Source of the DNA: Temperatibacter marinus | GTDB lineage: Bacteria > Pseudomonadota > Alphaproteobacteria > Sphingomonadales > Kordiimonadaceae | Direction of reading: 5' to 3' | Assembly (NCBI RefSeq): GCF_031598375.1 | Contig: NZ_CP123872.1 | Location: forward strand, 1,054,001-1,118,000 | Length of the DNA: 64,000 nucleotides | Shown: piece after piece, positions 1 through 64,000 of the stretch | Layout of the letters: every line of letters starts with the position of its first letter | Position numbering within the stretch: position 1 is the stretch's first letter | Made by a program: the position numbers and the translations under genes | The notes under the pieces: model-generated | The model's input: only the letters and a program-made list of their open reading frames with translations | Databases searched by the model: none | Told to the model about the DNA's origin: nothing

Positions 1-1921
1 CTTCTGGGGCTTCAATCTCGCCGTTTAGCTCTTGGCCAAGTTTAACAAGATTTTCCATTTTCTCAGCAATGCGCTCATCAAGCCATTTTTGAATCAACTC
101 TTGAACAGTGGTGCTATTTTCCCCTTCTAAAAGGGTGCCTTCAAGCATTTTTACGCGGGGCGCAAACATCGCACTGGAATCTGTTACTGTGGCAAGGGGC
201 GAGCCTTCCCATACAAGCCGGGGGGCATGCAAACCATTGTCAAAATTAAATTCAAGGGTTTTGACCCCAACATTACCAAAGAGTTTAACACGACGGGTCA
301 TTTCTGAAGCGAGAGCTTTCTTTGCTTCTTCCATGAGTTTAGCATGGTCATCGCGAGCAGGGCCGCCTTCTGTAACAAAGGTAAATCCCTTAAGTTCGCC
401 AATTTCAAGGCCGTCAACACTCACCTTGTTTGTTTCGTTATTGATATCCACTTTTAATATGCCTTTTTGACGCAGCGACTTTAACAGTACCGCTGTTCGT
501 CGGTCTACAAACCGCTGCGTTAATCTTTCATGCAATGCGTCAGATAGTGAATCTTCAACACTGCGGGTTACATGGGCCCAATGCTCAGCATCTTTAAGCC
601 AGTTTTTTCTATGCGATATATAAGTCCATACACGGATAGACGCCAATCGCTGGGCCAAGGTATCTATATCCCCGCCCTTATTGTCAAGTCGCTTTACACT
701 TCTTGCCATAAAGTCTTCATCAATTACGCCTTTTGTGCCCATAAGGTCACAGTATATGCGGGATAGAAGGCTGTAATGGTCTGCATCAGAGATTTTTCTA
801 AAGTCAGGAATTTGACAAACAGACCAGAGAGTTTGAACGGCCCCACTATGAGACGCTTTTTTTGCGATATCGTCATTTTGAGAAAGGGCCTTAAGGGCCT
901 TCACATCAACACTATCACGAGTTAGATAAAGACCCTCTGTCATAGGTTTTTGCTCAAGAGATTTTATTAGCCGAAGAGGGGATGCAAAATCTAATTTGCT
1001 GGACCGCCATTGAAGTGCTTTCACAGGATCAAACTTATGGTCTTCAATTTTACTGACAATATCCAAATCCAATTGATTACCATCGCCTTGGCCAGCAAGT
1101 GTCGTGAATTTCCCATTTGTTCGATAGCGGCCAGCACGGCCTGCAATTTGACCCAGTTCAGCAGGGCGGAGTTGTCTAACGCGTTCGCCGTCAAATTTTG
1201 TGAGGCCAGAAAAAACAATAGTATCAATTTCCATGTTTAGCCCCATGCCAATAGCATCGGTTGCCACTAAATAATCAACTTCACCATTTTGGTAAAGCTC
1301 AACCTGAGCATTGCGGGTTCTAGGGCTAAGGGCACCCATGACAATGGCAGCCCCTCCTTTTTGGCGACGTAAAATTTCGGCGAAAGCATATACATCATCC
1401 GAGGAGAAACCAACAAGAGCGGTCCGTCTCGGTAGTTTTGAAACCTTCAAAGGTTTGCAATATGAAAGAATAGAAAAACGATCGCGGCGCAGAATTTCAA
1501 TAGTAGGAACCAATCGACGGATCATCCGCTCCATGGTATCTGATCCTAGAAAGAGAGTTTCTTGTGATCCTCTAGAATGAAGAAGGTGTTCCGTAAAAAC
1601 ATGTCCGCGCTGTTTGTCCTCACACATTTGAATTTCATCGATTGCTACAAAATGAGCCCCTGAATGACGCGGCATCGCTTCTACAGTCGCTAAAGTATAG
1701 CGCGCGCCGTCCGGTATGATACGCTCTTCCCCGGTGATAAGGGCGACTTGGTTTTTGCCTTTGGCGGCAACAACACGGTCGTAGACTTCCCTGGCAAGGA
1801 GACGGAGAGGAAAACCCATAACTCCAGATTGGTGTGCGAGCATGCGCTCGATAGCATAATGGGTTTTGCCAGTATTTGTTGGGCCAAGAACGGCCTTAAT
1901 CGCAGACATGATTGTGCTCAT
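1..1921 (-). CDS. SUV3-like DEAD/DEAH-box RNA helicase (5' part, runs off the left edge)
   Basis: Superfamily 2 helicase resembling mitochondrial SUV3, a family widespread in alphaproteobacteria. Reading the minus strand from ATG 1921 gives an open frame to the window edge (640 codons, no stop), so the C-terminus is missing. Near the N-terminus lies a Walker A-like GPTNTGKT followed by the family signature GFPLRLLAREVYDR; motif II is DEIQ (AIDEIQMCED). A second in-frame ATG at 1909 is an alternative start. The role is likely ATP-dependent RNA unwinding in RNA turnover; this is inferred from the family. It is divergent from rpmB, a pairing common in alphaproteobacteria. Confidence 0.88.
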   Translation of the reverse strand, partial: MSTIMSAIKAVLGPTNTGKTHYAIERMLAHQSGVMGFPLRLLAREVYDRVVAAKGKNQVALITGEERIIPDGARYTLATVEAMPRHSGAHFVAIDEIQMCEDKQRGHVFTEHLLHSRGSQETLFLGSDTMERMIRRLVPTIEILRRDRFSILSYCKPLKVSKLPRRTALVGFSSDDVYAFAEILRRQKGGAAIVMGALSPRTRNAQVELYQNGEVDYLVATDAIGMGLNMEIDTIVFSGLTKFDGERVRQLRPAELGQIAGRAGRYRTNGKFTTLAGQGDGNQLDLDIVSKIEDHKFDPVKALQWRSSKLDFASPLRLIKSLEQKPMTEGLYLTRDSVDVKALKALSQNDDIAKKASHSGAVQTLWSVCQIPDFRKISDADHYSLLSRIYCDLMGTKGVIDEDFMARSVKRLDNKGGDIDTLAQRLASIRVWTYISHRKNWLKDAEHWAHVTRSVEDSLSDALHERLTQRFVDRRTAVLLKSLRQKGILKVDINNETNKVSVDGLEIGELKGFTFVTEGGPARDDHAKLMEEAKKALASEMTRRVKLFGNVGVKTLEFNFDNGLHAPRLVWEGSPLATVTDSSAMFAPRVKMLEGTLLEGENSTTVQELIQKWLDERIAEKMENLVKLGQELNGEIEAPE

Positions 1922-2007
1922 TAAATTATAGTCCTAGAAAAGCACATAGCAGGCTAGAGACAAGGATAAAATTAAAAAATCATATAGGGTTAAAGAAATA
2001 AATCATG

Positions 2008-2031
2008 AAGGCGCAGGGTTCTGCGCTTTTT
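2008..2031 (+). terminator. Terminator-like hairpin upstream of rpmB
   Basis: GCGCAG (2011-2016), loop GGTT, CTGCGC (2021-2026), then TTTTT (2027-2031); the stem can extend into AAG/TTT (2008-2010/2027-2029) at the cost of the T-run. It looks like a plus-strand intrinsic terminator, but no plus-strand gene precedes it. See findings. Confidence 0.45.
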
Positions 2032-2043
2032 CCAAAGATTTTC

Positions 2044-2072
2044 TTGACCCAAGGCCACGACTCGCGTATACG
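2044..2072 (+). promoter_or_regulatory. Probable sigma-70 promoter of rpmB
   Basis: TTGACC (2044-2049), a 17-bp spacer, then TATACG (2067-2072). Spacing is ideal and the downstream gene is a highly expressed ribosomal protein gene. The leader would be about 105 nt and begins with an inverted repeat (TCTTGAAT-A-ATTCAAGA, 2081-2097). Confidence 0.55.
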
Positions 2073-2184
2073 CGGCGGGTTCTTGAATAATTCAAGATCG
2101 TAAATTGAAACATAGATCAAAAGATTCCAAGCTTTTCCACTATTTATAGAGTGGATCGTTTGTAGAAATAAAAGGATAAAGATC

Positions 2185-2478
2185 ATGGCTCGCGTATGTG
2201 AACTAACCGGCAAAGCCGTAATGACAGGTAACAACGTTTCTCACGCTCATAATAAGACACGTCGTCGTTTCCTACCAAACCTAAAAAAAGCTACCTTGAT
2301 GTCAGAAGTACTCGGTCGCTCATTCTCTTTCAGACTGTCAACTCACGCTCTTCGTTCTGTTGAGCATAATGACGGCCTTGATAACTTCCTTTTGAAGCAG
2401 CGCAATGAAAACCTTTCTGCTGCAGCTCTTAAAGTGAAGAAACAAGTTAAGAAAGCAAAAGACGCAGCTGCTGAATAG
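2185..2478 (+). CDS. rpmB: 50S ribosomal protein L28
   Basis: Ribosomal protein bL28, a structural component of the large subunit. The 97-residue product begins [10 protein letters not shown] and has the characteristic [17 protein letters not shown] segment near residues 18-34; the C-terminus is Lys-rich. The length matches alphaproteobacterial L28. The start is preceded by an AAGGAT ribosome-binding site (around 2172). The gene is monocistronic, with its own promoter and a strong intrinsic terminator right after the stop. It is divergent from the SUV3-like helicase gene. Confidence 0.98.
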
Positions 2479-2517
2479 AGGCTCGTTTTTACAGAAATTA
2501 TAATCACTGAAATTTTA

Positions 2518-2547
2518 CCTCTGGGTTTCCGAACCCAGGGGTTTTTT
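2518..2547 (+). terminator. Intrinsic terminator of rpmB
   Basis: Stem CCTCTGGGTT (2518-2527), loop TCCG, AACCCAGGGG (2532-2541), then six T (2542-2547). It touches the stop codon of the convergent MATE gene. Confidence 0.9.
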
Positions 2548-3952
2548 ATTGAGAGGCCCTTTTTGTTGGTTCCTTTTCCATGCGGCGCAGGATAAAGGGA
2601 TACCAAACAAGCTGAGCCCCACCTCTCAGACCCATAAAGAGCGTTAACGCCCACCAAATACCAGCAATGCCATACATCTCTGCTAGATAGGAGAGGCTAA
2701 AGATATAAGGGATAAAAGCTATAAGCATAGTTCCCATCATTGCCTTGCTGGCTGTAGCGCCGATAAAGACACCATCAAATTGATAGCAAGAAAAGGCAAT
2801 CATAGGTAAAAAGGTTAGGGGCAGATAAGCCTTACTCACTTCAAGCCTTACATTAGGAATGTCTGTTAACAGTGCAGTAATGATGGGTGAAAAGGTGCCA
2901 AACAAAACCGTATAAAGTACCGAAGCCCCTGCTGACCAGATAAAACCCTTTATGACGAAAGCTTTAAATTGTCTTTTATCTTTCGCGCCGTAAGCAGCCC
3001 CTGCAAGCGCTTCTGCGGCATAGGCGAATCCATCAAGGCCCAGGGAAATTAAGAGCATATAGACCATCAATACTTGGGCAGCAGCCATGGTTTCAGCACC
3101 ATAGACTGCGGCTTCGCGGGTTACCATCGCAAGAGCCGTTATCAAGAGTAGGGTTCGAATAAAAAGAGCGCTATTGATGTTAATAAAACGAAGAAGTTTG
3201 TCTCTGTGCCAAGTTAATTTGTTTGTAACAGCAAAGAGCAGGGTTCTACTTCCCAGTTGCTTTACTAGGATAACCAATCCGAGAAGGACAACAATCCACT
3301 CCGCAATAAGGGTGCCTAGAGCGACACCTGCCACACCGAGGTTTAACCCAACAACAAAGAGAAAATTAAGAGCGCCGTTAAGTATGTTTAGGCTCAATGT
3401 AAGGCCTAAACTCATCTTCGCTTGAGCCGTGCCAATGAGATAACCATTTATTCCATAAATGGACAAAGTTGCAATAGAAGACCATATTCGAATATCATAA
3501 TATGGCTTTGATGCATCAATTACAGGGGTTGGTGGGCTTAAAAGAGATGCGGCTGTCTGAAAAAAGATAGCTTGAAAAATCAATAAGATGCCGCCAATAA
3601 AAAAAGCAAAGAAAAGGGCTCGTATCATGACTCGCGCTAAAGCCGCTTTCTGATTTTCCGGGTTTCTATATTTTCCTATACTTTGAGCAATCAAGCCTGT
3701 TGTACCCATACGAAGAAAACCAAAAGCCCAAAATATATAAGTAAAAATTGTTGAAGCAAAGGCAATGGCTGCGAGATGTTTTGCCTCCGGAAGGTGGCCT
3801 ATCGCCCATGTATCAACTAGACCAACAAGGGGTGCACTAGATCCTGCAATAATCGACGGCCAAGCAATGGACCATATTTTCTTGTGGTCACTGTCCTGTC
3901 TTTTGTCTGCCGCCCTTAACGGTGTCTCGGTCGTTTTTTTTGATGTCCCCAT
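2546..3952 (-). CDS. MATE family efflux transporter (DinF/NorM type)
   Basis: Inner-membrane multidrug and toxin extrusion transporter, expected to export organic cations or drugs in exchange for Na+ or H+. The 468-residue protein has about 12 hydrophobic segments in two halves. The first half carries the family-like IIAGSSAPLVGLVDTWAIGHL (residues about 34-54), with GTTGLIAQSIG shortly after. A cytosolic, charged N-terminus of about 28 residues precedes the first helix. The substrate cannot be read from sequence. The gene stands alone, with its stop against the rpmB terminator and its start divergent from the ECF sigma gene; a hairpin (3959-3981) lies just upstream of its start. Confidence 0.9.
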   Translation of the reverse strand: MGTSKKTTETPLRAADKRQDSDHKKIWSIAWPSIIAGSSAPLVGLVDTWAIGHLPEAKHLAAIAFASTIFTYIFWAFGFLRMGTTGLIAQSIGKYRNPENQKAALARVMIRALFFAFFIGGILLIFQAIFFQTAASLLSPPTPVIDASKPYYDIRIWSSIATLSIYGINGYLIGTAQAKMSLGLTLSLNILNGALNFLFVVGLNLGVAGVALGTLIAEWIVVLLGLVILVKQLGSRTLLFAVTNKLTWHRDKLLRFININSALFIRTLLLITALAMVTREAAVYGAETMAAAQVLMVYMLLISLGLDGFAYAAEALAGAAYGAKDKRQFKAFVIKGFIWSAGASVLYTVLFGTFSPIITALLTDIPNVRLEVSKAYLPLTFLPMIAFSCYQFDGVFIGATASKAMMGTMLIAFIPYIFSLSYLAEMYGIAGIWWALTLFMGLRGGAQLVWYPFILRRMEKEPTKRASQ

Positions 3953-4081
3953 TCTTCAGCCTTCCTAGTAGCTTGGAAGGCAGCATAGTAAGAAATTTCT
4001 TTCCACCCAATCATTTTCTTTTTAAAATCATGCAGGGATTCGACCAAATCAATCGTAAAGGGAGTGACGAGGACGTCATAA

Positions 4082-4654
4082 GTGAAAGGTTTAATAATGT
4101 CAGCGGACCAGTTGATCATATCGGTTCAGAATGGATGTGAGTCTGCCTTTCGCATGCTGGTGGATCAGTATGGTCAAAAAGCAGTGGCGATTGCCTTAAG
4201 AATGACAGGCAATAGAGCGCTAGCAGACGATATTGCTCAACAGGTCTTTATGAAGATCTGGCAATATCCTGATCGCTATGATCCTGAGAAGGCCAAATTT
4301 TCAACATGGTTTTACAGAGTGGTTACAAACCAGACATTAGACGAGATAAAGAAGAAGAAACCTCTACAATTGCCAGATGATTTTGATCAAATTGAACAAA
4401 AGCCTTCTGCTGAAGAGGGTCTTATGACCAAAGATCAGCAGGTCTTGATTAAGCAGACCCTAGAAAGTATGCCGGATCGACAAAAAACTGTCATGACCTT
4501 AACTTATTTTGAGGACCTTTCGAATGCTGAAGTGGCTCAGGTGATGGAAATTAGTGTGAAGGCTGTTGAATCGTTATTGGTGAGGTCCCGGAAATTATTA
4601 AGAGAGAAGCTAAGCTCTCGTATGGAGCAACGTCCCGTGAAAGAAAGGGCTTAG
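4082..4654 (+). CDS. ECF-family RNA polymerase sigma factor
   Basis: Extracytoplasmic-function sigma factor with region 2 at about residues 15-80 (DDIAQQVFMKIWQ, FSTWFYRVVTNQTLDEIKKK) and region 4 at about 115-175 (MPDRQKTVMTLTYFEDLSNAEVAQVM). The chosen start is GTG 4082, with GAGGA eight bases upstream; ATG 4097 (MSADQL), with AAAGG seven bases upstream, is about equally good. It heads a tight three-gene unit (4-nt gap, then a 1-nt overlap) with a membrane anti-sigma-like protein and a periplasmic metal-sensor-like protein. That layout recalls Cnr/Ncc-type metal-responsive units in function, not in close sequence. The signal sensed is inferred. Confidence 0.92.
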   Translation: MKGLIMSADQLIISVQNGCESAFRMLVDQYGQKAVAIALRMTGNRALADDIAQQVFMKIWQYPDRYDPEKAKFSTWFYRVVTNQTLDEIKKKKPLQLPDDFDQIEQKPSAEEGLMTKDQQVLIKQTLESMPDRQKTVMTLTYFEDLSNAEVAQVMEISVKAVESLLVRSRKLLREKLSSRMEQRPVKERA

Positions 4655-4657
4655 AGG

Positions 4658-5155
4658 ATGACAAAGGAAACAGAATTTACGCAAAAATTAGATTTGCTAG
4701 GCTCTAATTTGGTCCTTTGGCCAGAAGAAGATCAACAAAGGTTTATCTTGTTTGCGCAAACAAAAGAGGGCCAAGCCCTTATAGAAGAGGTGCGCTCTTT
4801 AGAGACTGTCTTGAGTGAGTTAAAGCTAGAGATCAACACGGTCGACATAGACGATACTCAAAGAGCAGCTCTTTACTCATTGAGTGAGTCACCTCAACAG
4901 ACTTTTCCGAAGAGTAAGGGGACAGTGTTTAGAAAACTGTCTAGTCTATTTGAAGACGCAGCGGCATCCTTGACGAATAAAGCAATATGGACACAGGTGG
5001 GGTCGATGTCTGCAGCGCTTGTTATTGGACTGTATTTAGGTATACAGCCTTTAACAGATGTGTCGGTGGAAATGGATGAGAGCTATGACTTATCATCAGA
5101 TCTTTTTTCCGATTCCTATTTAACAGAACTCATTGATGAAGGCGGGGAAGACTAA
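4658..5155 (+). CDS. Probable anti-sigma factor, single-pass membrane protein
   Basis: A 165-residue protein with a soluble N-terminus and one transmembrane segment near residues 112-132 (VGSMSAALVIGLYLGI), followed by an acidic periplasmic tail. The N-terminal DLLGSNLVLWPEEDQQRF resembles the short LWP-containing motif of alphaproteobacterial anti-sigma-like proteins encoded next to ECF sigma genes. No zinc-finger anti-sigma motif (HxxxCxxC) is present. Position directly after the sigma gene and the 1-nt overlap with the next gene support an anti-sigma role that holds the sigma factor at the membrane. The function is inferred from context more than from homology. Confidence 0.7.
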   Translation: MTKETEFTQKLDLLGSNLVLWPEEDQQRFILFAQTKEGQALIEEVRSLETVLSELKLEINTVDIDDTQRAALYSLSESPQQTFPKSKGTVFRKLSSLFEDAAASLTNKAIWTQVGSMSAALVIGLYLGIQPLTDVSVEMDESYDLSSDLFSDSYLTELIDEGGED

Positions 5156-5700
5156 TGAAAAAATCAGCCACTTGGATCCTTGTGCTACTGGGTCTCTCTC
5201 TCTCAATTAATTTATTCATGGCAGGCCTTTTCGTCGGAGAATCTTTAACAGAGCCAAAGAGGGAAGGGCAGTTTAAGTCTAAGAAGAAGAACCTTCATAA
5301 AGTAGACTTTTCTATGCGTCGCCTCGCGAGTTTTCTTCCTGCTGAGAAAAGAAAAGTATTCAGACCTTTTTTAAAAGAAAATAAAAAAAGTATCAATGCG
5401 CTCATTCAAGGGCATATTCGGTCCCGCCATGAGGTTTTAAATCTAATTGAAGCAGAAATATTAGATGTTAATGCATTGAAAATAGCTTTTGAAAAAGAAA
5501 GAGCAATGAAAGTTGAGATAGATATTCTTTCTCATCAAGGGTTTTTATATTTGCTTGAGAATTTGTCTTGGGATGAACGACAAGCCCTGGCAAGCGCTAT
5601 TACAGAAGCGCGAATAAATGAGTTCAGGGGGAAACGAGGCTATTTCCGGCCTAAAAGAGGCAAAGAAGGACGAGAGCATCAACCAAAAGAAAAACCATAG
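5155..5700 (+). CDS. Periplasmic heavy-metal-sensor-like protein (Metal_resist/CnrX-like)
   Basis: A 181-residue protein with an N-terminal membrane anchor (residues about 7-27) and a helical periplasmic domain in the style of CnrX/ZraP/CpxP-like proteins: FLPAEKRKVFRPFLKENKK, then long amphipathic helices ending in LSWDERQALASAITEAR. The tail is basic (KRGKEGREHQ). Overlap with the upstream gene (TAATG at 5153-5157) suggests translational coupling. In such operons the periplasmic partner controls the membrane anti-sigma. It has few His/Met residues that would make an obvious metal site, so the ligand is unknown. Confidence 0.7.
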   Translation: MKKSATWILVLLGLSLSINLFMAGLFVGESLTEPKREGQFKSKKKNLHKVDFSMRRLASFLPAEKRKVFRPFLKENKKSINALIQGHIRSRHEVLNLIEAEILDVNALKIAFEKERAMKVEIDILSHQGFLYLLENLSWDERQALASAITEARINEFRGKRGYFRPKRGKEGREHQPKEKP

Positions 5701-5766
5701 GGTCGTCTCACTCTTTTGATGGGATTTGTGAAAGAAAAACCCACCTTAAGAGACGGGTTTGAGAAT

Positions 5767-6441
5767 TTACATTTTTAGAAAGGGGTTTATAAGAAACCCA
5801 AGCAAGCCTTTAAATTTAAGGGGGGCGTCTTGCACCACAAAGCAGATGCAACCATTGTCAGGGCAGGCTTCAGGGCTGTGGGTATCATTTTGATCGTTAC
5901 AGACAAATTCTCCGCGCTCATAATGGTGAGTCCCATCAATGAAAACACCATCTAAAATAAGAGTATATTCATGACCTTCATGAGTATGATCGGGAATTTT
6001 ACTGCCAGGTTCTACTTTCAAGAGCGAAGCTTTCAATCCTTTTTCAGAAATAGGTAAAGTAAATTCTTTAACGCCAGCACCTCTCGCTTTCCAAGAGATT
6101 TCTTCCATATCTAATTGAATGTGATTTTGAAGAGGAGCGGGTAGGATTGGCTCACTGGCAAGCGAAGGAGCTGCAGTAATGGTGTTCTTCACAGACTTAG
6201 GCGCGTCTTGCGGAATAGAATCCAACGTGTCTAAAAAGTCGCCTAGGGAAGAATTCATACTTACACCGTCCGTATCTTCAAGTAGATTTCCACCCACCTC
6301 GGATAGAATTTGATAGCTCTTTTTTGCGTCGTTATTCAAGGAAACGTGGCTTGCCACGAGCAGGGCTAAAGGTTGGGGCAAGCTGCCGCTTACATAATCT
6401 ACCATTAGTCCATGTTGAATATCATGATCTGCCATTGTCAT
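5767..6441 (-). CDS. chrR: ChrR-family anti-sigma factor with cupin domain
   Basis: Cytosolic anti-sigma partner of RpoE in the singlet-oxygen/peroxide response of alphaproteobacteria. Two domains are visible: an N-terminal sigma-binding part (residues about 1-60, VDYVSGSLPQPLALLVASH) and a C-terminal cupin (about 115-215) with HTHEGHEYTLILDG and a later ERGEF. In Rhodobacter ChrR the N-terminal domain binds zinc through His and a CxxC. Here the His after VAS is kept, but the CxxC positions read NNDA, so both cysteines are missing. The start could be ATG 6441 or 6435; the latter has AGG seven bases upstream. It lies 14 nt after rpoE and is surely co-transcribed. Confidence 0.88.
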   Translation of the reverse strand: MTMADHDIQHGLMVDYVSGSLPQPLALLVASHVSLNNDAKKSYQILSEVGGNLLEDTDGVSMNSSLGDFLDTLDSIPQDAPKSVKNTITAAPSLASEPILPAPLQNHIQLDMEEISWKARGAGVKEFTLPISEKGLKASLLKVEPGSKIPDHTHEGHEYTLILDGVFIDGTHHYERGEFVCNDQNDTHSPEACPDNGCICFVVQDAPLKFKGLLGFLINPFLKM

Positions 6442-6455
6442 ACCTATACTCTATT

Positions 6456-7172
6456 TTACTCATCTAATTGTCCTCGTAATTTTTTGAGGGCAATTCTAAT
6501 TCTTGATTTTACTGTTCCAAGCGGCAAGCCCATTTCTTCGGCCACCACTGAATGAGACTTTTCTTCCATAAACGCTTTAATAATCACCGCTTTTTGATCA
6601 TCGGGTAGCTTTTCCATTTGGCTTCTAACACTTTTTGTGTCCTGTCCAATTTCATATTCATCTCCTTGATCTTTCATCTCATTCTCAAGGTGAATAAAAT
6701 CAAATTCGCTCAAACTTGGTTTGTTTGTGCGGCGTTGATGGTCAATGCGTTTATTTCTAGCAATCGTAAATATCCATGTCGAAGCTGCGGCTTTAGATCC
6801 ATCGAATAAAGCTGCTTTTCTCCAGACCATAACCATGGTCTCCTGAGCAACTTCTTCGGCAACATCTTCACCCACACCTCCTTTGATCGCGAATGATTTC
6901 ACTCTTGGAGCAAAATGCTCGTAAAGCTCAGCAAAAGCTACTTTACAGTGCTTTCGAGCAACATTCTCAATCAAAAGATTAAAGCGATTACTGCTTTTTC
7001 TTCGTCTTGCTTCATCCACAGCAGGGGTGCCTTTCGGCTTTTTATGCGATGCTATTAAATGCATCTTACGCGTTTTGTGATCTTCTTTTGACGAATTAAA
7101 GTGTAATTCGGTGAGATCCTCTCTCTCCAAAGTGCCATTCTTTTCAGCCAAAGTCACGCCAGAAAACATCAT
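6456..7172 (-). CDS. rpoE: RpoE-type ECF sigma factor (ChrR-controlled, ECF11-like)
   Basis: ECF sigma factor of the RpoE-ChrR type. Region 2 (about residues 75-145) has VAEEVAQETMVMVWRKA and STWIFTIARNKRIDHQRR; region 4 (about 180-236) has LPDDQKAVIIKAF and GLPLGTVKSRIRIALKKLR. An extra N-terminus of about 60 residues precedes the usual beginning (NRFNLLIENVARK), so the start is less sure. The tandem ATGs at 7172 and 7169 are chosen because AGGA lies six bases before the second. Controlled genes in related bacteria handle singlet oxygen damage. An RpoE-like promoter sits just upstream, suggesting autoregulation. Confidence 0.9.
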   Translation of the reverse strand: MMFSGVTLAEKNGTLEREDLTELHFNSSKEDHKTRKMHLIASHKKPKGTPAVDEARRRKSSNRFNLLIENVARKHCKVAFAELYEHFAPRVKSFAIKGGVGEDVAEEVAQETMVMVWRKAALFDGSKAAASTWIFTIARNKRIDHQRRTNKPSLSEFDFIHLENEMKDQGDEYEIGQDTKSVRSQMEKLPDDQKAVIIKAFMEEKSHSVVAEEMGLPLGTVKSRIRIALKKLRGQLDE

Positions 7173-7204
7173 AAATCCTGATATTAAAATAAAGCTTGAT
7201 AGTT

Positions 7205-7234
7205 TCTATACGGAAAGGGTGTCTGCATGGATCA
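7205..7234 (-). promoter_or_regulatory. Candidate RpoE-type promoter of rpoE-chrR
   Basis: On the minus strand: TGATCC (7229-7234), an 18-bp spacer, then TATAGA (7205-7210), 33 nt before ATG 7172. The -35 TGATCC with an 18-bp gap matches the known Rhodobacter RpoE promoter pattern; the -10 is a looser match. Autoregulation would be expected. Confidence 0.5.
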
Positions 7235-7301
7235 GAAATAATTACTTATTTCAACTTATGAAAACCCTTATTTTGGTCTCTACGTATAACTATGCTACAG
7301 T

Positions 7302-8171
7302 GTGAGGATGACAACTCTTGCAAGCATATTACCCACGTCAGCCAGTCCTGATCCAAAATTGACACGCCCAATTGTGCCAGCGGCACTTACAAATAAACCC
7401 GTTGAACAAAAAAAGTCGCCTCAGGTAGATGCTCAAAACCAAGAAAAGTCACGAGAACAATCCCCCCCCATCCGTGAAAAGGGCTATTTGGCAGAGGAAA
7501 ATTCAACCTCAAAGACCTCTTCGTCAAATGGTCCTCTAGGGGCAAATTTGGGCGGTGCGAGTGCCGTGGTTTTACAAGTTTCAGAGGCTCGTACATCTTC
7601 TTCATCGTCGGACCTTTCTTTTAAAGCAACAGAACCAACCTCTTCGGAAAAGTCTTCTTTGACGAATGAGTTAACAGATGAGGAAAAACAAATTGTTGCG
7701 GATTTAAAAGCGAGAGATGCTGAAGTGAGGCGCCATGAACAGGCGCATGCGGCAAGTGGCGGTGGCTATACAGGCGCGATCGAATATGAATATACGCGGG
7801 GTCCAGATGATCAACGCTATGCCATTTCAGGAAAAGTAAGCATCGATACAAGCTCAGTTCCAGATAATCCAGAAGCCACCATTGAAAAAATGCGTATCAT
7901 TCAATCTGCGGCCCTAGCTCCAGCAAGTCCTTCTGGAGCAGATCGTGCCGTGGCGGCCGAGGCTGCAGCTAAATTGAGGCAGGCTGAGGCCGCCCTTAAA
8001 GAGAAGCGATCTGAAGAGAAGGTAGAAAAAGAAGAAGCTTTGGAGCAAAGACCTTCTCAATTAGAAAGATTACAGTCTACCCAAGAAAGCGAATCTCAGG
8101 CGTTCACAAACAACCTTGGATCAGAAGCTGAAACCGTGCCGTTCCAGCAAGGAATAGATCTCATAGCCTAA
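7302..8171 (+). CDS. SprA-related putative metalloprotease (CJM1_0395 family)
   Basis: The N-terminal half (residues 1-125) is a low-complexity Ser/Pro/Glu-rich region. The conserved core follows at about 125-225: LKARDAEVRRHEQAHAASGGGYTG, with HEQAH as the zincin-like HExxH, then ISGKVSIDTSSVPDNPEATIEKM. The C-terminus is a charged, probably helical region. These features identify the SprA-related family (PF12118), predicted to be a metalloprotease but not biochemically defined as far as I know. The start is uncertain: GTG 7302 or ATG 7308, neither with a good ribosome-binding site. It is divergent from rpoE, so it may share control with the oxidative stress unit, which is inference. Confidence 0.82.
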   Translation: MRMTTLASILPTSASPDPKLTRPIVPAALTNKPVEQKKSPQVDAQNQEKSREQSPPIREKGYLAEENSTSKTSSSNGPLGANLGGASAVVLQVSEARTSSSSSDLSFKATEPTSSEKSSLTNELTDEEKQIVADLKARDAEVRRHEQAHAASGGGYTGAIEYEYTRGPDDQRYAISGKVSIDTSSVPDNPEATIEKMRIIQSAALAPASPSGADRAVAAEAAAKLRQAEAALKEKRSEEKVEKEEALEQRPSQLERLQSTQESESQAFTNNLGSEAETVPFQQGIDLIA

Positions 8172-8175
8172 TCTT

Positions 8176-9252
8176 TTATCGATGAGCGGCGCCAACAGCT
8201 TCACTCACAGCAGTATAGCCATCCTTTTTAAGTAGCTTTGTCAAATCACGTTTAATCTGAGTTACAAGGCCAGGGCCTTTATAAACAAGCATGCTGTAAA
8301 GTTGAACTAAAGAAGCTCCGGCTTTGATTTTTTCATAAGCATCTGCGCCGCTGGATATCCCACCAACACCAATCAAAGGGACTTTTCCTTCTGTAAGTTT
8401 ATAAAGATCATAAAGGGCTTGGGTTGATTTTTCAAAAACAGGTTTGCCTGAGAGACCACCAATCTCCTCTTTGTCCTGTGATCTTAGTGTCTCAAAACGT
8501 TCAATTGTTGTGTTTGAGATAATAAGGCCATCAATATCAGAGTTGAGAGCAATGTCAGCAATATCTTCTTTATCTTGTTGCAAAAGATCCGGCGCAATTT
8601 TAACTAAAATAGGAATGTATCCCTTCTTGCCAGACATGGCCTGTTTTCTTGCGATGATGAGACGATTCACCAAATCTTCTAAGGCTTCTTTAGATTGCAG
8701 GGCGCGCAGGCCTGGGGTATTTGGGCTGGAAATATTCACTGTGAAATAATCGGAAAGGCCGTATAGTCTTTCTAAACAAGTAACATAGTCAGCGGTGCGA
8801 TCTTCTGCCTCTTTATTTGCTCCAATATTCGCCCCAACTATCCCCCCTCTTTTTTTCTTATTAAAGGCTTCAAATTGATCAATATAGTAGCTTAGTCCTT
8901 CATTATTAAAGCCGAATCTATTAATCACAGCCTCATCTTTTTTTAGACGAAATAGTCGCGGTAGAGGGTTGCCTTCTTGAGGAAAGGGCGTCACAGTTCC
9001 AGCTTCCGTAAATCCAAAACCAGCGTTCAGGATGGGCTGCATGACTTCGGCGTTTTTATCAAAACCAGCGGCGAGACCTACTGGGTTTTCAAAAGACAGA
9101 CCAAACACAGTTGTTTTTAAAATAGGGTCATCAGATCCTTTGAAAAAGACAGGGCTTAGGCCTGCCTTTAATAACCTAATAGTCATCATATGTGCGGCTT
9201 CGGCATCCCGCATAAAAATCAAGGGTTTTAGGAGGGGGAAAAGATCAATCAT
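8176..9252 (-). CDS. pyrD: Dihydroorotate dehydrogenase (quinone), class 2
   Basis: Oxidises dihydroorotate to orotate with quinone as acceptor at the inner membrane, the fourth step of pyrimidine synthesis. Visible are the FMN-barrel motifs NPVGLAAGFDKNAE, GFTEAGTVTPFPQEGNPLPRLFRL, the catalytic loop NISSPNTPGL and LIGVGGISSGADAYEKIKAGASLVQLYS. A short N-terminal helix of class 2 enzymes is present. ATG 9252 (MIDLFPLL) is chosen because AAAGGA lies seven bases upstream and it gives the usual length (358 residues); the frame stays open further upstream, but those residues overlap DUF952. The start overlaps the end of the DUF952 gene by 8 nt, indicating co-translation. Confidence 0.97.
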   Translation of the reverse strand: MIDLFPLLKPLIFMRDAEAAHMMTIRLLKAGLSPVFFKGSDDPILKTTVFGLSFENPVGLAAGFDKNAEVMQPILNAGFGFTEAGTVTPFPQEGNPLPRLFRLKKDEAVINRFGFNNEGLSYYIDQFEAFNKKKRGGIVGANIGANKEAEDRTADYVTCLERLYGLSDYFTVNISSPNTPGLRALQSKEALEDLVNRLIIARKQAMSGKKGYIPILVKIAPDLLQQDKEDIADIALNSDIDGLIISNTTIERFETLRSQDKEEIGGLSGKPVFEKSTQALYDLYKLTEGKVPLIGVGGISSGADAYEKIKAGASLVQLYSMLVYKGPGLVTQIKRDLTKLLKKDGYTAVSEAVGAAHR

Positions 9253-9625
9253 CCTCTGGTCCTTTTTTAGTAAACTCATCAATGTTATCAATGTGATGTG
9301 AGCCATCCGCCTGCATAGGTACACTCCAAGTGGAGACGACAGCATCCATTGCCATTATGGTATAATAATGTGGAAATAATGCATCATTTCTAGATTTTTC
9401 AAACCGCAAAAACTCATCCTTTAAGGCAGATACAGAAACTTTAAGGATGACCACATCTCCCCTTGATTTAAAGTGTTTTTGAAGAGTTTCTTGAGTTTGC
9501 TCGTGAGTGGAGAAGTGAATATATCCATCCTCAATATCAATGGGAGCCCCGATGAGCCTCCCGTGGTGTAAGGCTTCTTCATATTCAGGGATGAGCAATA
9601 TTTTATAAATAAAGGCTGAATTCAT
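9245..9625 (-). CDS. DUF952 family protein
   Basis: A small cytosolic protein of 126 residues. Typical DUF952 features are YKILLIPEYEEALHHGRLIGAPIDIEDGYIHFSTHEQTQETLQKHF in the first half and a FPHYYTIMAMDAVVS segment later. The fold is related to ADP-ribosyltransferase-like small domains in published predictions, but no reaction is established. In alphaproteobacteria it is commonly found just before pyrD, as here with an 8-nt overlap, so the two genes form one transcript. Whether it has anything to do with pyrimidine synthesis is unknown. Confidence 0.9.
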   Translation of the reverse strand: MNSAFIYKILLIPEYEEALHHGRLIGAPIDIEDGYIHFSTHEQTQETLQKHFKSRGDVVILKVSVSALKDEFLRFEKSRNDALFPHYYTIMAMDAVVSTWSVPMQADGSHHIDNIDEFTKKGPEDD

Positions 9626-9672
9626 GCCCTTCCTTTAAAGAATACAAACGCGCACTGCAAGTAAAGAACCGC

Positions 9673-10026
9673 TTACGGCGTGTCTTTTTTAATTTCAAAC
9701 GATTTGACTGTACAGCTATGCCCGCTTCGAGTTCGGATCTCACTTTTGTCTCTGCACAAATGACCATTGATCGGTGTATAGCTCATATAGCTATAATAAG
9801 AGAGGTTAAAACAACTAGAAGAGAGAGTCATCAGATAGACCTCTTTTGCAGTTGTGAGACGAACAATCTTGTCAGACAGTGGTGTATATGACTTTAATTG
9901 ACGGACATCGACGCACTCAATATCACTGATGAGTAGGTTAGATTGTCCCAGCCCTGAAGTCTGGGAACTAGGGACAAAAGAGAGGCCTAAAAGAGCAAAA
10001 AAGGGGACTGCGGTGGTACTATTCAT
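9673..10026 (-). CDS. Secreted small protein, DUF6491-like
   Basis: A 117-residue protein with an N-terminal hydrophobic stretch (residues about 5-18) that may be a signal peptide. The rest has a pattern of four spaced cysteines (SDIECVDVRQL, SSSCFNLSYY, GHLCRDKSEI, HSCTVKSFEI), like the periplasmic or secreted DUF6491 proteins of marine and soil proteobacteria. The cysteines may form disulfides. The family assignment is by pattern only. It is a single gene downstream of a divergent promoter region shared with the DUF2333 gene. Confidence 0.6.
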   Translation of the reverse strand: MNSTTAVPFFALLGLSFVPSSQTSGLGQSNLLISDIECVDVRQLKSYTPLSDKIVRLTTAKEVYLMTLSSSCFNLSYYSYMSYTPINGHLCRDKSEIRTRSGHSCTVKSFEIKKDTP

Positions 10027-10127
10027 TGAAAAAACTCCCTCTTGCCATCTTACCTTATGTTACATGAACCTTCAATGACTGAGGGTGCCCTTACTATAGC
10101 CCTCTTGAATTTTCAGAATGAATGACG

Positions 10128-10141
10128 ATATTAGCTAATAT
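10128..10141. promoter_or_regulatory. 14-bp perfect palindrome upstream of the DUF2333 gene
   Basis: ATATTAGCTAATAT, centred between 10134 and 10135, 35 nt before the start codon of the DUF2333 gene. It could be an operator, but it is AT-rich and could be chance. Confidence 0.25.
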
Positions 10142-10175
10142 ATAAGAATAAAAATAATCTCGACAGGAGGACGTT

Positions 10176-11195
10176 ATGGCTGGTGAAATCTGGCTGTTCA
10201 TTAAAGAAAAATTGAGAGCAATGATGCGATGGATTGGATCATTGTTTGTAAAGTTATGGCTTTATATCAAGGGGCTAGTATCCAGTACTACAGGAGATAC
10301 ATGGCGTAAAATCTTGGTAGGCCTTCCCTTAGTATTTGTAGTTTATATCCTTTTGGGCATGCCTATTGCTAATCGGATAGATGATGATTTAAGTCCTGTC
10401 ATTGAAAAAACGGCAGGCGGTTCCTTTGCTGTAGACACCATAATTCATCTGGTTGATCGAGAAGTTGAAAAAAACAACTGGACTGCCAATGATCCATTTT
10501 TCTTCCCCGCTTTTTATTTAGACAATACACCTAATTATCAGCGCGGTATGATTGCCGCAATTTCGCGCTTTTCTTTCGAACTACGGGATCAAATTGGGCG
10601 AGTTAGAAGTTCTAGTGCCGCTGATAAAGATTTGGACTTAGCGGCAGGAAATTTATCAAAAGATCCCAACGAGTGGGTTCTTGGAGGGGGGAAGTTTTTA
10701 CCGCGAACCGCTTCCGATAGTTTCTACAAAGAAGGTTTAAGGCAATTGCAATCCTATAATGCTCGGGTAGCAAATGGCGATGCTGTTTTTGAACGCCGTA
10801 GTGATAATTTATTGGCAACATTAGAACGAATTGCCAGTGACCTAGGGGCGTCTTCAGCGGCTCAAGATCAATATATTGAAGAAAATGCGGGTGGTTTTTT
10901 ACCTGACTTTGGTGTTGATAATGAATTTTATCAAATCAAAGGGCAAGTGTATGCCTATGCAATGATTTTAACAGCCCTTCAAGACGACTTTAGTAAAGTT
11001 TTGAAGGATCGAGAATTGGAAAGTCTTTATCGTCAACTGTTGATCTCTATGCGCAATGCCGCAAATTTAGACCCTCTTGTTGTAACAAACGGTAGTCCTT
11101 CCGGTATCGTTCAAAATCACCTTTCAATTCAGGGGTTTTATCTTTTGAGAGCGAGAACGCAATTGAAAGAAATCACTAATGTATTACTAAAGTAA
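10176..11195 (+). CDS. DUF2333 family membrane protein
   Basis: A 339-residue inner-membrane protein of unknown function. One transmembrane helix lies at about residues 44-64 (ILVGLPLVFVVYILLGMPIANRI); the rest is a large soluble domain, probably periplasmic, with FFFPAFYLDNTPNYQRGM, then GGKFLPRTASDSFYKEGLRQL, and VYAYAMILTALQDDFSKVL. These match DUF2333. The start is well supported by AGGAGG (10165-10170) five bases before ATG. It is followed by a long palindrome and a universal stress protein gene. I cannot assign a role. Confidence 0.88.
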   Translation: MAGEIWLFIKEKLRAMMRWIGSLFVKLWLYIKGLVSSTTGDTWRKILVGLPLVFVVYILLGMPIANRIDDDLSPVIEKTAGGSFAVDTIIHLVDREVEKNNWTANDPFFFPAFYLDNTPNYQRGMIAAISRFSFELRDQIGRVRSSSAADKDLDLAAGNLSKDPNEWVLGGGKFLPRTASDSFYKEGLRQLQSYNARVANGDAVFERRSDNLLATLERIASDLGASSAAQDQYIEENAGGFLPDFGVDNEFYQIKGQVYAYAMILTALQDDFSKVLKDRELESLYRQLLISMRNAANLDPLVVTNGSPSGIVQNHLSIQGFYLLRARTQLKEITNVLLK

Positions 11196-11243
11196 CAAGG
11201 AAGAAGCACATTTTCTTGGAAAGTGACAATCACCTAGCAATGG

Positions 11244-11265
11244 CAAGCGGGAAATTTCCTGCTTG
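11244..11265. promoter_or_regulatory. 22-bp near-perfect palindrome between DUF2333 and usp
   Basis: Arms CAAGCGGGAAA (11244-11254) and TTTCCTGCTTG (11255-11265) are complementary with a single G-T wobble and no loop. It lies 33 nt before the usp start. No T-run follows, so it looks more like a protein-binding site than a terminator. Confidence 0.4.
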
Positions 11266-11297
11266 TCAAATAGCTTTCCCCGTGTCAGGCTATTCCA

Positions 11298-11816
11298 ATG
11301 GTAGAAATGAAATTAAAAGATCAATCAGATAAGAGTGTCCGGCCTATATCGGCTCGGTCAAGAACCTTTATTGTTGTCGTGGATGGCTCTGACGAGTCTA
11401 GAGCCGCTCTTCGCTTTGCTGCTGCTCGGGCTGTTCATGTTGAAGGGGGACGATTAACATTATTTCATGCCATCCAACCAGGAGAATTTCAACATTGGGT
11501 CGCTGTTGCAGACCGCATGCGGGAAGAAGCCTATGAAGAAGCTGTTGAGATGATGAATGATGTTGCGGATCGGGTTGAAGATTACTGCGGTGCGCATCCT
11601 GAATATGTCATTGTTGAAGGAGATCCTAAGGAGGCTCTTAGGACATTCATTGAGAAAACCGAAGATTTGTTTGGCTTGGTTCTCGCCTCTAATCCTGATG
11701 GCAACCCAGGCCCGTTGGTTGATTACTTCTCAGGCCCCTTAGTCGCTGACCTTAAGTGCCCTTTGATTATTATTCCTGGGAATTTAACAGATGACGAAAT
11801 TGATAGCCTTGCTTAG
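11298..11816 (+). CDS. Universal stress protein (UspA family)
   Basis: A 172-residue cytosolic protein with a single Usp domain beginning at about residue 24: FIVVVDGSDESRAALRFAAARA, then LTLFHAI and the C-terminal strand CPLIIIPGN. The ATP-binding loop G-2x-G-9x-G is not clean (the region near residues 135-150 reads SNPDGNPGPLVDYFSGPLV), so nucleotide binding is doubtful. The N-terminal 20 residues are basic and disordered. It sits after DUF2333 with a 102-nt gap that contains a palindrome, so it could be separately controlled. It is convergent with the outer-membrane protein gene, and no clear terminator is seen between them. Confidence 0.85.
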   Translation: MVEMKLKDQSDKSVRPISARSRTFIVVVDGSDESRAALRFAAARAVHVEGGRLTLFHAIQPGEFQHWVAVADRMREEAYEEAVEMMNDVADRVEDYCGAHPEYVIVEGDPKEALRTFIEKTEDLFGLVLASNPDGNPGPLVDYFSGPLVADLKCPLIIIPGNLTDDEIDSLA

Positions 11817-11856
11817 GCGCAGTCTTCTATAAATCAAAAAACCGTTTCAACCTTCT

Positions 11857-12783
11857 TTAGAAAGACCAGCGGGTTCCGATGAAGAAAGATTGAGATGCTT
11901 CTAGCGGTTGAGCGCTGAGATTATAGAGAGGTTGTCCATAAATTGAATATCTGACCCCTCCAGTAAGACGCCAGTTTGATTTTAGTCGGTATGCCGCTTG
12001 CAATTCTAGTGAATTTTTATCAGCTACCTGAGTATTGACAGCATCATAGATGTAAGAAGGAACTGTATAGCCGTCGGCTTTCATGTCTTTATAGCCAAGC
12101 CGTGCCCAGAGTTTACTTCCGCTATAAGACACACCTACGCCAAAGCCTGTATAGGCCTGTTCTATCTCGCTTGTTTGCTCAAGAACAGAAGCATCAACAT
12201 TAAAACCGCTGTAGCCCAAGCTTAATCCTAAAGAATATTCTCTATCTTTATAAAGATCAGAAAGGCCGAGCGTATTATTCACAGTTAAATGCATACTTCC
12301 CTGCAAAGCGACTTCAAAGCCAGTGCCAAACGGCTTTTCTTTATCTTTAGGAGAAAAAATAAGACCCAGTCGACTGCTGTTAAACCCTAATGAGTTGCCA
12401 TAAGAGAAAAGACCATTATCGGTTTCTGAATGATCTTTCAGATATACGAAGTTTTTCCCAACTTTTTGACCTTTAACCCGTAAACTTAAACCAGGTTCGC
12501 CATAGGCAGCTTTTTCATCAGGGGATGGTAGTGCATAGCCTTTTGAGGGCAAAACTTTATCACGAACAATAATAAGATTTAGTCGGTTTAAAAGATCCTT
12601 TGCAGAATCTTGAGAAGTTTCTGCATTGTCAGATTTTTCATCTACCTTTTTAATAGCGGGCTTTTTATCGTCAGTGTCAGCAAAAGTCGGGGTTGTGAAG
12701 GCAAGAGCCGCAAAAACAGCAAAACCGACAGGTTTGAGTAAACCGCCGTCTTTTCTGTTTTGTGTTTGCTTTTCTGTTCCCAT
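11857..12783 (-). CDS. Outer-membrane beta-barrel-like protein
   Basis: A 308-residue protein with a signal peptide (basic start, then hydrophobic residues about 18-34, cleavage likely after TFA). After an Asp/Lys-rich linker the rest shows alternating amphipathic strands (GLSLRVKG, GTGFEVALQG, YSLGLSLGYSG, GVGVSYSG) and ends in Phe (FIGTRWSF), the outer-membrane C-terminal signature. Strand content fits a small barrel of about 8-12 strands. No family is recognised. The ribosome-binding site AGGGA is four to five bases before ATG 12783. It is likely a porin-like or structural surface protein. Confidence 0.7.
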   Translation of the reverse strand: MGTEKQTQNRKDGGLLKPVGFAVFAALAFTTPTFADTDDKKPAIKKVDEKSDNAETSQDSAKDLLNRLNLIIVRDKVLPSKGYALPSPDEKAAYGEPGLSLRVKGQKVGKNFVYLKDHSETDNGLFSYGNSLGFNSSRLGLIFSPKDKEKPFGTGFEVALQGSMHLTVNNTLGLSDLYKDREYSLGLSLGYSGFNVDASVLEQTSEIEQAYTGFGVGVSYSGSKLWARLGYKDMKADGYTVPSYIYDAVNTQVADKNSLELQAAYRLKSNWRLTGGVRYSIYGQPLYNLSAQPLEASQSFFIGTRWSF

Positions 12784-13170
12784 TTGTCCCTGCTGTTGGT
12801 TTTGCCATTAAATTGTATACGACGTTACCTTCTACGATCATGCGGCTAAGTTAGACTTTTTTATGTCTATAGTGCCTTCCTAGTATAATAGTATTACAAA
12901 ATCCCTAACAGCAAGAGATAGACTCAAATTTTAATCAGATGTGACCATAATGACACGAATATATTAGGAAGAATTACGACTAAAGTGTTAATTGAAGGGG
13001 AAAGAATAGAAAATTGTCTCTTTTAAGCCATGTTTGATCATTATTTCCTATAGTCAGATGCTAAAGAGGGCGTTATAACAATTTCAGAAAAAGACTCGAG
13101 TCTCTCGTAAAGGGCTTGGTGAGTTTGTGTTTTTATGTGAATGGCTCTATGGAGCCTGTAGGGGTTTGGG
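12784..13170. other. 387-bp divergent intergenic region
   Basis: Separates the minus-strand outer-membrane gene from the plus-strand DUF3576 gene. A minus-strand promoter-like pair, TTGCTG-18-TATTAT, is readable near 12883-12920. No ORF of credible coding character, RNA gene or long repeat was seen. AT content is high, as expected of a regulatory region. Confidence 0.4.
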
Positions 13171-13602
13171 ATGAAAAATCTGATCAAAACAGCAATGATC
13201 GTCGCTGTCGGCTTAACATTGGGTGCGTGTAGTATTTTTGGTGGCGATAAAGGCGGCAAAAATATTGAACCAAAAACAACGGCGCTGGGTGTAAATGGTT
13301 ATTTATGGCAAGCGACTCTTGATACATTAGACTTTATGTCTGTAAGCAGTAGTGATCCTAGCGCGGGTTTTATTGTGACAGAATGGCATACAGACCCTAA
13401 CTCGAAAGATGAGCGTATCAAGGTGACAGTACGCTTCCTGACAGAGCAATTGCGGTCTGATGGGTTGAAAGTTATTGTCGTCCGTCAGAAGAATATGGAT
13501 GGCTCTTGGGTTAATCAGGATGTAGCGGCTGGCACTGAGTTAAGAATTCAAGATGCTATTCTCCTCGCTGCACGTAATCTCAAGCAAGGGATTAATAACT
13601 AA
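13171..13602 (+). CDS. DUF3576 lipoprotein
   Basis: A 143-residue predicted lipoprotein: a short basic start, a hydrophobic core and lipobox LGAC, with the lipidated Cys at residue 20. The mature part has NGYLWQATLDTLDFM, followed by GGFIVTEW-like strand segments (here SAGFIVTEWHTDP) and TELRIQDAILLAARNLKQ at the end; this is the DUF3576 pattern. Its function is unknown. The family is nearly always found just before leuS in alphaproteobacteria. The start is ATG 13171, preceded by AGGGG six bases upstream. A hairpin follows before leuS. Confidence 0.9.
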   Translation: MKNLIKTAMIVAVGLTLGACSIFGGDKGGKNIEPKTTALGVNGYLWQATLDTLDFMSVSSSDPSAGFIVTEWHTDPNSKDERIKVTVRFLTEQLRSDGLKVIVVRQKNMDGSWVNQDVAAGTELRIQDAILLAARNLKQGINN

Positions 13603-13628
13603 AGCCCATCTCATGAATTGAGAGAGAG

Positions 13629-13653
13629 AACGGGGCGGTTTTTCGCTCCGTTT
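13629..13653 (+). terminator. Hairpin between DUF3576 gene and leuS
   Basis: AACGGGGCG (13629-13637) pairs with CGCTCCGTT (13644-13652) with one wobble, loop GTTTTT. The following T-tract is short and interrupted, so this may be a partial terminator or attenuator rather than a strong stop. Confidence 0.5.
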
Positions 13654-13695
13654 CGCATTTAAGAGTATAGAATTAATAAAGTTCGGACCAATATT

Positions 13696-16254
13696 ATGTC
13701 TCGCTATAACGCAAAAAAAACTGAATCAAAATGGCAAAAAATCTGGGAGAAAAACCAGTGCTTTAAAACAGACACTTCGTCTGAAAAGCCAAAATATTAT
13801 GTCCTAGAAATGTTTCCTTACCCTAGTGGTCGTATTCATATGGGACATGTCAGGAATTATACACTCGGCGATGTAGTGGCCCGCTATAGAAAAGCCCAAG
13901 GGTTTGAAGTTTTGCATCCAATGGGATGGGATGCTTTTGGCATGCCTGCAGAGAATGCTGCAATGGAACATGGGGGACATCCGGCAGATTGGACATATGA
14001 TAATATTGATAATATGAGGGCTCAGTTGAAGCAGGTTGGTCTTTCAATCGATTGGGACCGTGAATTTGCCACATGCGACGCAGACTATTATGGTAAAGAG
14101 CAAGAATTATTTATTAAATTTTATGAAGCGGGTCTTTTGTACAGAAAAGAAAGCTGGGTAAACTGGGATCCTGTTGATCATACGGTCCTTGCGAATGAGC
14201 AGGTCATTGACGGATGTGGTTGGCGATCAGGCGCCCCTGTTGAGCGACGCAAGTTATCCCAGTGGTTTTTCAAAATTACAGATTTTGCCGATGAATTGCT
14301 TGAGGCGCTCCAAACACTTGATCGTTGGCCAGAAAAAGTACGATTGATGCAAGAGAATTGGATCGGTCGCTCTGAGGGGTTAGAATTTACGTTTGAAGTT
14401 GTCGGCCGGGATGAAGGGATTACAGTGTATACCACGCGTCCTGACACTATATTTGGGGCCAGCTTCTGTGCTATTTCAGCAGACCATCCCATTGCCAATG
14501 AGCTGGCAGAAAAGAATGAGAACTTGAAGGCTTTTTGTGAAGAGTGTCGCCAATTGGGCACTACTGAAGAAGCTATAGAGAAAGCTGAGAAAAAAGGTTT
14601 TGATACAGGCTTAAAGGTTCGACATCCTTTCACAGGAAAAGAGATGCCTGTATACGTGGCAAATTTCGTCTTGATGGATTACGGGACAGGCGCTGTCTTT
14701 GCGTGTCCAGCACATGATCAACGTGACCTTGATTTTGCCCTTAAATATAACCTCCCTGTCTTACCTGTGGTCTTGCCTCAAGGTGAGGAAGGTGAAGGGT
14801 TTTCAGTCGAAACTGAAGCCTACACGGGGCCTGGAAAGTTAGCGAATTCTGATTTTCTTGATGGATTAACCATCGAAGAAGGTAAAAAGGCTGTAATTGA
14901 CCGCGCTGAAGAAGCAGGGTGGGGGCAAAGAAATATCAATTTTCGTCTAAGAGATTGGGGGCTTTCCCGTCAGAGATATTGGGGAACGCCTATCCCGATG
15001 GTTCATTGTGATGACTGTGGTGTTGTGCCTGTAAAAATATCTGAATTGCCTGTTAAATTACCAGCGGATGTGTCTTTTGATAAGCCGGGCAATCCTTTGG
15101 ATCACCATCCCAACTGGAAAGATACGGCGTGCCCCTCGTGCGGCAAGCCGGCGCGCCGCGAAACAGATACGATGGATACCTTTGTGGATAGTTCCTGGTA
15201 TTTCTTGAGATTTTGCTCTCCGCATGCTGCGGAGCCTTTTGAAAAAGAAGCATCAAATGATTGGTTGCCAGTTAACCAGTATATCGGCGGGATTGAGCAC
15301 GCTATTTTGCATCTTTTATACGCACGATTTTTCACGCGTGCTCTAAATCATATTGGATTAACCGATGTGAAGGAACCTTTTGAAGGGCTCTTTACGCAAG
15401 GGATGGTCAATCATATGACCTATAAAGACAGTAATGATAAATGGGTCTTTCCTGAATCTGTAAGAACCCGCGAGGATGGTAGCCTTTTTGCCTCAGATAC
15501 TGGACTTGATGTCGCGGAAGGACGCATCGAGAAAATGTCTAAATCTAAGAAAAATGTTGTCGATCCCGATGATATTATCGAACAATACGGCGCGGATACT
15601 GCCCGTTGGTTTATGCTTTCTGACAGCCCTCCGGAACGTGACCTTCTTTGGTCAGAGTCTGGAATTGAAGGGGCTTGGCGTTTTAGTCAGCGGGTTAATC
15701 GCTTAATCACCTCCACTGAAGGGTTGTGTGCCGTGACGAGCGTTATGCCTGAAGGTCTTTCTGAAAGCGCTTTAGAGTTAAGAAAAAACACCCATAAAGC
15801 CATTAAAGATGTGACATATAGTGTTGAAAACCTTCACTTTAATAAGGCTGTTGCCCGTCTCTATGATTTTGTTAATCAGTTGGGCGGAAAAGTTACGGGA
15901 ACGGGCGCTGAAGAAGCTAAGCGAGAGAGCTTAGAAACACTTGTTTTATTGCTGGGCCCAATGATGCCGCATTTAGCAGAAGAAATGTGGGCATTTCTTG
16001 GTCATACGACCTTGGTAGCAGAAACCCCATGGCCGCAAGCCATTGAAGCACTTACGGTGGATAGTTCTGTCAAGCAAGCCGTTCAGGTGAATGGAAAAGT
16101 AAGAGATGTTATTGATGTCCCCAAAGACGCTGGTAAGGATGAAGTTGAAGCTCTTGCTATGGCCTCAGTGAAGGTACAGAAATTTATTGAGGATAAAACA
16201 ATTCGCAAAGTCATTGTTGTTCCTGGAAAAATTGTTAATATTGTAGCGAATTAA
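13696..16254 (+). CDS. leuS: Leucyl-tRNA synthetase
   Basis: Class Ia aminoacyl-tRNA synthetase that charges tRNA-Leu, with an editing domain. The 852-residue length is usual for bacterial LeuRS. Visible are the HIGH-type motif HMGH (residues 48-51, [16 protein letters not shown]), the CP1 editing domain with [10 protein letters not shown] (about 235-245), zinc-like CPSCGKP segments, and KMSKS ([10 protein letters not shown], about residue 614). The C-terminal domain ends [13 protein letters not shown]. It is followed within 23 nt by lptE and then holA, forming a transcription unit typical of alphaproteobacteria. Confidence 0.99.
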
Positions 16255-16277
16255 AAATACCAGTAAGGGAGTGTGTC

Positions 16278-16781
16278 TTGAAGATCGGTCGATTGCTTAT
16301 TGCTTGTGCCTTTATGGGCTCTCTTTCAGCCTGTGGGTTTGCGCCGTTGTATAAAGAAACAGCACAGTCTCAGCGAGCTCATCAGTCTTTAGCATCAATT
16401 GAAATTATGCCAAAGAAAGATCGAACTCATCAATTGATGCGGAATAAACTTCTTTACTTAATGGGTGAGAATAGGGCGCCTCTCTATCAATTAAACATCA
16501 GTCCTGTCGTCGAAAAGCTAGGGTTTGGTATTCGACAAGACGCCTCAGCCTCTCAGGAACGGTTGACATTAACTGTCGACTACTCGCTTGTTGATCTCTC
16601 CAGTTTGGAAAAAAAAGTAAAAATTCTTTCCGGACAACTTTCAAGGTCAACAAGTTATCAATTGGTTCAAAGTGATTATGCCACACTGGTGCGTCGGGAA
16701 GACAGTATTGAACGACTGGCAGAGAAAATCGCTGAAGACTTGCATCTTAAATTACTCCTTCATTTCAAGCAAGGTGAGTGA
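16278..16781 (+). CDS. lptE: LPS-assembly lipoprotein LptE
   Basis: Outer-membrane lipoprotein that plugs the LptD translocon and helps insert LPS in the outer leaflet. The 167-residue product has a signal peptide and lipobox LSAC (Cys 19), followed directly by GFAPLY, a typical LptE beginning. The rest is small and beta-rich, ending KIAEDLHLKLLLHFK. The start is an unusual TTG at 16278 with AAGGGAG six bases upstream; no better start is in frame. It is placed between leuS and holA, the same position as in many proteobacteria (leuS-lptE-holA). Confidence 0.9.
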   Translation: MKIGRLLIACAFMGSLSACGFAPLYKETAQSQRAHQSLASIEIMPKKDRTHQLMRNKLLYLMGENRAPLYQLNISPVVEKLGFGIRQDASASQERLTLTVDYSLVDLSSLEKKVKILSGQLSRSTSYQLVQSDYATLVRREDSIERLAEKIAEDLHLKLLLHFKQGE

Positions 16782-16784
16782 TTT

Positions 16785-17804
16785 ATGGTCAAAGCCTCCC
16801 CCCGTGACATTGCTGGATATGTGAATAAATTACCATCGCAGTTTAGAGTTGTCCTGATTTTTGGTCGAGATGAAGGCTTGGCCCGGGAATATGCAGAGAA
16901 AATAGGTAAACAGATAGTTGAAGATCTATCTGACCCTTTTTCGGTGGCACGTCCCACAATGGCACAAGTGAAAGAAAACCCTTCTCTTCTGCTGGATGAA
17001 GTTGCTGCAATCTCAATGATGGGCGGACGTAGATTAATTCGGTTTGAAGGTGTTGGGAACGACGCAAAGGCAGCTGTAAATCTTGTTCTTGAGAGTGAGC
17101 AAGGGGATGGGTTGCTTGTGATTACTGCGGGGGATCTCAAACCCACATCTGCATTAAGAAAGGCCGTAGAGGCCAGTAAAATTGGTCTCTCAATTGCTTG
17201 TTATGAAGACAGTGCTCAAGATGTTGCAGGTCTTGTTCATGAAGTATTGGTTTCAGCTGGATTACGGGCAAATCAAGATGCGATGGCATATCTGATAGAC
17301 AATCTTGGAAGCGATCGAATGATCTCTCGATCAGAGCTTCAAAAGCTTATTCTTTATAAAGGTCAGGATAAGTCGGAAGTCAGCCTTGAAGAAGCAGAAG
17401 CTTGTGTTGGAGATACTGCAGCCCTTGGTCTCAATCAGATTGCGGAAGCAGTGACAGCGGGGGACTTGAAGAATTTGGAAAAATATATACAGCGAGCTTG
17501 GATTGCAGGAGAAAGTCCTATAGCCATCCTTCGTGTTGTACAAAGTCGTCTGGGGCGACTTCATCTAGCACGAGGCCATATGGACCAGGGCATGGGTGCT
17601 GGTGACGCTGTAAGCAAACTGAGGCCTCCTGTGTTTTTCAAGGAAAAGCCGGCCTTTACTTCTCAGTTGACTCGGTGGTCTTTGCCAAAATTGAATCGCG
17701 CTCTAGAGCTTGTTATGCAAGCTGAATTAGACTGTAAGACAACAGGTAATCCTGCAGAAACTTTATGCGCACGCCTTTTGTTATCTCTTGCAAAAGCCGC
17801 TTAA
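16785..17804 (+). CDS. holA: DNA polymerase III subunit delta
   Basis: Clamp-loader subunit that opens the beta clamp. The 339-residue protein has the AAA-like N-terminal domain, with VVLIFGRDEGLAREYAEKIG and the wrench-like core, DEVAAISMMGGRRLIRFEGVGND and GLLVITAGDLKPTSALRKAVE. The later region SELQKLILYKG and the C-terminal collar domain (SPIAILRVVQSRLGRLHLARG) are as in HolA. It begins 3 nt after lptE and ends before a bidirectional terminator shared with secB. Confidence 0.95.
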   Translation: MVKASPRDIAGYVNKLPSQFRVVLIFGRDEGLAREYAEKIGKQIVEDLSDPFSVARPTMAQVKENPSLLLDEVAAISMMGGRRLIRFEGVGNDAKAAVNLVLESEQGDGLLVITAGDLKPTSALRKAVEASKIGLSIACYEDSAQDVAGLVHEVLVSAGLRANQDAMAYLIDNLGSDRMISRSELQKLILYKGQDKSEVSLEEAEACVGDTAALGLNQIAEAVTAGDLKNLEKYIQRAWIAGESPIAILRVVQSRLGRLHLARGHMDQGMGAGDAVSKLRPPVFFKEKPAFTSQLTRWSLPKLNRALELVMQAELDCKTTGNPAETLCARLLLSLAKAA

Positions 17805-17813
17805 AGACAAACA

Positions 17814-17843
17814 AAAGACCAGACCCCTAGAGATCTAGTCTTT
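17814..17843. terminator. Bidirectional terminator between holA and secB
   Basis: AAAGAC (17814-17819) and GTCTTT (17838-17843), with an inner AGA/TCT pair and a loop of about 10 nt. A-tract on one side and T-tract on the other serve both convergent genes. One mismatch lies in the stem. Confidence 0.5.
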
Positions 17844-17868
17844 CTCAAAAACTGAATGTATCCGTTGA

Positions 17869-18408
17869 TTAGTTCACAGTTACGTCCGCATCGCCAGCTG
17901 GTGCTGAAGCATTTGCATCAGCGGCCTGTGCTTCGGCTTGGGCTTGTTGCTGACGGAAAAGAGCTTCAAAATTAATTGGGTCAAGCATTAGAGGCGGATA
18001 ACCACCATCTTGAGTTGCTGTTGCAATGATTTGACGCGCAAATGGGAACATCATTGTCGGTGCTTGGATAAGCAAGAAGGCTTTTGTTGCATCTTCTGGA
18101 ATGCCGCGAAGACCGAAAAGGCCACCATAAGCAAGCTCAACAACGAATGCGACTGTGTCATTCTCAACTTTTGATGAAGCAGATATTTTTAATTCTACTT
18201 CATACACTTCGTCATTAATTTGTGTAACACCAACATTTACGTTCACATCAATTGCTGGGTTTTGACCAGAATTATTCTGTAAACTTTGCGGTGCATTTGG
18301 GTTTTCAAAAGACAAGTCTTTAATGTATTGTGTGATCATACCTGCAGTTGGGCCTGTATTTTCTTCGCCACCAACTGGTGCATTTCCTTGGTTATTTTCT
18401 TCAGCCAT
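17869..18408 (-). CDS. secB: Protein-export chaperone SecB
   Basis: Cytosolic tetrameric chaperone that keeps preproteins unfolded and hands them to SecA. The 179-residue sequence has QYIKDLSFENPNAPQSL near residue 27, VNVNVGVTQINDEVYEVELKISA, VAFVVELAYGGLFGLRGIPED, and FPFARQIIATATQDGGYPPLMLDPINFEALF, all SecB hallmarks. The acidic N-terminal extension (NQGNAPVGGEENTG) and the Ala-rich tail are variable. Together with fxsA and the divergent Tim44-like gene it forms a conserved alphaproteobacterial neighbourhood. Confidence 0.98.
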   Translation of the reverse strand: MAEENNQGNAPVGGEENTGPTAGMITQYIKDLSFENPNAPQSLQNNSGQNPAIDVNVNVGVTQINDEVYEVELKISASSKVENDTVAFVVELAYGGLFGLRGIPEDATKAFLLIQAPTMMFPFARQIIATATQDGGYPPLMLDPINFEALFRQQQAQAEAQAADANASAPAGDADVTVN

Positions 18409-18565
18409 TTTAAGTCACTCTCTAAAATTACGTCACCTGATCAAATACTGATCAGAAATATCTTTGAGCCCAACCTTATAAACCCGTGTTACAAGATTGG
18501 ATAAATTTGGGTCCCTCTCGAAAGCAGTCCCCTGCCAGAGTGGATAAATTCAATCCCTATGGCTC

Positions 18566-18581
18566 TAGCTCAGTCGGCAGA
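18566..18581 (+). other. tRNA D-arm-like fragment in the secB-fxsA intergenic region
   Basis: TAGCTCAGTCGGCAGA strongly resembles the D-arm of many tRNAs. A 5-bp stem GGCTA/TAGCC follows at once, as an anticodon stem might, but the D-stem does not close and no acceptor or T-arm is in place. I read it as a tRNA relic or a coincidence, not a functional tRNA. Confidence 0.3.
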
Positions 18582-18646
18582 CTGGCTAGCATGCTTTAGC
18601 CCTTGGTGCAACCCTAAAAAGCGCTGATTTCCAAGGGTTACCCCCT

Positions 18647-19162
18647 TTACGGGATATCTGTGTTATTCTTGCCATCCTTGCTTGAAATGACTTGATAGTC
18701 GGGTGTCGCTTCTTTGACCTCTTCCCCTTCTATATCAATGACGGTCGTCTCCTCGTTATTATATCTATATGTGTGAGACCCTTCATTTTTGAATGTACCT
18801 CTTTTGCCAATAATTACTTGGGCAATTCCGAATTTCCCAATGGCGGACCGTACGAAAGGGATTAGTAATAGTCCCCCAAGAGAATCTGTAATAAACCCCG
18901 GAAACATTAGTAGCAAGCCTGCAAAAAGAAGAAAAAAGCCATGAATTAACTCGTGTCCAAATGGCTCACCTGCGGCCATAGCGTCTTGCATGCGTTTCAT
19001 AACGCCCATCCCTTGTGCACGCACAAGAGAGAGGCCAACAAAGGCTGTCATGATACAGAGAGCCACTGTATTAAACCCTCCAAGTTGACCTCCTACATCA
19101 ATCAAAAGTGACAGTTCCAACAATGGTGTCCCAATTAAAATGATTAAGATTATCCAGCCCAT
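18647..19162 (-). CDS. fxsA: FxsA family membrane protein
   Basis: A small inner-membrane protein with four hydrophobic segments in its first 110 residues (WIILIILIGTPLLELSLLIDVGG, TVALCIMTAFVGLSLVRAQG, LIHGFFLLFAGLLLMFPGFITDSLGGLLLIPFVR). GFITDxxGxxLLxP is the typical FxsA signature. E. coli FxsA is linked to exclusion of phage T7 when overexpressed; the normal role is unclear. The C-terminal 60 residues are cytosolic and acidic. It lies about 240 nt before secB in the same direction and is divergent from the Tim44-like gene. Confidence 0.92.
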   Translation of the reverse strand: MGWIILIILIGTPLLELSLLIDVGGQLGGFNTVALCIMTAFVGLSLVRAQGMGVMKRMQDAMAAGEPFGHELIHGFFLLFAGLLLMFPGFITDSLGGLLLIPFVRSAIGKFGIAQVIIGKRGTFKNEGSHTYRYNNEETTVIDIEGEEVKEATPDYQVISSKDGKNNTDIP

Positions 19163-19370
19163 AACGCTTTTCCTCTATGACAAAAGACTAAAGATCATTC
19201 ATTAGTCTTGTCCTTTATATCAAAAACTCTTATCTATAAGGGGATAATTGAGCGCATTTTCAACAGGGCGATGAAAAAAAAGCCTGAATCTCAGCAGAGA
19301 GCCTGAAATTCAGTGGAAAAAGAGCCGTGTATTTAGAATGAAAAACGCAGATTTTGTGAGGAATGATCTT

Positions 19371-20099
19371 ATGGGTATCGATATTTTAATTTTGGCTTTG
19401 ATTGCCGCCTTTATTTTACTGAGATTGCGGAGCGAACTTGGACGTGAAGATGAGATGGATGATGACCCTAGCCAGCACAATACTGGTTTTAAAAGTCGGT
19501 TTGACCCCTCTCGATCGAAAGGCGCTCAAGACAATCGTCCTCAAAAATTAGTGGATCAACGCCAGGCTCCCGTCGGAGATCAGGATCATATTCTTCATGA
19601 TGTGAACCAAAATATGTCAAAGCAGACATCCCCACAAGACTATAGCGGTGCCATTCTGCAAGGGTTAAAAGCTATTGCCGCGAAGGACAGGAATTTCAAC
19701 CCTGATCAGTTCACAGCAGGGGCGCGAAGTGCTTACCCTATGATTTTAGAAGCTTTCTGGAAGGGCGATAAGGAAACTTTAGAGACGTTTCTTTCTCCAG
19801 AAGTTTATTCTCAATTCGCGGGCGCTGTCGATGCCAGAGAAGCAAGCAATTTAACCATTGGGAATCAATTTATTGATATTGATTCAGCGGTGATTATTGA
19901 GGCTGTATTGCAGAACAAGCAGGCTGAAATTACATTAAAATTCAAGGCTGAAATCATCGCAGTGACTAAAGATAGCGAAGGTCGCATTGTTGAGGGTGAT
20001 CCATCTGATGAGATTGAAGTCAATGACATTTGGACTTTCTCTAGAGATGTGAAGAGCAAGGACCCTAATTGGCAGCTGGTAGCGACACGGACTGAATAA
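19371..20099 (+). CDS. Tim44/TimA family inner-membrane protein
   Basis: A membrane-anchored Tim44-like protein with one N-terminal helix (MGIDILILALIAAFILLRLRS) and a C-terminal Tim44/MbaA-like domain at about residues 100-242 (FWKGDKETLETFLSPEVYSQFAGAV, TLKFKAEIIAV, VNDIWTFSRDVKSKDPNWQLVATR). The mitochondrial relative tethers Hsp70 to the import channel. Bacterial members are adaptors of uncertain function. ATG 19371 is chosen over the in-frame ATG 19338 because it has GAGGA eight bases upstream and begins at the conserved helix. It heads the unit Tim44-like, mltA, smr, XRE. Confidence 0.88.
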   Translation: MGIDILILALIAAFILLRLRSELGREDEMDDDPSQHNTGFKSRFDPSRSKGAQDNRPQKLVDQRQAPVGDQDHILHDVNQNMSKQTSPQDYSGAILQGLKAIAAKDRNFNPDQFTAGARSAYPMILEAFWKGDKETLETFLSPEVYSQFAGAVDAREASNLTIGNQFIDIDSAVIIEAVLQNKQAEITLKFKAEIIAVTKDSEGRIVEGDPSDEIEVNDIWTFSRDVKSKDPNWQLVATRTE

Positions 20100-20113
20100 A
20101 AGGCGGCCTTAAG

Positions 20114-21325
20114 GTGGGACAGAAAATTCACAATAATTCAGTTGTTTGGCTTAGTTTCGTCTTGGTGCTTATGGCGGCAGCCCTTTCTATTTTTCTCCTT
20201 AAAAAAGAAAGTAAAGGACTTAATTTCCATCCCGTAGCCTTCACTCAACTACAGGGATGGCAGGGCGATAAGCTAACCCCTGCCTTAAAGGCATTCCAAA
20301 CCAGCTGTAAAAAATTAATACTCAGACCTGCCAAACGGTCAATGGGGGCTGGCATCGGCGGCACCGTAGGGGATTGGCACCCAGCCTGTAAAGAAGCGCT
20401 TATACTGAACAGCAGTTCGTCGGAAGAGGCGCGGTCTTTCTTTGAGAAGAATTTTCAACCCTTTTCTGTTGCGTATGATGACCGGACAGAAGGTGTTTTT
20501 ACAGGGTATTATGAACCCCTTCTTCAAGGCAGTTATAAACAGAGTAAACGCTATTCAACCCCTTTGCTTGCCCGCCCTCAAGAACTTGTCATGGTAGATC
20601 TAGGGACGTTTAGACACGACCTTAAAGGGCGTCGAATTGCGGGCCGAGTTGAAAAAGGGAGGTTGGTGCCTTATCCCGATAGAAAAGCCATAGATGCAGG
20701 AGCTTTGAACAACAAAACAGAAGCACTGCTTTGGGTAGATGATCCTGTTATGGCTTTTTCTCTCCATATTCAAGGGTCTGGACGAGTTCAAATGGAAGAT
20801 GGGTCAATTGTTCGTATTGGTTATGCAGCTCAGAACGGTCATCCATATCGTGCGATTGGCCGTGTCATGGTTCAACAAGGCCTGCTCGAGCGATCCCAGG
20901 TTTCCATGCCGGCTATACAAAACTGGTTAAGAGAGAATCCGGCGCGTGCTAATGAGATTATGCATACAAACCCATCCTATGTCTTTCTTCGTCTCATAGG
21001 GGGAGACGGCCCTTATGGTTCCGCAGGTGTCGTATTAACCCCGCGACGATCTCTTGCTGTGGACCGTAAACATTTGCCGTTAAATGTGCCTATGTATCTT
21101 GATGCTTCTCATCCAGATCCAACTGATCGCAATGCCCCAAGCCTGCCCTTTCAGCGCTTGATGATAACTCAAGACACAGGCGGGGCCATTCGCGGCGGTA
21201 TTCGCGGTGATGTCTTTTGGGGTTTTGGCGGGGATGCGGAGGAAATCGCAGGCCGGATGGCGAACAAAGGGCGCTATTATATTTTGTTACCGAAAGCTTT
21301 GGCACAACAGGTTAATACTCCATGA
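20114..21325 (+). CDS. mltA: Membrane-bound lytic murein transglycosylase A
   Basis: Cleaves peptidoglycan glycan strands to form 1,6-anhydro ends; acts in the periplasm. The 403-residue protein has an N-terminal hydrophobic anchor (about residues 12-33), then the MltA domain (FTGYYEPLLQGS, FSLHIQGSGRVQMEDG, NGHPYRAIGRVM) and the C-terminal 3D domain with catalytic Asp region TGGAIRGGIRGDVFWGFG. No lipobox Cys is seen, so it may be a signal-anchored rather than lipidated form. The start is GTG 20114 (AGGCGG upstream at about 20101); a later start near residue 19 cannot be excluded. It overlaps smr by 4 nt. Confidence 0.93.
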   Translation: MGQKIHNNSVVWLSFVLVLMAAALSIFLLKKESKGLNFHPVAFTQLQGWQGDKLTPALKAFQTSCKKLILRPAKRSMGAGIGGTVGDWHPACKEALILNSSSSEEARSFFEKNFQPFSVAYDDRTEGVFTGYYEPLLQGSYKQSKRYSTPLLARPQELVMVDLGTFRHDLKGRRIAGRVEKGRLVPYPDRKAIDAGALNNKTEALLWVDDPVMAFSLHIQGSGRVQMEDGSIVRIGYAAQNGHPYRAIGRVMVQQGLLERSQVSMPAIQNWLRENPARANEIMHTNPSYVFLRLIGGDGPYGSAGVVLTPRRSLAVDRKHLPLNVPMYLDASHPDPTDRNAPSLPFQRLMITQDTGGAIRGGIRGDVFWGFGGDAEEIAGRMANKGRYYILLPKALAQQVNTP

Positions 21326-21909
21326 GCAGGAAAAAGCTTTCTCCTGAAGATGATAGACTATGGCAGGCTGTGACCAATACAGTGACACCGCTTGAGGATA
21401 GGCCTGAGGGGGCTGATCTTCCAAAGCGGCGGTTCTTTGAAAAATCATTAGATACCACGGCGCTTCCTTCAGAGTGGTATGAGGGGATGGCCCATCCTCC
21501 AAAACCAATGTTGGATAAACATATTAAACGTCAGATTAAACGTAAAAAGCGAACCATAGACCGGACCCTTGATTTGCATGGCATGAATCAAGATCAAGCC
21601 TATACGGCCTTGAAAGCGGCTGTAGAAAATGCCGTAAAGTCAGAGATTCGCACGCTAATTGTCGTAACCGGCAAAGGCGGGAGGCGCTGGACTCAAAGCG
21701 AATCTGCATCTTTATGGTCCCGAAAGCGCGAAGAATTTGATCAGTTTGGTGGTGTGTTGAAGCGAATGGTTCCTCTATGGTTAGCCAGTCAAGACCTGGC
21801 ACCCTTTGTTCACAGTTATAGTGAAGCCAGTAAAGATCACGGCGGTGCTGGAGCACTCTATGTTGTCTTACGCTCTAAACCTTCTGGAAAAAGGGGAGGA
21901 GACCGATGA
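21322..21909 (+). CDS. Smr domain protein
   Basis: A 195-residue protein with a C-terminal Smr (small MutS-related) domain at about residues 80-185. It contains the Smr signatures LDLHGMNQDQAY (residues about 77-88) and TGKGGRR (TLIVVTGKGG). Smr domains are nucleases or nucleic-acid-binding modules; the DLHG motif is linked to endonuclease activity. The N-terminal 65 residues are charged and probably disordered. It overlaps mltA by 4 nt and the next XRE gene by 4 nt, a fully coupled set. The mltA-smr pairing is common in alphaproteobacteria. Confidence 0.92.
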   Translation: MSRKKLSPEDDRLWQAVTNTVTPLEDRPEGADLPKRRFFEKSLDTTALPSEWYEGMAHPPKPMLDKHIKRQIKRKKRTIDRTLDLHGMNQDQAYTALKAAVENAVKSEIRTLIVVTGKGGRRWTQSESASLWSRKREEFDQFGGVLKRMVPLWLASQDLAPFVHSYSEASKDHGGAGALYVVLRSKPSGKRGGDR

Positions 21910-22259
21910 CACCTTTTGGTGAAAAGATGCGCGAATTAAGGGCCCATAAAAATGTCAGTCAAGCGATTATGGCGCGTGCCCTAGACGTGAGTCCGGCCTA
22001 TGTTTCTGCGCTGGAACATGGAAAACGTGGGAAGCCAAGTTTTTCTTTCATTCAAAAAGTCATTCAATATTTTGACCTCATCTGGGATGACGCAGAGGAA
22101 ATCTGGGACCTGGCTCAAATTTCTTCTCCGCGCGTGACGATTGATACTGCAGGACTGAGCGAACAAGCTACCCGTGTCAGCAATCGTTTAGCACAGAAAA
22201 TATCCTATCTTTCTTCTGAAGAATTAGAAGTAATTCTCTCGGTTCTTGAGAATGAATAA
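21906..22259 (+). CDS. XRE family helix-turn-helix regulator
   Basis: A 117-residue DNA-binding protein with a Cro/C1-type helix-turn-helix in residues about 5-60: KMRELRAHKNVSQAIMARALDVSPAYVSALEHGKRGKPSF. The C-terminal part (residues 75-117) is short and may mediate dimerisation. It begins inside the smr stop (4-nt overlap), so it is translated with the cell-wall genes and may control them or comM. A 20-bp perfect palindrome (22297-22316) lies just after it and is a candidate binding site; this is inference. Confidence 0.88.
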   Translation: MTPFGEKMRELRAHKNVSQAIMARALDVSPAYVSALEHGKRGKPSFSFIQKVIQYFDLIWDDAEEIWDLAQISSPRVTIDTAGLSEQATRVSNRLAQKISYLSSEELEVILSVLENE

Positions 22260-22296
22260 GCCCCTAGACGGCCGCTATAATTATCTATAGTATTAT

Positions 22297-22316
22297 TATA
22301 CACTTTAAAGTGTATA
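22297..22316. promoter_or_regulatory. Perfect 20-bp palindrome upstream of comM
   Basis: TATACACTTTAAAGTGTATA reads identically on both strands. It lies 15 nt before the comM start and 38 nt after the XRE stop, with TATAAT at 22276-22281 just upstream. The position fits an operator controlling comM, possibly bound by the XRE protein. Confidence 0.5.
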
Positions 22317-22331
22317 GTTTTGAGGTCGTCC

Positions 22332-23843
22332 ATGGTATCCATAATTAAAACAGTTGCGTTTCAGGGCATCGACGCTTTGCCAGTAGACGTGCAAGTTCAA
22401 CTCTCTAGCGGTCTTCCTGCTTTTACAATCGTGGGCTTGCCTGATAAGGCAGTCAGTGAGGCCAGAGAAAGAGTACGGGCTGCGCTTACAGCCCTTGGTC
22501 TTTCGCTTCCTGTACAGCGAATAACAATCAATTTATCTCCAGCAGACTTACCAAAGGAGGGCAGCCATTATGATTTGCCCATAGCGCTGGGTTTGTTAGT
22601 GGCGATGGACATTCTCCCTGGCGAAGAATTGGAGCAAACCATCGTGATGGGGGAGTTAGGCCTAGACGGCTCAATTCGCCGGGTGAGCGGTGTTCTTCCT
22701 GCTGCTGTAACAGCACTGACACTGAAGGCGAGTATCGTTTGTCCTGCCGACTGTGGGCCAGAAGCTGCATGGGCTGGCGAAGAGCTGCCTATTCTTGCGC
22801 CAGATAGTTTAATTGCTTTATTGAATCATTTTAGAGGACACTTCAGTCTTAACCGACCAGAACCGATCGCAATGCAGCCAAAAGAGGTTTTACATGATTT
22901 TAAAGATGTGAAAGGCCAGGAGACTGCAAAACGTGTCCTAGAATTGGCCGCGGCAGGTGGACATACAGTTTTAATGACAGGCCCCCCAGGCTCGGGAAAA
23001 TCTATGTTGGCGTCTAGATTGCCTTCAATTCTCCCTTCCTTGCGGGCACCTGAAATTTTGGAAGTCAGTATGATTGCTTCAATTGCTGGTGAGCTTGGGG
23101 AAGAGGGAATAACCAATCGCAGGCCTTATCGAGACCCGCATCACAGTGCCAGCATGCCTGCCTTAATTGGCGGAGGCCAAAGGGCGCAACCGGGGGAGAT
23201 CTCACTTTCTCATTGCGGTATATTATTCTTAGACGAGTTACCAGAATTTAACCGTGTTGCTTTGGAAGGGTTAAGGCAACCCTTAGAAACAGGGCAGGTG
23301 ATGATTGCACGCGCGCAGGCCCGGGTCACATATCCTGCACAGTTTCAATTAATTGCGGCGATGAATCCCTGTCGCTGCGGATATTTAGATGATCCAAGTC
23401 GGGCATGTAGCAGAGCTCCTAAATGTGCCTTGGACTATCAAAAAAAAATCTCGGGTCCTTTATTGGACCGAATTGATCTCTATATTGATGTCTCAGAATT
23501 ATCAGCACAAGAATTGCTTAATCCAGGGGAGGCAGAGAGATCGTCCACAATAGCAAAACGAGTGGCAATTTGCCGAGACCGACAAAGAGAGCGGTTTAAG
23601 CGGTTAAACGCCCCACATAGGATGAACGCGGAAGCCAATGGAGAAATATTGGAATTGATTGCGCCCCTAGATGCTGCATGTCACTCTTTGTTGAAAACGG
23701 CAATACAGGATTTTAAATTTTCAGCGCGGGCCTATCATAGGGTCTTGAAAGTTGCGAGAACTATTGCTGATTTAGCTTTTTCAGAAGCGATTAAAGAGCA
23801 CCATATCGCAGAAGCGCTCAGCTATAGAAAATTAACGTATTAA
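22332..23843 (+). CDS. comM: YifB/ComM family Mg chelatase-like AAA ATPase
   Basis: AAA+ ATPase related to magnesium chelatase subunit I. ComM promotes branch migration during natural transformation in other bacteria. Residues 1-120 form the ChlI N-terminal domain (LSSGLPAFTIVGLPDKAVSEARERVRAAL, INLSPADLPKEGSHYDLPIALGLL). The AAA core has Walker A GPPGSGKS (about residue 217), Walker B LFLDELPEF, and NPCRCGYL, with cysteines also in the following segment. ATG 22332 is chosen (GAGG six bases upstream); a TTG at 22320 is also in frame. The C-terminal Mg-chelatase domain is complete. It is convergent with a tetR gene and 22 nt apart. Confidence 0.95.
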   Translation: MVSIIKTVAFQGIDALPVDVQVQLSSGLPAFTIVGLPDKAVSEARERVRAALTALGLSLPVQRITINLSPADLPKEGSHYDLPIALGLLVAMDILPGEELEQTIVMGELGLDGSIRRVSGVLPAAVTALTLKASIVCPADCGPEAAWAGEELPILAPDSLIALLNHFRGHFSLNRPEPIAMQPKEVLHDFKDVKGQETAKRVLELAAAGGHTVLMTGPPGSGKSMLASRLPSILPSLRAPEILEVSMIASIAGELGEEGITNRRPYRDPHHSASMPALIGGGQRAQPGEISLSHCGILFLDELPEFNRVALEGLRQPLETGQVMIARAQARVTYPAQFQLIAAMNPCRCGYLDDPSRACSRAPKCALDYQKKISGPLLDRIDLYIDVSELSAQELLNPGEAERSSTIAKRVAICRDRQRERFKRLNAPHRMNAEANGEILELIAPLDAACHSLLKTAIQDFKFSARAYHRVLKVARTIADLAFSEAIKEHHIAEALSYRKLTY

Positions 23844-23865
23844 GAGGTAGTTTAGGAACAAGATG

Positions 23866-24522
23866 TTAGCGTAAACGGCCTATATAAATTTCGCTAATCA
23901 GGTCAGAGACAGCCATTTTTACGTCTATTGTTTCCGCATCATCTCTGCCCATGAGAGAGGCAATCATTTGATTAGATCGAGTGTCTTTTAAAGACTGGCA
24001 CAATCCACTAAAAGCACACCATGTTGCAAAAGAAAGGCTTTCGGCGGAGACTTTAAAATCCCATTTGCTCACACGTGCTTGGTTTATGCCAAGGAGGATG
24101 GCATATTGTGATTTAATGATATTCATATAGTCTTGATAAGGAAAAAACTCTTCGACTTCTTCATTGTCTAACATCAAGCTATATAAATGCGCATGATCGA
24201 GAGAAAATCGAACTAAGGCCATGCCATACTGTTTAATTTTTTCATCTGGATCTTCAATGTCTTGAATGGCCTTTAGGATGGTCTCTTCTAGTTGTGTAAA
24301 GCCTTTCTTGGCAATATTTACAAGGAGGTCAGATCGATTTTTAAAATGATGGTAAACAGCAGCAGGCGTAACTCCTACATCTTTAGCTAAGCCTCGAATT
24401 GACAGTGCGGAAGCCCCTTCTTTTTCTAGAAGGGAAGCTGCCTTATCAAGAAGACTCTGAGATAAGTTTCCATGATGATAGGACTTCTTGTTTTGGTTTG
24501 TATCCTTTTGCATCACATTCAT
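23866..24522 (-). CDS. TetR/AcrR family transcriptional regulator
   Basis: A 218-residue regulator. The N-terminal helix-turn-helix (residues about 15-62) has the YHHGNL signature seen in one TetR subgroup, followed by GASALSIRGLAKDVGVTPAAVYHHFKNRSDLL. The C-terminal ligand-binding domain is variable, and the ligand is unknown. The gene is alone, convergent with comM. Upstream, at 24604-24616, is a palindrome TTAACA-G-TGTTAA typical of operators of this family, so autoregulation is likely. A possible target is not in the window. Confidence 0.92.
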   Translation of the reverse strand: MNVMQKDTNQNKKSYHHGNLSQSLLDKAASLLEKEGASALSIRGLAKDVGVTPAAVYHHFKNRSDLLVNIAKKGFTQLEETILKAIQDIEDPDEKIKQYGMALVRFSLDHAHLYSLMLDNEEVEEFFPYQDYMNIIKSQYAILLGINQARVSKWDFKVSAESLSFATWCAFSGLCQSLKDTRSNQMIASLMGRDDAETIDVKMAVSDLISEIYIGRLR

Positions 24523-24603
24523 TGAAAAATTCCTAAAAGATTTCGCTTTTCATAGAGAGAATGATGGACAATAATTATTGACAATGGCCGCTAACATTCT
24601 ATC

Positions 24604-24616
24604 TTAACAGTGTTAA
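24604..24616. promoter_or_regulatory. Probable TetR operator (autoregulation)
   Basis: Perfect palindrome TTAACA-G-TGTTAA, about 80 bp upstream of the tetR start. This shape is typical for operators bound by TetR proteins next to their own genes. Confidence 0.5.
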
Positions 24617-24658
24617 ATTCTAGGCCCACCCCATAGCCTGCGGATTTAACGAATTGAG

Positions 24659-24674
24659 TGTACATTTATGTACA
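24659..24674. promoter_or_regulatory. 16-bp inverted repeat downstream of the his cluster
   Basis: TGTACAT-TT-ATGTACA (7-bp arms, 2-bp centre). It lies in the gap between tetR and hisE, 43 bp from the TTAACA palindrome. It may be a second operator. Confidence 0.35.
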
Positions 24675-24683
24675 TGAGATTTG

Positions 24684-24721
24684 CCCCAGCTAATCTTTGC
24701 CCCCATGAAGGTTAGTTGGGG
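24684..24721. terminator. Long hairpin downstream of hisE
   Basis: Stem of 14 bp: CCCCAGCTAATCTT (24684-24697) pairs with AAGGTTAGTTGGGG (24708-24721) with two wobbles; loop TGCCCCCATG. It is strong but no T-run follows on either strand, so it may be a rho-dependent or processed 3' end of the his transcript rather than a classic intrinsic terminator. Confidence 0.4.
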
Positions 24722-24809
24722 TTATTCTCTTAAGGGGTCTCTGTCTCTTTTACTTTAGATATCAGGTATTTATTAACGAAATATCTACAAGATGATATTT
24801 GGTTAATTT

Positions 24810-25148
24810 TTACTCAGCTTTGCGGCTGTTTTTTTCATCCAGCCCCGAGATTCCCATGCGCTGACTTAAGATGGTTGTGACAGCTCTCAGAGAACTGTCT
24901 TTGCTTGCCAAAAGAAGCTGCAGGTGGAAAAGAAGGTCTGCCGCTTCATTTTCGAGGTCTTCTTTGGTTTCAGCTACGGCAGCAATTGCAACTTCAGTCG
25001 CTTCTTCACCCACCTTTTGAGCAATCTTTTTTGGACCCTTGTTAAGCATTTTTGCCACATAGCTAGTGTCAGGGTCGTTCGCATGGCGTCGTTCTTGGAT
25101 GAGCGACTCTAAGATCTCTAATTGTTCAAGGATGGTCTTCTCTGTCAT
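24810..25148 (-). CDS. hisE: Phosphoribosyl-ATP pyrophosphatase
   Basis: Second step of histidine synthesis: hydrolyses PR-ATP to PR-AMP and pyrophosphate. The 112-residue protein has the MazG-like HisE pattern: SYVAKMLNKGPKKIAQKVGEEATEVAIAA and ETKEDLENEAADLLFHLQLLL. The acidic residues of these two helices bind Mg2+. It is the last gene of the cluster, 3 nt after hisF. HisI, its usual partner, is not encoded in the window. Confidence 0.97.
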   Translation of the reverse strand: MTEKTILEQLEILESLIQERRHANDPDTSYVAKMLNKGPKKIAQKVGEEATEVAIAAVAETKEDLENEAADLLFHLQLLLASKDSSLRAVTTILSQRMGISGLDEKNSRKAE

Positions 25149-25151
25149 GGT

Positions 25152-25913
25152 TTACTCAATTCTTACGGCAAGTCCGGCTGCATTCATATAGGCTTTGGCT
25201 TCTTGGATAGTATAGGTGCCAAAATGGAAAATACTAGCGGCAAGTACAGCACTGGCATGGCCCTCCTTCACGCCCTCAACCAGATGATCAAGTGAACCAA
25301 CTCCCCCAGAAGCAATAACAGGAACTGATACTCTATCAGAAACAGCTCTTGTCAGCTCAACATTAAACCCTGATTTTGTGCCGTCTCTATCCATACTTGT
25401 GAGTAGAATTTCACCAGCCCCTAGGGTTGCCACTTGAGCTGCATAATCGACGGCATTTAAGCCCGTAGGGTTTCTACCTCCGTGGGTAAAGACTTCAAAA
25501 ACACCTGGGGATGTTTCCTTTGCATCAATGGCGACAACGATGCACTGAGCCCCAAATTTTTCTGCTAACTCTTTGACAAGCTCTGGACGATTGACAGCGG
25601 ATGTCATGAGGGAGACTTTATCAGCGCCCGCCAACAGAAGTTTTCGAACATCTTCTTCTGTTCGGACGCCGCCGCCCACGGTTAACGGCATAAAACATTC
25701 TTCTGCGGTACGCTTTACAACGTCATAGAGAATGCCTCTATCCTCACTGCTTGCAGTAATGTCTAGAAAGGTGAGTTCATCAGCACCCGCTTGATCATAT
25801 ATTTTTGCTTGGGCAACAGGATCACCAGCATCTATTAAATCAACAAAATTGACCCCTTTAACAACACGCCCATCTTTTACATCTAGACAGGGTATGATCC
25901 GTGTTTTTAGCAT
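25152..25913 (-). CDS. hisF: Imidazole glycerol phosphate synthase, cyclase subunit
   Basis: Cyclase half of IGP synthase: uses ammonia from HisH and PRFAR to make imidazole glycerol phosphate and AICAR. The (beta/alpha)8 barrel of 253 residues shows the catalytic first Asp in [12 protein letters not shown] (residue about 11) and the second in [14 protein letters not shown] (about 130). Also present are [16 protein letters not shown] and [16 protein letters not shown]. It overlaps the hisA end by 7 nt, so the two are co-translated. Confidence 0.99.
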
Positions 25914-26650
25914 GAGAGGCTTCCTTTGGCTGTCTTAATCGCATCTCCAAGGTTTAGGCTGCCATCATAGAGTGCACGGCCAGTAATCACCCCGTCTAAG
26001 TTTCCTGCCCTAACAACACCGTGTATATCACTAATATCTTTAACGCCGCCACTTGCGATGACGGGAATGGAGACAGCTGACGCTAAGGTACTGCTGGCTT
26101 CAGCATTCACACCTGCTAATGTCCCATCACGGTCGATATCTGTATGAATGAGTGCGGCAACGCCAACATCTTCGAATTTTTTTGCCAGTTCGACGACTTG
26201 TAATTCACTAGCCTCTGCCCATCCTTCAACCGCAACAAAGCCCTTTAAGGCATCAATGCCGACAGCAATCTTTCCGGGAAAGGTTTTACAAGCCTCAATG
26301 ACCAATTTTGGATTTTTTACAGCTAAAGTGCCCAAAATTAAACGAGAAATGCCTTGATCAATCCAATATTCCATGGTTTCTAGCGTTCTTATCCCTCCCC
26401 CTAATTGGACAGGCACATCGCATGTTTTAATAATCTCTCTCACAGGAAAGGCATTCACAGGCTCCCCTGCAAAGGCTCCATTTAAATCAACAAGATGAAG
26501 CCATTCACAGCCGGCTTTGACAAATTCTTGAGCTTGAGCTGCTGGACTATCGTTAAAGACAGTCGCTTGATCCATATCACCTTTATAAAGGCGGACACAT
26601 TGACCATCTTTTAGATCGATCGCAGGATAGATGGTGATTGATTGACTCAT
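25907..26650 (-). CDS. hisA: ProFAR isomerase
   Basis: Phosphoribosylformimino-5-aminoimidazole carboxamide ribotide isomerase, fourth step of histidine synthesis. A 247-residue barrel related to HisF, with the two catalytic Asps in [17 protein letters not shown] and [13 protein letters not shown] and the phosphate loops [11 protein letters not shown] and [13 protein letters not shown] 26650 is chosen: it has GGAG about six bases upstream and overlaps the hisH stop by one base (TAATG). A start 12 nt earlier would enter hisH without a good ribosome-binding site. Confidence 0.98.
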
Positions 26651-27303
26651 TACACACTCCATTTCAGGAAAGCTGCGAGGAATTTTAACCCTGCAGTTTG
26701 ACTTTTTTCAGGATGAAACTGGGAGCCGATTACATTGTCGCGGCCAACGACTGCTGTAATAGGCTGACCATAATCAACAGTCGCCAAAGGCGTTTCACCC
26801 GCGTCCATTTCCATATGATAACTGTGAACAAAATAGACATGATCGCCAGAGTTGAGGGCACCAACAACGGGATGTTCATGTCCTGCAGTTGAAAGCTGGA
26901 GATTATTCCAGCCCATGTGGGGGACTTTAAACTGAGGGGGTAAGGCTAAGGGCTTCACTGTGCTATTCACCCAGTGCATTCCTTTATGGACGCCAAATTC
27001 ATGGCCTTCCGCAGCCATTAATTGCATCCCGACGCATATCCCTAAAAACGGGCGTCCCTGCACTCTAACAACTTCATCGAGAGCGTCTTTCATGCCATCG
27101 ATTGAGAGAAGCCCTTTTCGGCAATCAGCAAAAGCACCAACACCAGGTAAGATAACACGATCTGCCTTACAGACTCTTTCTGGATCATTTGTTACAACAA
27201 TATCTCGCTGAAGGCCCGCGTCAGAGGCTGCCCGTATGAGAGCTTTTTCAGCAGAGCGTAAGTTGCCCGAGCCATAATCAATTAGAACACATTTCTCTGC
27301 CAT
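26650..27303 (-). CDS. hisH: Imidazole glycerol phosphate synthase, glutaminase subunit
   Basis: Class I glutamine amidotransferase that feeds ammonia to HisF. The 217-residue protein has the catalytic Cys in [15 protein letters not shown] and the His/Glu of the triad in [13 protein letters not shown] near the C-terminus; the start [22 protein letters not shown] is typical. ATG 27303 is chosen because AGAGG lies six bases upstream, 10 nt after the hisB stop; an upstream in-frame start at 27354 would run into hisB. Confidence 0.98.
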
Positions 27304-27313
27304 GTGGGGCCTC

Positions 27314-27925
27314 TTATAAGGATCCGCCCAAAGTGCCTTTAGTGCTTGGAACACTATCTGCTTTTCTTGGATCTATCTCAATGGATGCACGGAGTGCACG
27401 GGCTAGGGCTTTGAAGCTGCTCTCAATAATATGATGATTATTTTTGCCGTATAAATTTTCCATATGTAGAGTCGCACCCGCTGCAAAGGCAAACCCACGG
27501 AACCATTCTTCAAACAATTCTGTGTCCATGTCACCGATCTTGTCCCGGTCAAAGGAAATATTGAATATAAGGAAAGGACGCCCTGAAATATCAAGAGCAG
27601 CGCGTGTTAATGTTTCATCCATTGGGATGTAAGCATGAGCATACCGAGTGATCCCTTTAAGGTCGCCAAGCGCTTCTTTGACAGCAGTTCCAAGAGCAAT
27701 GCCAACATCTTCTGTGGTGTGATGACCGTCAATGTGAAGATCTCCATCGCAGCGCACTGTGAGATCGATAAGAGAGTGACGCGAGAGTTGCTCAAGCATA
27801 TGATCAAGGAAACCAATGCCTGTTTTCACGTCATAAATTCCTGATCCATCTAAATTCAGATCAACTTGAATATTTGTCTCATTCGTTTTCCGATTGATAG
27901 AGGCTTTCCGCATCTTGTCATCCAT
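27314..27925 (-). CDS. hisB: Imidazoleglycerol-phosphate dehydratase
   Basis: Dehydrates imidazole glycerol phosphate to imidazole acetol phosphate. The 203-residue monofunctional form (no phosphatase domain) shows the metal-binding motifs [32 protein letters not shown] and [19 protein letters not shown] 27925 has GAGAG two bases upstream; ATG 27913 is also possible. It is the first gene of hisB-hisH-hisA-hisF-hisE, divergent from hslV. A minus-strand promoter-like TTGTAT-16-TATAAA (27963-27990) lies 38 nt upstream. Confidence 0.98.
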
Positions 27926-27962
27926 TTCTCTCAAATTAAGGCATCACTTGACTTTGGGTACG

Positions 27963-27990
27963 TTTATAAGGGCAAAGCTGGATCATACAA
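27963..27990 (-). promoter_or_regulatory. Candidate promoter of the his cluster
   Basis: On the minus strand TTGTAT (27985-27990), 16-bp spacer, TATAAA (27963-27968), 38 nt before the hisB ATG. Reasonable sigma-70 match; no leader peptide with consecutive His codons fits in this short leader, so classic attenuation is unlikely. Confidence 0.4.
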
Positions 27991-28097
27991 TAGTTACTTT
28001 TGAGACTAATTTATTCTTTCTAAACCCTTGTATCAGGCTAAGCTTCTATCTATATGCTGACTTATGCAAACAAAAAAGCAGGAATGTGAGAATAAGT

Positions 28098-28667
28098 ATG
28101 GCCCATGATGATCGGACCTTGAACGGTGAAAACTGGCGTGGAACTACAATCTGCGCAGTCAGGAAAAATGGCAAAATTGTTGTGGCGGGCGATGGCCAAG
28201 TTTCGGTTGGTGATACAGTGATGAAAGCGAATGCTAGAAAGGTTCGCAAGCTTTCTGGCGGAAAAGTCGTGGCTGGCTTTGCAGGCGCCACTGCAGATGC
28301 CTTCACCTTGTTCGAGCGTTTAGAAGCAAAGCTTGAGCGCCATCCTGGTCAATTGACGCGTGCCTGCGTTGAGCTGGCAAAAGATTGGCGAACAGATAAA
28401 TACCTTAGACAATTACAAGCCATGCTGATCGTTGCAGACAAAGCAGTTACATTGGTGGTGACAGGCAACGGTGACGTTCTAGAGCCCGAGCATGACATTG
28501 TCGCCATAGGTTCTGGGGGAAATTATGCTCTGGCCGCAGGTCTAGCCTTGCAAGATCAAGAAATGGCTGCAGAAGACATGGCGCGCCGGTCTTTAAAGAT
28601 TGCCTCAGACATTTGTGTTTATACTAACAATAATTTGACTGTCGAGACTTTGGACTCAGAAGAATAA
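28098..28667 (+). CDS. hslV: HslV peptidase of the HslUV protease
   Basis: Proteasome-like peptidase (N-terminal Thr hydrolase) forming the double hexamer of the HslUV (ClpQY) protease. The 189-residue product has a propeptide, and the catalytic Thr is expected at residue 16 ([13 protein letters not shown]), as in other alphaproteobacterial HslV with propeptides. Other hallmarks: [51 protein letters not shown]. The start ATG 28098 is chosen because it gives the conserved propeptide length; GTG 28086 is an alternative. It is 19 nt before hslU. Confidence 0.97.
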
Positions 28668-28686
28668 GTTAAGAAAGAATATTCCC

Positions 28687-29997
28687 ATGGTAAGTTTTTC
28701 TCCTAGAGAGATCGTTTCAGAACTCGATCGTTATATTATCGGCCAATCTGACGCTAAGCGTGCGGTTGCTGTTGCTTTAAGAAATAGGTGGCGCCGTCAA
28801 CAATTAGATGGACAAATGCGGGATGAGGTGCTCCCGAAAAACATCCTAATGATTGGACCGACAGGCGTTGGTAAAACTGAAATCTCCCGTCGCCTTGCTA
28901 AACTCGCGAATGCCCCCTTTATTAAAGTGGAGGCAACGAAATTTACAGAAGTAGGCTATGTAGGCCGTGATGTAGAAAGCATCATTCGTGATATGGTGGA
29001 AAATGCTATTCTCATGACAAAAGAAAAAGGCAGAAAAGACGTTGCTGCCCGCGCTGAGTTAGATGCTGAAAATCGTGTCCTCTCTGCTCTTGTTGGGGAG
29101 AACGCCTCTGACGCCACGCAGGATAAGTTCCGTAAAATGCTTAGAAGCGGAGAGTTGGCTGATAAGGAAATTGAACTTGAAGTGAATGACACCAGCAGTC
29201 CATTCCCGCAAATGGATATTCCAGGGATGCCTGGAGCGTCTATGGGCATGATTAATTTAAATGATATGCTGGGTGGAGCGCTGGGTGATCGCAAAGTCAA
29301 AAAGAAACTCAAAGTAAAAGATGCCTATGAGATTTTAATGGGGGAAGAAGCAGATAAGCTGATCGATGATGAATCAGCAACACGGGATGCTCTTCAGCTC
29401 GTTGAAAATAGCGGCATTGTCTTTTTGGATGAGGTAGATAAAATTTGCACACGTGAAGATGCCCGAGGCGGGGATGTGAGTAGAGAAGGTGTTCAGCGAG
29501 ATCTGTTGCCACTGATTGAAGGAACCACCGTATCGACAAAATATGGCCCTGTAAAAACAGATCATATTCTTTTTATTGCTTCAGGGGCTTTTCACTTGGC
29601 CAAACCAGCTGATTTGTTGCCAGAACTGCAAGGAAGATTGCCCATTCGAGTAGAATTAAGGGATCTTACGGAGGCTGATTTCAAACGGATTCTGACAGAA
29701 CCAGATTATAGTCTCCTCAAACAATATACAGCCCTCATGGGGACGGAAGAGGTTTCGTTAACCTTCACAGAGGACGGTATTGATGAAATCGCCAGAGTAT
29801 CGGCATATTTTAATGAAACAGTCGAAAATATTGGCGCTCGGCGCTTACATACGGTTCTAGAAAAAGTGCTTGAAGATATTAGCTTTGATGCATCAGACAA
29901 GTCTGGTCTAGAGCTGAGTATTGACGGTGCCTATGTCAAGAAAGCAATGGGCGATTTGGAAGCTGTTGACGCAGACCTGAGTAAATTTATTTTATAG
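28687..29997 (+). CDS. hslU: HslU ATPase of the HslUV protease
   Basis: AAA+ unfoldase that feeds substrates to HslV. The 436-residue protein has a Walker A GPTGVGKT (about residues 58-65), the pore motif GYVGRDVES, Walker [10 protein letters not shown] and sensor/arginine-finger region [14 protein letters not shown]; the I-domain lies between about 110 and 235. It ends with the conserved LSKFIL, whose C-terminus docks in HslV. Co-transcribed with hslV; an intrinsic terminator follows within soxR. Confidence 0.99.
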
Positions 29998-30007
29998 TTT
30001 ACTGGCA

Positions 30008-30469
30008 TTAAGTGCTTTTTGAGGGCCTGTCCAAAAGGATGGGCCCTTTTGCGTTGTTTCCTAAAATGTCATCGGGGTTATAGATGGGGCATTTTTCCAT
30101 AGAAAGACAGCCGCACCCTATACAGCCGGTTATGGTGTTTCTAAGGCGCGAGAGGGCCTCAATTCGCTCATCTAGCATAGAATGCCACTGAGTAGACATT
30201 TTTTCCCAATCGCCTTTGGTTGGGGTGCGTTTATTTGGTAGAAGATCCAGCGATTCTTTAATTTTTTCTAAGCTAACCCCCATTTTTTGAGCGGCTTTAA
30301 TAATTGAAACGCGTCGGATAGTGTCCGGATAATATCGTCGCTGATTGCCTGCATTTCTTAGGCTGTAGATGAGGGCCTTATCTTCATAAAAATGCAGCGT
30401 AGAGACTTTCACACCGCAGCGCGCCGCAATCTGGCCGACGGTCCATTTAGGGAAAGTTTGAGCCGACAT
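30008..30469 (-). CDS. soxR: Redox-sensitive regulator SoxR (MerR family)
   Basis: MerR-family activator with a [2Fe-2S] cluster that senses redox-cycling compounds. The 153-residue protein has an N-terminal winged helix (WTVGQIAARCGVKVSTLHFYEDKALI) and a coiled dimerisation helix. The cluster motif has Cys 116, 119, 121 and 127 (CIGCGCLSMEKC). A perfect SoxR box lies 15 bp upstream (30484-30501), within a promoter facing the other way. The last 40 bp contain the hslU terminator. Outside enterics SoxR usually controls drug exporters or quinone-handling enzymes; here the first target is a small unknown ORF. Confidence 0.97.
   Translation of the reverse strand: MSAQTFPKWTVGQIAARCGVKVSTLHFYEDKALIYSLRNAGNQRRYYPDTIRRVSIIKAAQKMGVSLEKIKESLDLLPNKRTPTKGDWEKMSTQWHSMLDERIEALSRLRNTITGCIGCGCLSMEKCPIYNPDDILGNNAKGPILLDRPSKST
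30022..30050 (+). terminator. Intrinsic terminator of hslVU
   Basis: 11-bp stem AGGGCCTGTCC (30022-30032) and GGATGGGCCCT (30037-30047) with two wobbles, loop AAAA, then TTTT. It sits inside the 3' end of the convergent soxR reading frame. Confidence 0.75.
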
Positions 30470-30479
30470 GATTTTTTCC

Positions 30480-30510
30480 TTTACCTCAAGTTAACTTGAG
30501 GTTTTAGAGT
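30480..30510 (+). promoter_or_regulatory. SoxR-activated promoter with perfect SoxR box
   Basis: TTTACC (30480-30485), a 19-bp spacer, then TAGAGT (30505-30510). The palindrome CCTCAAGTTAACTTGAGG (30484-30501) starts in the -35 and fills most of the spacer, the same layout as the E. coli soxS promoter, where the long spacer needs SoxR distortion. Transcription would begin near 30517 in the plus direction. Confidence 0.88.
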
Positions 30511-30541
30511 AGGGCGACTCGACACCAATAACAAGGAAAAA

Positions 30542-30721
30542 ATGATGCTACATATTCAGAAAACACCGGCCCCAGCACGACACCTTGGCCAACAAAGGAG
30601 AGGCGCAAGTTATGTGTCCTTCTATGAAACTAATCAGATGATTGATAGGGCCTCGGTGACACAGACGGCCTTTTGGCAGAGATTATTAGGCCTGCTGAGA
30701 GACACATTAAGTAAAAAATAG
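30542..30721 (+). CDS. Small ORF (59 aa), likely SoxR-regulated
   Basis: A 59-residue reading frame with ATG 30542 (or the adjacent ATG 30545), preceded by AAGGA at about 30532-30536, and stop TAG at 30719-30721. It lies about 25 nt after the predicted start of the SoxR-activated transcript. The protein is basic at the N-terminus (RHLGQQRR) and ends in an amphipathic stretch FWQRLLGLLRDTLSKK. There is no transmembrane segment and no family I recognise. Codon use is compatible with coding. It is followed by a TetR-type operator and a VOC gene. Confidence 0.6.
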   Translation: MMLHIQKTPAPARHLGQQRRGASYVSFYETNQMIDRASVTQTAFWQRLLGLLRDTLSKK

Positions 30722-30749
30722 AGACCCTGAAAAGGGATAATAAAAATTT

Positions 30750-30765
30750 TACCGAACGATCGGTA
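30750..30765. promoter_or_regulatory. TetR-type operator upstream of the VOC gene
   Basis: TACCGA-ACGA-TCGGTA, flanked by TTT and AAA, 28 nt before the VOC start. The ACCGA/TCGGT arms match the common style of TetR/AcrR operators. The regulator is unknown and may lie outside the window. Confidence 0.45.
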
Positions 30766-30793
30766 GAAAAATATTACTATAGGAGATTAAGAA

Positions 30794-31210
30794 ATGGTTC
30801 GTTTAGAGCATGTAAATTTTGTCGTAAAAAATATGGAGAAAACACTCGATTTTTATCAAGCGGCTTTTCCCCACTGGCAGGTGAGAACAACGGGAGAAGC
30901 TGAATGGTATGGAGTTCCTCGTACATGGCTTCACTTTGGTGATGATGTCACTTACTTAGCTTTTAATAGTCCGGGTAAGGGAGTGCCCAGAGATTTGAAA
31001 ACATTGTCAGTGGGCTTAATGCATATCGCGTTTGAAGTCACAGGCCTTCACTCTTTAATCCAACGTCTCATCGATGCAGGATATCCTGTTGACAGTGATG
31101 GAAGTCACACAGAGTACCGTCGGAATGTCTATTTCATAGATCCGGACGGGGTTGAAGTAGAATTTGTAGAATATCTTACAGATGACCCGCGCCTGAGAAA
31201 TGGAGAGTAA
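30794..31210 (+). CDS. VOC family protein (glyoxalase/dioxygenase superfamily)
   Basis: A 138-residue vicinal oxygen chelate protein with two beta-alpha-beta-beta-beta halves. Likely metal ligands are His 6 (RLEHVNFVV), His in LMHIAFEV (about residue 77) and Glu near the C-terminus (GVEVEFVEY). Substrates of the family range from methylglyoxal adducts to antibiotics. ATG 30794 has AGGAG about eight bases upstream. It follows the 59-residue ORF by 72 nt and could be part of the SoxR transcript, but the intervening operator suggests its own control. Confidence 0.9.
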   Translation: MVRLEHVNFVVKNMEKTLDFYQAAFPHWQVRTTGEAEWYGVPRTWLHFGDDVTYLAFNSPGKGVPRDLKTLSVGLMHIAFEVTGLHSLIQRLIDAGYPVDSDGSHTEYRRNVYFIDPDGVEVEFVEYLTDDPRLRNGE

Positions 31211-31230
31211 GCCAAGACAAAAGAGGGTGA

Positions 31231-31614
31231 TTAAGGCATAAACTCATAAGAAAGGGTGTAATGATGCACCCCTTCTTTTATATCTATTTCAAGGGTTCCT
31301 GTGATGCCCGTAAGGTCGTCGGTGCCTGAATTAGGGACGATAGAAACAGAGAGTTGTTGGTCGCCTGCCTGCATTGTACCTAGGTGCATGAGATGAAAAC
31401 CCCCTCGCTTCCCATCAAGAGAGCCCTCAAGTCTTTCTAGGGCCACATATCCCGCGGAACCCTCTACACTGCTGCGATGACTAAGCATCTGGCCGACACT
31501 TATGCCGGTAAAATCCCCGGAAAATATTTTATCAAATGTTAAACGTCCCATAGAGTGAGTTTCATCATCTTGAGGGGTCATGCTGATGGTAAAAGTACCG
31601 CAAGATCGTATCAT
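31231..31614 (-). CDS. DUF3224 family protein
   Basis: A 127-residue beta-rich protein of the DUF3224 family: GTFTISMTPQDDE at the start, MGRLTFDKIFSGDFTGISVGQML, SAGYVALERLEGSLDGKRGGFHLMHLGTM, and VSIVPNSGTDDLTGITGTLEIDI. The fold is probably a lipocalin-like barrel related to allene oxide cyclase-like proteins. The function is unknown. It lies 21 nt from the TraB/GumN gene, in the same direction, and is the downstream gene of that pair. Confidence 0.92.
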   Translation of the reverse strand: MIRSCGTFTISMTPQDDETHSMGRLTFDKIFSGDFTGISVGQMLSHRSSVEGSAGYVALERLEGSLDGKRGGFHLMHLGTMQAGDQQLSVSIVPNSGTDDLTGITGTLEIDIKEGVHHYTLSYEFMP

Positions 31615-31635
31615 TTGTGAGCTCCAAATGTGTAA

Positions 31636-32529
31636 TTATTGTACTTGTTCAACTGGGATACCAGCCTTTTTGAGAAGATCAATCACACTTTTCTCTCCGG
31701 CGAGGTGACCCGCGCCCACAGCAATAAAGACTGTCCCTGGCTTGGCCATCATTTGATCAATTTGACCTATCCAGTTGGCATTGCGGGTATAAAGCATGGT
31801 TTCCATGGCTGCGGGAAACTCAGCCATTTCTTCATTCATAATGACAGCAAGTTTGTCCATATCGCCTTGCATCCATGCGTCTTTCATTTGATTGATTTGA
31901 GTTGTTATGGCGGGTAAGTCTTCAAGCATTTCCTTTAGCATGCCGCTTTTAATTATGTTGCCCATTGAGGCGAGGGCCTTCATTTGATACTCAGCGGTTT
32001 CCAGCGATATCACATTTTTACCGGCCGTAATGGCTAGTCCCTCTAACACTTTGTCAACGCCAGAATTGGGGTCAAAACCGCTCTGTACCATTTGACCAGC
32101 AGAGATAGTGACGCCCAATAACCAAGGCTGCATTCTGTTTACCTGTGCCCATGCCTGAGCATTGGATCCATAAAGGTTTTTGATCATAGCATAGACATCG
32201 GCATCCAAGACGGACTCTAATGTTGCACCATTCGGAAGAAGGCCGTATTTCATAATGAGAGGCTGCATGTCTGCGGGAGTCATGGTGGATTGACTCACTT
32301 CTACAACGAGCGAATCTGAAGCGTCAAATGCCTCTTGAATGGCGTTTGTTTGCCAATTTGTCCCTTTTGGAAGGATGTGTATGGTTCCCATCAAGTAGAT
32401 GGTTGTGTCACTATCTTTTATTTTATAGAGAGCAACATCGGCAGTGGCAGACAAGCTTAAGCCACAAGACGCTAAAAGAAATAAATATATAAAAGTTATT
32501 TTTTTCAATGGGTTAGTTAATTTAGACAT
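31636..32529 (-). CDS. TraB/GumN family protein
   Basis: A 297-residue exported protein of the TraB/GumN (PrgY) superfamily. It has a signal peptide (KKITFIYLFLLASCGLSLSATA); both a lipobox (LASC, Cys 22) and a signal peptidase I site (after TATA/SATA) are possible. Motifs are TIYLMGTIHILPKG near residue 45 (the conserved GxxH) and IAVGAGHLAGEKSVIDLLKKAG at the C-terminus (the second GxxH). These His residues are proposed metal ligands of a protease-like fold. It is a common proteobacterial protein of unclear function. Confidence 0.88.
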   Translation of the reverse strand: MSKLTNPLKKITFIYLFLLASCGLSLSATADVALYKIKDSDTTIYLMGTIHILPKGTNWQTNAIQEAFDASDSLVVEVSQSTMTPADMQPLIMKYGLLPNGATLESVLDADVYAMIKNLYGSNAQAWAQVNRMQPWLLGVTISAGQMVQSGFDPNSGVDKVLEGLAITAGKNVISLETAEYQMKALASMGNIIKSGMLKEMLEDLPAITTQINQMKDAWMQGDMDKLAVIMNEEMAEFPAAMETMLYTRNANWIGQIDQMMAKPGTVFIAVGAGHLAGEKSVIDLLKKAGIPVEQVQ

Positions 32530-32624
32530 GTCTTTACCTTTTGTCTATCGTGAGGAGGAAAATTATTATTGCTCTTGTAAAAAACTTTCCTTTAAAAAAG
32601 CAGTCAGGTCAAGGTGAAAAAGGC

Positions 32625-32653
32625 TTGCAAACTCAGATGCCAAGCGTTATAAG
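32625..32653 (+). promoter_or_regulatory. Promoter of rpmI-rplT
   Basis: TTGCAA (32625-32630), 17-bp spacer, TATAAG (32648-32653). The leader would be about 105 nt before the rpmI start. Confidence 0.5.
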
Positions 32654-32762
32654 CCCGACTTCCATCGGGTGTACCGGCCAGTAAGGGCTGCCGTGTGTAC
32701 TCAAAAGCAGACGATGTATCTCGGTGAAAACTGAGACTCAGGTAAATTGTAAAGGACTGCAA
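32654..32762 (+). promoter_or_regulatory. Structured 5' leader of rpmI-rplT
   Basis: The leader contains a hairpin CCCGA-CTTCCA-TCGGG (32654-32669) and a 7-bp stem closed by a GAAA tetraloop (TCTCGGT-GAAA-ACTGAGA, 32719-32736) just before the ribosome-binding site AAGGA. L20 represses this operon post-transcriptionally in other bacteria, so an autoregulatory leader is plausible. The specific fold is inferred by eye. Confidence 0.35.
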
Positions 32763-32960
32763 ATGCCCAAAATGAAGACGAAGTCCAGCGTGAAGAAACG
32801 CTTTAAACTTACCGCTTCCGGTAAGGTGCGTTCAGCTCAGGCTGGTAAGCAGCACGGTATGATCAAACGTACCAATAAGCAAATCCGTAACCAGCGTGGT
32901 ACTACAATCCTTAAAGATTGTGATGCCAACATCGTGAAAAAGTTCATGCCCTACGGCTAG
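32763..32960 (+). CDS. rpmI: 50S ribosomal protein L35
   Basis: Ribosomal protein bL35, 65 residues: [17 protein letters not shown] followed by the basic [20 protein letters not shown]. The start ATG 32763 has AAGGA seven bases upstream; the frame is open for 13 codons more, but those are not part of L35. It forms an operon with rplT (44-nt gap) under its own promoter. InfC, which precedes rpmI in many bacteria, is absent from this locus. Confidence 0.98.
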
Positions 32961-33004
32961 GCCGGGCTTGAATACGATTTCTTTGAAGATTAGGAGATAA
33001 GAAA

Positions 33005-33367
33005 ATGGCTCGCGTAAAACGTGGTGTTACTTCACATGCTAAACATAAAAAGGTAATTTCGGAAGCTAAGGGCTACCGTGGTCGCCGTAAAAATACAATT
33101 AAAGTTGCTCGTCAAGCTGTAGAAAAAGCTGGCCAGTACGCATACCGCGATCGTAAAGCGAAGAAGCGTACATTCCGTGCTTTGTGGATTCAGCGTATCA
33201 ATGCTGGTTCACGCGCTCTAGGCTTGAACTATGGTAACTTCATGCACGGCCTCTCTTTGGCTGGAATTGAAGTTGACCGTAAAGTGCTTTCTGACCTTGC
33301 TATCAACGAACCTCAAGCTTTTGAGGCATTGGTTGAACAAGCCAAGGCTGCACTTGCTGCAAAATAA
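33005..33367 (+). CDS. rplT: 50S ribosomal protein L20
   Basis: Ribosomal protein bL20, 120 residues, assembly protein that binds 23S rRNA early. Diagnostic: [90 protein letters not shown]. The ribosome-binding site is TAGGAGATAAGAAA. It is followed by an intrinsic terminator before pheS. Confidence 0.99.
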
Positions 33368-33397
33368 TTACTGATTACATGATCAGTTATTGATTTT

Positions 33398-33431
33398 AGG
33401 GGAGTTCCGCCTTGCGCGTGGCTCCCCTTTT
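33398..33431 (+). terminator. Terminator of rpmI-rplT
   Basis: GGGGAG (33399-33404) pairs with CTCCCC (33422-33427), 17-nt inner part with GC-rich sub-pairing, followed by TTTT. It separates the ribosomal unit from pheS, though read-through is likely. Confidence 0.75.
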
Positions 33432-33517
33432 ATTTATACGAATTTGATGTAAAGAATTTGTTGGTTTTCCGAATAGCCTACGGGAAGAGGGAGGCCATTT
33501 TAACACAGGAAGTTAAA

Positions 33518-34606
33518 ATGCAGGATCAAATTACGGCTCTTGAAGCTGAAATTACAGAAGCCATCGAGGCCGCCTCTGACCTGAACACTCTTGAAGAAGT
33601 GCGTGTCTCAGCTCTTGGTAAAAAAGGCCGTGTCTCTGGTCTAATGAAGGGGCTCGGTAAAATGGACCCTGAAGAACGTAAAGTGATGGGTCCAGCGCTC
33701 AATGGATTGAAAAATGCCATTGCAGCTAAGCTTGATGGTGCAAAAGGGGTCTTAGAATCGGCTGCGCTTGAAGCACGCCTTGCTACAGAGACATTAGATG
33801 TGTCCTTGCCCAGCAAGCCAGATACGTTAGGGTCCATTCACCCGATCAGTCAAGTGATGGACGAGATTGCTGAAATCTTTGCAACCATGGGCTTCGATGT
33901 TGCAGAAGGTCCTGATCTTGAAGATGACTTCCACAATTTTACAGCCCTCAATATTCCTGAGCATCATCCAGCTCGTCAGATGCACGATACATTTTATCTA
34001 AAGCCAGATGATCAGGGAGAGCGAAAAGTTCTTCGTACCCATACAAGCCCTGTTCAAATCAGAACCATGGAAAATAAAAAACCTCCGATCCGCATTATTG
34101 CGCCAGGGCGTACCTATCGGAGCGATAGTGATGCAACACATACCCCCATGTTCCATCAAGTTGAAGGCTTGGTGATCGACAAGGATACGCACCTCGGGCA
34201 TCTCAAGGGAACATTGGAAGCCTTTTTGAAAGCCTTCTTTGAGGTTGATGCGGTGACGCTGCGCCTCAGACCTTCATATTTCCCTTTCACAGAGCCAAGT
34301 ATGGAAGTTGATGTTCAGTGTGAATTTAAAGATGGTTCTGTGAAAATTGGTGATGGCAATGATTGGCTAGAAATTTTAGGGTCAGGCATGGTGAATCCTC
34401 GTGTTCTCGAGGCCTGTGATCTGGACCCGACCCTCTATCAAGGGTTTGCTTTTGGGTGCGGCATCGACCGGTTGGCGATGTTGAAATACGGCATGAACGA
34501 TTTGCGTGCTTTCTTTGATGCAGACTTAAGATGGCTCAAGCATTATGGCTTTAGAGCATTGGGTCTCCCGTCTCTTGCAAGCGGTATTAATGGAGGGCTC
34601 AGCTAA
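33518..34606 (+). CDS. pheS: Phenylalanyl-tRNA synthetase alpha subunit
   Basis: Class II catalytic subunit of the alpha2-beta2 enzyme charging tRNA-Phe. Length 362 residues from ATG 33518 (AGGA seven bases upstream). The N-terminal coiled coil (residues 1-90) is followed by the core with [37 protein letters not shown], the motif 2 region [14 protein letters not shown] (here [10 protein letters not shown]), and motif 3 [18 protein letters not shown]. The stop overlaps the pheT start (TAATG). Confidence 0.99.
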
Positions 34607-36990
34607 TGAAATTCACTCTCTCATGGCTTAAAGACCACCTGGAAACAGAGGCTAGCCTTACAGAAATCCTTGATATACTGAATGCCATCGGGCTTGAAGT
34701 TGAAGAGGTTGTAGATCCTTCTGAGACATTAGGCGCCTTTAAGATTGGTTATGTAAAAGCAGCCGAAAAACATCCGGATGCTGATAAACTTCAAGTCTGT
34801 ATTGTTGATACTGGATCTGAAGAAATTACGGTTGTTTGCGGGGCACCAAATGCTCGGGCTGATATGAAAGTTGTGCTTGGACGACCTGGCGACTATGTCC
34901 CGGGCCTTGATGTAACTTTGGCACTGCGTCCTGTGCGCGGTGTTGAGAGTAATGGCATGATGTGCTCAAGCGCTGAATTAAACCTTGGTGAAGACAGTGA
35001 CGGCATTATGGATTTGCCTGCTGATGCACCTGTGGGTGAAAGTTACATAGATTACGCAGGCCTTAATGACCCAGTTATTGAAATCGCCATCACCCCTAAC
35101 AGACAAGATTGCTTGGGGGTTTACGGTATCGCGCGCGACCTTGCTGCGGCCGGTCTTGGACGGTTAAAGCCTTACCAAATACCTGAAATTAAAGGATCTT
35201 TTGAAAGCCCTGTTTCTGTTTCAGTTCAAGGTGAGGGGTGCCCAGCCTATATTGGCTATTCCTTTAGAGGGGTCAAAAACGATCAGAGCCCACTTTGGCT
35301 TCAGAACAGGTTGACATCTGTTGGGGTTAAAGTGATCAGCAAGCTTGTGGACGTCACCAATTATATTTCATATGAATTTGGACGCCCTTTGCATGTTTAT
35401 GATGCAGCAAAAGTGACTGGCAATATTGTCACGCGTGTGGCAACAGAAGGTGAAAGTTTCACAGCCCTTGATGATAATGAATATACTTGTATTGGGGGCG
35501 AGAGTGTGATTGCAGATGAGGCTGGTATATTAGGATTTGCCGGTATTATCGGGGGCAGTGCAAGTGGCGTTTCTGAAGAGACGACAGATGTTATTTTAGA
35601 GATTGGATATTTTGACCCAATCCGCGCAGCAACCACAGGTCGCCATCATGGTATTTTAACCGATGCACGCTATCGCAGTGAGCGGGGGCTAGATGCTGGC
35701 TTTATGGAGGCGGGCGCTAAAATTGCTGTGCAAATGATCTTAGATTTATGCGGTGGGGACGTCTCACAGCCATTCAGCGATGGCACAGCCCCAATTCTTG
35801 ATAAGACGGTGAGCTTTAGAAGTGACCGTGTGATGACCCTTGGCGGCGTAGACCTTCCTGCAGAAAAGAGTATTGAAATTCTTTCAAGTCTTGGCTTTAC
35901 AGTGCAAGAAAGTAATCCATATATGGTTACAATACCCTCTTGGCGTACAGATGTGGACGGAGAGGCGGATCTGGTCGAGGAAGTTCTGCGTATATATGGG
36001 TATGATAATATTCCGTCTGTGCAGCTTGATGTAACAAACCATAAAGCCGGCACAACCTTGTCTGATAATCAAAAGCGGGCCCGAGCTACAAAACGGGGTC
36101 TAGCCAGCTCTGGTATGCATGAAGCGGTCACTTGGTCCTTCATGTCCCAGGCTGATGCTGTCGCTTTTGGTGGTGGAGATTCGAAGCTCACAGTAGATAA
36201 TCCAATCTCTAGTGATTTGGATCAGATGCGTCCGTCGATTTTACCAAACTTGTTGAAGGCGGCGCAAAGAAACAAAGACCGCGGTAACGGCAACATGGCC
36301 CTCTTTGAAGTTGGGCCTGTTTATCTAGATGATACAAACAAGGGTCAACTGCTTGTCGCAAGCGGTATACGAACGGGTCAAACCAATGAGCGTCACTGGG
36401 CGGTTGCGTCTGATGATGTCAGTGTTTTTGAGGCAAAAGCAGATGCATTGAGAGCCTTGGAAGCGGCTGGGGCACCTGTACAAAATTTACAGGTCTTTAC
36501 AGAGGCCCCTGAGTATTATCATCCAGGTCGTAAAGGAACACTGCGGTTGGGACCAAAGAATATTCTTGCAAGCTTTGGTGAATTGCACCCCTCTGCTCTG
36601 AAGGCATTGGATGTTGACGGGCCTGCAGTTGGATTTGAAGTTTATTTAGACCGCATTCCGGCTGCGCGCAACAAAACAGCGAATAAGGGCGCATTGGATG
36701 TATCAAACCTTCAGAGCGTTGAGCGAGATTTTGCTTTCCTTGTCGATCAAAATAAAGCAGCAGGAGATTTATTACGCGCTGTGAAAGGGGCAGATAAGAA
36801 ATATATTTCTTCGGTCTCACTCTTTGATGTTTATGAAGGAAAGGGTGTACCAGAAGGCCAAAAGTCTTTGGCTCTCTGTGTTACTCTGACACCGGATACA
36901 ACAACCTTTGCTGATTCTGATATTGAACAGATTTCTGCTAAGATCATACAGGCGGCACATAAGTCTGTGGGTGCAGAGCTACGCGGATAA
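34606..36990 (+). CDS. pheT: Phenylalanyl-tRNA synthetase beta subunit
   Basis: Beta subunit of PheRS with editing function, 794 residues. Order of domains: N-terminal OB/tRNA-binding domain (residues 40-150, HPDADKLQVCIVDTG), B3/B4 editing domain (about 210-390), B5 DNA-binding-like domain, catalytic-like core, and a C-terminal FDX-ACB anticodon-binding domain (LQSVERDFAFLVDQ). The initial ATG overlaps the pheS stop by one base. Bidirectional-type terminator follows. Confidence 0.99.
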   Translation: MKFTLSWLKDHLETEASLTEILDILNAIGLEVEEVVDPSETLGAFKIGYVKAAEKHPDADKLQVCIVDTGSEEITVVCGAPNARADMKVVLGRPGDYVPGLDVTLALRPVRGVESNGMMCSSAELNLGEDSDGIMDLPADAPVGESYIDYAGLNDPVIEIAITPNRQDCLGVYGIARDLAAAGLGRLKPYQIPEIKGSFESPVSVSVQGEGCPAYIGYSFRGVKNDQSPLWLQNRLTSVGVKVISKLVDVTNYISYEFGRPLHVYDAAKVTGNIVTRVATEGESFTALDDNEYTCIGGESVIADEAGILGFAGIIGGSASGVSEETTDVILEIGYFDPIRAATTGRHHGILTDARYRSERGLDAGFMEAGAKIAVQMILDLCGGDVSQPFSDGTAPILDKTVSFRSDRVMTLGGVDLPAEKSIEILSSLGFTVQESNPYMVTIPSWRTDVDGEADLVEEVLRIYGYDNIPSVQLDVTNHKAGTTLSDNQKRARATKRGLASSGMHEAVTWSFMSQADAVAFGGGDSKLTVDNPISSDLDQMRPSILPNLLKAAQRNKDRGNGNMALFEVGPVYLDDTNKGQLLVASGIRTGQTNERHWAVASDDVSVFEAKADALRALEAAGAPVQNLQVFTEAPEYYHPGRKGTLRLGPKNILASFGELHPSALKALDVDGPAVGFEVYLDRIPAARNKTANKGALDVSNLQSVERDFAFLVDQNKAAGDLLRAVKGADKKYISSVSLFDVYEGKGVPEGQKSLALCVTLTPDTTTFADSDIEQISAKIIQAAHKSVGAELRG

Positions 36991-37035
36991 CGGGTCTTTC
37001 TGCCTCAGTCCCACAAAGTTAAAGGGTTTAAGCCA

Positions 37036-37070
37036 AAAAAAATGGACAATTATTAGAGATTGTCCATTTT
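37036..37070. terminator. Terminator of pheST
   Basis: 12-bp perfect stem AAAATGGACAAT (37039-37050) and ATTGTCCATTTT (37059-37070), loop TATTAGAG. A- and T-tracts on both sides allow termination on either strand. Confidence 0.8.
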
Positions 37071-37207
37071 CTATTTGGCAAATGAGAAAAACTTTGTTTA
37101 CAAATATTAGGTCGGCGGCGACCAACGGGCCCGCTGATTTTTTTGACCGGTAATCTGGGGAGGTTATCGTCAAAGTGTAACGTTAGAGTAAACCAGAAAG
37201 TTGGTGC

Positions 37208-38209
37208 ATGGCCGGGAAAAAGGGAAATAAGAAATTACCATTAACACTGCGATTAAAATCATGGTGGGAAGGGTATGATTCTGAAGAAGTTGAAAAGCGC
37301 TATGTTGAAGCGTTGCCTGAAGAGGTGCCTGAAACCGCTCCAGAGCCAGAAGAAGATAAAAATAAACCGAAAGAAACTCAATCTGGCCTTGCGGTAGATC
37401 CTTGGGATGAAAAATCAATTGATATCGCTCAATATATCTGGGGCGAGGGCTATTGTGGTCCAGGTGGCCCAGAATATATTGTGAGTTTGTCTAAGCTTCT
37501 TGCCTTGTCGCCTGAAATGTCGATGATTCAATTGGGTGCAGATATCGGCGGTCCCGCTCGGACGCTGTGTGACCGATTTGGAGTATGGATCACTGGCTAT
37601 GAACGCGATGAAAATCTAGTTAATGCTGGTAATGAGCTTTCAAAAATGCAAGGCCTGGGTAAAAAAGCTGAACTTGAATATTATGAACCTGAGAGTGAAG
37701 AGTTTAAAGGGTTTGATAGAAAATTTGACCGAGCTATGGCAAAAGAAGCTCTTTGCTTTCTTCAAAATAAAGAAGAAGTCATTCATGCTGTGTCTGAAAA
37801 GTTGAAGCCTGGTGGGCTTTTCTTAATTACAGATTATGTGCTTGGCCATGATGCGGCGACGGCTAAAGATAATTATAAAAATTGGAAGGTTGGAGAACGG
37901 GATAATCCTTATCCAGTCATGGCAGAGGACCTTACGGAACTCTTAAAGAAAGCCAATTTGCAGGTCAGGGTTTCTGAAGATATTTCTATTCAGTATGTTG
38001 AGATGATTAATCAGGCTTGGCGGGGAGCTGATAAAATTGCTACTCAACTTGCTCAACAAGAAGACGGTGCGCAGATGATCCAAATTTTGATGCGTGAAGC
38101 AGAATATTGGACGAGACGCAAAAAATTACTCGAGCATGGAGACTTGAAGTTATGGCGGATTGTTGCGAACCAAAAATCTGGTGGCCCGTCAATGATGTCT
38201 GATTGGTAA
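37208..38209 (+). CDS. Class I SAM-dependent methyltransferase
   Basis: A 333-residue cytosolic protein. Residues 1-65 are a charged, Glu/Pro-rich leader. The methyltransferase fold begins at about 75 (IWGEGYCGPGGPEYI). The SAM motif I is MIQLGADIGGPARTL (about 105-115), with a strand YERDENLVNAG (Asp/Glu binding the ribose) and later LKPGGLFLITDYVLG. It resembles the family of phosphoethanolamine- or sterol-type methyltransferases in the motif GGP, but the substrate is unknown. It is convergent with the EamA gene at 2 nt. Confidence 0.82.
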   Translation: MAGKKGNKKLPLTLRLKSWWEGYDSEEVEKRYVEALPEEVPETAPEPEEDKNKPKETQSGLAVDPWDEKSIDIAQYIWGEGYCGPGGPEYIVSLSKLLALSPEMSMIQLGADIGGPARTLCDRFGVWITGYERDENLVNAGNELSKMQGLGKKAELEYYEPESEEFKGFDRKFDRAMAKEALCFLQNKEEVIHAVSEKLKPGGLFLITDYVLGHDAATAKDNYKNWKVGERDNPYPVMAEDLTELLKKANLQVRVSEDISIQYVEMINQAWRGADKIATQLAQQEDGAQMIQILMREAEYWTRRKKLLEHGDLKLWRIVANQKSGGPSMMSDW

Positions 38210-38211
38210 AG

Positions 38212-39096
38212 TCACCCTTTTTTACAGATATAAATACCTGTTAAGATCATCACTCCCCCAGTGAGGTGATAGATCACAAGCTGCTCGTCGAAAATTAGTG
38301 CCGCAAGAAGGGTAGCGATGACAGGCTGTATCAGGAGGCTGACAGATCCTAGAGTCGCAGAAATGTGGGCAAGACCATACATTATCATGCTTTGACCTAA
38401 CAAATGGGATACCCAAGACAGCGACAAGAGTGGCCACCAATTCAACAGGACTTCTGGTGTGAAAGCTTTATCTTCTAACAGGCCTACAGGAAAAAGTAAC
38501 AGCGCTGTAAAAACCCCGCTATAAAACATGAGATCTAGTGTAGACCAGCGTTTACGTGCCTTGTTTGTGGCAATGATATAACTTGCATAACAAAGCGCTG
38601 TGAGGATACCCAAGATATCACCCTTGAAATTCTCTGGACTGGCCTCAAGACTATGTCCCATTAGTGTTATTGCACCAATAATCGCTAAGACAAGGCCGCC
38701 GATGAAGGTCCGGCTAAACCTTTCTTTAAAAAAGAAATAGCCAATAATGGCTGTAAAAGAAGAGGCCAAGTTAGCGAGCAACGTTGCATTCGCTACCGTT
38801 GTATATGCAATCGACCAATGCCAAAAAGCGAGATCCCCAGCGAAGAAAAGGCCGATCAGAAAGAAATCTTTATTTAGAAAATTTTTAGGCCGCGCAAAGG
38901 TTAATGATTTTTTTTGCCACACCATCAATAGAAAAAGTATAGGCAAAGCAAGGCTAACACGCCAAAAGGCAGCTGCACTTGGGCTGACATCAGATATATT
39001 GAGTGAAAAGCGCATAAATATGGGAGAAAAGGCAATAAGAAGGCCGCCAATAATCATGGCGAAGAATGCTGTTGCTTTTAGATTGGTATCAATCAT
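38212..39096 (-). CDS. EamA/DMT family transporter
   Basis: Inner-membrane drug/metabolite transporter of the 10-TMS EamA type, 294 residues. The two five-helix halves are visible, the first ending with ANATLLANLASSFTAIIGYFFFKERF and the second with LLIQPVIATLLAALIFDEQL, the conserved ends of the EamA repeats. ATG 39096 (MIDTNLKATAFF) has GAGG five bases upstream; an in-frame codon at 39132 is less good. Cargo is unknown; the family includes amino-acid and nucleoside exporters. Confidence 0.9.
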   Translation of the reverse strand: MIDTNLKATAFFAMIIGGLLIAFSPIFMRFSLNISDVSPSAAAFWRVSLALPILFLLMVWQKKSLTFARPKNFLNKDFFLIGLFFAGDLAFWHWSIAYTTVANATLLANLASSFTAIIGYFFFKERFSRTFIGGLVLAIIGAITLMGHSLEASPENFKGDILGILTALCYASYIIATNKARKRWSTLDLMFYSGVFTALLLFPVGLLEDKAFTPEVLLNWWPLLSLSWVSHLLGQSMIMYGLAHISATLGSVSLLIQPVIATLLAALIFDEQLVIYHLTGGVMILTGIYICKKG

Positions 39097-39343
39097 AGTC
39101 CCTCTCTTGATAGTAAAAATAAGCCTTATCACTCCATCCTGCTTTGGGCAAGGGAGTGTCTATATCTCATGACCAAACCTAAAATACTGGGAATGCGGTT
39201 CTATCTACGAGGAGTAAGAGCAGCGAGAGCGATTTCATCAGGTTGAAGCTAAGAGTATGAAAGTATAAATAGACTAGACTTTCCATTCAAATGTCATATA
39301 TGGATGATAGCAGAATTAAAAAGCAATGTTATGGGAGAGAAGA

Positions 39344-40165
39344 ATGAAGAATTTTAAGAAATATACAGCGACGTTACTTGTAGGGTTAACTCTGGGCTTG
39401 CCATCGGTATCAGCTGGCGACTCAGTAAAAATGGCTGTAGAGAAAAATGGTCACAGAGTAGAGGGTCAATCAGCGCGTGATAGTCAGCGCCATCCAGAGC
39501 AAGTTCTAAAGTTTTTCGGGATCGATGAGAAATCGACTGTGATTGAAGTGAACCCAGGTGGCATGTGGTACAGCCGAATTCTTGGACCCCTTCTTAAGCA
39601 GGAAGGGCTTTACATTGGATTAGAGCATCATCCAGCATCCTATTCAGCCTATGCACGGTATATGTCAAACCTCAAAAAATATCGCTCCAAAATGAAAGAC
39701 ATGAACGATGTGTTTGGAGATAAGGCGATTGCAGGACATCTTTTCCAACTGGATAGCCCTGTAAAACCGGGTTCTGTTGATACAGCAATGGTCGTGCGGG
39801 CAATGCATAATTGGGAGCGCAGGAACTTTATGGCCGCTGGACTGAATGAACTGCACGGATTTTTGAAAGAGGGCGGTACTCTGGGTGTGGTTCAACACCG
39901 GGAGCCAGAATCAAGTGCTGCAGAGACAAAAGACAGTGTACAACGCGGGCGCTGGAAACAGTCAGAATTGATCAAAGTAATTGAAGCTCATGGCTTTAAG
40001 TTGGTGGAAGCAAGTGAAATAAATGCGAACCCTAAAGACAAAGAGGCTGTGTCAGTATGGACATTACCTCCTCGCCTAGCCGGTGACGAAGAAGGTAAGG
40101 CTGCAAGAAAAGCAATTGGTGAAAGCGATCGCATGACCCTTAAGTTTGTCAAAGTAGCGAAATAA
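39344..40165 (+). CDS. Predicted methyltransferase-fold protein with signal peptide (COG4798-like)
   Basis: A 273-residue protein with an N-terminal signal peptide (KYTATLLVGLTLGLPSVSAGD, cleavage after VSA). The mature part has the shape of a class I methyltransferase: STVIEVNPGGMWYSRILGPLLKQ in place of motif I, GLEHHPASYS, VDTAMVVRAMHNW (an acidic loop is missing), and LKEGGTLGVVQHREP. The family COG4798 is called a predicted methyltransferase. Export and loss of the usual GxGxG make catalysis doubtful. ATG 39344 is preferred (GGAG seven bases upstream). Confidence 0.78.
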   Translation: MKNFKKYTATLLVGLTLGLPSVSAGDSVKMAVEKNGHRVEGQSARDSQRHPEQVLKFFGIDEKSTVIEVNPGGMWYSRILGPLLKQEGLYIGLEHHPASYSAYARYMSNLKKYRSKMKDMNDVFGDKAIAGHLFQLDSPVKPGSVDTAMVVRAMHNWERRNFMAAGLNELHGFLKEGGTLGVVQHREPESSAAETKDSVQRGRWKQSELIKVIEAHGFKLVEASEINANPKDKEAVSVWTLPPRLAGDEEGKAARKAIGESDRMTLKFVKVAK

Positions 40166-40197
40166 CGAAAAGTTATTTCTTTTAAAAGAACCTTATT

Positions 40198-40225
40198 AAG
40201 GAAGCCTCGTGGGCTTCCTTTTTTT
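40198..40225 (+). terminator. Terminator after the COG4798-like gene
   Basis: Perfect 9-bp stem AAGGAAGCC (40198-40206) and GGCTTCCTT (40212-40220), loop TCGTG, and a run of T to 40225. Confidence 0.92.
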
Positions 40226-40343
40226 GATTTCTAAAAATATGCACCAAAGTTTAGTAGCTATTCCTTGATCTTATCTTGAATGGGGTTAAAACAGATAGAT
40301 GAAAGTAATGTTTTTGTGATTCTAATTGTTGGGGTTGTGTTTT

Positions 40344-41003
40344 GTGAGGTCAATACTGACACTCTTTATGGCTGTGGCCTTTCTTTTGCTCTCAGGATGT
40401 TCTGAACCCAAGAACACTGACGCTATTCACTTGCCTACTGTCGGAACACGCGCCATCATAAAACAATATAGCTATGAAATTATAGCTGAAGTCACTAACG
40501 TTCAGGACAATCTCGTCAAACTTGATTATTTTTGGCATGGTGAAAAAGCCTATAGTCAAAAATTTTATAAAGGATTGCTCCCTGTTTGGTCTGAAGAAGA
40601 CGGCAACATAAAAGAATTAGACTTCCAAGAATCTAAAGTCGATGAGATTTTCCCGCTTGTTACTGGGAATGAGGTAAGTTTCACAGCAACAATGACGCGT
40701 CTTGATGACGGGTTAAGTCAAAATATCAGCGTCACTCTTTCTGTACTGAAAGAAACCGTAATGACCATCACAGGTGAAGATCATAAAGTCTTTATGATTG
40801 ATATCGCCCGGATTGGCGAGAATGACTACTCCAGCTATGAAACCATCTATTATGCGCCAGACAGTGGGATGATTTTAAAAGCCGTGAAGCGAGAACGTAA
40901 CAGTCAGACATTTTGGCGAATACTTAAGCTTGAAAAACCTGAAAATGATGATCGCAGTACGATCAGAAAAAGACAACGTCGTTCAGGAACAATTGCGATC
41001 TAA
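40344..41003 (+). CDS. Predicted lipoprotein of unknown function
   Basis: A 219-residue lipoprotein with signal sequence RSILTLFMAVAFLLLSGC, lipobox LLSGC. The mature part is beta-rich (EIIAEVTNVQDNLVKLDYFWHG; VSFTATMTRLDDGLSQNISVTLSVL) and ends in a basic tail (KRQRRSGTIAI). No family is recognised. The start is uncertain: GTG 40344 is preferred for a normal signal peptide length; TTG 40326 gives six extra residues. It is a single gene between a terminator and the RNase D-like gene. Confidence 0.6.
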   Translation: MRSILTLFMAVAFLLLSGCSEPKNTDAIHLPTVGTRAIIKQYSYEIIAEVTNVQDNLVKLDYFWHGEKAYSQKFYKGLLPVWSEEDGNIKELDFQESKVDEIFPLVTGNEVSFTATMTRLDDGLSQNISVTLSVLKETVMTITGEDHKVFMIDIARIGENDYSSYETIYYAPDSGMILKAVKRERNSQTFWRILKLEKPENDDRSTIRKRQRRSGTIAI

Positions 41004-41107
41004 CGCGGTACGAATTGAAGGTACGGCCATAATTCTCTTTTCACGCAGGCAAAGACGATTATAATGGCGTCTAATTTTGTCATTCCAAATGAACAGGGAA
41101 ACCATCT

Positions 41108-41722
41108 ATGACCATACACTTCCACGAGGGGGATTTACCAGAAGGCTTGGATTTCGGCTCAAGCGTTGCTGTTGATAGCGAAACCATGGGATTAAACCCT
41201 CATCGGGACCGTCTTTGTGTTGTTCAACTTTCCAGCGGGGATGGGCATGCTCATTTGGTGCGGTTTAAAAAAGGTGCATATGAGGCCCCGCGTCTCAGTG
41301 CTTTAATGGCAGACACCTCGGTTGAGAAAATTTTTCATTTTGCCCGATTTGATGTGGCAATCATTGAAAAATATTTGGGGGTGACTTGTGAACCCGTTTT
41401 TTGCACTAAGATCGCTTCAAAACTTGTAAGGACATATACAGACCGTCATGGTTTACGGGATCTTTGTTTGGAATTAATAGGGGTAAATCTCGATAAGCAG
41501 CAACAATCTAGTGATTGGGGGGCTGATGTGATCTCAGAGCCACAAAAGGCCTATGCAGCAAGCGATGTACTCTATCTCCATAAATTGCGGGATCAATTGA
41601 TCATGATGCTAGAGCGGGAAGGGCGCATGGCTTTTGCACAGGATGCTTTCGCTTTTTTACCAACACGGGCGCGTCTCGATTTAGCAGGCTATGAACCTAT
41701 GGATATTTTTGCTCATAAATAA
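41108..41722 (+). CDS. RNase D-like 3'-5' exonuclease
   Basis: A 204-residue DEDD-family exonuclease: VDSETMGLNPHRDRLCVVQLSSGDG (first DxE), FHFARFDVAIIEKYLG (second D) and AYAASDVLYLHKLRDQL (third D/Y motif). This is much shorter than E. coli RNase D because the HRDC domains are absent, as usual in alphaproteobacteria. Probable role in tRNA or structured RNA 3' trimming. It precedes lptC by 55 nt, a conserved arrangement in alphaproteobacteria. Confidence 0.92.
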   Translation: MTIHFHEGDLPEGLDFGSSVAVDSETMGLNPHRDRLCVVQLSSGDGHAHLVRFKKGAYEAPRLSALMADTSVEKIFHFARFDVAIIEKYLGVTCEPVFCTKIASKLVRTYTDRHGLRDLCLELIGVNLDKQQQSSDWGADVISEPQKAYAASDVLYLHKLRDQLIMMLEREGRMAFAQDAFAFLPTRARLDLAGYEPMDIFAHK

Positions 41723-41777
41723 GCCATAGTTCTCTTGTAGGAATGAACGCTTAGAGTATGTTTAGAAAGCCGATAAT

Positions 41778-42461
41778 ATGGTAGATCACCCAGATCATAA
41801 CGAGGCTCCCCTCCGGGAAAAAGAGGTTGCAAGAGCAGCGCTCTTACCTATTTCCAGAGGGTCTGTCGTTTCGAATTGGGATAAATTTGTTTACCTTATG
41901 CGACGATTCTTACCTGTTTCAGCATTTATCGCTGCTCTCGTCACCATCGGATGGCCGCTCTTGAATGAAAATGAAGTAAGTTTTACCCTTTCGACGGATG
42001 ATGTTTTGCGCGGTGATGATACTGTTCACATGAAGTCTCTACGATATCGAGGAACGGATGCAATCGATCGCTTGTTTACTATTACAGCGGGTAGTGGACT
42101 GCAAAAAGATCCAAACGCACCGACAGTAAGATTGACAGATATTATGGCAAGCATACAACTCAAGGAAGCTGGACTTGCTTTGGTGACTGCAAGAACAGGC
42201 GTTTATCATAGACCGGATGCAATTCTTCAACTTGCCGGCGGAGTTAATCTGGAAACTGGTAATGGCTATTCCCTAGAAGTTGCGGGGGCGGAAATCAGAT
42301 TAAAAGAGCGTTTAACCCTTGGCCAAGGAACGGTTAAAGGTGCGACTCCCCTTGGCACCTTAAGCGCAGATCGTTTCAAGGTGGATGTCGACCAGTCAGC
42401 GGCTGTCTTTGAGGGACGTGTTAGTCTTAAAATAATTCCAAAAAAATCTTCTAATCAGTAG
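41778..42461 (+). CDS. lptC: LPS export ABC transporter periplasmic protein LptC
   Basis: Single-span inner-membrane protein that takes LPS from LptFG and passes it to LptA. The 227-residue protein has one transmembrane helix at about residues 52-67 (FLPVSAFIAALVTIGWPLL), then a periplasmic beta-jellyroll with SLRYRGTD, TGVYHRPDAILQLAGGVNLETGNGYSLEVAGAEIRLKE. The cytosolic N-terminus is longer than in enteric LptC. It lies 11 nt before lptA and starts the lptC-lptA set. Confidence 0.92.
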   Translation: MVDHPDHNEAPLREKEVARAALLPISRGSVVSNWDKFVYLMRRFLPVSAFIAALVTIGWPLLNENEVSFTLSTDDVLRGDDTVHMKSLRYRGTDAIDRLFTITAGSGLQKDPNAPTVRLTDIMASIQLKEAGLALVTARTGVYHRPDAILQLAGGVNLETGNGYSLEVAGAEIRLKERLTLGQGTVKGATPLGTLSADRFKVDVDQSAAVFEGRVSLKIIPKKSSNQ

Positions 42462-42472
42462 AAAGAATAGAG

Positions 42473-43006
42473 ATGAAATATATTACAGCAGCCATCGCTT
42501 TATTATTGTCCATAGGATTGATGAGTGGTCCTTCCTCGGTCACTGCGCAATCTTCTTTGAAGGGGCATGATACAGAGCAACCTTTTGATGTGACAGCTGA
42601 TACGCTTGAAGTCCGTCAAAAGGAAGGGTGGGCTTTATTTAAGGGCTTGGTTCAAGTGACACAAGGCGGGTTGCTGATGAAAGCTGATGAAATTCGCGTT
42701 TTTTACGATAAAGAATCGCTTGAAGATAATCCTGAAATCAATCGCTTGGATGCGAAAGGCCGTATTCAGTTCACGAGTGCTTCAGAAAGCATTGCTGCTG
42801 AACGCGCTATATACGACGTAGAGAAAAGACTGGTCACCATGCTTGGGAATATTGTCATCAAGAGGGGTGAAAGCGTGCTCCAAGGAAGCCGACTGGAGCT
42901 TGACCTTGTCTCTGGCTTGACCAAATTAGATGGTCAAGCTAACGATCAAAAAGGGCGTGTTAAAGGAACATTTAAGCTACCTGAATCTGATCAGAAACAG
43001 AAATGA
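42473..43006 (+). CDS. lptA: LPS transport periplasmic protein LptA
   Basis: Periplasmic bridge protein (OstA/LptA family) carrying LPS from LptC to LptD. The 177-residue protein has a signal peptide (ITAAIALLLSIGLMSGPSSVTAQ, cleavage after TAQ-like site) and the repeated LptA beta strands: FDVTADTLEVRQKEGWALFKGLVQVTQG, LMKADEIRVFYD, AERAIYDVEKRLVTMLGNIVIKRGESVLQGSRLELDL. An intrinsic terminator follows, so lptB is not strictly in the same transcript. Confidence 0.95.
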   Translation: MKYITAAIALLLSIGLMSGPSSVTAQSSLKGHDTEQPFDVTADTLEVRQKEGWALFKGLVQVTQGGLLMKADEIRVFYDKESLEDNPEINRLDAKGRIQFTSASESIAAERAIYDVEKRLVTMLGNIVIKRGESVLQGSRLELDLVSGLTKLDGQANDQKGRVKGTFKLPESDQKQK

Positions 43007-43017
43007 CCCTAATCAAA

Positions 43018-43044
43018 GAAAAAGAGGCGCTTTCAGCCTCTTTT
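43018..43044 (+). terminator. Terminator after lptA
   Basis: Stem AAAAGAGGC (43020-43028) with GCCTCTTTT (43036-43044), loop GCTTTCA; A-rich upstream, T-rich downstream. It separates lptA from lptB, which are usually contiguous. Confidence 0.7.
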
Positions 43045-43078
43045 GGTCCTTAAATCATATTTTTAGCAAAATTCACTG

Positions 43079-43112
43079 GAACAGTATGAGAAATCATGAT
43101 TGTATACTGTTC
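43079..43112. promoter_or_regulatory. 9-bp inverted repeat in the lptA-lptB gap
   Basis: GAACAGTAT (43079-43087) and ATACTGTTC (43104-43112) separated by 16 nt. Together with the terminator upstream this may mark a separate control point for lptB-rpoN. Confidence 0.35.
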
Positions 43113-43236
43113 TGTATGCATAATTTACGCCAGATTGTATTAGAATTGTTGATACAGGGTGTTACAGCTTGGAAGTCTGGGAATATCAAGACGAATGACT
43201 GCGTGAGATGGCTGCATAGAGTTGAGAGGAAAAACG

Positions 43237-44034
43237 ATGATGGATTTAGAATCCATGCCGCAACAATCAATTGAAGAAGAAGGATCGACTTTGACTGCGC
43301 CGCCTCTTGAGAAAGGCGCGCTTAAAGCAGAAGGAATCGGTAAATCTTATAGCGGCCGTCAGATTTTACGAGATATCTCTATTACGGTGAACCGCGGTGA
43401 AGTGGTCGGACTGCTTGGTCCTAATGGGGCGGGTAAAACAACCTGTTTTTATACATTAACAGGCTTGGTTGAACCTGATCATGGATCCATTCAACTGAAC
43501 GAAGATGATATTACGCATCTCCCCATGTATCGCCGTGCCCAAATGGGCATTGGATATCTTCCTCAGGAGACATCCATTTTCAGAGGCATGACAGTCAGTG
43601 AAAATATTAACGCAGTTTTAGAAGTAGTAGAAAGCAATAAAAAAATCCGCCAGGCAATGCTCGAAGAATTATTAGAAGAGTTTTCGATCACGCATCTGCG
43701 CGATACTCAAGCCCTTGCTTTATCAGGAGGAGAGCGTCGTCGCTGTGAGATTGCGAGAGCGTTGGCGGCACGACCGGCCTTTGTTCTTTTAGATGAACCC
43801 TTTGCGGGCATTGATCCCATTGCAATTGCGGATATCCGAGATTTAACTGCACATCTCAAAGACAGAGGGATTGGTGTGTTGATCACCGACCATAATGTGC
43901 GAGAAACACTCGACATTATTGACCGTGCCTATATCATTTATGATGGCCATGTTCTCTTTGAAGGAAATAGTGATCAAGTTCTTGAAAGCCCTGACGTCAG
44001 ACGGGTTTATTTAGGGGATGATTTCACACTGTAA
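43237..44034 (+). CDS. lptB: LPS export ABC transporter ATPase LptB
   Basis: ATPase of the LptB2FG exporter. The 265-residue protein has Walker A GPNGAGKT, Q-loop LPQETSIFRGMTVSENI, ABC signature LSGGERRR and Walker B VLLDEPFAGIDPIAI with H-loop DHNVRETLD. A 30-residue N-terminal extension is present. The start ATG 43237 has AGAGGA six bases upstream. It is followed 58 nt later by rpoN, the standard lptB-rpoN neighbourhood. Confidence 0.98.
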   Translation: MMDLESMPQQSIEEEGSTLTAPPLEKGALKAEGIGKSYSGRQILRDISITVNRGEVVGLLGPNGAGKTTCFYTLTGLVEPDHGSIQLNEDDITHLPMYRRAQMGIGYLPQETSIFRGMTVSENINAVLEVVESNKKIRQAMLEELLEEFSITHLRDTQALALSGGERRRCEIARALAARPAFVLLDEPFAGIDPIAIADIRDLTAHLKDRGIGVLITDHNVRETLDIIDRAYIIYDGHVLFEGNSDQVLESPDVRRVYLGDDFTL

Positions 44035-44092
44035 TCAATCATTTATGTTTTGAGCATCCATCAGAGGTCTGATGAAGTAAAGTGAGGGGTTT

Positions 44093-45679
44093 ATGGCATT
44101 AACGCCGAGATTAGATTTAAAACAATCACAACAGCTTGTGATGACGCCGCAATTGCAGCAGGCGATCAAGCTGTTACAATTGTCTAATCTTGAACTGGCA
44201 GACTTTGTTGCCGCTGAAGTGGAACGGAATCCCATGCTTGAAGTGGGGGACCCAAATGACTTTTCTGCAGGGGAAGTAGACCGTCCACAAGATAGCGGGA
44301 CAGCTGAATTACTGACAGAGGGTGGCTCGGATGGCGGCGATGGCAGTGATGGTTTAATCGCAGCGGATAATGCTCTGAATGGGGCTGTCGATACGATGAG
44401 CAGCGCTGAAGGCGCGCTTGATGCTAATATGTCGCTGAATATTTATAACAATGATTCTGTATCGGATCGCGTTGAAAAGACAGATACGGCCGGTGAAATC
44501 GGTGCGTCGGGGTCTCTTAGCTATGACGGAGGCGGTGCAGTACAAACCAGCGGTGGCTATTCGGGCGAAAATAACTTCGAAGCAATGTTGGCAGACGGTG
44601 AGAATCTTCACGATTCTCTAACCAGCCAAATGATGGTGACCTTGAAAGACCCCATTGATCGATTGATAGCTACCCATTTGATCGACCTTGTGGATGAGTC
44701 TGGCTATATCAATGGTGAACTTGCTGATGAAGTGGCCGAGCGCCTCGGTGCCGCTTCAGAAGATATTGATCGCATCCTTGAAGGCCTGCAGACACTTGAA
44801 CCTGCTGGTGTATGTGCCCGAAATTTGGAAGAATGTTTGGCCATTCAATTAAAGGACTTGGATCGATATGACCCCGCCATGCAGGCTTTGGTAGAAAACC
44901 TTCCTCTTCTTGCGCGACGAGAAATGACAAAATTGAAAAAGCTCTGCGGCGTTGGCCAGGATGATTTGACGGATATGATTCGTGAAATCAGACAATTGAA
45001 TCCAAAGCCTGGGTTAGCATTTGGCGGAGAAAGTGTGCAACCTGTTGTCCCGGACATTTTTGTCTTTAAAAATAAAGCGGGCCTTTGGTCTGTTGAATTA
45101 AATACAGACACTCTGCCAAAAGTATTGGTGAATAACAGTTATGTTTCTGAACTGAGTGAAACAGCTACAGGGAAAGAGGCCAAAGCATTTATATCTGATT
45201 GTGTTTCTGGAGCCAATTGGTTGGTAAAAGCATTGGATCAAAGAGCTCGGACGATTTTGAAAGTTGCATCAGCCTTGATTAAACATCAGGAGAGTTTTTT
45301 CCAGCACGGCATTCGATTTCTTAAACCTTTAACATTGAAGGATATTGCTGAAGAAATCGACATGCATGAAAGTACAGTCTCTCGCGTGACCAATAATAAA
45401 TTTATGTCTTGCCCAAGAGGAATGTTTGAACTGAAATATTTTTTCACGTCATCAATTGCTGCTGGAGATGGCGGGGATGCTCATTCATCCGAGTCGGTAA
45501 AATTCCGCATTAAAGAATTAATTGATGCAGAGGATCCGAAGAAAATTTTATCTGATGATAAATTGGTCGATATTCTTAAAAAAGAAGGCATTGATATCGC
45601 AAGGCGCACGGTAGCAAAATATCGAGAGGCGCTTAAAATTCCTTCCTCAGTTCAACGACGTCGACAAAAAAATATTTAA
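44093..45679 (+). CDS. rpoN: RNA polymerase sigma-54 factor
   Basis: Sigma-54, needed for enhancer-dependent promoters. The 528-residue protein has the glutamine-rich region I (LDLKQSQQLVMTPQLQQAIKLLQLSNLELADFV), the acidic region II, the core-binding region (ARNLEECLAIQLKDL), the HTH with HESTVSRVTNNKFMSCPRGMFELKYFF and the RpoN box ARRTVAKYREALKIPSS. The long acidic stretch (residues about 60-180) is Gly/Asp/Ser-rich. Together with hpf and ptsN it forms the conserved rpoN neighbourhood. Confidence 0.99.
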   Translation: MALTPRLDLKQSQQLVMTPQLQQAIKLLQLSNLELADFVAAEVERNPMLEVGDPNDFSAGEVDRPQDSGTAELLTEGGSDGGDGSDGLIAADNALNGAVDTMSSAEGALDANMSLNIYNNDSVSDRVEKTDTAGEIGASGSLSYDGGGAVQTSGGYSGENNFEAMLADGENLHDSLTSQMMVTLKDPIDRLIATHLIDLVDESGYINGELADEVAERLGAASEDIDRILEGLQTLEPAGVCARNLEECLAIQLKDLDRYDPAMQALVENLPLLARREMTKLKKLCGVGQDDLTDMIREIRQLNPKPGLAFGGESVQPVVPDIFVFKNKAGLWSVELNTDTLPKVLVNNSYVSELSETATGKEAKAFISDCVSGANWLVKALDQRARTILKVASALIKHQESFFQHGIRFLKPLTLKDIAEEIDMHESTVSRVTNNKFMSCPRGMFELKYFFTSSIAAGDGGDAHSSESVKFRIKELIDAEDPKKILSDDKLVDILKKEGIDIARRTVAKYREALKIPSSVQRRRQKNI

Positions 45680-46005
45680 CCCCAGTACCTTACAACATTT
45701 GCGATTTGTGCTCATAAAGAGGGCCAGTTCGCTGGGTTTTTATGTCTGTGTTAATATTGTCGCAAAATATTCATATATTGCAACGAATACCAGCCTCTTG
45801 AAATATAAGTTTAAAATAACTACATGACAGGTAAGATAAATATGCTAATATTTTCTTGTAGCGCTTCTCGCTATTTCTTAAAGGGGTGAAAGGAGAGTTC
45901 ACATAGTCCACAACGCATCCCCCGTATGCATAACCCTTATGGTTAATTTTGTATCAATGGCAGTCTCAATCTGTACTGCCCTATTTGTAGAGGGAAAAAA
46001 TAATT
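45680..46005. other. 326-bp gap between rpoN and hpf
   Basis: Contains a short hairpin CCAG-TTCG-CTGG before GTTTTT (about 45724-45740), which may end the rpoN transcript, then a region of promoter-like TTGCAA/AATATA (45778-45807). Close to hpf lie two hairpins: TAACC-CTTAT-GGTTA (45931-45945) and GGCAGT-10 nt-ACTGCC (45959-45980). No convincing ORF or known RNA family was seen. Confidence 0.4.
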
Positions 46006-46584
46006 ATGGAAATTCGTGTATCTGGAAAAAATATGAACGTTGGTGAAGCTTTTTCAATTCACATCCAGGAACGACTCAATACAATAGCAGACAAATATTT
46101 CTCTCGATCGATTGACGCACATACCAATGTCAGTAAAGAAGGTCACCTATATAGGATAGACGTCTCGATGCACGCTAATCAGGGCATCAATCTTCAAAGT
46201 CGAGGGGAAGGTAGTGAACCCTACGGTGCCTTTGAAGTTGCCGCTGAAAAAGTTGAAAAACAGCTTCGGCGTTATAAGAGGCGCCTGAAAAATCATCATC
46301 ATAACGGCCCTAGTGAAGCAGAGATAGAGCGTATGGCTTATACCGTACTGGCTCCTGAGCCTGAGGCTGAGGATGAGGGGGTAAATGAAGAAGGTAGAGA
46401 CGATCAGCCAATCATTATTGCCGAAACTCATAAAGAGGTTCCAACAGTGGTTGTAGGCGATGCGGTGATGCTGATGGATCTGGCGGATACCAATGCTTTC
46501 TTGTTTAGAAATTCAAAAACGAAGACCCTTGAGGTGGTATATAAACGGCCTGATGGTAATATAGGGTGGATTTCTACAGATTAA
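46006..46584 (+). CDS. hpf: Ribosome hibernation-promoting factor (long form)
   Basis: Long HPF/RaiA of 192 residues that dimerises 70S ribosomes into inactive 100S particles. The N-terminal S30AE domain (MEIRVSGKNMNVGEAFSIHIQERL, AAEKVEKQLRRYKRRLKNHH) is followed by an acidic linker and the C-terminal S30AE-C domain (VMLMDLADTNAFLFRNSKTKTLEVVYKRPDGNIGWI). Leader hairpins lie just before the start. Confidence 0.97.
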   Translation: MEIRVSGKNMNVGEAFSIHIQERLNTIADKYFSRSIDAHTNVSKEGHLYRIDVSMHANQGINLQSRGEGSEPYGAFEVAAEKVEKQLRRYKRRLKNHHHNGPSEAEIERMAYTVLAPEPEAEDEGVNEEGRDDQPIIIAETHKEVPTVVVGDAVMLMDLADTNAFLFRNSKTKTLEVVYKRPDGNIGWISTD

Positions 46585-46634
46585 CCGTGTATGTAGCAGC
46601 CGACGCAGCGTTTTGCTGCAGCGCAAAAAATCAG

Positions 46635-46660
46635 AAAAGGCCCTTTAAGCGGGCCTTTTT
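46635..46660 (+). terminator. Terminator after hpf
   Basis: AAAAGGCCC (46635-46643) and GGGCCTTTT (46651-46659), loop TTTAAGC, T-run. It separates hpf from ptsN. Confidence 0.88.
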
Positions 46661-46694
46661 ATATGGTTTGAATAGAAAGTAATCGGTATTAGTC

Positions 46695-47174
46695 ATGTCT
46701 GTCTTATCCCTCTTTACAGAAGAGACGATCTTTAATCCTTTAAAGGTGCGCAGTAAAAAACAATTGCTCGTAAAATTATCTGATTTAGCTGCCGTGAAAA
46801 CAGGTCTCAAGAGTAGCGATATTTTTCAAGCCTTGATTGATCGAGAAAAATTAGGCTCTACAGCTCTAGGACATGGTGTGGCAATACCTCATCTTAGCGT
46901 CAAGGACTGTCCGAGTGTTTCTGTCTTTTTAGCCATCTTGGACAAGCCAATATCTTTTGATGCAATCGATGGTCAACCTATAGATGTTGTGGTTTTTTTG
47001 CTCGCACCTGAAGATAAAAACGGCCTGCATCTCAGAACGATGTCTAAGATATCGCGGTTGCTGCGCGATGAGGATTTTTGTTTACGCTTAAGGGGTGCTG
47101 GGGATCCAGCTGCAACTTTAGCCGTCTTATTTGATCGTGAAGAACAAAACAAATCTTTCAAACTGAGAGCTTAA
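46695..47174 (+). CDS. ptsN: PTS IIA-like nitrogen regulatory protein
   Basis: Enzyme IIA-Ntr of the nitrogen phosphotransferase system, a regulator of potassium, nitrogen and stress control. The 159-residue protein has the phospho-accepting His 66 in LGHGVAIPHLSV and the typical FDAIDGQPIDVVVFLLAPED. It lies 34 nt after the hpf terminator. Its stop overlaps the stop of convergent truA by 3 nt, and I see no terminator between them. Confidence 0.97.
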   Translation: MSVLSLFTEETIFNPLKVRSKKQLLVKLSDLAAVKTGLKSSDIFQALIDREKLGSTALGHGVAIPHLSVKDCPSVSVFLAILDKPISFDAIDGQPIDVVVFLLAPEDKNGLHLRTMSKISRLLRDEDFCLRLRGAGDPAATLAVLFDREEQNKSFKLRA

Positions 47175-47914
47175 TAATCTACTTTTCTAAAGTAGAGCCC
47201 GTCCGGCGGTGCATTCAGGCCAAGTCTCGATCGATCACAAGCTTGCAAAGCTATTTTTACATCTTCGGGCGCCCATTGTCCGTGTCCGACCATAGATAAT
47301 GTCCCTGTGATGGATCTGATTTGATGATGCAGAAAGGAGCGAGCCCCGGCATGAATATGTATTTCATCACTGCCGTTAAGACGTTCTACTTTTAAATAAT
47401 CAAGAGTTTTTACAGGGCTATCTGATTGACAGTGCACATGTCTGAAAGTTGTGAAATCGTGCATTCCAATCAAATGATTTGCCCCTGCTTGCATGGCGTC
47501 CACATCAAGCCGTTTTGGCACGTGCCAAACCAGCCCCTTTTGAAAGGTCAGTCTTGGTCTTCGGTTGAGAATTTTATAGGTATAATGACGTTGGACAGCA
47601 TCAAAGCGAGCATGGAAATCATCCTGGACCTTTTCGGCCATTAAAATGGCCACAGGATATGGTTTGAGGTGGAAATTCAAGGCCCCAACGACACCGTCAG
47701 TCTCTATATCTTTTTCTATAGAGAAATGAGCCACCTGTCCTAACCCATGAACACCAGCATCTGTACGGCCTGAACCATAGAGCGTGGTTTTGACACCGGT
47801 GAACTTTTCTATTGCTTCTTCAATCACTTGTTGAACAGACAAATGTTCTTTCTGTCTTTGCCATCCAACAAAGGGTCTGCCGTCATATTCAATAATGATC
47901 TTAAATCGTTGCAT
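47171..47914 (-). CDS. truA: tRNA pseudouridine synthase TruA
   Basis: Makes pseudouridine at positions 38-40 of tRNA. 247 residues from ATG 47914. The catalytic Asp is in YGSGRTDAGVHGLGQ (about residue 54), with RFDAVQRHYTYKIL, HHQIRSITGTL and FRKVDY at the end. A TTG 12 nt upstream is in frame but overlaps fmt. Fmt-truA order is conserved. Confidence 0.97.
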   Translation of the reverse strand: MQRFKIIIEYDGRPFVGWQRQKEHLSVQQVIEEAIEKFTGVKTTLYGSGRTDAGVHGLGQVAHFSIEKDIETDGVVGALNFHLKPYPVAILMAEKVQDDFHARFDAVQRHYTYKILNRRPRLTFQKGLVWHVPKRLDVDAMQAGANHLIGMHDFTTFRHVHCQSDSPVKTLDYLKVERLNGSDEIHIHAGARSFLHHQIRSITGTLSMVGHGQWAPEDVKIALQACDRSRLGLNAPPDGLYFRKVDY

Positions 47915-47919
47915 ACTTA

Positions 47920-48849
47920 TTAACAATCCACTTGGGATCCCATTTCTATTGGAAACCCTCTCAAGAATTCTTCTCGATGCATTGGCCCTTTGCCTGCACG
48001 TTGAATCTTTTGGATCTGATAAGCCCCGTCCCCACAGGCAATTGTTAAGGCATTATCGAGGAATGTCCCTGCCGGTTTCTGTTTATTATTCCTATGAGGC
48101 ATAACAGTGCCTGACAAAACTTTAAAACGATGGCCCTCAACTTCAAACCAAGCGCCTGGAAAGGGAAAGAGGCCTCTGACCAGTTGATCTACCTGTTGAG
48201 CAGACTGATTCCAACGTATTTTAGCCTCGGATTTTTCAATTTTCCGCGCATAGGTTATCCCGTCTTCCGCTTGGGCTTGGGGTGTTATATTTCCTTCTGC
48301 AAAGGCGGTAATTGTTTCATGAATAAGGTCAGCCCCCATTTGAGCGAGACGATCATGCATATCAGCCGTGGTTTCTGTTTCTCCGATTGTCGTTTTCGCT
48401 TCTGCAAGAATAGGGCCTGTGTCTAAGCCTGCTTCCATAACCATAATATCGACACCAGTTTCTGAATCTCCTGCCATAATAGCCCGATGTATAGGTGCTG
48501 CGCCGCGCCATCGGGGCAGTAGGCTGGCATGGACATTCACACAGCCATATTGTGGGGCGTCTAGTACAGGAACTGGCAAAATCTGGCCAAAAGCGACAAC
48601 GACGGCCATTTCGAGATTGAGATCTTTAAATTCTTGTATTGCGGCTTCAGTTTTCATGGATTGCGGTGTCAAAACAGGCAGTGCGTGCAGATCAGCCAAT
48701 TGATGAACAGCACTTTTACGCAGTTGTTTACCGCGTCCTGCGCGTGCAGGGGGTTGCGTATAAACGGCTGCAATCTCGTGCCCTTCTTCAATAAGGGCTT
48801 TTAGTGTATAGGTCGCGAAGTCAGGTGTGCCCATAAATGCGAGACGCAT
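47920..48849 (-). CDS. fmt: Methionyl-tRNA formyltransferase
   Basis: Formylates initiator Met-tRNA using 10-formyl-THF. 309 residues with MRLAFMGTPDFATYTLKALIEEGHEIAAVYTQ, the catalytic NVHASLLPRWRGAAPIHRAIMAGD, MVMEAGLDTGPIL and the C-terminal domain. Immediately follows def (9 nt) in the same direction, the usual def-fmt pair, then truA. Confidence 0.99.
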   Translation of the reverse strand: MRLAFMGTPDFATYTLKALIEEGHEIAAVYTQPPARAGRGKQLRKSAVHQLADLHALPVLTPQSMKTEAAIQEFKDLNLEMAVVVAFGQILPVPVLDAPQYGCVNVHASLLPRWRGAAPIHRAIMAGDSETGVDIMVMEAGLDTGPILAEAKTTIGETETTADMHDRLAQMGADLIHETITAFAEGNITPQAQAEDGITYARKIEKSEAKIRWNQSAQQVDQLVRGLFPFPGAWFEVEGHRFKVLSGTVMPHRNNKQKPAGTFLDNALTIACGDGAYQIQKIQRAGKGPMHREEFLRGFPIEMGSQVDC

Positions 48850-48858
48850 AGCAATATC

Positions 48859-49377
48859 CTAGAGTACTGTTGTTGACTTTGTGGCTTTTGCAACTTTCTT
48901 GATAATCATATTGCGCTTTAAGCGCGAAAGATAGTCAATGAAGACGACGCCGTTAAGGTGATCAATCTCATGTTGGACACATGTGGCGGCTAGACCGTCA
49001 AACATGGTTTCTTGTTGCTTACCATCATAATCGAGATAACGGACTTTGACGGAGTCTGGTCTTTCTACTTCCGCATAATGTTCAGGGACTGACAAACACC
49101 CTTCGTTATATATATTAAACTCAGGGCTTTCCCAAATAACCTCTGGATTAACAAGAAATAGGGGTTTCTTTTCTTCTTCAGTCCCCTCTGTATCCATTAC
49201 AAGCAAACGCTTTGGCACCCCAACTTGAATTGCGGCAAGGCCAATCCCCGGCGCATCATACATTGTTTCAAGCATGTCATCCATAAGTCGACGGAGGTCA
49301 TTGTCTACCTGCCCGAGCTCTGTTGAGTTGGTTTTTAATAAAGGATCAGGAACTGATATAATATCAAGCTTTGCCAT
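48859..49377 (-). CDS. def: Peptide deformylase
   Basis: Removes N-formyl from nascent proteins; metalloenzyme. 172 residues with all three motifs: GIGLAAIQVG (residues about 45-54), EGCLSVPEHYAEVERP, and QHEIDHLNGVVF. The start ATG 49377 has GAGAG five bases upstream; ATG 49389 is also in frame. It is the first gene of the def-fmt-truA unit. Confidence 0.99.
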   Translation of the reverse strand: MAKLDIISVPDPLLKTNSTELGQVDNDLRRLMDDMLETMYDAPGIGLAAIQVGVPKRLLVMDTEGTEEEKKPLFLVNPEVIWESPEFNIYNEGCLSVPEHYAEVERPDSVKVRYLDYDGKQQETMFDGLAATCVQHEIDHLNGVVFIDYLSRLKRNMIIKKVAKATKSTTVL

Positions 49378-49475
49378 TTCTACTCTCATTCATCGTCATA
49401 TTCTGTGAGCACTCTTAGGACTAAGGAGGCCTTGCGTCAAGGAAATGGCGCACTTTTCCAATAGTGAAAGTGATT

Positions 49476-49871
49476 CTAAAGGTCTTTGTCGATTTTTTCT
49501 GAATGATGATAAAGGTTTTTAGGATCTTCAATTTCTACCACCCATACATCAGGATCGTAACGTCTTTCTTTTGAAATTTTTTCGTCGATTTCTTTTTCTG
49601 AAAGATTTTGATCAGAGGGGGGATTATCCTGCATATGAGAAGGTGTTCGTCGCCAAACGCGGTTGCCCTCAAAATCGGTAGCTTGTTGTAAGAGATAAGC
49701 AGTTCCATCCATCAAACAGACTTTTATGAGGATTGTGCCGCGCTCCCGATCGCCGCGTATCACTTGAAATGCCATAAGTCCTGCGACTTGGCACTGTCTG
49801 ATGAGGGCTTGTACCCATAATTCTGAGTTGAGGCGGCTACGCCCTTCGGAGGAAAACATATATTTATTCAC
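49476..49871 (-). CDS. DUF1491 family protein
   Basis: A 131-residue protein of the DUF1491 family: RLNSELWVQALIRQCQVAGLMAFQVIRGDRERGTILIKV near the start and RRYDPDVWVVEIEDP near the end, both family-typical. It overlaps the PilZ gene end by 8 nt, so the two are co-translated. The function is unknown; the family is confined to alphaproteobacteria as far as I know. Confidence 0.9.
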   Translation of the reverse strand: MNKYMFSSEGRSRLNSELWVQALIRQCQVAGLMAFQVIRGDRERGTILIKVCLMDGTAYLLQQATDFEGNRVWRRTPSHMQDNPPSDQNLSEKEIDEKISKERRYDPDVWVVEIEDPKNLYHHSEKIDKDL

Positions 49872-50214
49872 TTAAGCCCAAGGTTTGCAAACTGTCTTTG
49901 AATATTCGCTTAATTTCCGAATCTGGGACCATGAAGAGCAGTCCGCACGATTCTTCGTCCTGCCAAGCGATGCGTGCCTTAACACTGCTGTTGTTTTTCT
50001 TAGGGAGAGATAGCGTGACGTCGGTTCCTTCTTTAAAGGGGAGATCCACTCGGATGCGCGCCCCGCCAAGGGATAGATTCCATATTTGACAAGGAAATTC
50101 ATGGCCGTTTACTGTTAAGAGGGCAGGCCAAAGGACTGAGCGTCGATTGTGCTGACGCTGACTTTGAGACTGAGAGTCGTTCTTTTGTTTAGAAAGATTC
50201 GGCATAGGTTTCAA
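49864..50214 (-). CDS. PilZ domain protein
   Basis: A 116-residue protein with a single PilZ domain, likely a c-di-GMP receptor. The conserved RxxxR-like motif is QHNRRSVLWPA (around residue 22-27), followed by IWNLSLGGARIRVD (the D/NxSxxG motif is NLSLGG). It is divergent from the LuxO-like regulator gene; the region between them holds the LuxO-type repeats. Its downstream partner DUF1491 overlaps. Confidence 0.88.
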   Translation of the reverse strand: MKPMPNLSKQKNDSQSQSQRQHNRRSVLWPALLTVNGHEFPCQIWNLSLGGARIRVDLPFKEGTDVTLSLPKKNNSSVKARIAWQDEESCGLLFMVPDSEIKRIFKDSLQTLGLSE

Positions 50215-50302
50215 ATTATCCGTTAAATAAGCACACAGAGTATGCCTTTTAATCTATTCAATGTCATTATTTCCCTAAAAAATAGCTAAAATTTAAGGGA
50301 AC

Positions 50303-50315
50303 TTGCAACATGCAT
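50303..50315. promoter_or_regulatory. LuxO-type operator-like site 1
   Basis: TTGCA-ACA-TGCAT, one mismatch from the Vibrio LuxO consensus TTGCA-W3-TGCAA. It lies 73 bp before the TTG at 50388. Confidence 0.5.
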
Positions 50316-50331
50316 TGTCGTACAGCTGAAT

Positions 50332-50350
50332 CTGTTGCATCTTGCAACAG
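50332..50350. promoter_or_regulatory. LuxO-type operator-like site 2
   Basis: CTGTTGCA-TCT-TGCAACAG, a perfect 8-bp inverted repeat with TTGCA-N3-TGCAA at its core (50335-50347). Its centre is 32 bp from site 1. It overlaps a promoter-like TTGCAA (50342-50347). Confidence 0.6.
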
Positions 50351-50387
50351 TTCTGGTACTTTAAACTAATTCTGCGTTTAAGAGGTC

Positions 50388-51872
50388 TTGACTAAGTCAT
50401 ATAGAGGGAGTCGGCGAAGCGTAAGAGTGAGAGGGAAGACGTTAGTGACAGGGGGGGATGTGACAAAACCTGCATCAATATTGATCGTCGAAGACAGTCG
50501 TTCTTTGGCGCTGACCTATGTGGTTTATCTTCAGGATCAGTCCTTTTCGGTTTCAACCGTCGAAACGGGGCAGGAGGCGAAGAAAGCAATTTTAAAAAAT
50601 CGTCCAAAAATAATATTACTAGATTTAAAACTTCCAGATATGGATGGTTTAGATATTTTGAAATGGATGAATTCTAATAAAATTACGGCTCAAGTGATCG
50701 TTATTACAGCCCATGGTTCAGTCTCTATTGCTGTGGATGCTATGCAGGCTGGGGCTTTTGATTTCTTGTTGAAACCTTTTTCCAAGGAACGCCTTGTTAC
50801 CACAGTACGCAATGCTTCTAAACTTATTGAATTAGAAACAATTGTTGAACATTACAGAGACAATTCCAATAGTAAAGCAGTGGGGGATTTTATAGGAGAA
50901 AGTGCCCCTATGAAGGCTGTCTATCGCATGATAAGTGATGCGGCTCCTTCTCGCGCCAGCACCTTTATCATGGGAGAATCTGGGACTGGGAAAGAATTAT
51001 GTGCGGAAGCTATTCATCTTCATAGCCCAAGAAAAGAAAAACCTTTCGTCGCATTAAACTGTGCTGCCATTCCTGCGAATCTGATCGAAAGTGAAATTTT
51101 TGGTCATAAGAAAGGGGCGTTCACCGGAGCCTCAGAGGATCGAGACGGGGCGGCGGTAAAGGCGGATGGAGGCACGCTTTTTCTTGATGAGATTTGTGAA
51201 ATGCCGATGGATTTACAGGCGAAGCTTCTTAGATTTGTCCAAAATGGGACCGTCATGCCCTTGGGCAGTACAGACGAGGTTAAAGTGAATGTGCGCTTTG
51301 TCTGTGCCACCAATAGAACGCCGTGGGAGGAAGTGGAAAGAGGAACTTTTAGAGAAGACCTCTATTATCGGTTGCATGTAATCCCCATTCATTTACCGCC
51401 GCTTAGAGATCGGGGAAATGATATCATTCGAATTGCTGAATATTTACTCCATCGCTATGCAAAGGAGGAAGGAAAAGACTTTGAGAAGATTGGTCCTTCT
51501 GCAATTTCTGCCTTAATGGCGCATGATTGGCCTGGAAATGTGCGAGAGTTGTCCAATGTTATTCAGTCTGCTGTTGTGTTGAATGAGGGGCCAGATCTTA
51601 AAGGAACAATGATTGCTGATTTAGTGGGCCGGGGTCGCCGTCGGCGAGACCAGTTAAGTCACGCTCAGACAGAGTCCAAACAAAGAATGACTGTTCATCA
51701 AGATGATCAAGAGGTTGAAAGTATAAGGCCCCTTGATCAAGTTGAAAGGGAGGCCATAGAGCATGCTATTGCCTTGATGGATGGGAAAGTTCGGAAGGCA
51801 GCAAAAGCATTGAATGTGAATGCTTCAACGCTATATAGGAAAATGAAATCATGGGGTGTCGATCCGGTTTGA
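50388..51872 (+). CDS. LuxO-like sigma-54-dependent response regulator
   Basis: A 494-residue enhancer-binding protein with a receiver domain (residues about 30-145, phospho-acceptor Asp 79 in ILLDLKLPDMDG), a AAA+ domain (Walker A GESGTGKE at 196-203, GAFTGA at 243-248 for sigma-54 contact) and a Fis-type HTH (VRKAAKALNVNASTLYRKMKSWG) at the end. The AAA segment ALNCAAIPANLIESEIFGH and the HTH YRKMKSW closely resemble Vibrio LuxO. Start uncertain: TTG 50388 has AGAGG only two bases away; GTG 50427, 50445 or 50460 would shorten the disordered basic N-terminus. Two LuxO-type sites lie upstream. Confidence 0.9.
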   Translation: MTKSYRGSRRSVRVRGKTLVTGGDVTKPASILIVEDSRSLALTYVVYLQDQSFSVSTVETGQEAKKAILKNRPKIILLDLKLPDMDGLDILKWMNSNKITAQVIVITAHGSVSIAVDAMQAGAFDFLLKPFSKERLVTTVRNASKLIELETIVEHYRDNSNSKAVGDFIGESAPMKAVYRMISDAAPSRASTFIMGESGTGKELCAEAIHLHSPRKEKPFVALNCAAIPANLIESEIFGHKKGAFTGASEDRDGAAVKADGGTLFLDEICEMPMDLQAKLLRFVQNGTVMPLGSTDEVKVNVRFVCATNRTPWEEVERGTFREDLYYRLHVIPIHLPPLRDRGNDIIRIAEYLLHRYAKEEGKDFEKIGPSAISALMAHDWPGNVRELSNVIQSAVVLNEGPDLKGTMIADLVGRGRRRRDQLSHAQTESKQRMTVHQDDQEVESIRPLDQVEREAIEHAIALMDGKVRKAAKALNVNASTLYRKMKSWGVDPV

Positions 51873-51941
51873 TGTCATAAGCTATGACCAGCCAACTCCC
51901 CATAACTAACTATTAAAGAAATATAACAGCAGGAGATCAAA

Positions 51942-52862
51942 ATGCGTGCACAGTCTATTCTAGATTTAATTGGCAACACGGCGCATGTGAGAGTGTCAAA
52001 TTTATTTCCAGATCATGAGGTTTGGATCAAGCAAGAGCGTTCTAACCCTGGGGGCTCAATCAAAGACAGAATTGCTCTGGCTATGATTACAGCCGCTGAA
52101 GAAAAGGGCGATTTGAAACCGGGGGGTACAATCATCGAGCCGACTAGTGGGAATACTGGGATCGGTCTTGCCATGGTTGCAGCCGTGCGCGGGTATCGGA
52201 TCATTCTCGTGATGCCTGAAAGTATGTCCATTGAACGACGTCGTTTGATGCTGGCTTATGGAGCAGAATTTGACCTCACGCCTAAAGAGCTTGGCATGAA
52301 GGGGGCTATTGCACGCGCTGAGGCACTTGTAGCGGAGAATGAAGGGGCCTGGATGCCGGCTCAATTTGAAAATCCTGCTAATATTGCTATTCATGAAGCA
52401 ACAACCGCTCAGGAGATTGCAGCAGATTTTCCTGAGGGATTGGACTATATGGTTACGGGCGTTGGCACTGGCGGGCATTTTTCAGGTGTGTCAAAAGTGT
52501 TGAAAGAAAAGTGGCCTGCAATGAAAGCATTTGCTGTTGAGCCAGACTTATCGCCAGTTCTGTCGGGTGGTGATCCCAGTCCACATCCGATTCAAGGTAT
52601 CGGTGCAGGCTTTGTCCCCAAAAATATGAATTTAAACATTGCAGATCAAATTGTGACAGTGGCCGCAGAAGATGCCAAGGAATGGGCCCGTCGAGCCGCG
52701 TCAAAAGAAGCGATGTTGGTTGGAATTTCTTCTGGTGCAACGCTTGCAGCCATTCACAAAATATTACCAGACCTTCCAAAAGGTAGTCGGATATTAGGGT
52801 TTAATTACGATACTGGGGAGCGCTATTTGTCTATTCCTGATTTTTTACCAACACCGGAATAG
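51942..52862 (+). CDS. cysK: Cysteine synthase A
   Basis: O-acetylserine sulfhydrylase: PLP enzyme joining O-acetylserine and sulfide. 306 residues with the PLP-lysine in [15 protein letters not shown], the loop [12 protein letters not shown], and [12 protein letters not shown]-terminus [10 protein letters not shown]. The ribosome-binding site is GCAGGAGATCAAA. It is 69 nt after the LuxO-like gene in the same direction; operon membership is uncertain. A strong terminator follows. Confidence 0.97.
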
Positions 52863-52880
52863 AACAATCAACCAACAACT

Positions 52881-52912
52881 AAAAAAGGCCAGCTTCCCGC
52901 TGGCCTTCCTTT
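52881..52912 (+). terminator. Terminator after cysK
   Basis: AAGGCCAGC (52885-52893), loop TTCCC, GCTGGCCTT (52899-52907), then a T-rich tail. Confidence 0.82.
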
Positions 52913-52921
52913 CAATAGAGT

Positions 52922-52951
52922 AAAAGGTTCCTGTTACTAGGGACAGGAACC
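52922..52951 (-). terminator. Terminator of maeB
   Basis: On the minus strand: 9-bp perfect stem of GGTTCCTGT/ACAGGAACC (52926-52934 and 52943-52951), then TTTT. It lies immediately after the maeB stop, back to back with the cysK terminator. Confidence 0.85.
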
Positions 52952-52955
52952 CACC

Positions 52956-55250
52956 TTATTCAGAATTGTCATCTTTCAGTTTTTCCAGAACGATTGAGGT
53001 GTGACAGGCTAGTCCTGCCATTGTGACAAGATCCGTCGCCGTAGAGGTCATCCGTGCAATCTGAACAGACTCACTCATGCCAAGCAGCATGGGTCCAATA
53101 ATACGTCCCCCTCCCAGCTCTGCTAGAAGTTTATAACTGATATTGGCAGAGAAAAGGCCTGGCATGATTAAGACATTGGCAGGGCCTGAAAGATTCATGA
53201 ATGGATACTCTTTCATCAAATCTGGGTTCAGGGCCACATCAGCTTGCATTTCGCCATCAAATTCAAAATTTACATTGCGGTCTTGTAGGATACGCACGGC
53301 TTGCTGCATCGCTTCTGTCTTACTTGATGGCGGGTTTCCAAAATTCGAGAAAGAAAGGAAAGCCACGCGAGGTTCGTGCCCCATACGGCGTACAAAATGG
53401 GCAGCATTAATTGCAATATCAGCCATTTCTTCAGCATTTGGTCTTTTGTTAACCGTAGTATCTGCCATAAAGACAGTTCTATTTTTGGTAACAATCACTG
53501 ACATCCCAAAAGGTTTTATGCCAGGCAATGGATCAATCACTTTCTTGATGTTTTTCATGGCCCGCCAATATTGTCGAGTTACCCCTGTAATAACAGCATC
53601 CGCATGGCCCTGTGCAACCATAAGACTGGAGAAGACGTTTCGATCACGTTTCACTAACCGCTTCACATCACGGAGAAGGTATCCGCGGCGATTGAGACGC
53701 TCGTAGAGATATTCTGTATATTCAGCTGTGTGTGGGCTGTTGCCTGCGTTAACAATTTCAAATTGTGTGTCATCCACACCCATTTCTTTGAGCTTTTCGC
53801 GAATAGGCGCCTCATATCCTACCAGTATAGGAATGCCGTAGCCACTTGATTTAAAGCCAACGGCTGCTCTTAGAACCTTGTCTTCTTCAGCTTCAGCAAA
53901 GACGACTTTGCGCGGCTTGCGGCGTTTTAATTCTTCGAACATTGTTGAGAGAGTATCAACGGTTGGATCTAGTCTCGCAGCGAGCGCTTCTTCGTAAGCC
54001 TCCATGTCATCAATGGCAAGACGTGCCACGCCTGTTTCCATTGCAGCTTGGGCAACTTTAGGAGGAATATATTTAATGAGTCGCGGATCAAAAGGGGCTG
54101 GTATGATATAGTCTGGTCCATAATGAGGTTGTTCGCCGCCGTATGCTGCTGCTACTTCGTCGGGGACATCTTCACGAGCCAATTCAGCCAGAGCCATCGC
54201 ACAGGCAATTTTCATCTCATCATTGATTGTACGAGCCCGCACATCGAGAGCCCCTCGAAAAATATAAGGGAATCCAAGGACATTATTCACCTGGTTAGGG
54301 TAGTCACTGCGGCCTGTGGCCATAATCGCATCGGGGCGTACTGCTTTCACGTCCTCAGGTGTAATTTCAGGATCAGGGTTTGCCATAGCAAAAACGATCG
54401 GCTTTTCAGCCATAGATTTCACCATATCCTGACTGATGGCGCCTGCTGCCGCTAGACCGAGCACCACATCGGCCCCTACCATGGCCTCTGAAAGTGTGCG
54501 ATGCTCCGTATCAATTGCGTGAGCAGATTTCCATTGATTCATACCTTCAGTTCGGCCTGAATAAATGACACCATCACGGTCAACCATTGTCACATTTTCA
54601 TGGGGCATGCCCATCGCCTTGATGAGTTCAATACATGCGATACAGGCAGCACCAGCACCCACGGCGACCAATTTTGTATTTTTGATATCTCTGTTGGTGA
54701 GATCAAGTGCGTTAATCAAACCAGCTGCTGCGATAATCGCTGTGCCATGCTGGTCATCATGGAAGACAGGGATATCCATTAATTCTCTGAGGCGTTGCTC
54801 AATAATAAAACAAGCGGGCGAACCGATGTCTTCAAGATTAATGCCTCCAAATGAAGGGCCAAGCAATTTTACACAGTTTACGAATTCGTCGATGTCTTCA
54901 CTATCAACTTCTAGATCGATGCTATCAACATCAGCAAATCTTTTGAAAAGAACAGACTTTCCTTCCATGACAGGTTTACTGGCTGCAGCCCCCAAATTCC
55001 CCAGACCGAGGATCGCAGTTCCGTTCGAAATGACAGCCACTAAATTGCCTTTAGTGGTATAGTCATACGCTGTGTCAGGGTTCTTTGCTATTTCGAGCAC
55101 AGGAACCGCTACACCTGGACTATAAGCGAGAGAGAGATCGCGCTGAGTAGCCATAGGTTTTGTTGGTGTAATTTCTAATTTGCCTGGACGACCGTGTGAG
55201 TGAAAACGCAACGCCTCGTCATCTGTAAACTTACTGTTTTTGATTGGCAT
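52956..55250 (-). CDS. maeB: NADP-dependent malic enzyme with phosphotransacetylase-like domain
   Basis: Oxidative decarboxylation of malate to pyruvate with NADP. 764 residues: N-terminal malic domain (about 1-420) with LAYSPGVAVPVLEI, the HDDQHGTAII metal-binding region and FAMANPDPEI; C-terminal phosphotransacetylase-like domain (about 430-764, RKVVFAEAEEDKVLRAAVGF, ADTTVNKRPNAEEMADIAI), which is regulatory in MaeB. The gene is divergent from mutS. Confidence 0.98.
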   Translation of the reverse strand: MPIKNSKFTDDEALRFHSHGRPGKLEITPTKPMATQRDLSLAYSPGVAVPVLEIAKNPDTAYDYTTKGNLVAVISNGTAILGLGNLGAAASKPVMEGKSVLFKRFADVDSIDLEVDSEDIDEFVNCVKLLGPSFGGINLEDIGSPACFIIEQRLRELMDIPVFHDDQHGTAIIAAAGLINALDLTNRDIKNTKLVAVGAGAACIACIELIKAMGMPHENVTMVDRDGVIYSGRTEGMNQWKSAHAIDTEHRTLSEAMVGADVVLGLAAAGAISQDMVKSMAEKPIVFAMANPDPEITPEDVKAVRPDAIMATGRSDYPNQVNNVLGFPYIFRGALDVRARTINDEMKIACAMALAELAREDVPDEVAAAYGGEQPHYGPDYIIPAPFDPRLIKYIPPKVAQAAMETGVARLAIDDMEAYEEALAARLDPTVDTLSTMFEELKRRKPRKVVFAEAEEDKVLRAAVGFKSSGYGIPILVGYEAPIREKLKEMGVDDTQFEIVNAGNSPHTAEYTEYLYERLNRRGYLLRDVKRLVKRDRNVFSSLMVAQGHADAVITGVTRQYWRAMKNIKKVIDPLPGIKPFGMSVIVTKNRTVFMADTTVNKRPNAEEMADIAINAAHFVRRMGHEPRVAFLSFSNFGNPPSSKTEAMQQAVRILQDRNVNFEFDGEMQADVALNPDLMKEYPFMNLSGPANVLIMPGLFSANISYKLLAELGGGRIIGPMLLGMSESVQIARMTSTATDLVTMAGLACHTSIVLEKLKDDNSE

Positions 55251-55279
55251 GAAAGGAGCCTCTTTTTTTGTTCTTTCAG

Positions 55280-55307
55280 TTGATCTATTGATCAGCTCTT
55301 TTATAGT
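55280..55307 (+). promoter_or_regulatory. Possible mutS promoter
   Basis: TTGATC (55280-55285), 16-bp spacer, TATAGT (55302-55307), with a leader of about 95 nt before the mutS GTG. Reasonable but not strong. Confidence 0.35.
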
Positions 55308-55407
55308 GGGACCATGTAAGGGATTTAAACCTAATGCTCTGTAAGGGGCCTATATTACTGCAGTCATAAAAATAATAAAGACTTAATCGATATAAAAGGA
55401 CCTTGGG

Positions 55408-58143
55408 GTGCTGGATAAAGTAAATAAAAATAATAAGATAGACATTTCTCCCCGTCAAAAGTGGCTAGATGCTGCGGCTCAGCCGGACGTCACACCCATG
55501 ATGAAACAATTTCTCGAGATAAAAGCAGACCATAGCGAGAGTCTACTCTTTTATCGGATGGGTGATTTTTATGAACTGTTTTTTGATGACGCCGTTCAGG
55601 CTTCAGAGGCGTTAGATATTACGTTAACAAAGCGAGGGAAGCATTCTGGGGACGATATCCCCATGTGCGGGGTTCCTTATCATGCCTCTGAAATGTATTT
55701 AGCGCGCCTCATAAAAAAAGGGTTTAAAGTTGCTGTTTGTGAACAAACTGAATCCCCGGAAGAAGCAAAAAAAAGAGGCTATAAAGCTGTTGTTCGGCGG
55801 GAAGTCGTTCGTCTTGTAACACCAGGAACTCTCACTGAAGATAATTTATTAGAGGCTCGGGCTCATAATTATCTTGTCGCCCTTGGTCAGGCTAAAAGCG
55901 GTCTTTCTTTAGCAGTCTGCGATATTTCAACAGGTGAGTTCACCGTCATCCCAACGGCAATAAACCGTCTCGATGCTGACCTCGCCAGAATCCAGCCAGG
56001 CGAATTATTAATCACTGATAAGCTTCATGAGGATGATGGCATCGCGCCTGCCCTATTCGATTGGCGTCATATTTTGTCCAAGGTTGATAAAGCTTTTTTT
56101 GATAGCGTCCGGGCTGAATCTCGTTTGATGGGTCTTTTTGATGTAGCCACTCTGGATGGATTTGGTGATTTATCCCGCTCTGATTTGGCAGCGAGTGGGG
56201 CTTTGGTCGCATATCTTGAAGAAACGCAGAAGGGCCAAATGCCGCTCTTGAAACCGCTGCGGCGACAGCGCAGTGATGCCACGATGATGATTGATGCCGC
56301 TACTCGAAAGTCTCTTGAACTTGCTCATACGCAAACGGGTCAATTTCAAGGGTCTCTTCTATCTGTCGTTGATAAGACTGTAACAGGGGCAGGGGCAAGA
56401 TTGCTAGCAAAGCGGCTGTCTTCTCCTTTACTGGACCCTGTTGCGGTTAATGCGCGTCTAGATAGCGTTCAGTTTTTTCTAGAACGCTCGGCTATCCGCA
56501 CAGATGTGAGGGCTGCCCTGAAGGAAGCGCCAGATATGGAGCGTGCAATTTCCCGCATCGCCATGAATCGTGCCGGTCCGAGAGACTTGGCGGCCATTCG
56601 ATCAGGACTGCTCGCGGCGCGTGATATTCGAAGCTTGTTGATGGGGGCATTAGATGCCTTTGGTGATATTCCGGATCTCATTAAAGAGGGAGCGGCGCTG
56701 CTTGAGGGGCACCATGCTGTCATCGAAGAATTATCAAATGCGCTCATCGATGAACCGCCTCTTATTATTCGTGATGGGGGTTTTATCAGGCCTAAATATA
56801 ATGCTGCGCTTGATGAATTTCGCATGCTGAAAGATGAAAGTCGTCGTTTAATTGCGGGCCTCGAACTTGAGTATAGAACCCTGACAGAGATAAACAGCTT
56901 GAAGATTAAGCACAATAATGTACTTGGATATCATATTGATGTCTCTGCAAAAAATGCTGATATATTGATGCAAGCACCGCTTAATGAAACATTTATCCAC
57001 CGTCAAACATTGGCGAATAATGTTCGATTTTCTACCAGCGACCTTTCTAAACTTGCAGGGAAAATCTCTGAGGCAGGCGATCGATCTCTTGCACTAGAGC
57101 ATGAAATTTTTGACGCTTTATCCCATCAAATTATGCGGCAAGCTGATACCATCGGTCTCGCAGCTGCCTCTCTTGCAGGATTGGATTTTTTATCTGCCCT
57201 GTCGGAACTGGCCAGTCTCTCAAATTTATCACGCCCAATTGTAGATGATAGTTTAGATTTTGTCATTACCGGTGGTCGTCATATGGTTGTTGAAAAAGCC
57301 ATAAAAGAACAATCTGATGCACAGTTTGTCGCCAATGATTGTAACTTGTGTGAAGAGCAGCGTTTATGGCTTATCACAGGGCCTAATATGGCTGGTAAAT
57401 CGACCTTCCTCCGTCAGAATGCCCTCATTGCTATTCTGGCACAGATAGGCTCTTATGTGCCTGCGAAGTCAGCGACAATCGGTGTGGTTGATCGTCTCTT
57501 TAGTCGGGTAGGGGCAAGTGATGATTTGGCCCATGGGCGGTCTACTTTTATGGTAGAAATGGTTGAAACTGCTGCCATTTTAAATCAAGCAGGACCAAAA
57601 TCATTGGTTATTTTGGATGAAATTGGTCGTGGGACAGCGACCTATGATGGATTATCTATCGCATGGGCAGCTGTGGAAAATTTACATAATATCAATCAGT
57701 CGCGTGCTTTATTCGCAACGCATTACCACGAGCTTACTGTCTTAAAAGAAAGTTTAGAGCTCATGTCGTTGCGGTCCATGAAAGTGCGAGAATGGAAAGG
57801 CGATGTCATTTTTCTTCACGAAGTCGGAGAAGGGGCAGCTGATCGGTCTTATGGTATTCAAGTGGCGAAACTGGCAGGTTTGCCAGGGCGAGTCATTAAC
57901 CGTGCACGTCAAGTTTTAGATCATCTTGAGAATGCAGATAAGGGAGATAAAATAACAGGGCTAATTGATGACTTACCCCTGTTCCAATCTCTTCCAGAGA
58001 CAGCCCCCCCTTCGGGCGCTGGGCGTGAAGAAGCCAGTCCTATGGATCTTTATTTATCAGATATAATCGCGGATGATTTAACGCCAAGAGATGCATTAGA
58101 AGTGGTTTATAAACTTAAGGAATTGGCCCGCGATGCTGAGTAA
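55408..58143 (+). CDS. mutS: DNA mismatch repair protein MutS
   Basis: Mismatch recognition ATPase, 911 residues. N-terminal mismatch-binding domain has [31 protein letters not shown], with the Phe-x-Glu motif region (FYELF). The ATPase has Walker [10 protein letters not shown] (about residue 657), Walker [22 protein letters not shown]. The start is GTG 55408, with AAGGA seven bases upstream. The last 11 nt overlap the glnD start. The mutS-glnD-murJ order is common in alphaproteobacteria. Confidence 0.99.
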
Positions 58144-60898
58144 TGATCAACGAAAAATTCCTCAAAAGAAAGCGATCTTTAATCGTCGCGATATCACGGA
58201 AAAACTTGAAAGTATTGCTGAAAATACGCCTCTAGATCATAGGCGCTCAAAACTTTTCACCCTTTTAAATGAGGCCTATAAAGCAGGATGGTTAGAAGTG
58301 AAGCGCCGCCACCGTGCCTGTCGATCAATCTCTGAAGCTGCGCTCACTCCGGTTGCCAATTGCTATTTGATGGATATGATTCTTAAGACATTGTTGGATT
58401 TTACAGCAACTCACATCTACCCTAACCCTAACCCAACAGAGTCAGAGCATATAACTTTGATTGCCACAGGGGGATATGGGCGCGGTGAAATGGCGCCTTA
58501 TTCTGATGTGGATCTTACATTCTTGATCCCCTATAAAGTCACGCCTTGGGTAGAAAATGTCGTAGAATTCATCCTTTACTTTTTGTGGGATATGGGACTG
58601 AAAGTTGGTCATGCGACCCGGAACCCGGATGAAATCGTGCGGATGGCAAAAGAAGACCTAACAATCTGCACATCTTTACTTGAATCTCGGATGATTTGGG
58701 GAAGTGCAACCGCTTTTAAACAAGCTCGGAAACTTTTTGTCTCAAAAGTTATTAAAGGCAATGAATCATGGTTTATCAATGGTAAACTTGAAGAACGGGA
58801 CAGCCGCCACAAAAAACTGGGCGACTCGCGCTATGTGGTTGAACCAAACTTGAAAGAGGGCAAGGGGGGGCTTAGAGACTTACAAACAACATGGTGGATT
58901 GCCCGCTTTACATATATCGCTAAATCAGCGGAAGAATTGATGGAAGAAGGTGTTTTTAGTCGCCATGAACTTCAGCAATTTAAACGAGTAGAGCAGTTTT
59001 TATGGAGCGTGAGGTGCAGTTTGCATTATATGACAGATCGCGCTGAAGAACGCCTAAGTTTCGACATGCAGCGCCAATTATCGCAATTCATGAAATATCA
59101 AGATAAAGCAGGAAGCCTAGCGGTTGAGCGCTTCATGAAGCATTATTTCTTGATCGCCAAAACAGTGGGTGATCTTACGCGTATTCTTTGTGCAGCTCTC
59201 GAGCAGGGCAATCAAAAGAAGAGTCTATTAGACAGGATTAGACCAGCGCGAAAAGTGGGAGGGTTTAAGTCTGAACAGGGACGCTTGAAACTCATGGATA
59301 AAGATGATTTTAAGACGAATCCTATATTTATGCTTAAGATTTTTCATATCGCAGACAAACATAATTATGATATCCATCCCGAGACGTTACGTCAGCTTAG
59401 CAAAGATTTAGCGCTTATAGATGACACTCTCAGAGAAGATTCTGAAGCAAACAAATTATTCCTCGATATTTTAACATCTAAAAATAACAATGAATTGGCG
59501 CTCAAGCGATTGAATGAAGCAGGGGTCTTTGGAAAATTTATCCCTGATTTTGGTCGCGTCGTGGCTCAGATGCAATATGATATGTATCATCACTATACAG
59601 TGGATGAGCATACGATCCGAGCGCTAGGACTATTAAGCAAAGTTGAAAAAGGCGACTTGGATCAGGAGCACCCAGTTAGTTCTAAAGTGGTGCATCACAT
59701 CTCAAGTCGAAAAGTACTTTACACGGCTGTTTTGCTTCATGATGTGGCAAAAGGGCGTAAGGGTGATCACAGTATTTTGGGCGCAGAGGTCGCAGAAGAA
59801 TTATGTCCCAAGATGGGTTTCACCCCGGGAGAGACAAAAACCATATCCTGGTTGGTGCGCCAGCATTTGTTAATGAGTGAGACTGCGTTTAAGCGAGATT
59901 TGTCAGATCCAAAAACCATTCAAGATTTTTGTGATGAAGTGAAGAGTATGGAGCGCCTAAGGCTGCTTATGCTATTAACTGTGGTAGATATAAAAGCTGT
60001 TGGTCCCGGTGTTTGGAATGGCTGGAAAGGTCAACTACTCAGGAATTTATATTTCTCATCAGAAGAAAAATTATTGGCGGGACATGTAAGATTTGGTCGG
60101 GCTGAGCGGGTTCAGGAAAGGCAGACTGAACTGAAAGAGAAACTTTCCTTAAAAAAGACACCCGCATCAAAACTATTTGGCCGTTTATATGATAGTTATT
60201 GGCTAGCTGAAGAACTTGAAATTCAAGCCATGAATATGGAGCTTATTCAAACAACCGATAAATTGGGTGAAATTTTAGGTGTTGCAGCACGTGTAGACGA
60301 GTTTCAGGCCATGACCCACGTGACCGTTTATGCTCAAGATCACCCAGGTTTATTTGCACGCATTGTTGGGGCTTTAGGTGTTGCCGGAGCGACCATTGCT
60401 GGGGCAAAAATTCATACAACGCGTGACGGCATGGCCCTTGATAATTTTTTAATACAAGACGCAGACCGCCAAGCATATAATGATCCAATAAAATTGGAAA
60501 AATTAGAGCGCACGATTCACGAAACACTTCTTGGAAAAGTGAAAATTACAGAGCGTTTGAAAAAACGTAAGATTATTGGCGATAAATCAGCACATTTTCA
60601 TATTAACCCCGTTGTCTCTATTGACAATAATGCATCTAGCAAAAGCACAGTCATTGAAGTGAGTGCTAAAGATCGCCAAGGTCTTCTTCATGATTTATCT
60701 TTTGTGTTATATCGATTAAAACTGTCGCTTATTTCTGCACATGTGGCAACATGGGGCGAGCATGCTGTTGATACCTTCTATGTCTCTGACCTGACTGGGG
60801 GTAAAATTACAAATAAGGTGCGGCTCAGAAATATTGAACAAAAACTATTGCTAGCCTCTGAGGGGAAGTCTCCCTGGGGAGAGGCGTTGGATAAGTAG
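58133..60898 (+). CDS. glnD: Protein-PII uridylyltransferase/uridylyl-removing enzyme
   Basis: Nitrogen sensor that modifies PII proteins: adds UMP when glutamine is low and removes it when high. 921 residues with the nucleotidyltransferase motif [18 protein letters not shown] (about residue 113), the HD-type motif [12 protein letters not shown] (about residue 535) for removal, and two C-terminal ACT domains ([41 protein letters not shown]). Starts 11 nt inside mutS. Confidence 0.99.
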
Positions 60899-60912
60899 GA
60901 CAATCGAGAGAC

Positions 60913-62475
60913 ATGACGTTAGGAAAGGGCATATCATTGGTTGGAGGGCTAACGTTGGTTAGTCGCCTCTTTGGGTTTGTTCGAGATTTGTTAATGGCTC
61001 GCTATTTAGGGGCAGGCATGGCAGCGGATGCATTTTTCATTGCCTTCAAGTTACCTAACTTCTTCCGCCGGCTTTTTGCAGAAGGCGCTTTCTCAGTTGC
61101 TTTTATTCCTATGTTCTCGAGAATTTTAGGGAAGGATATCACTGAAGAGTCTCAGGCAAATGCCCGAGTTTTTGCTGAGAAGGTCTTGGCTGTTTTCTTG
61201 CCTATTCTCTTGCTGCTTTTACTGATTATGGAACTGGCTATGGTGCCTGTGATGTTTGGGCTAACGGGTGGCTTTGAAGGAAATCAGGAAAAGTTTAACT
61301 TAGCAGTAGAGTTGGGTCGCTATACTTTCCCCTATTTGGTGCTTGTGTCTCTGGTTACTTTGTGGGCCGGGATGTTAAATGCGTTCGGTCGATTTGCCGC
61401 TGCTGCCTTTGCGCCAGTTTTGCTAAATATTTCTATGATAGCTGCGATGCTTATGGCTCCTGAGACAGATGTTATTGTTGCGCGATATTTGGCAGTTGGT
61501 ATTTCTGTCGCCGGAGTTTTGCAATTGGTGCTGCTCATGTATGCAGCAAAAAAAAATAACCTGTCCCTCAGATTACGGCTCCCAAGGCTTTCACCAGACG
61601 TGAAGCAACTGCTTATATTAATTGGCCCCGCAGCGGTGGGCGCCGGCGCCATGCAATTGAACTTACTCATTGATGTTTTTCTGGCTGCGCGCTACTTGCC
61701 GGAAGGGTCTGTCAGTTGGCTCTTCTATGCTGATCGTCTTAACCAATTGCCCATTGGGGTTATTGGTGTTGCTGTAGGGACGGTTCTTTTGCCTGACATT
61801 GCTCGCAGACTAGGCAGTGGTGATGAGACAGGGGCCTTGCACCAGCAGAATCAAGCGCTGGTTTTTTCCATGATGCTCACAATCCCTGCTGCCCTGGCTT
61901 TAGCAACGATTGCGCAGCCTCTAATAGCCAGCCTTTTTGAGCGAGAAGCCTTTAGTAGTGCAGATAGTTTTCAGACGTCAGCAGCGCTTGTTGCCTATGC
62001 GCTTGGCCTACCGGCATATGTATTAACCAAAGTTCTTGCGCCCGGATTCTATGCGCGCGGTGATACGAAGACACCGGTTAAATTTGGGATTATTACACTT
62101 GTGGTTAATACGTCGGCTAATCTGTTGCTTATTGGCCCTTTTGGTCATGTAGGGCTTGCCTTAGGTACAGCAATTGCAGCCTGGGTTAATGTTCTTTTAC
62201 TCTATGGTAGCCTTCATCTCAGAGGACATTTCTCATTGATTAAGGGGGTGCGTTTAAAGTTGGTGAAATTCTTACTCTCGGCTGTTGTCATGGCCTATGG
62301 GTTGATGGTAGCGAGTGCTTACTTGAGGCCATTTTTTGCTGAGGACACGCTGGGCCGCGTTGGCGCGCTAGCAGCCTTGATCGTTGGCGGCGGTCTTCTC
62401 TATTTTATAGTTCTCCTTTTGATACGGGGCATAGGCCTTTCAGAATTTCGCGCTATTTTCTCTCGAAAAGCTTGA
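60913..62475 (+). CDS. murJ: Lipid II flippase MurJ
   Basis: Multi-pass inner-membrane flippase that moves lipid II to the periplasmic face for peptidoglycan synthesis. 520 residues, about 14 transmembrane helices; diagnostic N-terminus LTLVSRLFGFVRDLLMARYLGAGMAADAFFIAFKLPNFFRRLFAEGAFSVAFIPMFS, and the later ADRLNQLPIGVIGVAVGTVLLPDIAR. It follows glnD by 14 nt, so mutS-glnD-murJ is one unit; trpS is 62 nt later. Confidence 0.99.
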   Translation: MTLGKGISLVGGLTLVSRLFGFVRDLLMARYLGAGMAADAFFIAFKLPNFFRRLFAEGAFSVAFIPMFSRILGKDITEESQANARVFAEKVLAVFLPILLLLLLIMELAMVPVMFGLTGGFEGNQEKFNLAVELGRYTFPYLVLVSLVTLWAGMLNAFGRFAAAAFAPVLLNISMIAAMLMAPETDVIVARYLAVGISVAGVLQLVLLMYAAKKNNLSLRLRLPRLSPDVKQLLILIGPAAVGAGAMQLNLLIDVFLAARYLPEGSVSWLFYADRLNQLPIGVIGVAVGTVLLPDIARRLGSGDETGALHQQNQALVFSMMLTIPAALALATIAQPLIASLFEREAFSSADSFQTSAALVAYALGLPAYVLTKVLAPGFYARGDTKTPVKFGIITLVVNTSANLLLIGPFGHVGLALGTAIAAWVNVLLLYGSLHLRGHFSLIKGVRLKLVKFLLSAVVMAYGLMVASAYLRPFFAEDTLGRVGALAALIVGGGLLYFIVLLLIRGIGLSEFRAIFSRKA

Positions 62476-62537
62476 CCCTTTCGTGCTTGCTTGTCATAAG
62501 CGTTGCCGTGGGTTAGCCCTGACAATGGAGAATTAAG

Positions 62538-63551
62538 GTGACAAACACTCAAGTAAAAAATCGCGTCTTTTCCGGCGCACAGCCTTCGGGGAAAATGACT
62601 CTAGGTAATTATCTTGGAGCTTTTAAAAACTGGGTTGCTTTGCAGCAGGATTATGAGTGTTTATATTGTGTCGTAGATATGCATGCCATTACGGTTTGGC
62701 AGGACCCGGCTGATCTGGCTGCTCAAACCCGTGAAGCTGCCGCTGCATATCTTGCTTGCGGCGTTAATCCAAAAGAATCGATCTTATTTAATCAGTCACA
62801 AGTGTCTGGACATGCTGAGCTGAGCTGGATTTTTAACTGTATTGCACGGTTGGGATGGCTAAACCGTATGACACAGTTTAAGGATAAAGCTGGGAAAAAT
62901 AGCCAAAATGCTTCTACAGGTCTCTATGTATATCCAAACCTTATGGCAGCGGATATTTTACTTTATCAAGCTACCCATGTGCCTGTTGGAGATGATCAAA
63001 AGCAACACCTAGAATTGACCCGTGACATTGCTGCTAAATTTAATCATGATTATAACACAGAAATTTTCCCTGAAGTTCATCCGATCATCATGGGAGAGGG
63101 CGCTCGTATCATGAGTTTGCGCGATGGCTCCAAGAAAATGTCCAAATCTGACCCTTCAGAGGCATCACGTATAAATTTGAACGATACATCAGATATATTG
63201 GCGAAAAAAATTCGTAAAGCAAAGACTGACCCTGAATTGATTCCAGCCAAAGCAGAGCTGCTTGAGGGCCGACCAGAAGCACAAAATCTTATTGGCATTA
63301 TGGCTGCACTTGCAGAGCGATCACGGGATGATATTTGCGCAGAATACGAAGGCAAAGGCTTTGGTGACTTTAAAAAGGGCCTCACTGAGGTGGTGATTGA
63401 TAAATTAGCGCCCATCACGGAAGAAATGGCCAGATTGCAAAATGAACCTGCTTACATAGATCAAGTATTAAGAGATGGTAGTGAACGAGCGTCCGCTCTC
63501 TCGGAGCCTATCCTAAAAGAAGTTAAGAAAATTGTGGGCTTTATTCAGTAA
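62538..63551 (+). CDS. trpS: Tryptophanyl-tRNA synthetase
   Basis: Class Ic synthetase charging tRNA-Trp, 337 residues. HIGH-like motif [18 protein letters not shown] near residue 17, and KMSKS ([16 protein letters not shown], about residue 205). The start is GTG 62538, with GGAG seven bases upstream. It is the last gene of the plus-strand set and ends before a bidirectional terminator shared with the Rieske gene. Confidence 0.98.
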
Positions 63552-63575
63552 GGTTTAAAATCATTGGAATAGACA

Positions 63576-63612
63576 AAAAAGGCAGCTTCGGATTTCTCTA
63601 AGCTGTCTTTTT
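63576..63612. terminator. Bidirectional terminator between trpS and the Rieske gene
   Basis: 13-bp stem AAAAAGGCAGCTT (63576-63588) with AAGCTGTCTTTTT (63600-63612), one wobble, 11-nt loop; A- and T-tracts on opposite sides. Confidence 0.88.
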
Positions 63613-63928
63613 ATGCCGAATAAATAGCTTTCTCAGTGACTTTGATTGCCACAGATCTTAGATATTCCCCTTTGCAGGGGCCAGCGATGCAATAGCCTGT
63701 CTCTGGCTCAAATCGTGCGCCATGAGTTTGGCATAAAAGATAGCGATCTGTTATATCCATAAAGCGATCTCCAAATAAATTGAGAGGAACACGGGCATGG
63801 GGACAACTGTTAATATAGGCTTTTATACCTTTGACTGTGCAGTGTAACAAGACTTGCAGTTGCTTATCTTCTTTCTTGAAGATGACATTTTTACTGCCAG
63901 TTTTTTGAAGATCACTGAGGGTAGCCAT
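63611..63928 (-). CDS. Rieske [2Fe-2S] domain protein
   Basis: A small soluble ferredoxin of the Rieske type, 105 residues. The cluster ligands are Cys/His in CPHARVPL (residues about 42-44) and Cys/His in CQTHGARF (about 65-68), matching the CxH/CxxH pattern. It lacks an oxygenase or bc1 context, so it may donate electrons to an unknown partner. Start ATG 63928 overlaps the stop of an upstream open frame (TGATG). Confidence 0.9.
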   Translation of the reverse strand: MATLSDLQKTGSKNVIFKKEDKQLQVLLHCTVKGIKAYINSCPHARVPLNLFGDRFMDITDRYLLCQTHGARFEPETGYCIAGPCKGEYLRSVAIKVTEKAIYSA

Positions 63929-64000
63929 CAGCGTACCAACTGCAGGCCCCGCGGGATAATCAGCAAGATATGCTGGGCTGGGAGCTTGTGAGACGGCCCC
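63928..64000 (-). CDS. 3' end of an upstream gene (partial, unidentified)
   Basis: On the minus strand one frame is open from the window edge to TGA at 63930-63928, overlapping the Rieske ATG (TGATG). The last residues read HILLIIPRGLQLVR. The coupling suggests a real gene, but 24 codons are too few to name it. The Rieske frame itself is also open to the edge, so a longer Rieske protein is an alternative. Confidence 0.35.
   Translation of the reverse strand, partial: GPSHKLPAQHILLIIPRGLQLVR

Follow-up and report, generated by a model that had tools for sequence, protein, structure and literature searches.

LuxO and the Qrr RNAs form the core of quorum sensing in Vibrio. A preliminary description of a stretch of the Temperatibacter marinus genome (the window, 64,000 nucleotides of contig NZ_CP123872.1) placed two LuxO-type sites in front of a gene for a LuxO-like regulator, which raises the question of what such an operator does in an alphaproteobacterium. 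Both sites are present with a spacing of 32 bp, the second within a perfect 8-bp repeat (Table 1), and their sequence matches the LuxO sites of V. cholerae in the accessible part of a ChIP-seq study (PMC10328515).

The gene behind the boxes encodes a response regulator and sigma-54 activator of the LuxO subfamily, in agreement with the LuxO-like AAA domain and HTH that had been described. It scores 578 bits with the LuxO model NF041946 and 398 bits with the next family, NtrC. Because 578 bits lies under the curated 800-bit cut-off, which is passed by 8 of 398 sampled genomes, we assign the protein to the LuxO subfamily and not to the LuxO equivalog. Its Pfam domains have the LuxO architecture, with a receiver domain, an AAA+ domain containing GAFTGA and a Fis-type HTH, and the closest PDB sequence is that of LuxO (5ep0). 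The GTG at 50445 was chosen as the likely start codon (the frame is open from TTG 50388), and the protein used in the searches begins one codon past it, at 50448; in this numbering, the likely phospho-acceptor Asp in LLDLKLPD is residue 59. The HTH is identical to that of the LuxO encoded at locus L060 at 11 of 24 residues, including S-T-x-Y-R-K. We infer that the window protein keeps the LuxO DNA specificity (TTGCA-N3-TGCAA) and putatively binds these boxes. An activator of the LuxO type needs sigma-54 (RpoN) as a partner, and an rpoN gene is present in the window.

Table 1 Features of the window, in window positions, and the sRNA gene, in genome positions (last row)
Feature	Coordinates	Strand	Basis and details
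rpoN (sigma-54) gene	44093..45679	+	PF04552 1.6e-67, PF04963 3.7e-53, PF00309 4.7e-19
PilZ-domain gene, divergent from boxes	49864..50214	-	PF07238 1.6e-13
LuxO-type box 1, TTGCAACATGCAT	50303..50315	.	1 mismatch to TTGCA-N3-TGCAA
Perfect 8-bp inverted repeat CTGTTGCA-TCT-TGCAACAG, together CTGTTGCATCTTGCAACAG	50332..50350	.	19-bp palindrome around box 2
LuxO-type box 2, TTGCATCTTGCAA	50335..50347	.	perfect; 32 bp from box 1
LuxO-subfamily response regulator / sigma-54 activator gene	50445..51872	+	NF041946, 578 bits
Receiver domain	50478..50807	+	PF00072 7e-28
AAA+ sigma-54 interaction domain	50892..51392	+	PF00158 7e-68; GAFTGA at residues 223-228
Fis-type HTH (HTH_8), recognition region NVNASTLYRKMKSW	51732..51851	+	PF02954 1.3e-9
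sRNA	about 557428-557542	-	-24 at 557567; loop core 557498-557486; terminator end near 557428

Taken one by one, the boxes of the window are not above chance, since three with at most one mismatch were found and 4.97 in shuffled sequences. The whole genome (3,184,799 bases) contains six perfect TTGCA-N3-TGCAA sites, four of them inside ORFs (171 to 680 residues) and two outside, namely box 2 and a site at 557653. A reversed-pattern control of this genome scan (34 vs 119) was set aside for its non-comparable base composition. The excess over chance lies in the conservation seen upstream of orthologues, not in the number of boxes in the window. Among the 27 other Kordiimonadaceae orthologues, four have a box of no more than one mismatch within 200 bp upstream (0.04 expected; binomial p 1e-7); when two mismatches are allowed, the number is 12 (1.4 expected; binomial p 4e-9). 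The value of 1.4 derives from a background of the same loci, which are largely coding and may make it too low; with the higher background of 0.57 per kb of the RNA loci described below, it rises to ~2.5. Five orthologues (L017, L026, L028, L029 and L030) also have a partner box 31-32 bp away, so that six genomes including T. marinus carry such a pair before the gene; the five pairs are not independent events, because all belong to one subclade. As a positive control, all 8 luxO loci that exceed the LuxO cut-off, from genomes taken as Vibrionaceae, were found to have a box. The comparison of orthologue upstream regions that had been suggested thus gave a divided result, as 15 of the 27 orthologues, and G006 too, have no upstream box with at most two mismatches. 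These 15 and the low box count in the window are what one would see if the window boxes were chance palindromes. The 12 boxes against 1.4 to 2.5 expected and the five 31-32 bp partners contradict this, as does the location of the other perfect site outside ORFs at an sRNA promoter. We therefore rejected a chance origin, which we consider highly improbable, on the orthologue conservation counts.

The site at 557653, 547 kb from the window site, belongs to three boxes in a row; ~98, 121 and 140 bp downstream of these, a sigma-54-type promoter reads into a hairpin RNA. Other copies of the sites in the genome had been suggested to mark Qrr-like small RNAs of the sigma-54 type, and by sequence this was right: LuxO boxes, a sigma-54 promoter and a terminated putative sRNA are all present as sequence features. 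The proposed genome scan, run as box-N68-98-sigma-54 promoter, had a single match in the T. marinus genome, at the RNA, and none with the reversed control, the N68-98 range having been chosen after the sRNA promoter was seen. The box-N-promoter pattern was matched in 118 of 398 genomes, a count that we judged to be mostly chance and therefore did not use as evidence. In several other alphaproteobacteria with LuxO-like genes, a box and a sigma-54 promoter precede protein-coding genes (L281 in G430, L284 in G044, L287-L289 in G407, G299 and G411, and L283 in G332); the gene behind them was confirmed as H-NOX in G430, and the others were read from their first residues only.

The sRNA adjoins a gene for an apparently secreted 145-aa protein (L043:10829-11266; genome position 557828), homologues of which occur in 27 of 29 family genomes; neither the protein nor two of its homologues has a Pfam match. 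We collected the 27 family loci via this gene, not via the boxes. All 27 have TGG[CT]A[CT]-N5-TTG downstream of the boxes, and a conserved stretch starts ~12 nt past it. At the -12 element, 24 of the 27 loci read TTGT or TTGA and only three TTGC. Allowing two mismatches, 25 of the 27 loci have one or more boxes at the RNA promoter. Counted from the -24 element, the interval from -170 to -70 contains 63 boxes; 60 of them lie close to -98, -121 or -140, and the remaining three are in L177. Two boxes outside this range (L188 and L194) were excluded from the position count. Box density at the promoter is 11.7 per kb, against 0.57 per kb in the rest of these loci. In L185 (G027) no box can be recognised, despite an HTH of ordinary appearance, and the arrays of several related loci are partly degenerate. 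In one lineage (L170, L171, L185, L190 and L195), TGTCTC/GAGACA-type half-sites or long inverted repeats replace full TTGCA boxes. The boxes also lie upstream of the 145-aa gene homologue in 25 of 27 loci, and the array could serve both this gene and the sRNA; given the sigma-54-type promoter and the RNA on the other strand, being the promoter of the 145-aa gene is unlikely to be its main role.

The RNA folds into a long hairpin whose apical loop contains ACUCGACCCCCAAUCG, and an intrinsic terminator follows; its start near 557542 was placed from the promoter. The loop sequence ACUCGACCCCCAAUCG does not vary among the 27 family loci but does in other families, and a strict script found the terminator in 20 of the 27. 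Folding z-scores average -4.8 (range -1.7 to -6.8). In the inner stem, 96% of cells are paired and 7 of 11 pairs have changed on both sides; the covariation score was attained by 0 of 500 shuffles, and slid versions of the stem pair at 58% at most. Covariation is limited to the inner stem because the outer stem, seen in single-sequence folds, is left unpaired in the alignment-based consensus. Rfam gave no match for four sRNA loci (L169, L183, L187 and L176) at E up to 1, Qrr (RF00378) included, nor for the window and three loci of the T. marinus genome. The sRNA family is new in that it is not in Rfam. A tandem duplication was noticed at L179 (G018), with the second copy ~100 nt downstream. 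Small hairpins with the same or nearly the same loop, lacking boxes and a sigma-54 promoter, occur at L232-L237 (G028, G020, G002, G004 and G027); they are possible sibling RNAs or sponges and were not counted as members of the RNA family.

The sRNA would present its C-rich loop to targets, pairing with G-rich stretches of mRNAs. A search of 29 genomes for the exact 11-mer complement of the loop found 76 matches, and the reversed-pattern controls 22. Of the 76, 30 are the sRNA itself and 46 are others, comprising 40 contexts that were read, five loop hairpins and one further match. With this exact 11-mer and these 29 genomes, no shared or conserved target was found among the 40 contexts, most of which are inside ORFs; a few (L364, L374 and L381) lie at most ~50 nt upstream of possible starts, each time of different genes.

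A covariance model detected the RNA in all 29 Kordiimonadaceae genomes; a broader model, run on 296 genomes of the order, detected it in 43, the additional 14 belonging to three other families. A class survey of 385 genomes, which used a narrower model and strict filters, had two matches, T. marinus and a weak one in G044 (E 0.006). The latter, where there are neither boxes nor a promoter, was judged spurious. Of the 14 RNA loci outside the family, 13 combine a correctly spaced GG-N10-GC with one or more boxes of no more than two mismatches, and 12 of these 13 box-bearing genomes encode a LuxO-clade protein of at least 441 bits; in the thirteenth, G832, which is 64% complete, the best match has 274 bits. 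A LuxO-sigma-54-sRNA switch is likely to operate throughout the Kordiimonadaceae and three other families of the order, with an sRNA unrelated in sequence to that of Vibrio. LuxO-like genes also occur in genomes in which the RNA was not detected (G033, G044, G050 and G054).

Two genomes serve as natural controls. The fourteenth genome, G035, has kept the RNA but has neither a box nor a sigma-54 promoter; read by eye, TTGTCT-N16-TTATAT stands in place of the latter. No LuxO match was found in it at 1e-120, the best related protein having 329 bits. In G046 and G055, of the same family as G035, neither a LuxO-clade protein nor the RNA was found, for G046 also with the broader model. In G006, the recognition region of the window-type orthologue reads IGTATLYRRIRAW as compared with the usual VNPSTLYRK, and the RNA promoter has no TTGCA box; instead, it carries TATCA-N3-TGATA-type palindromes at -127 and -85. 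These are 42 bp apart, which is the spacing of the outer boxes elsewhere, while a third palindrome is off the usual middle place. No palindrome of this type is present near the promoter in the other 26 loci. We count the joint change of HTH and boxes in G006 as one event; together with the conserved boxes, it is an indirect sign that proteins of this type bind TTGCA-N3-TGCAA.

Which regulator uses the array is complicated by two LuxO-like paralogues in the T. marinus genome (602341 and 2122084), each beside an H-NOX gene. Each also has a kinase-like ORF as a neighbour, one of them a hybrid kinase by Pfam, and a small Hpt-like ORF, one of which matches Pfam Hpt weakly and under the cut-off (E 0.003) while the other has no match. 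The gene sets of LuxO-like regulator, Hpt-like ORF, H-NOX and kinase span L044:5079-8984 (near 2122 kb) and L045:6324-10222 (near 602 kb). In Vibrio, a nitric-oxide relay runs from H-NOX through a hybrid kinase and Hpt to LuxO; T. marinus thus has two such gene sets with LuxO-like paralogues, but the window gene belongs to neither. The paralogues share the STxYRK helix core, and together with their H-NOX and kinase neighbours this would fit a scheme in which they are the main proteins on the sRNA-promoter boxes and the window pair serves cross-regulation. We consider this unlikely. Only 12 of the 29 family genomes have a second LuxO-like gene (46% identity or more), and 11 of these have an H-NOX gene within ~2.5 kb of it; the exception, G028, is 76% complete. 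Boxes at the RNA are present in 15 of the 17 genomes that lack a second gene. The window-type orthologue, in contrast, is present in all 29, which makes it the best candidate regulator, and the altered HTH of G006 is in this orthologue. The two paralogues could still share the boxes. A related situation is described in the accessible text on V. fischeri, where SypG, a LuxO paralogue, acts at qrr1 through UAS sites overlapping those of LuxO (PMC10162802). As far as that text goes, the likeness is in the presence of second LuxO-like activators and the difference is that the Temperatibacter paralogues are tied to H-NOX genes.

With the window-type protein as the regulator, its main conserved job would be the activation of the one sRNA gene in Table 1. 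The phosphorylated protein, putatively bound to the three boxes upstream of the -24/-12 promoter, would act with RpoN to produce the hairpin sRNA. In T. marinus and some relatives, it would also occupy the boxes before its own gene and limit its own expression. Judged from sequence, we regard it as quite probable that the LuxO-type activator of the window drives the sRNA via boxes and sigma-54 and also uses the boxes of its own gene.

For these own-gene boxes, the absence of a visible sigma-54 promoter makes repression the likelier outcome; around box 1, none was seen by eye at an sRNA-type distance on either strand. In V. harveyi, luxO is autorepressed, according to the available portion of a published study (PMC3482212), and by analogy the boxes in front of the window gene, if bound, probably limit its own expression. 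A simple sigma-70 scan of 50180-50480 gave no support to the possible -35 that had been placed under site 2; it returned one candidate, oriented toward the PilZ gene. The gene described as a PilZ gene divergent from the sites does encode a PilZ domain, and RxxxR and NLSLGG motifs can be read in its translation; as it is just a neighbour of the boxes, the link to c-di-GMP that had been drawn from it is at most a candidate one. In a number of loci (L012, L013, L019, L022, L027, L028 and others), the stretch from pilZ to the luxO-like gene contains a block resembling GTAAAACAATCGTCACTAA, with AATTTTCATAAA after it. Since the two genes have the intergenic region in common and the sole sigma-70-like match faces pilZ, the pair may instead be an activator site, or the site of another regulator, for the PilZ gene. 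We regard this as possible but doubtful. In L026, L029 and L030, the second box falls, by eye, between the two elements (17-bp spacer) of a possible promoter directed at the luxO-like gene, and the V. harveyi precedent, within the part of that study that is open, also speaks for autorepression.

The boxes could also serve a divergent small RNA beside the regulator gene, as in Vibrio. In V. cholerae, the LuxO peak near luxO lies between qrr1 and luxO (table of PMC10328515, a source available in part), and the Rfam Qrr model RF00378 matched beside luxO in three of four luxO loci (L060, L062 and L065, not L066). In the window, however, no sigma-54 promoter is seen near the boxes and there is no Rfam match, and the only match of the sRNA model is away from the boxes, at 36561, with a chance-level E of 0.74. 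An sRNA beside the window boxes was rejected for this reason, and we find this reading scarcely credible. The parallel that had been drawn with LuxO binding near its own gene is qualified accordingly, as far as the published table shows: the V. cholerae peak adjoins an RNA gene, and no such RNA was found at the window boxes. Autorepression remains the likelier reading of the window pair, with two results against it: only 12 of 27 orthologues carry an upstream box, and the scan gave no sigma-70 promoter under site 2.

The operator, the type of activator and the logic of this system are already known from Vibrio LuxO-Qrr. Both have a LuxO-subfamily activator, TTGCA-N3-TGCAA boxes, a sigma-54 promoter, a small RNA with an intrinsic terminator and a box near the regulator gene. 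The RNA itself shows no sign of being Qrr. The Kordiimonadaceae sRNA has no detected similarity to Qrr and folds into one long hairpin, the apical loop of which is rich in C; T. marinus has a single copy, 547 kb from the regulator gene; conversely, the sRNA model found nothing in 8 luxO loci. Among alphaproteobacterial RNAs, we compared it with Caulobacter alphaR8 (SisA-D), which, in the accessible part of its description, has a core UUUCCUCCCU after a weak hairpin and promoters without a common motif (PMC12559287). The two are alike in that both are small, have a single-stranded core rich in pyrimidines and end in a terminator, going by the same partial source. They differ in that the core here is the apical loop ACUCGACCCCCAAUCG and is combined with LuxO boxes and a sigma-54-type promoter. 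The core UUUCCUCCCU, as given in that part of the source, was not seen in sRNA alignment A3, and there was no Rfam match either. In the literature, of which open coverage is partial, we found no report of a LuxO circuit in Alphaproteobacteria or of small RNAs in Kordiimonas.

The find is thus an sRNA family outside Rfam with a family-invariant loop, a candidate regulator and a promoter. Because loop, candidate regulator and promoter are in hand, a direct test is possible in culturable Kordiimonas species, and G035 and G006 offer natural experiments for LuxO-DNA recognition. If the proposed circuit is true, the pairing of LuxO with a trans-acting sRNA would be much older than Vibrio quorum sensing, or it would have been invented twice around the same operator. 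The present family lets the question of whether LuxO-driven small RNAs existed before quorum sensing be asked with data.
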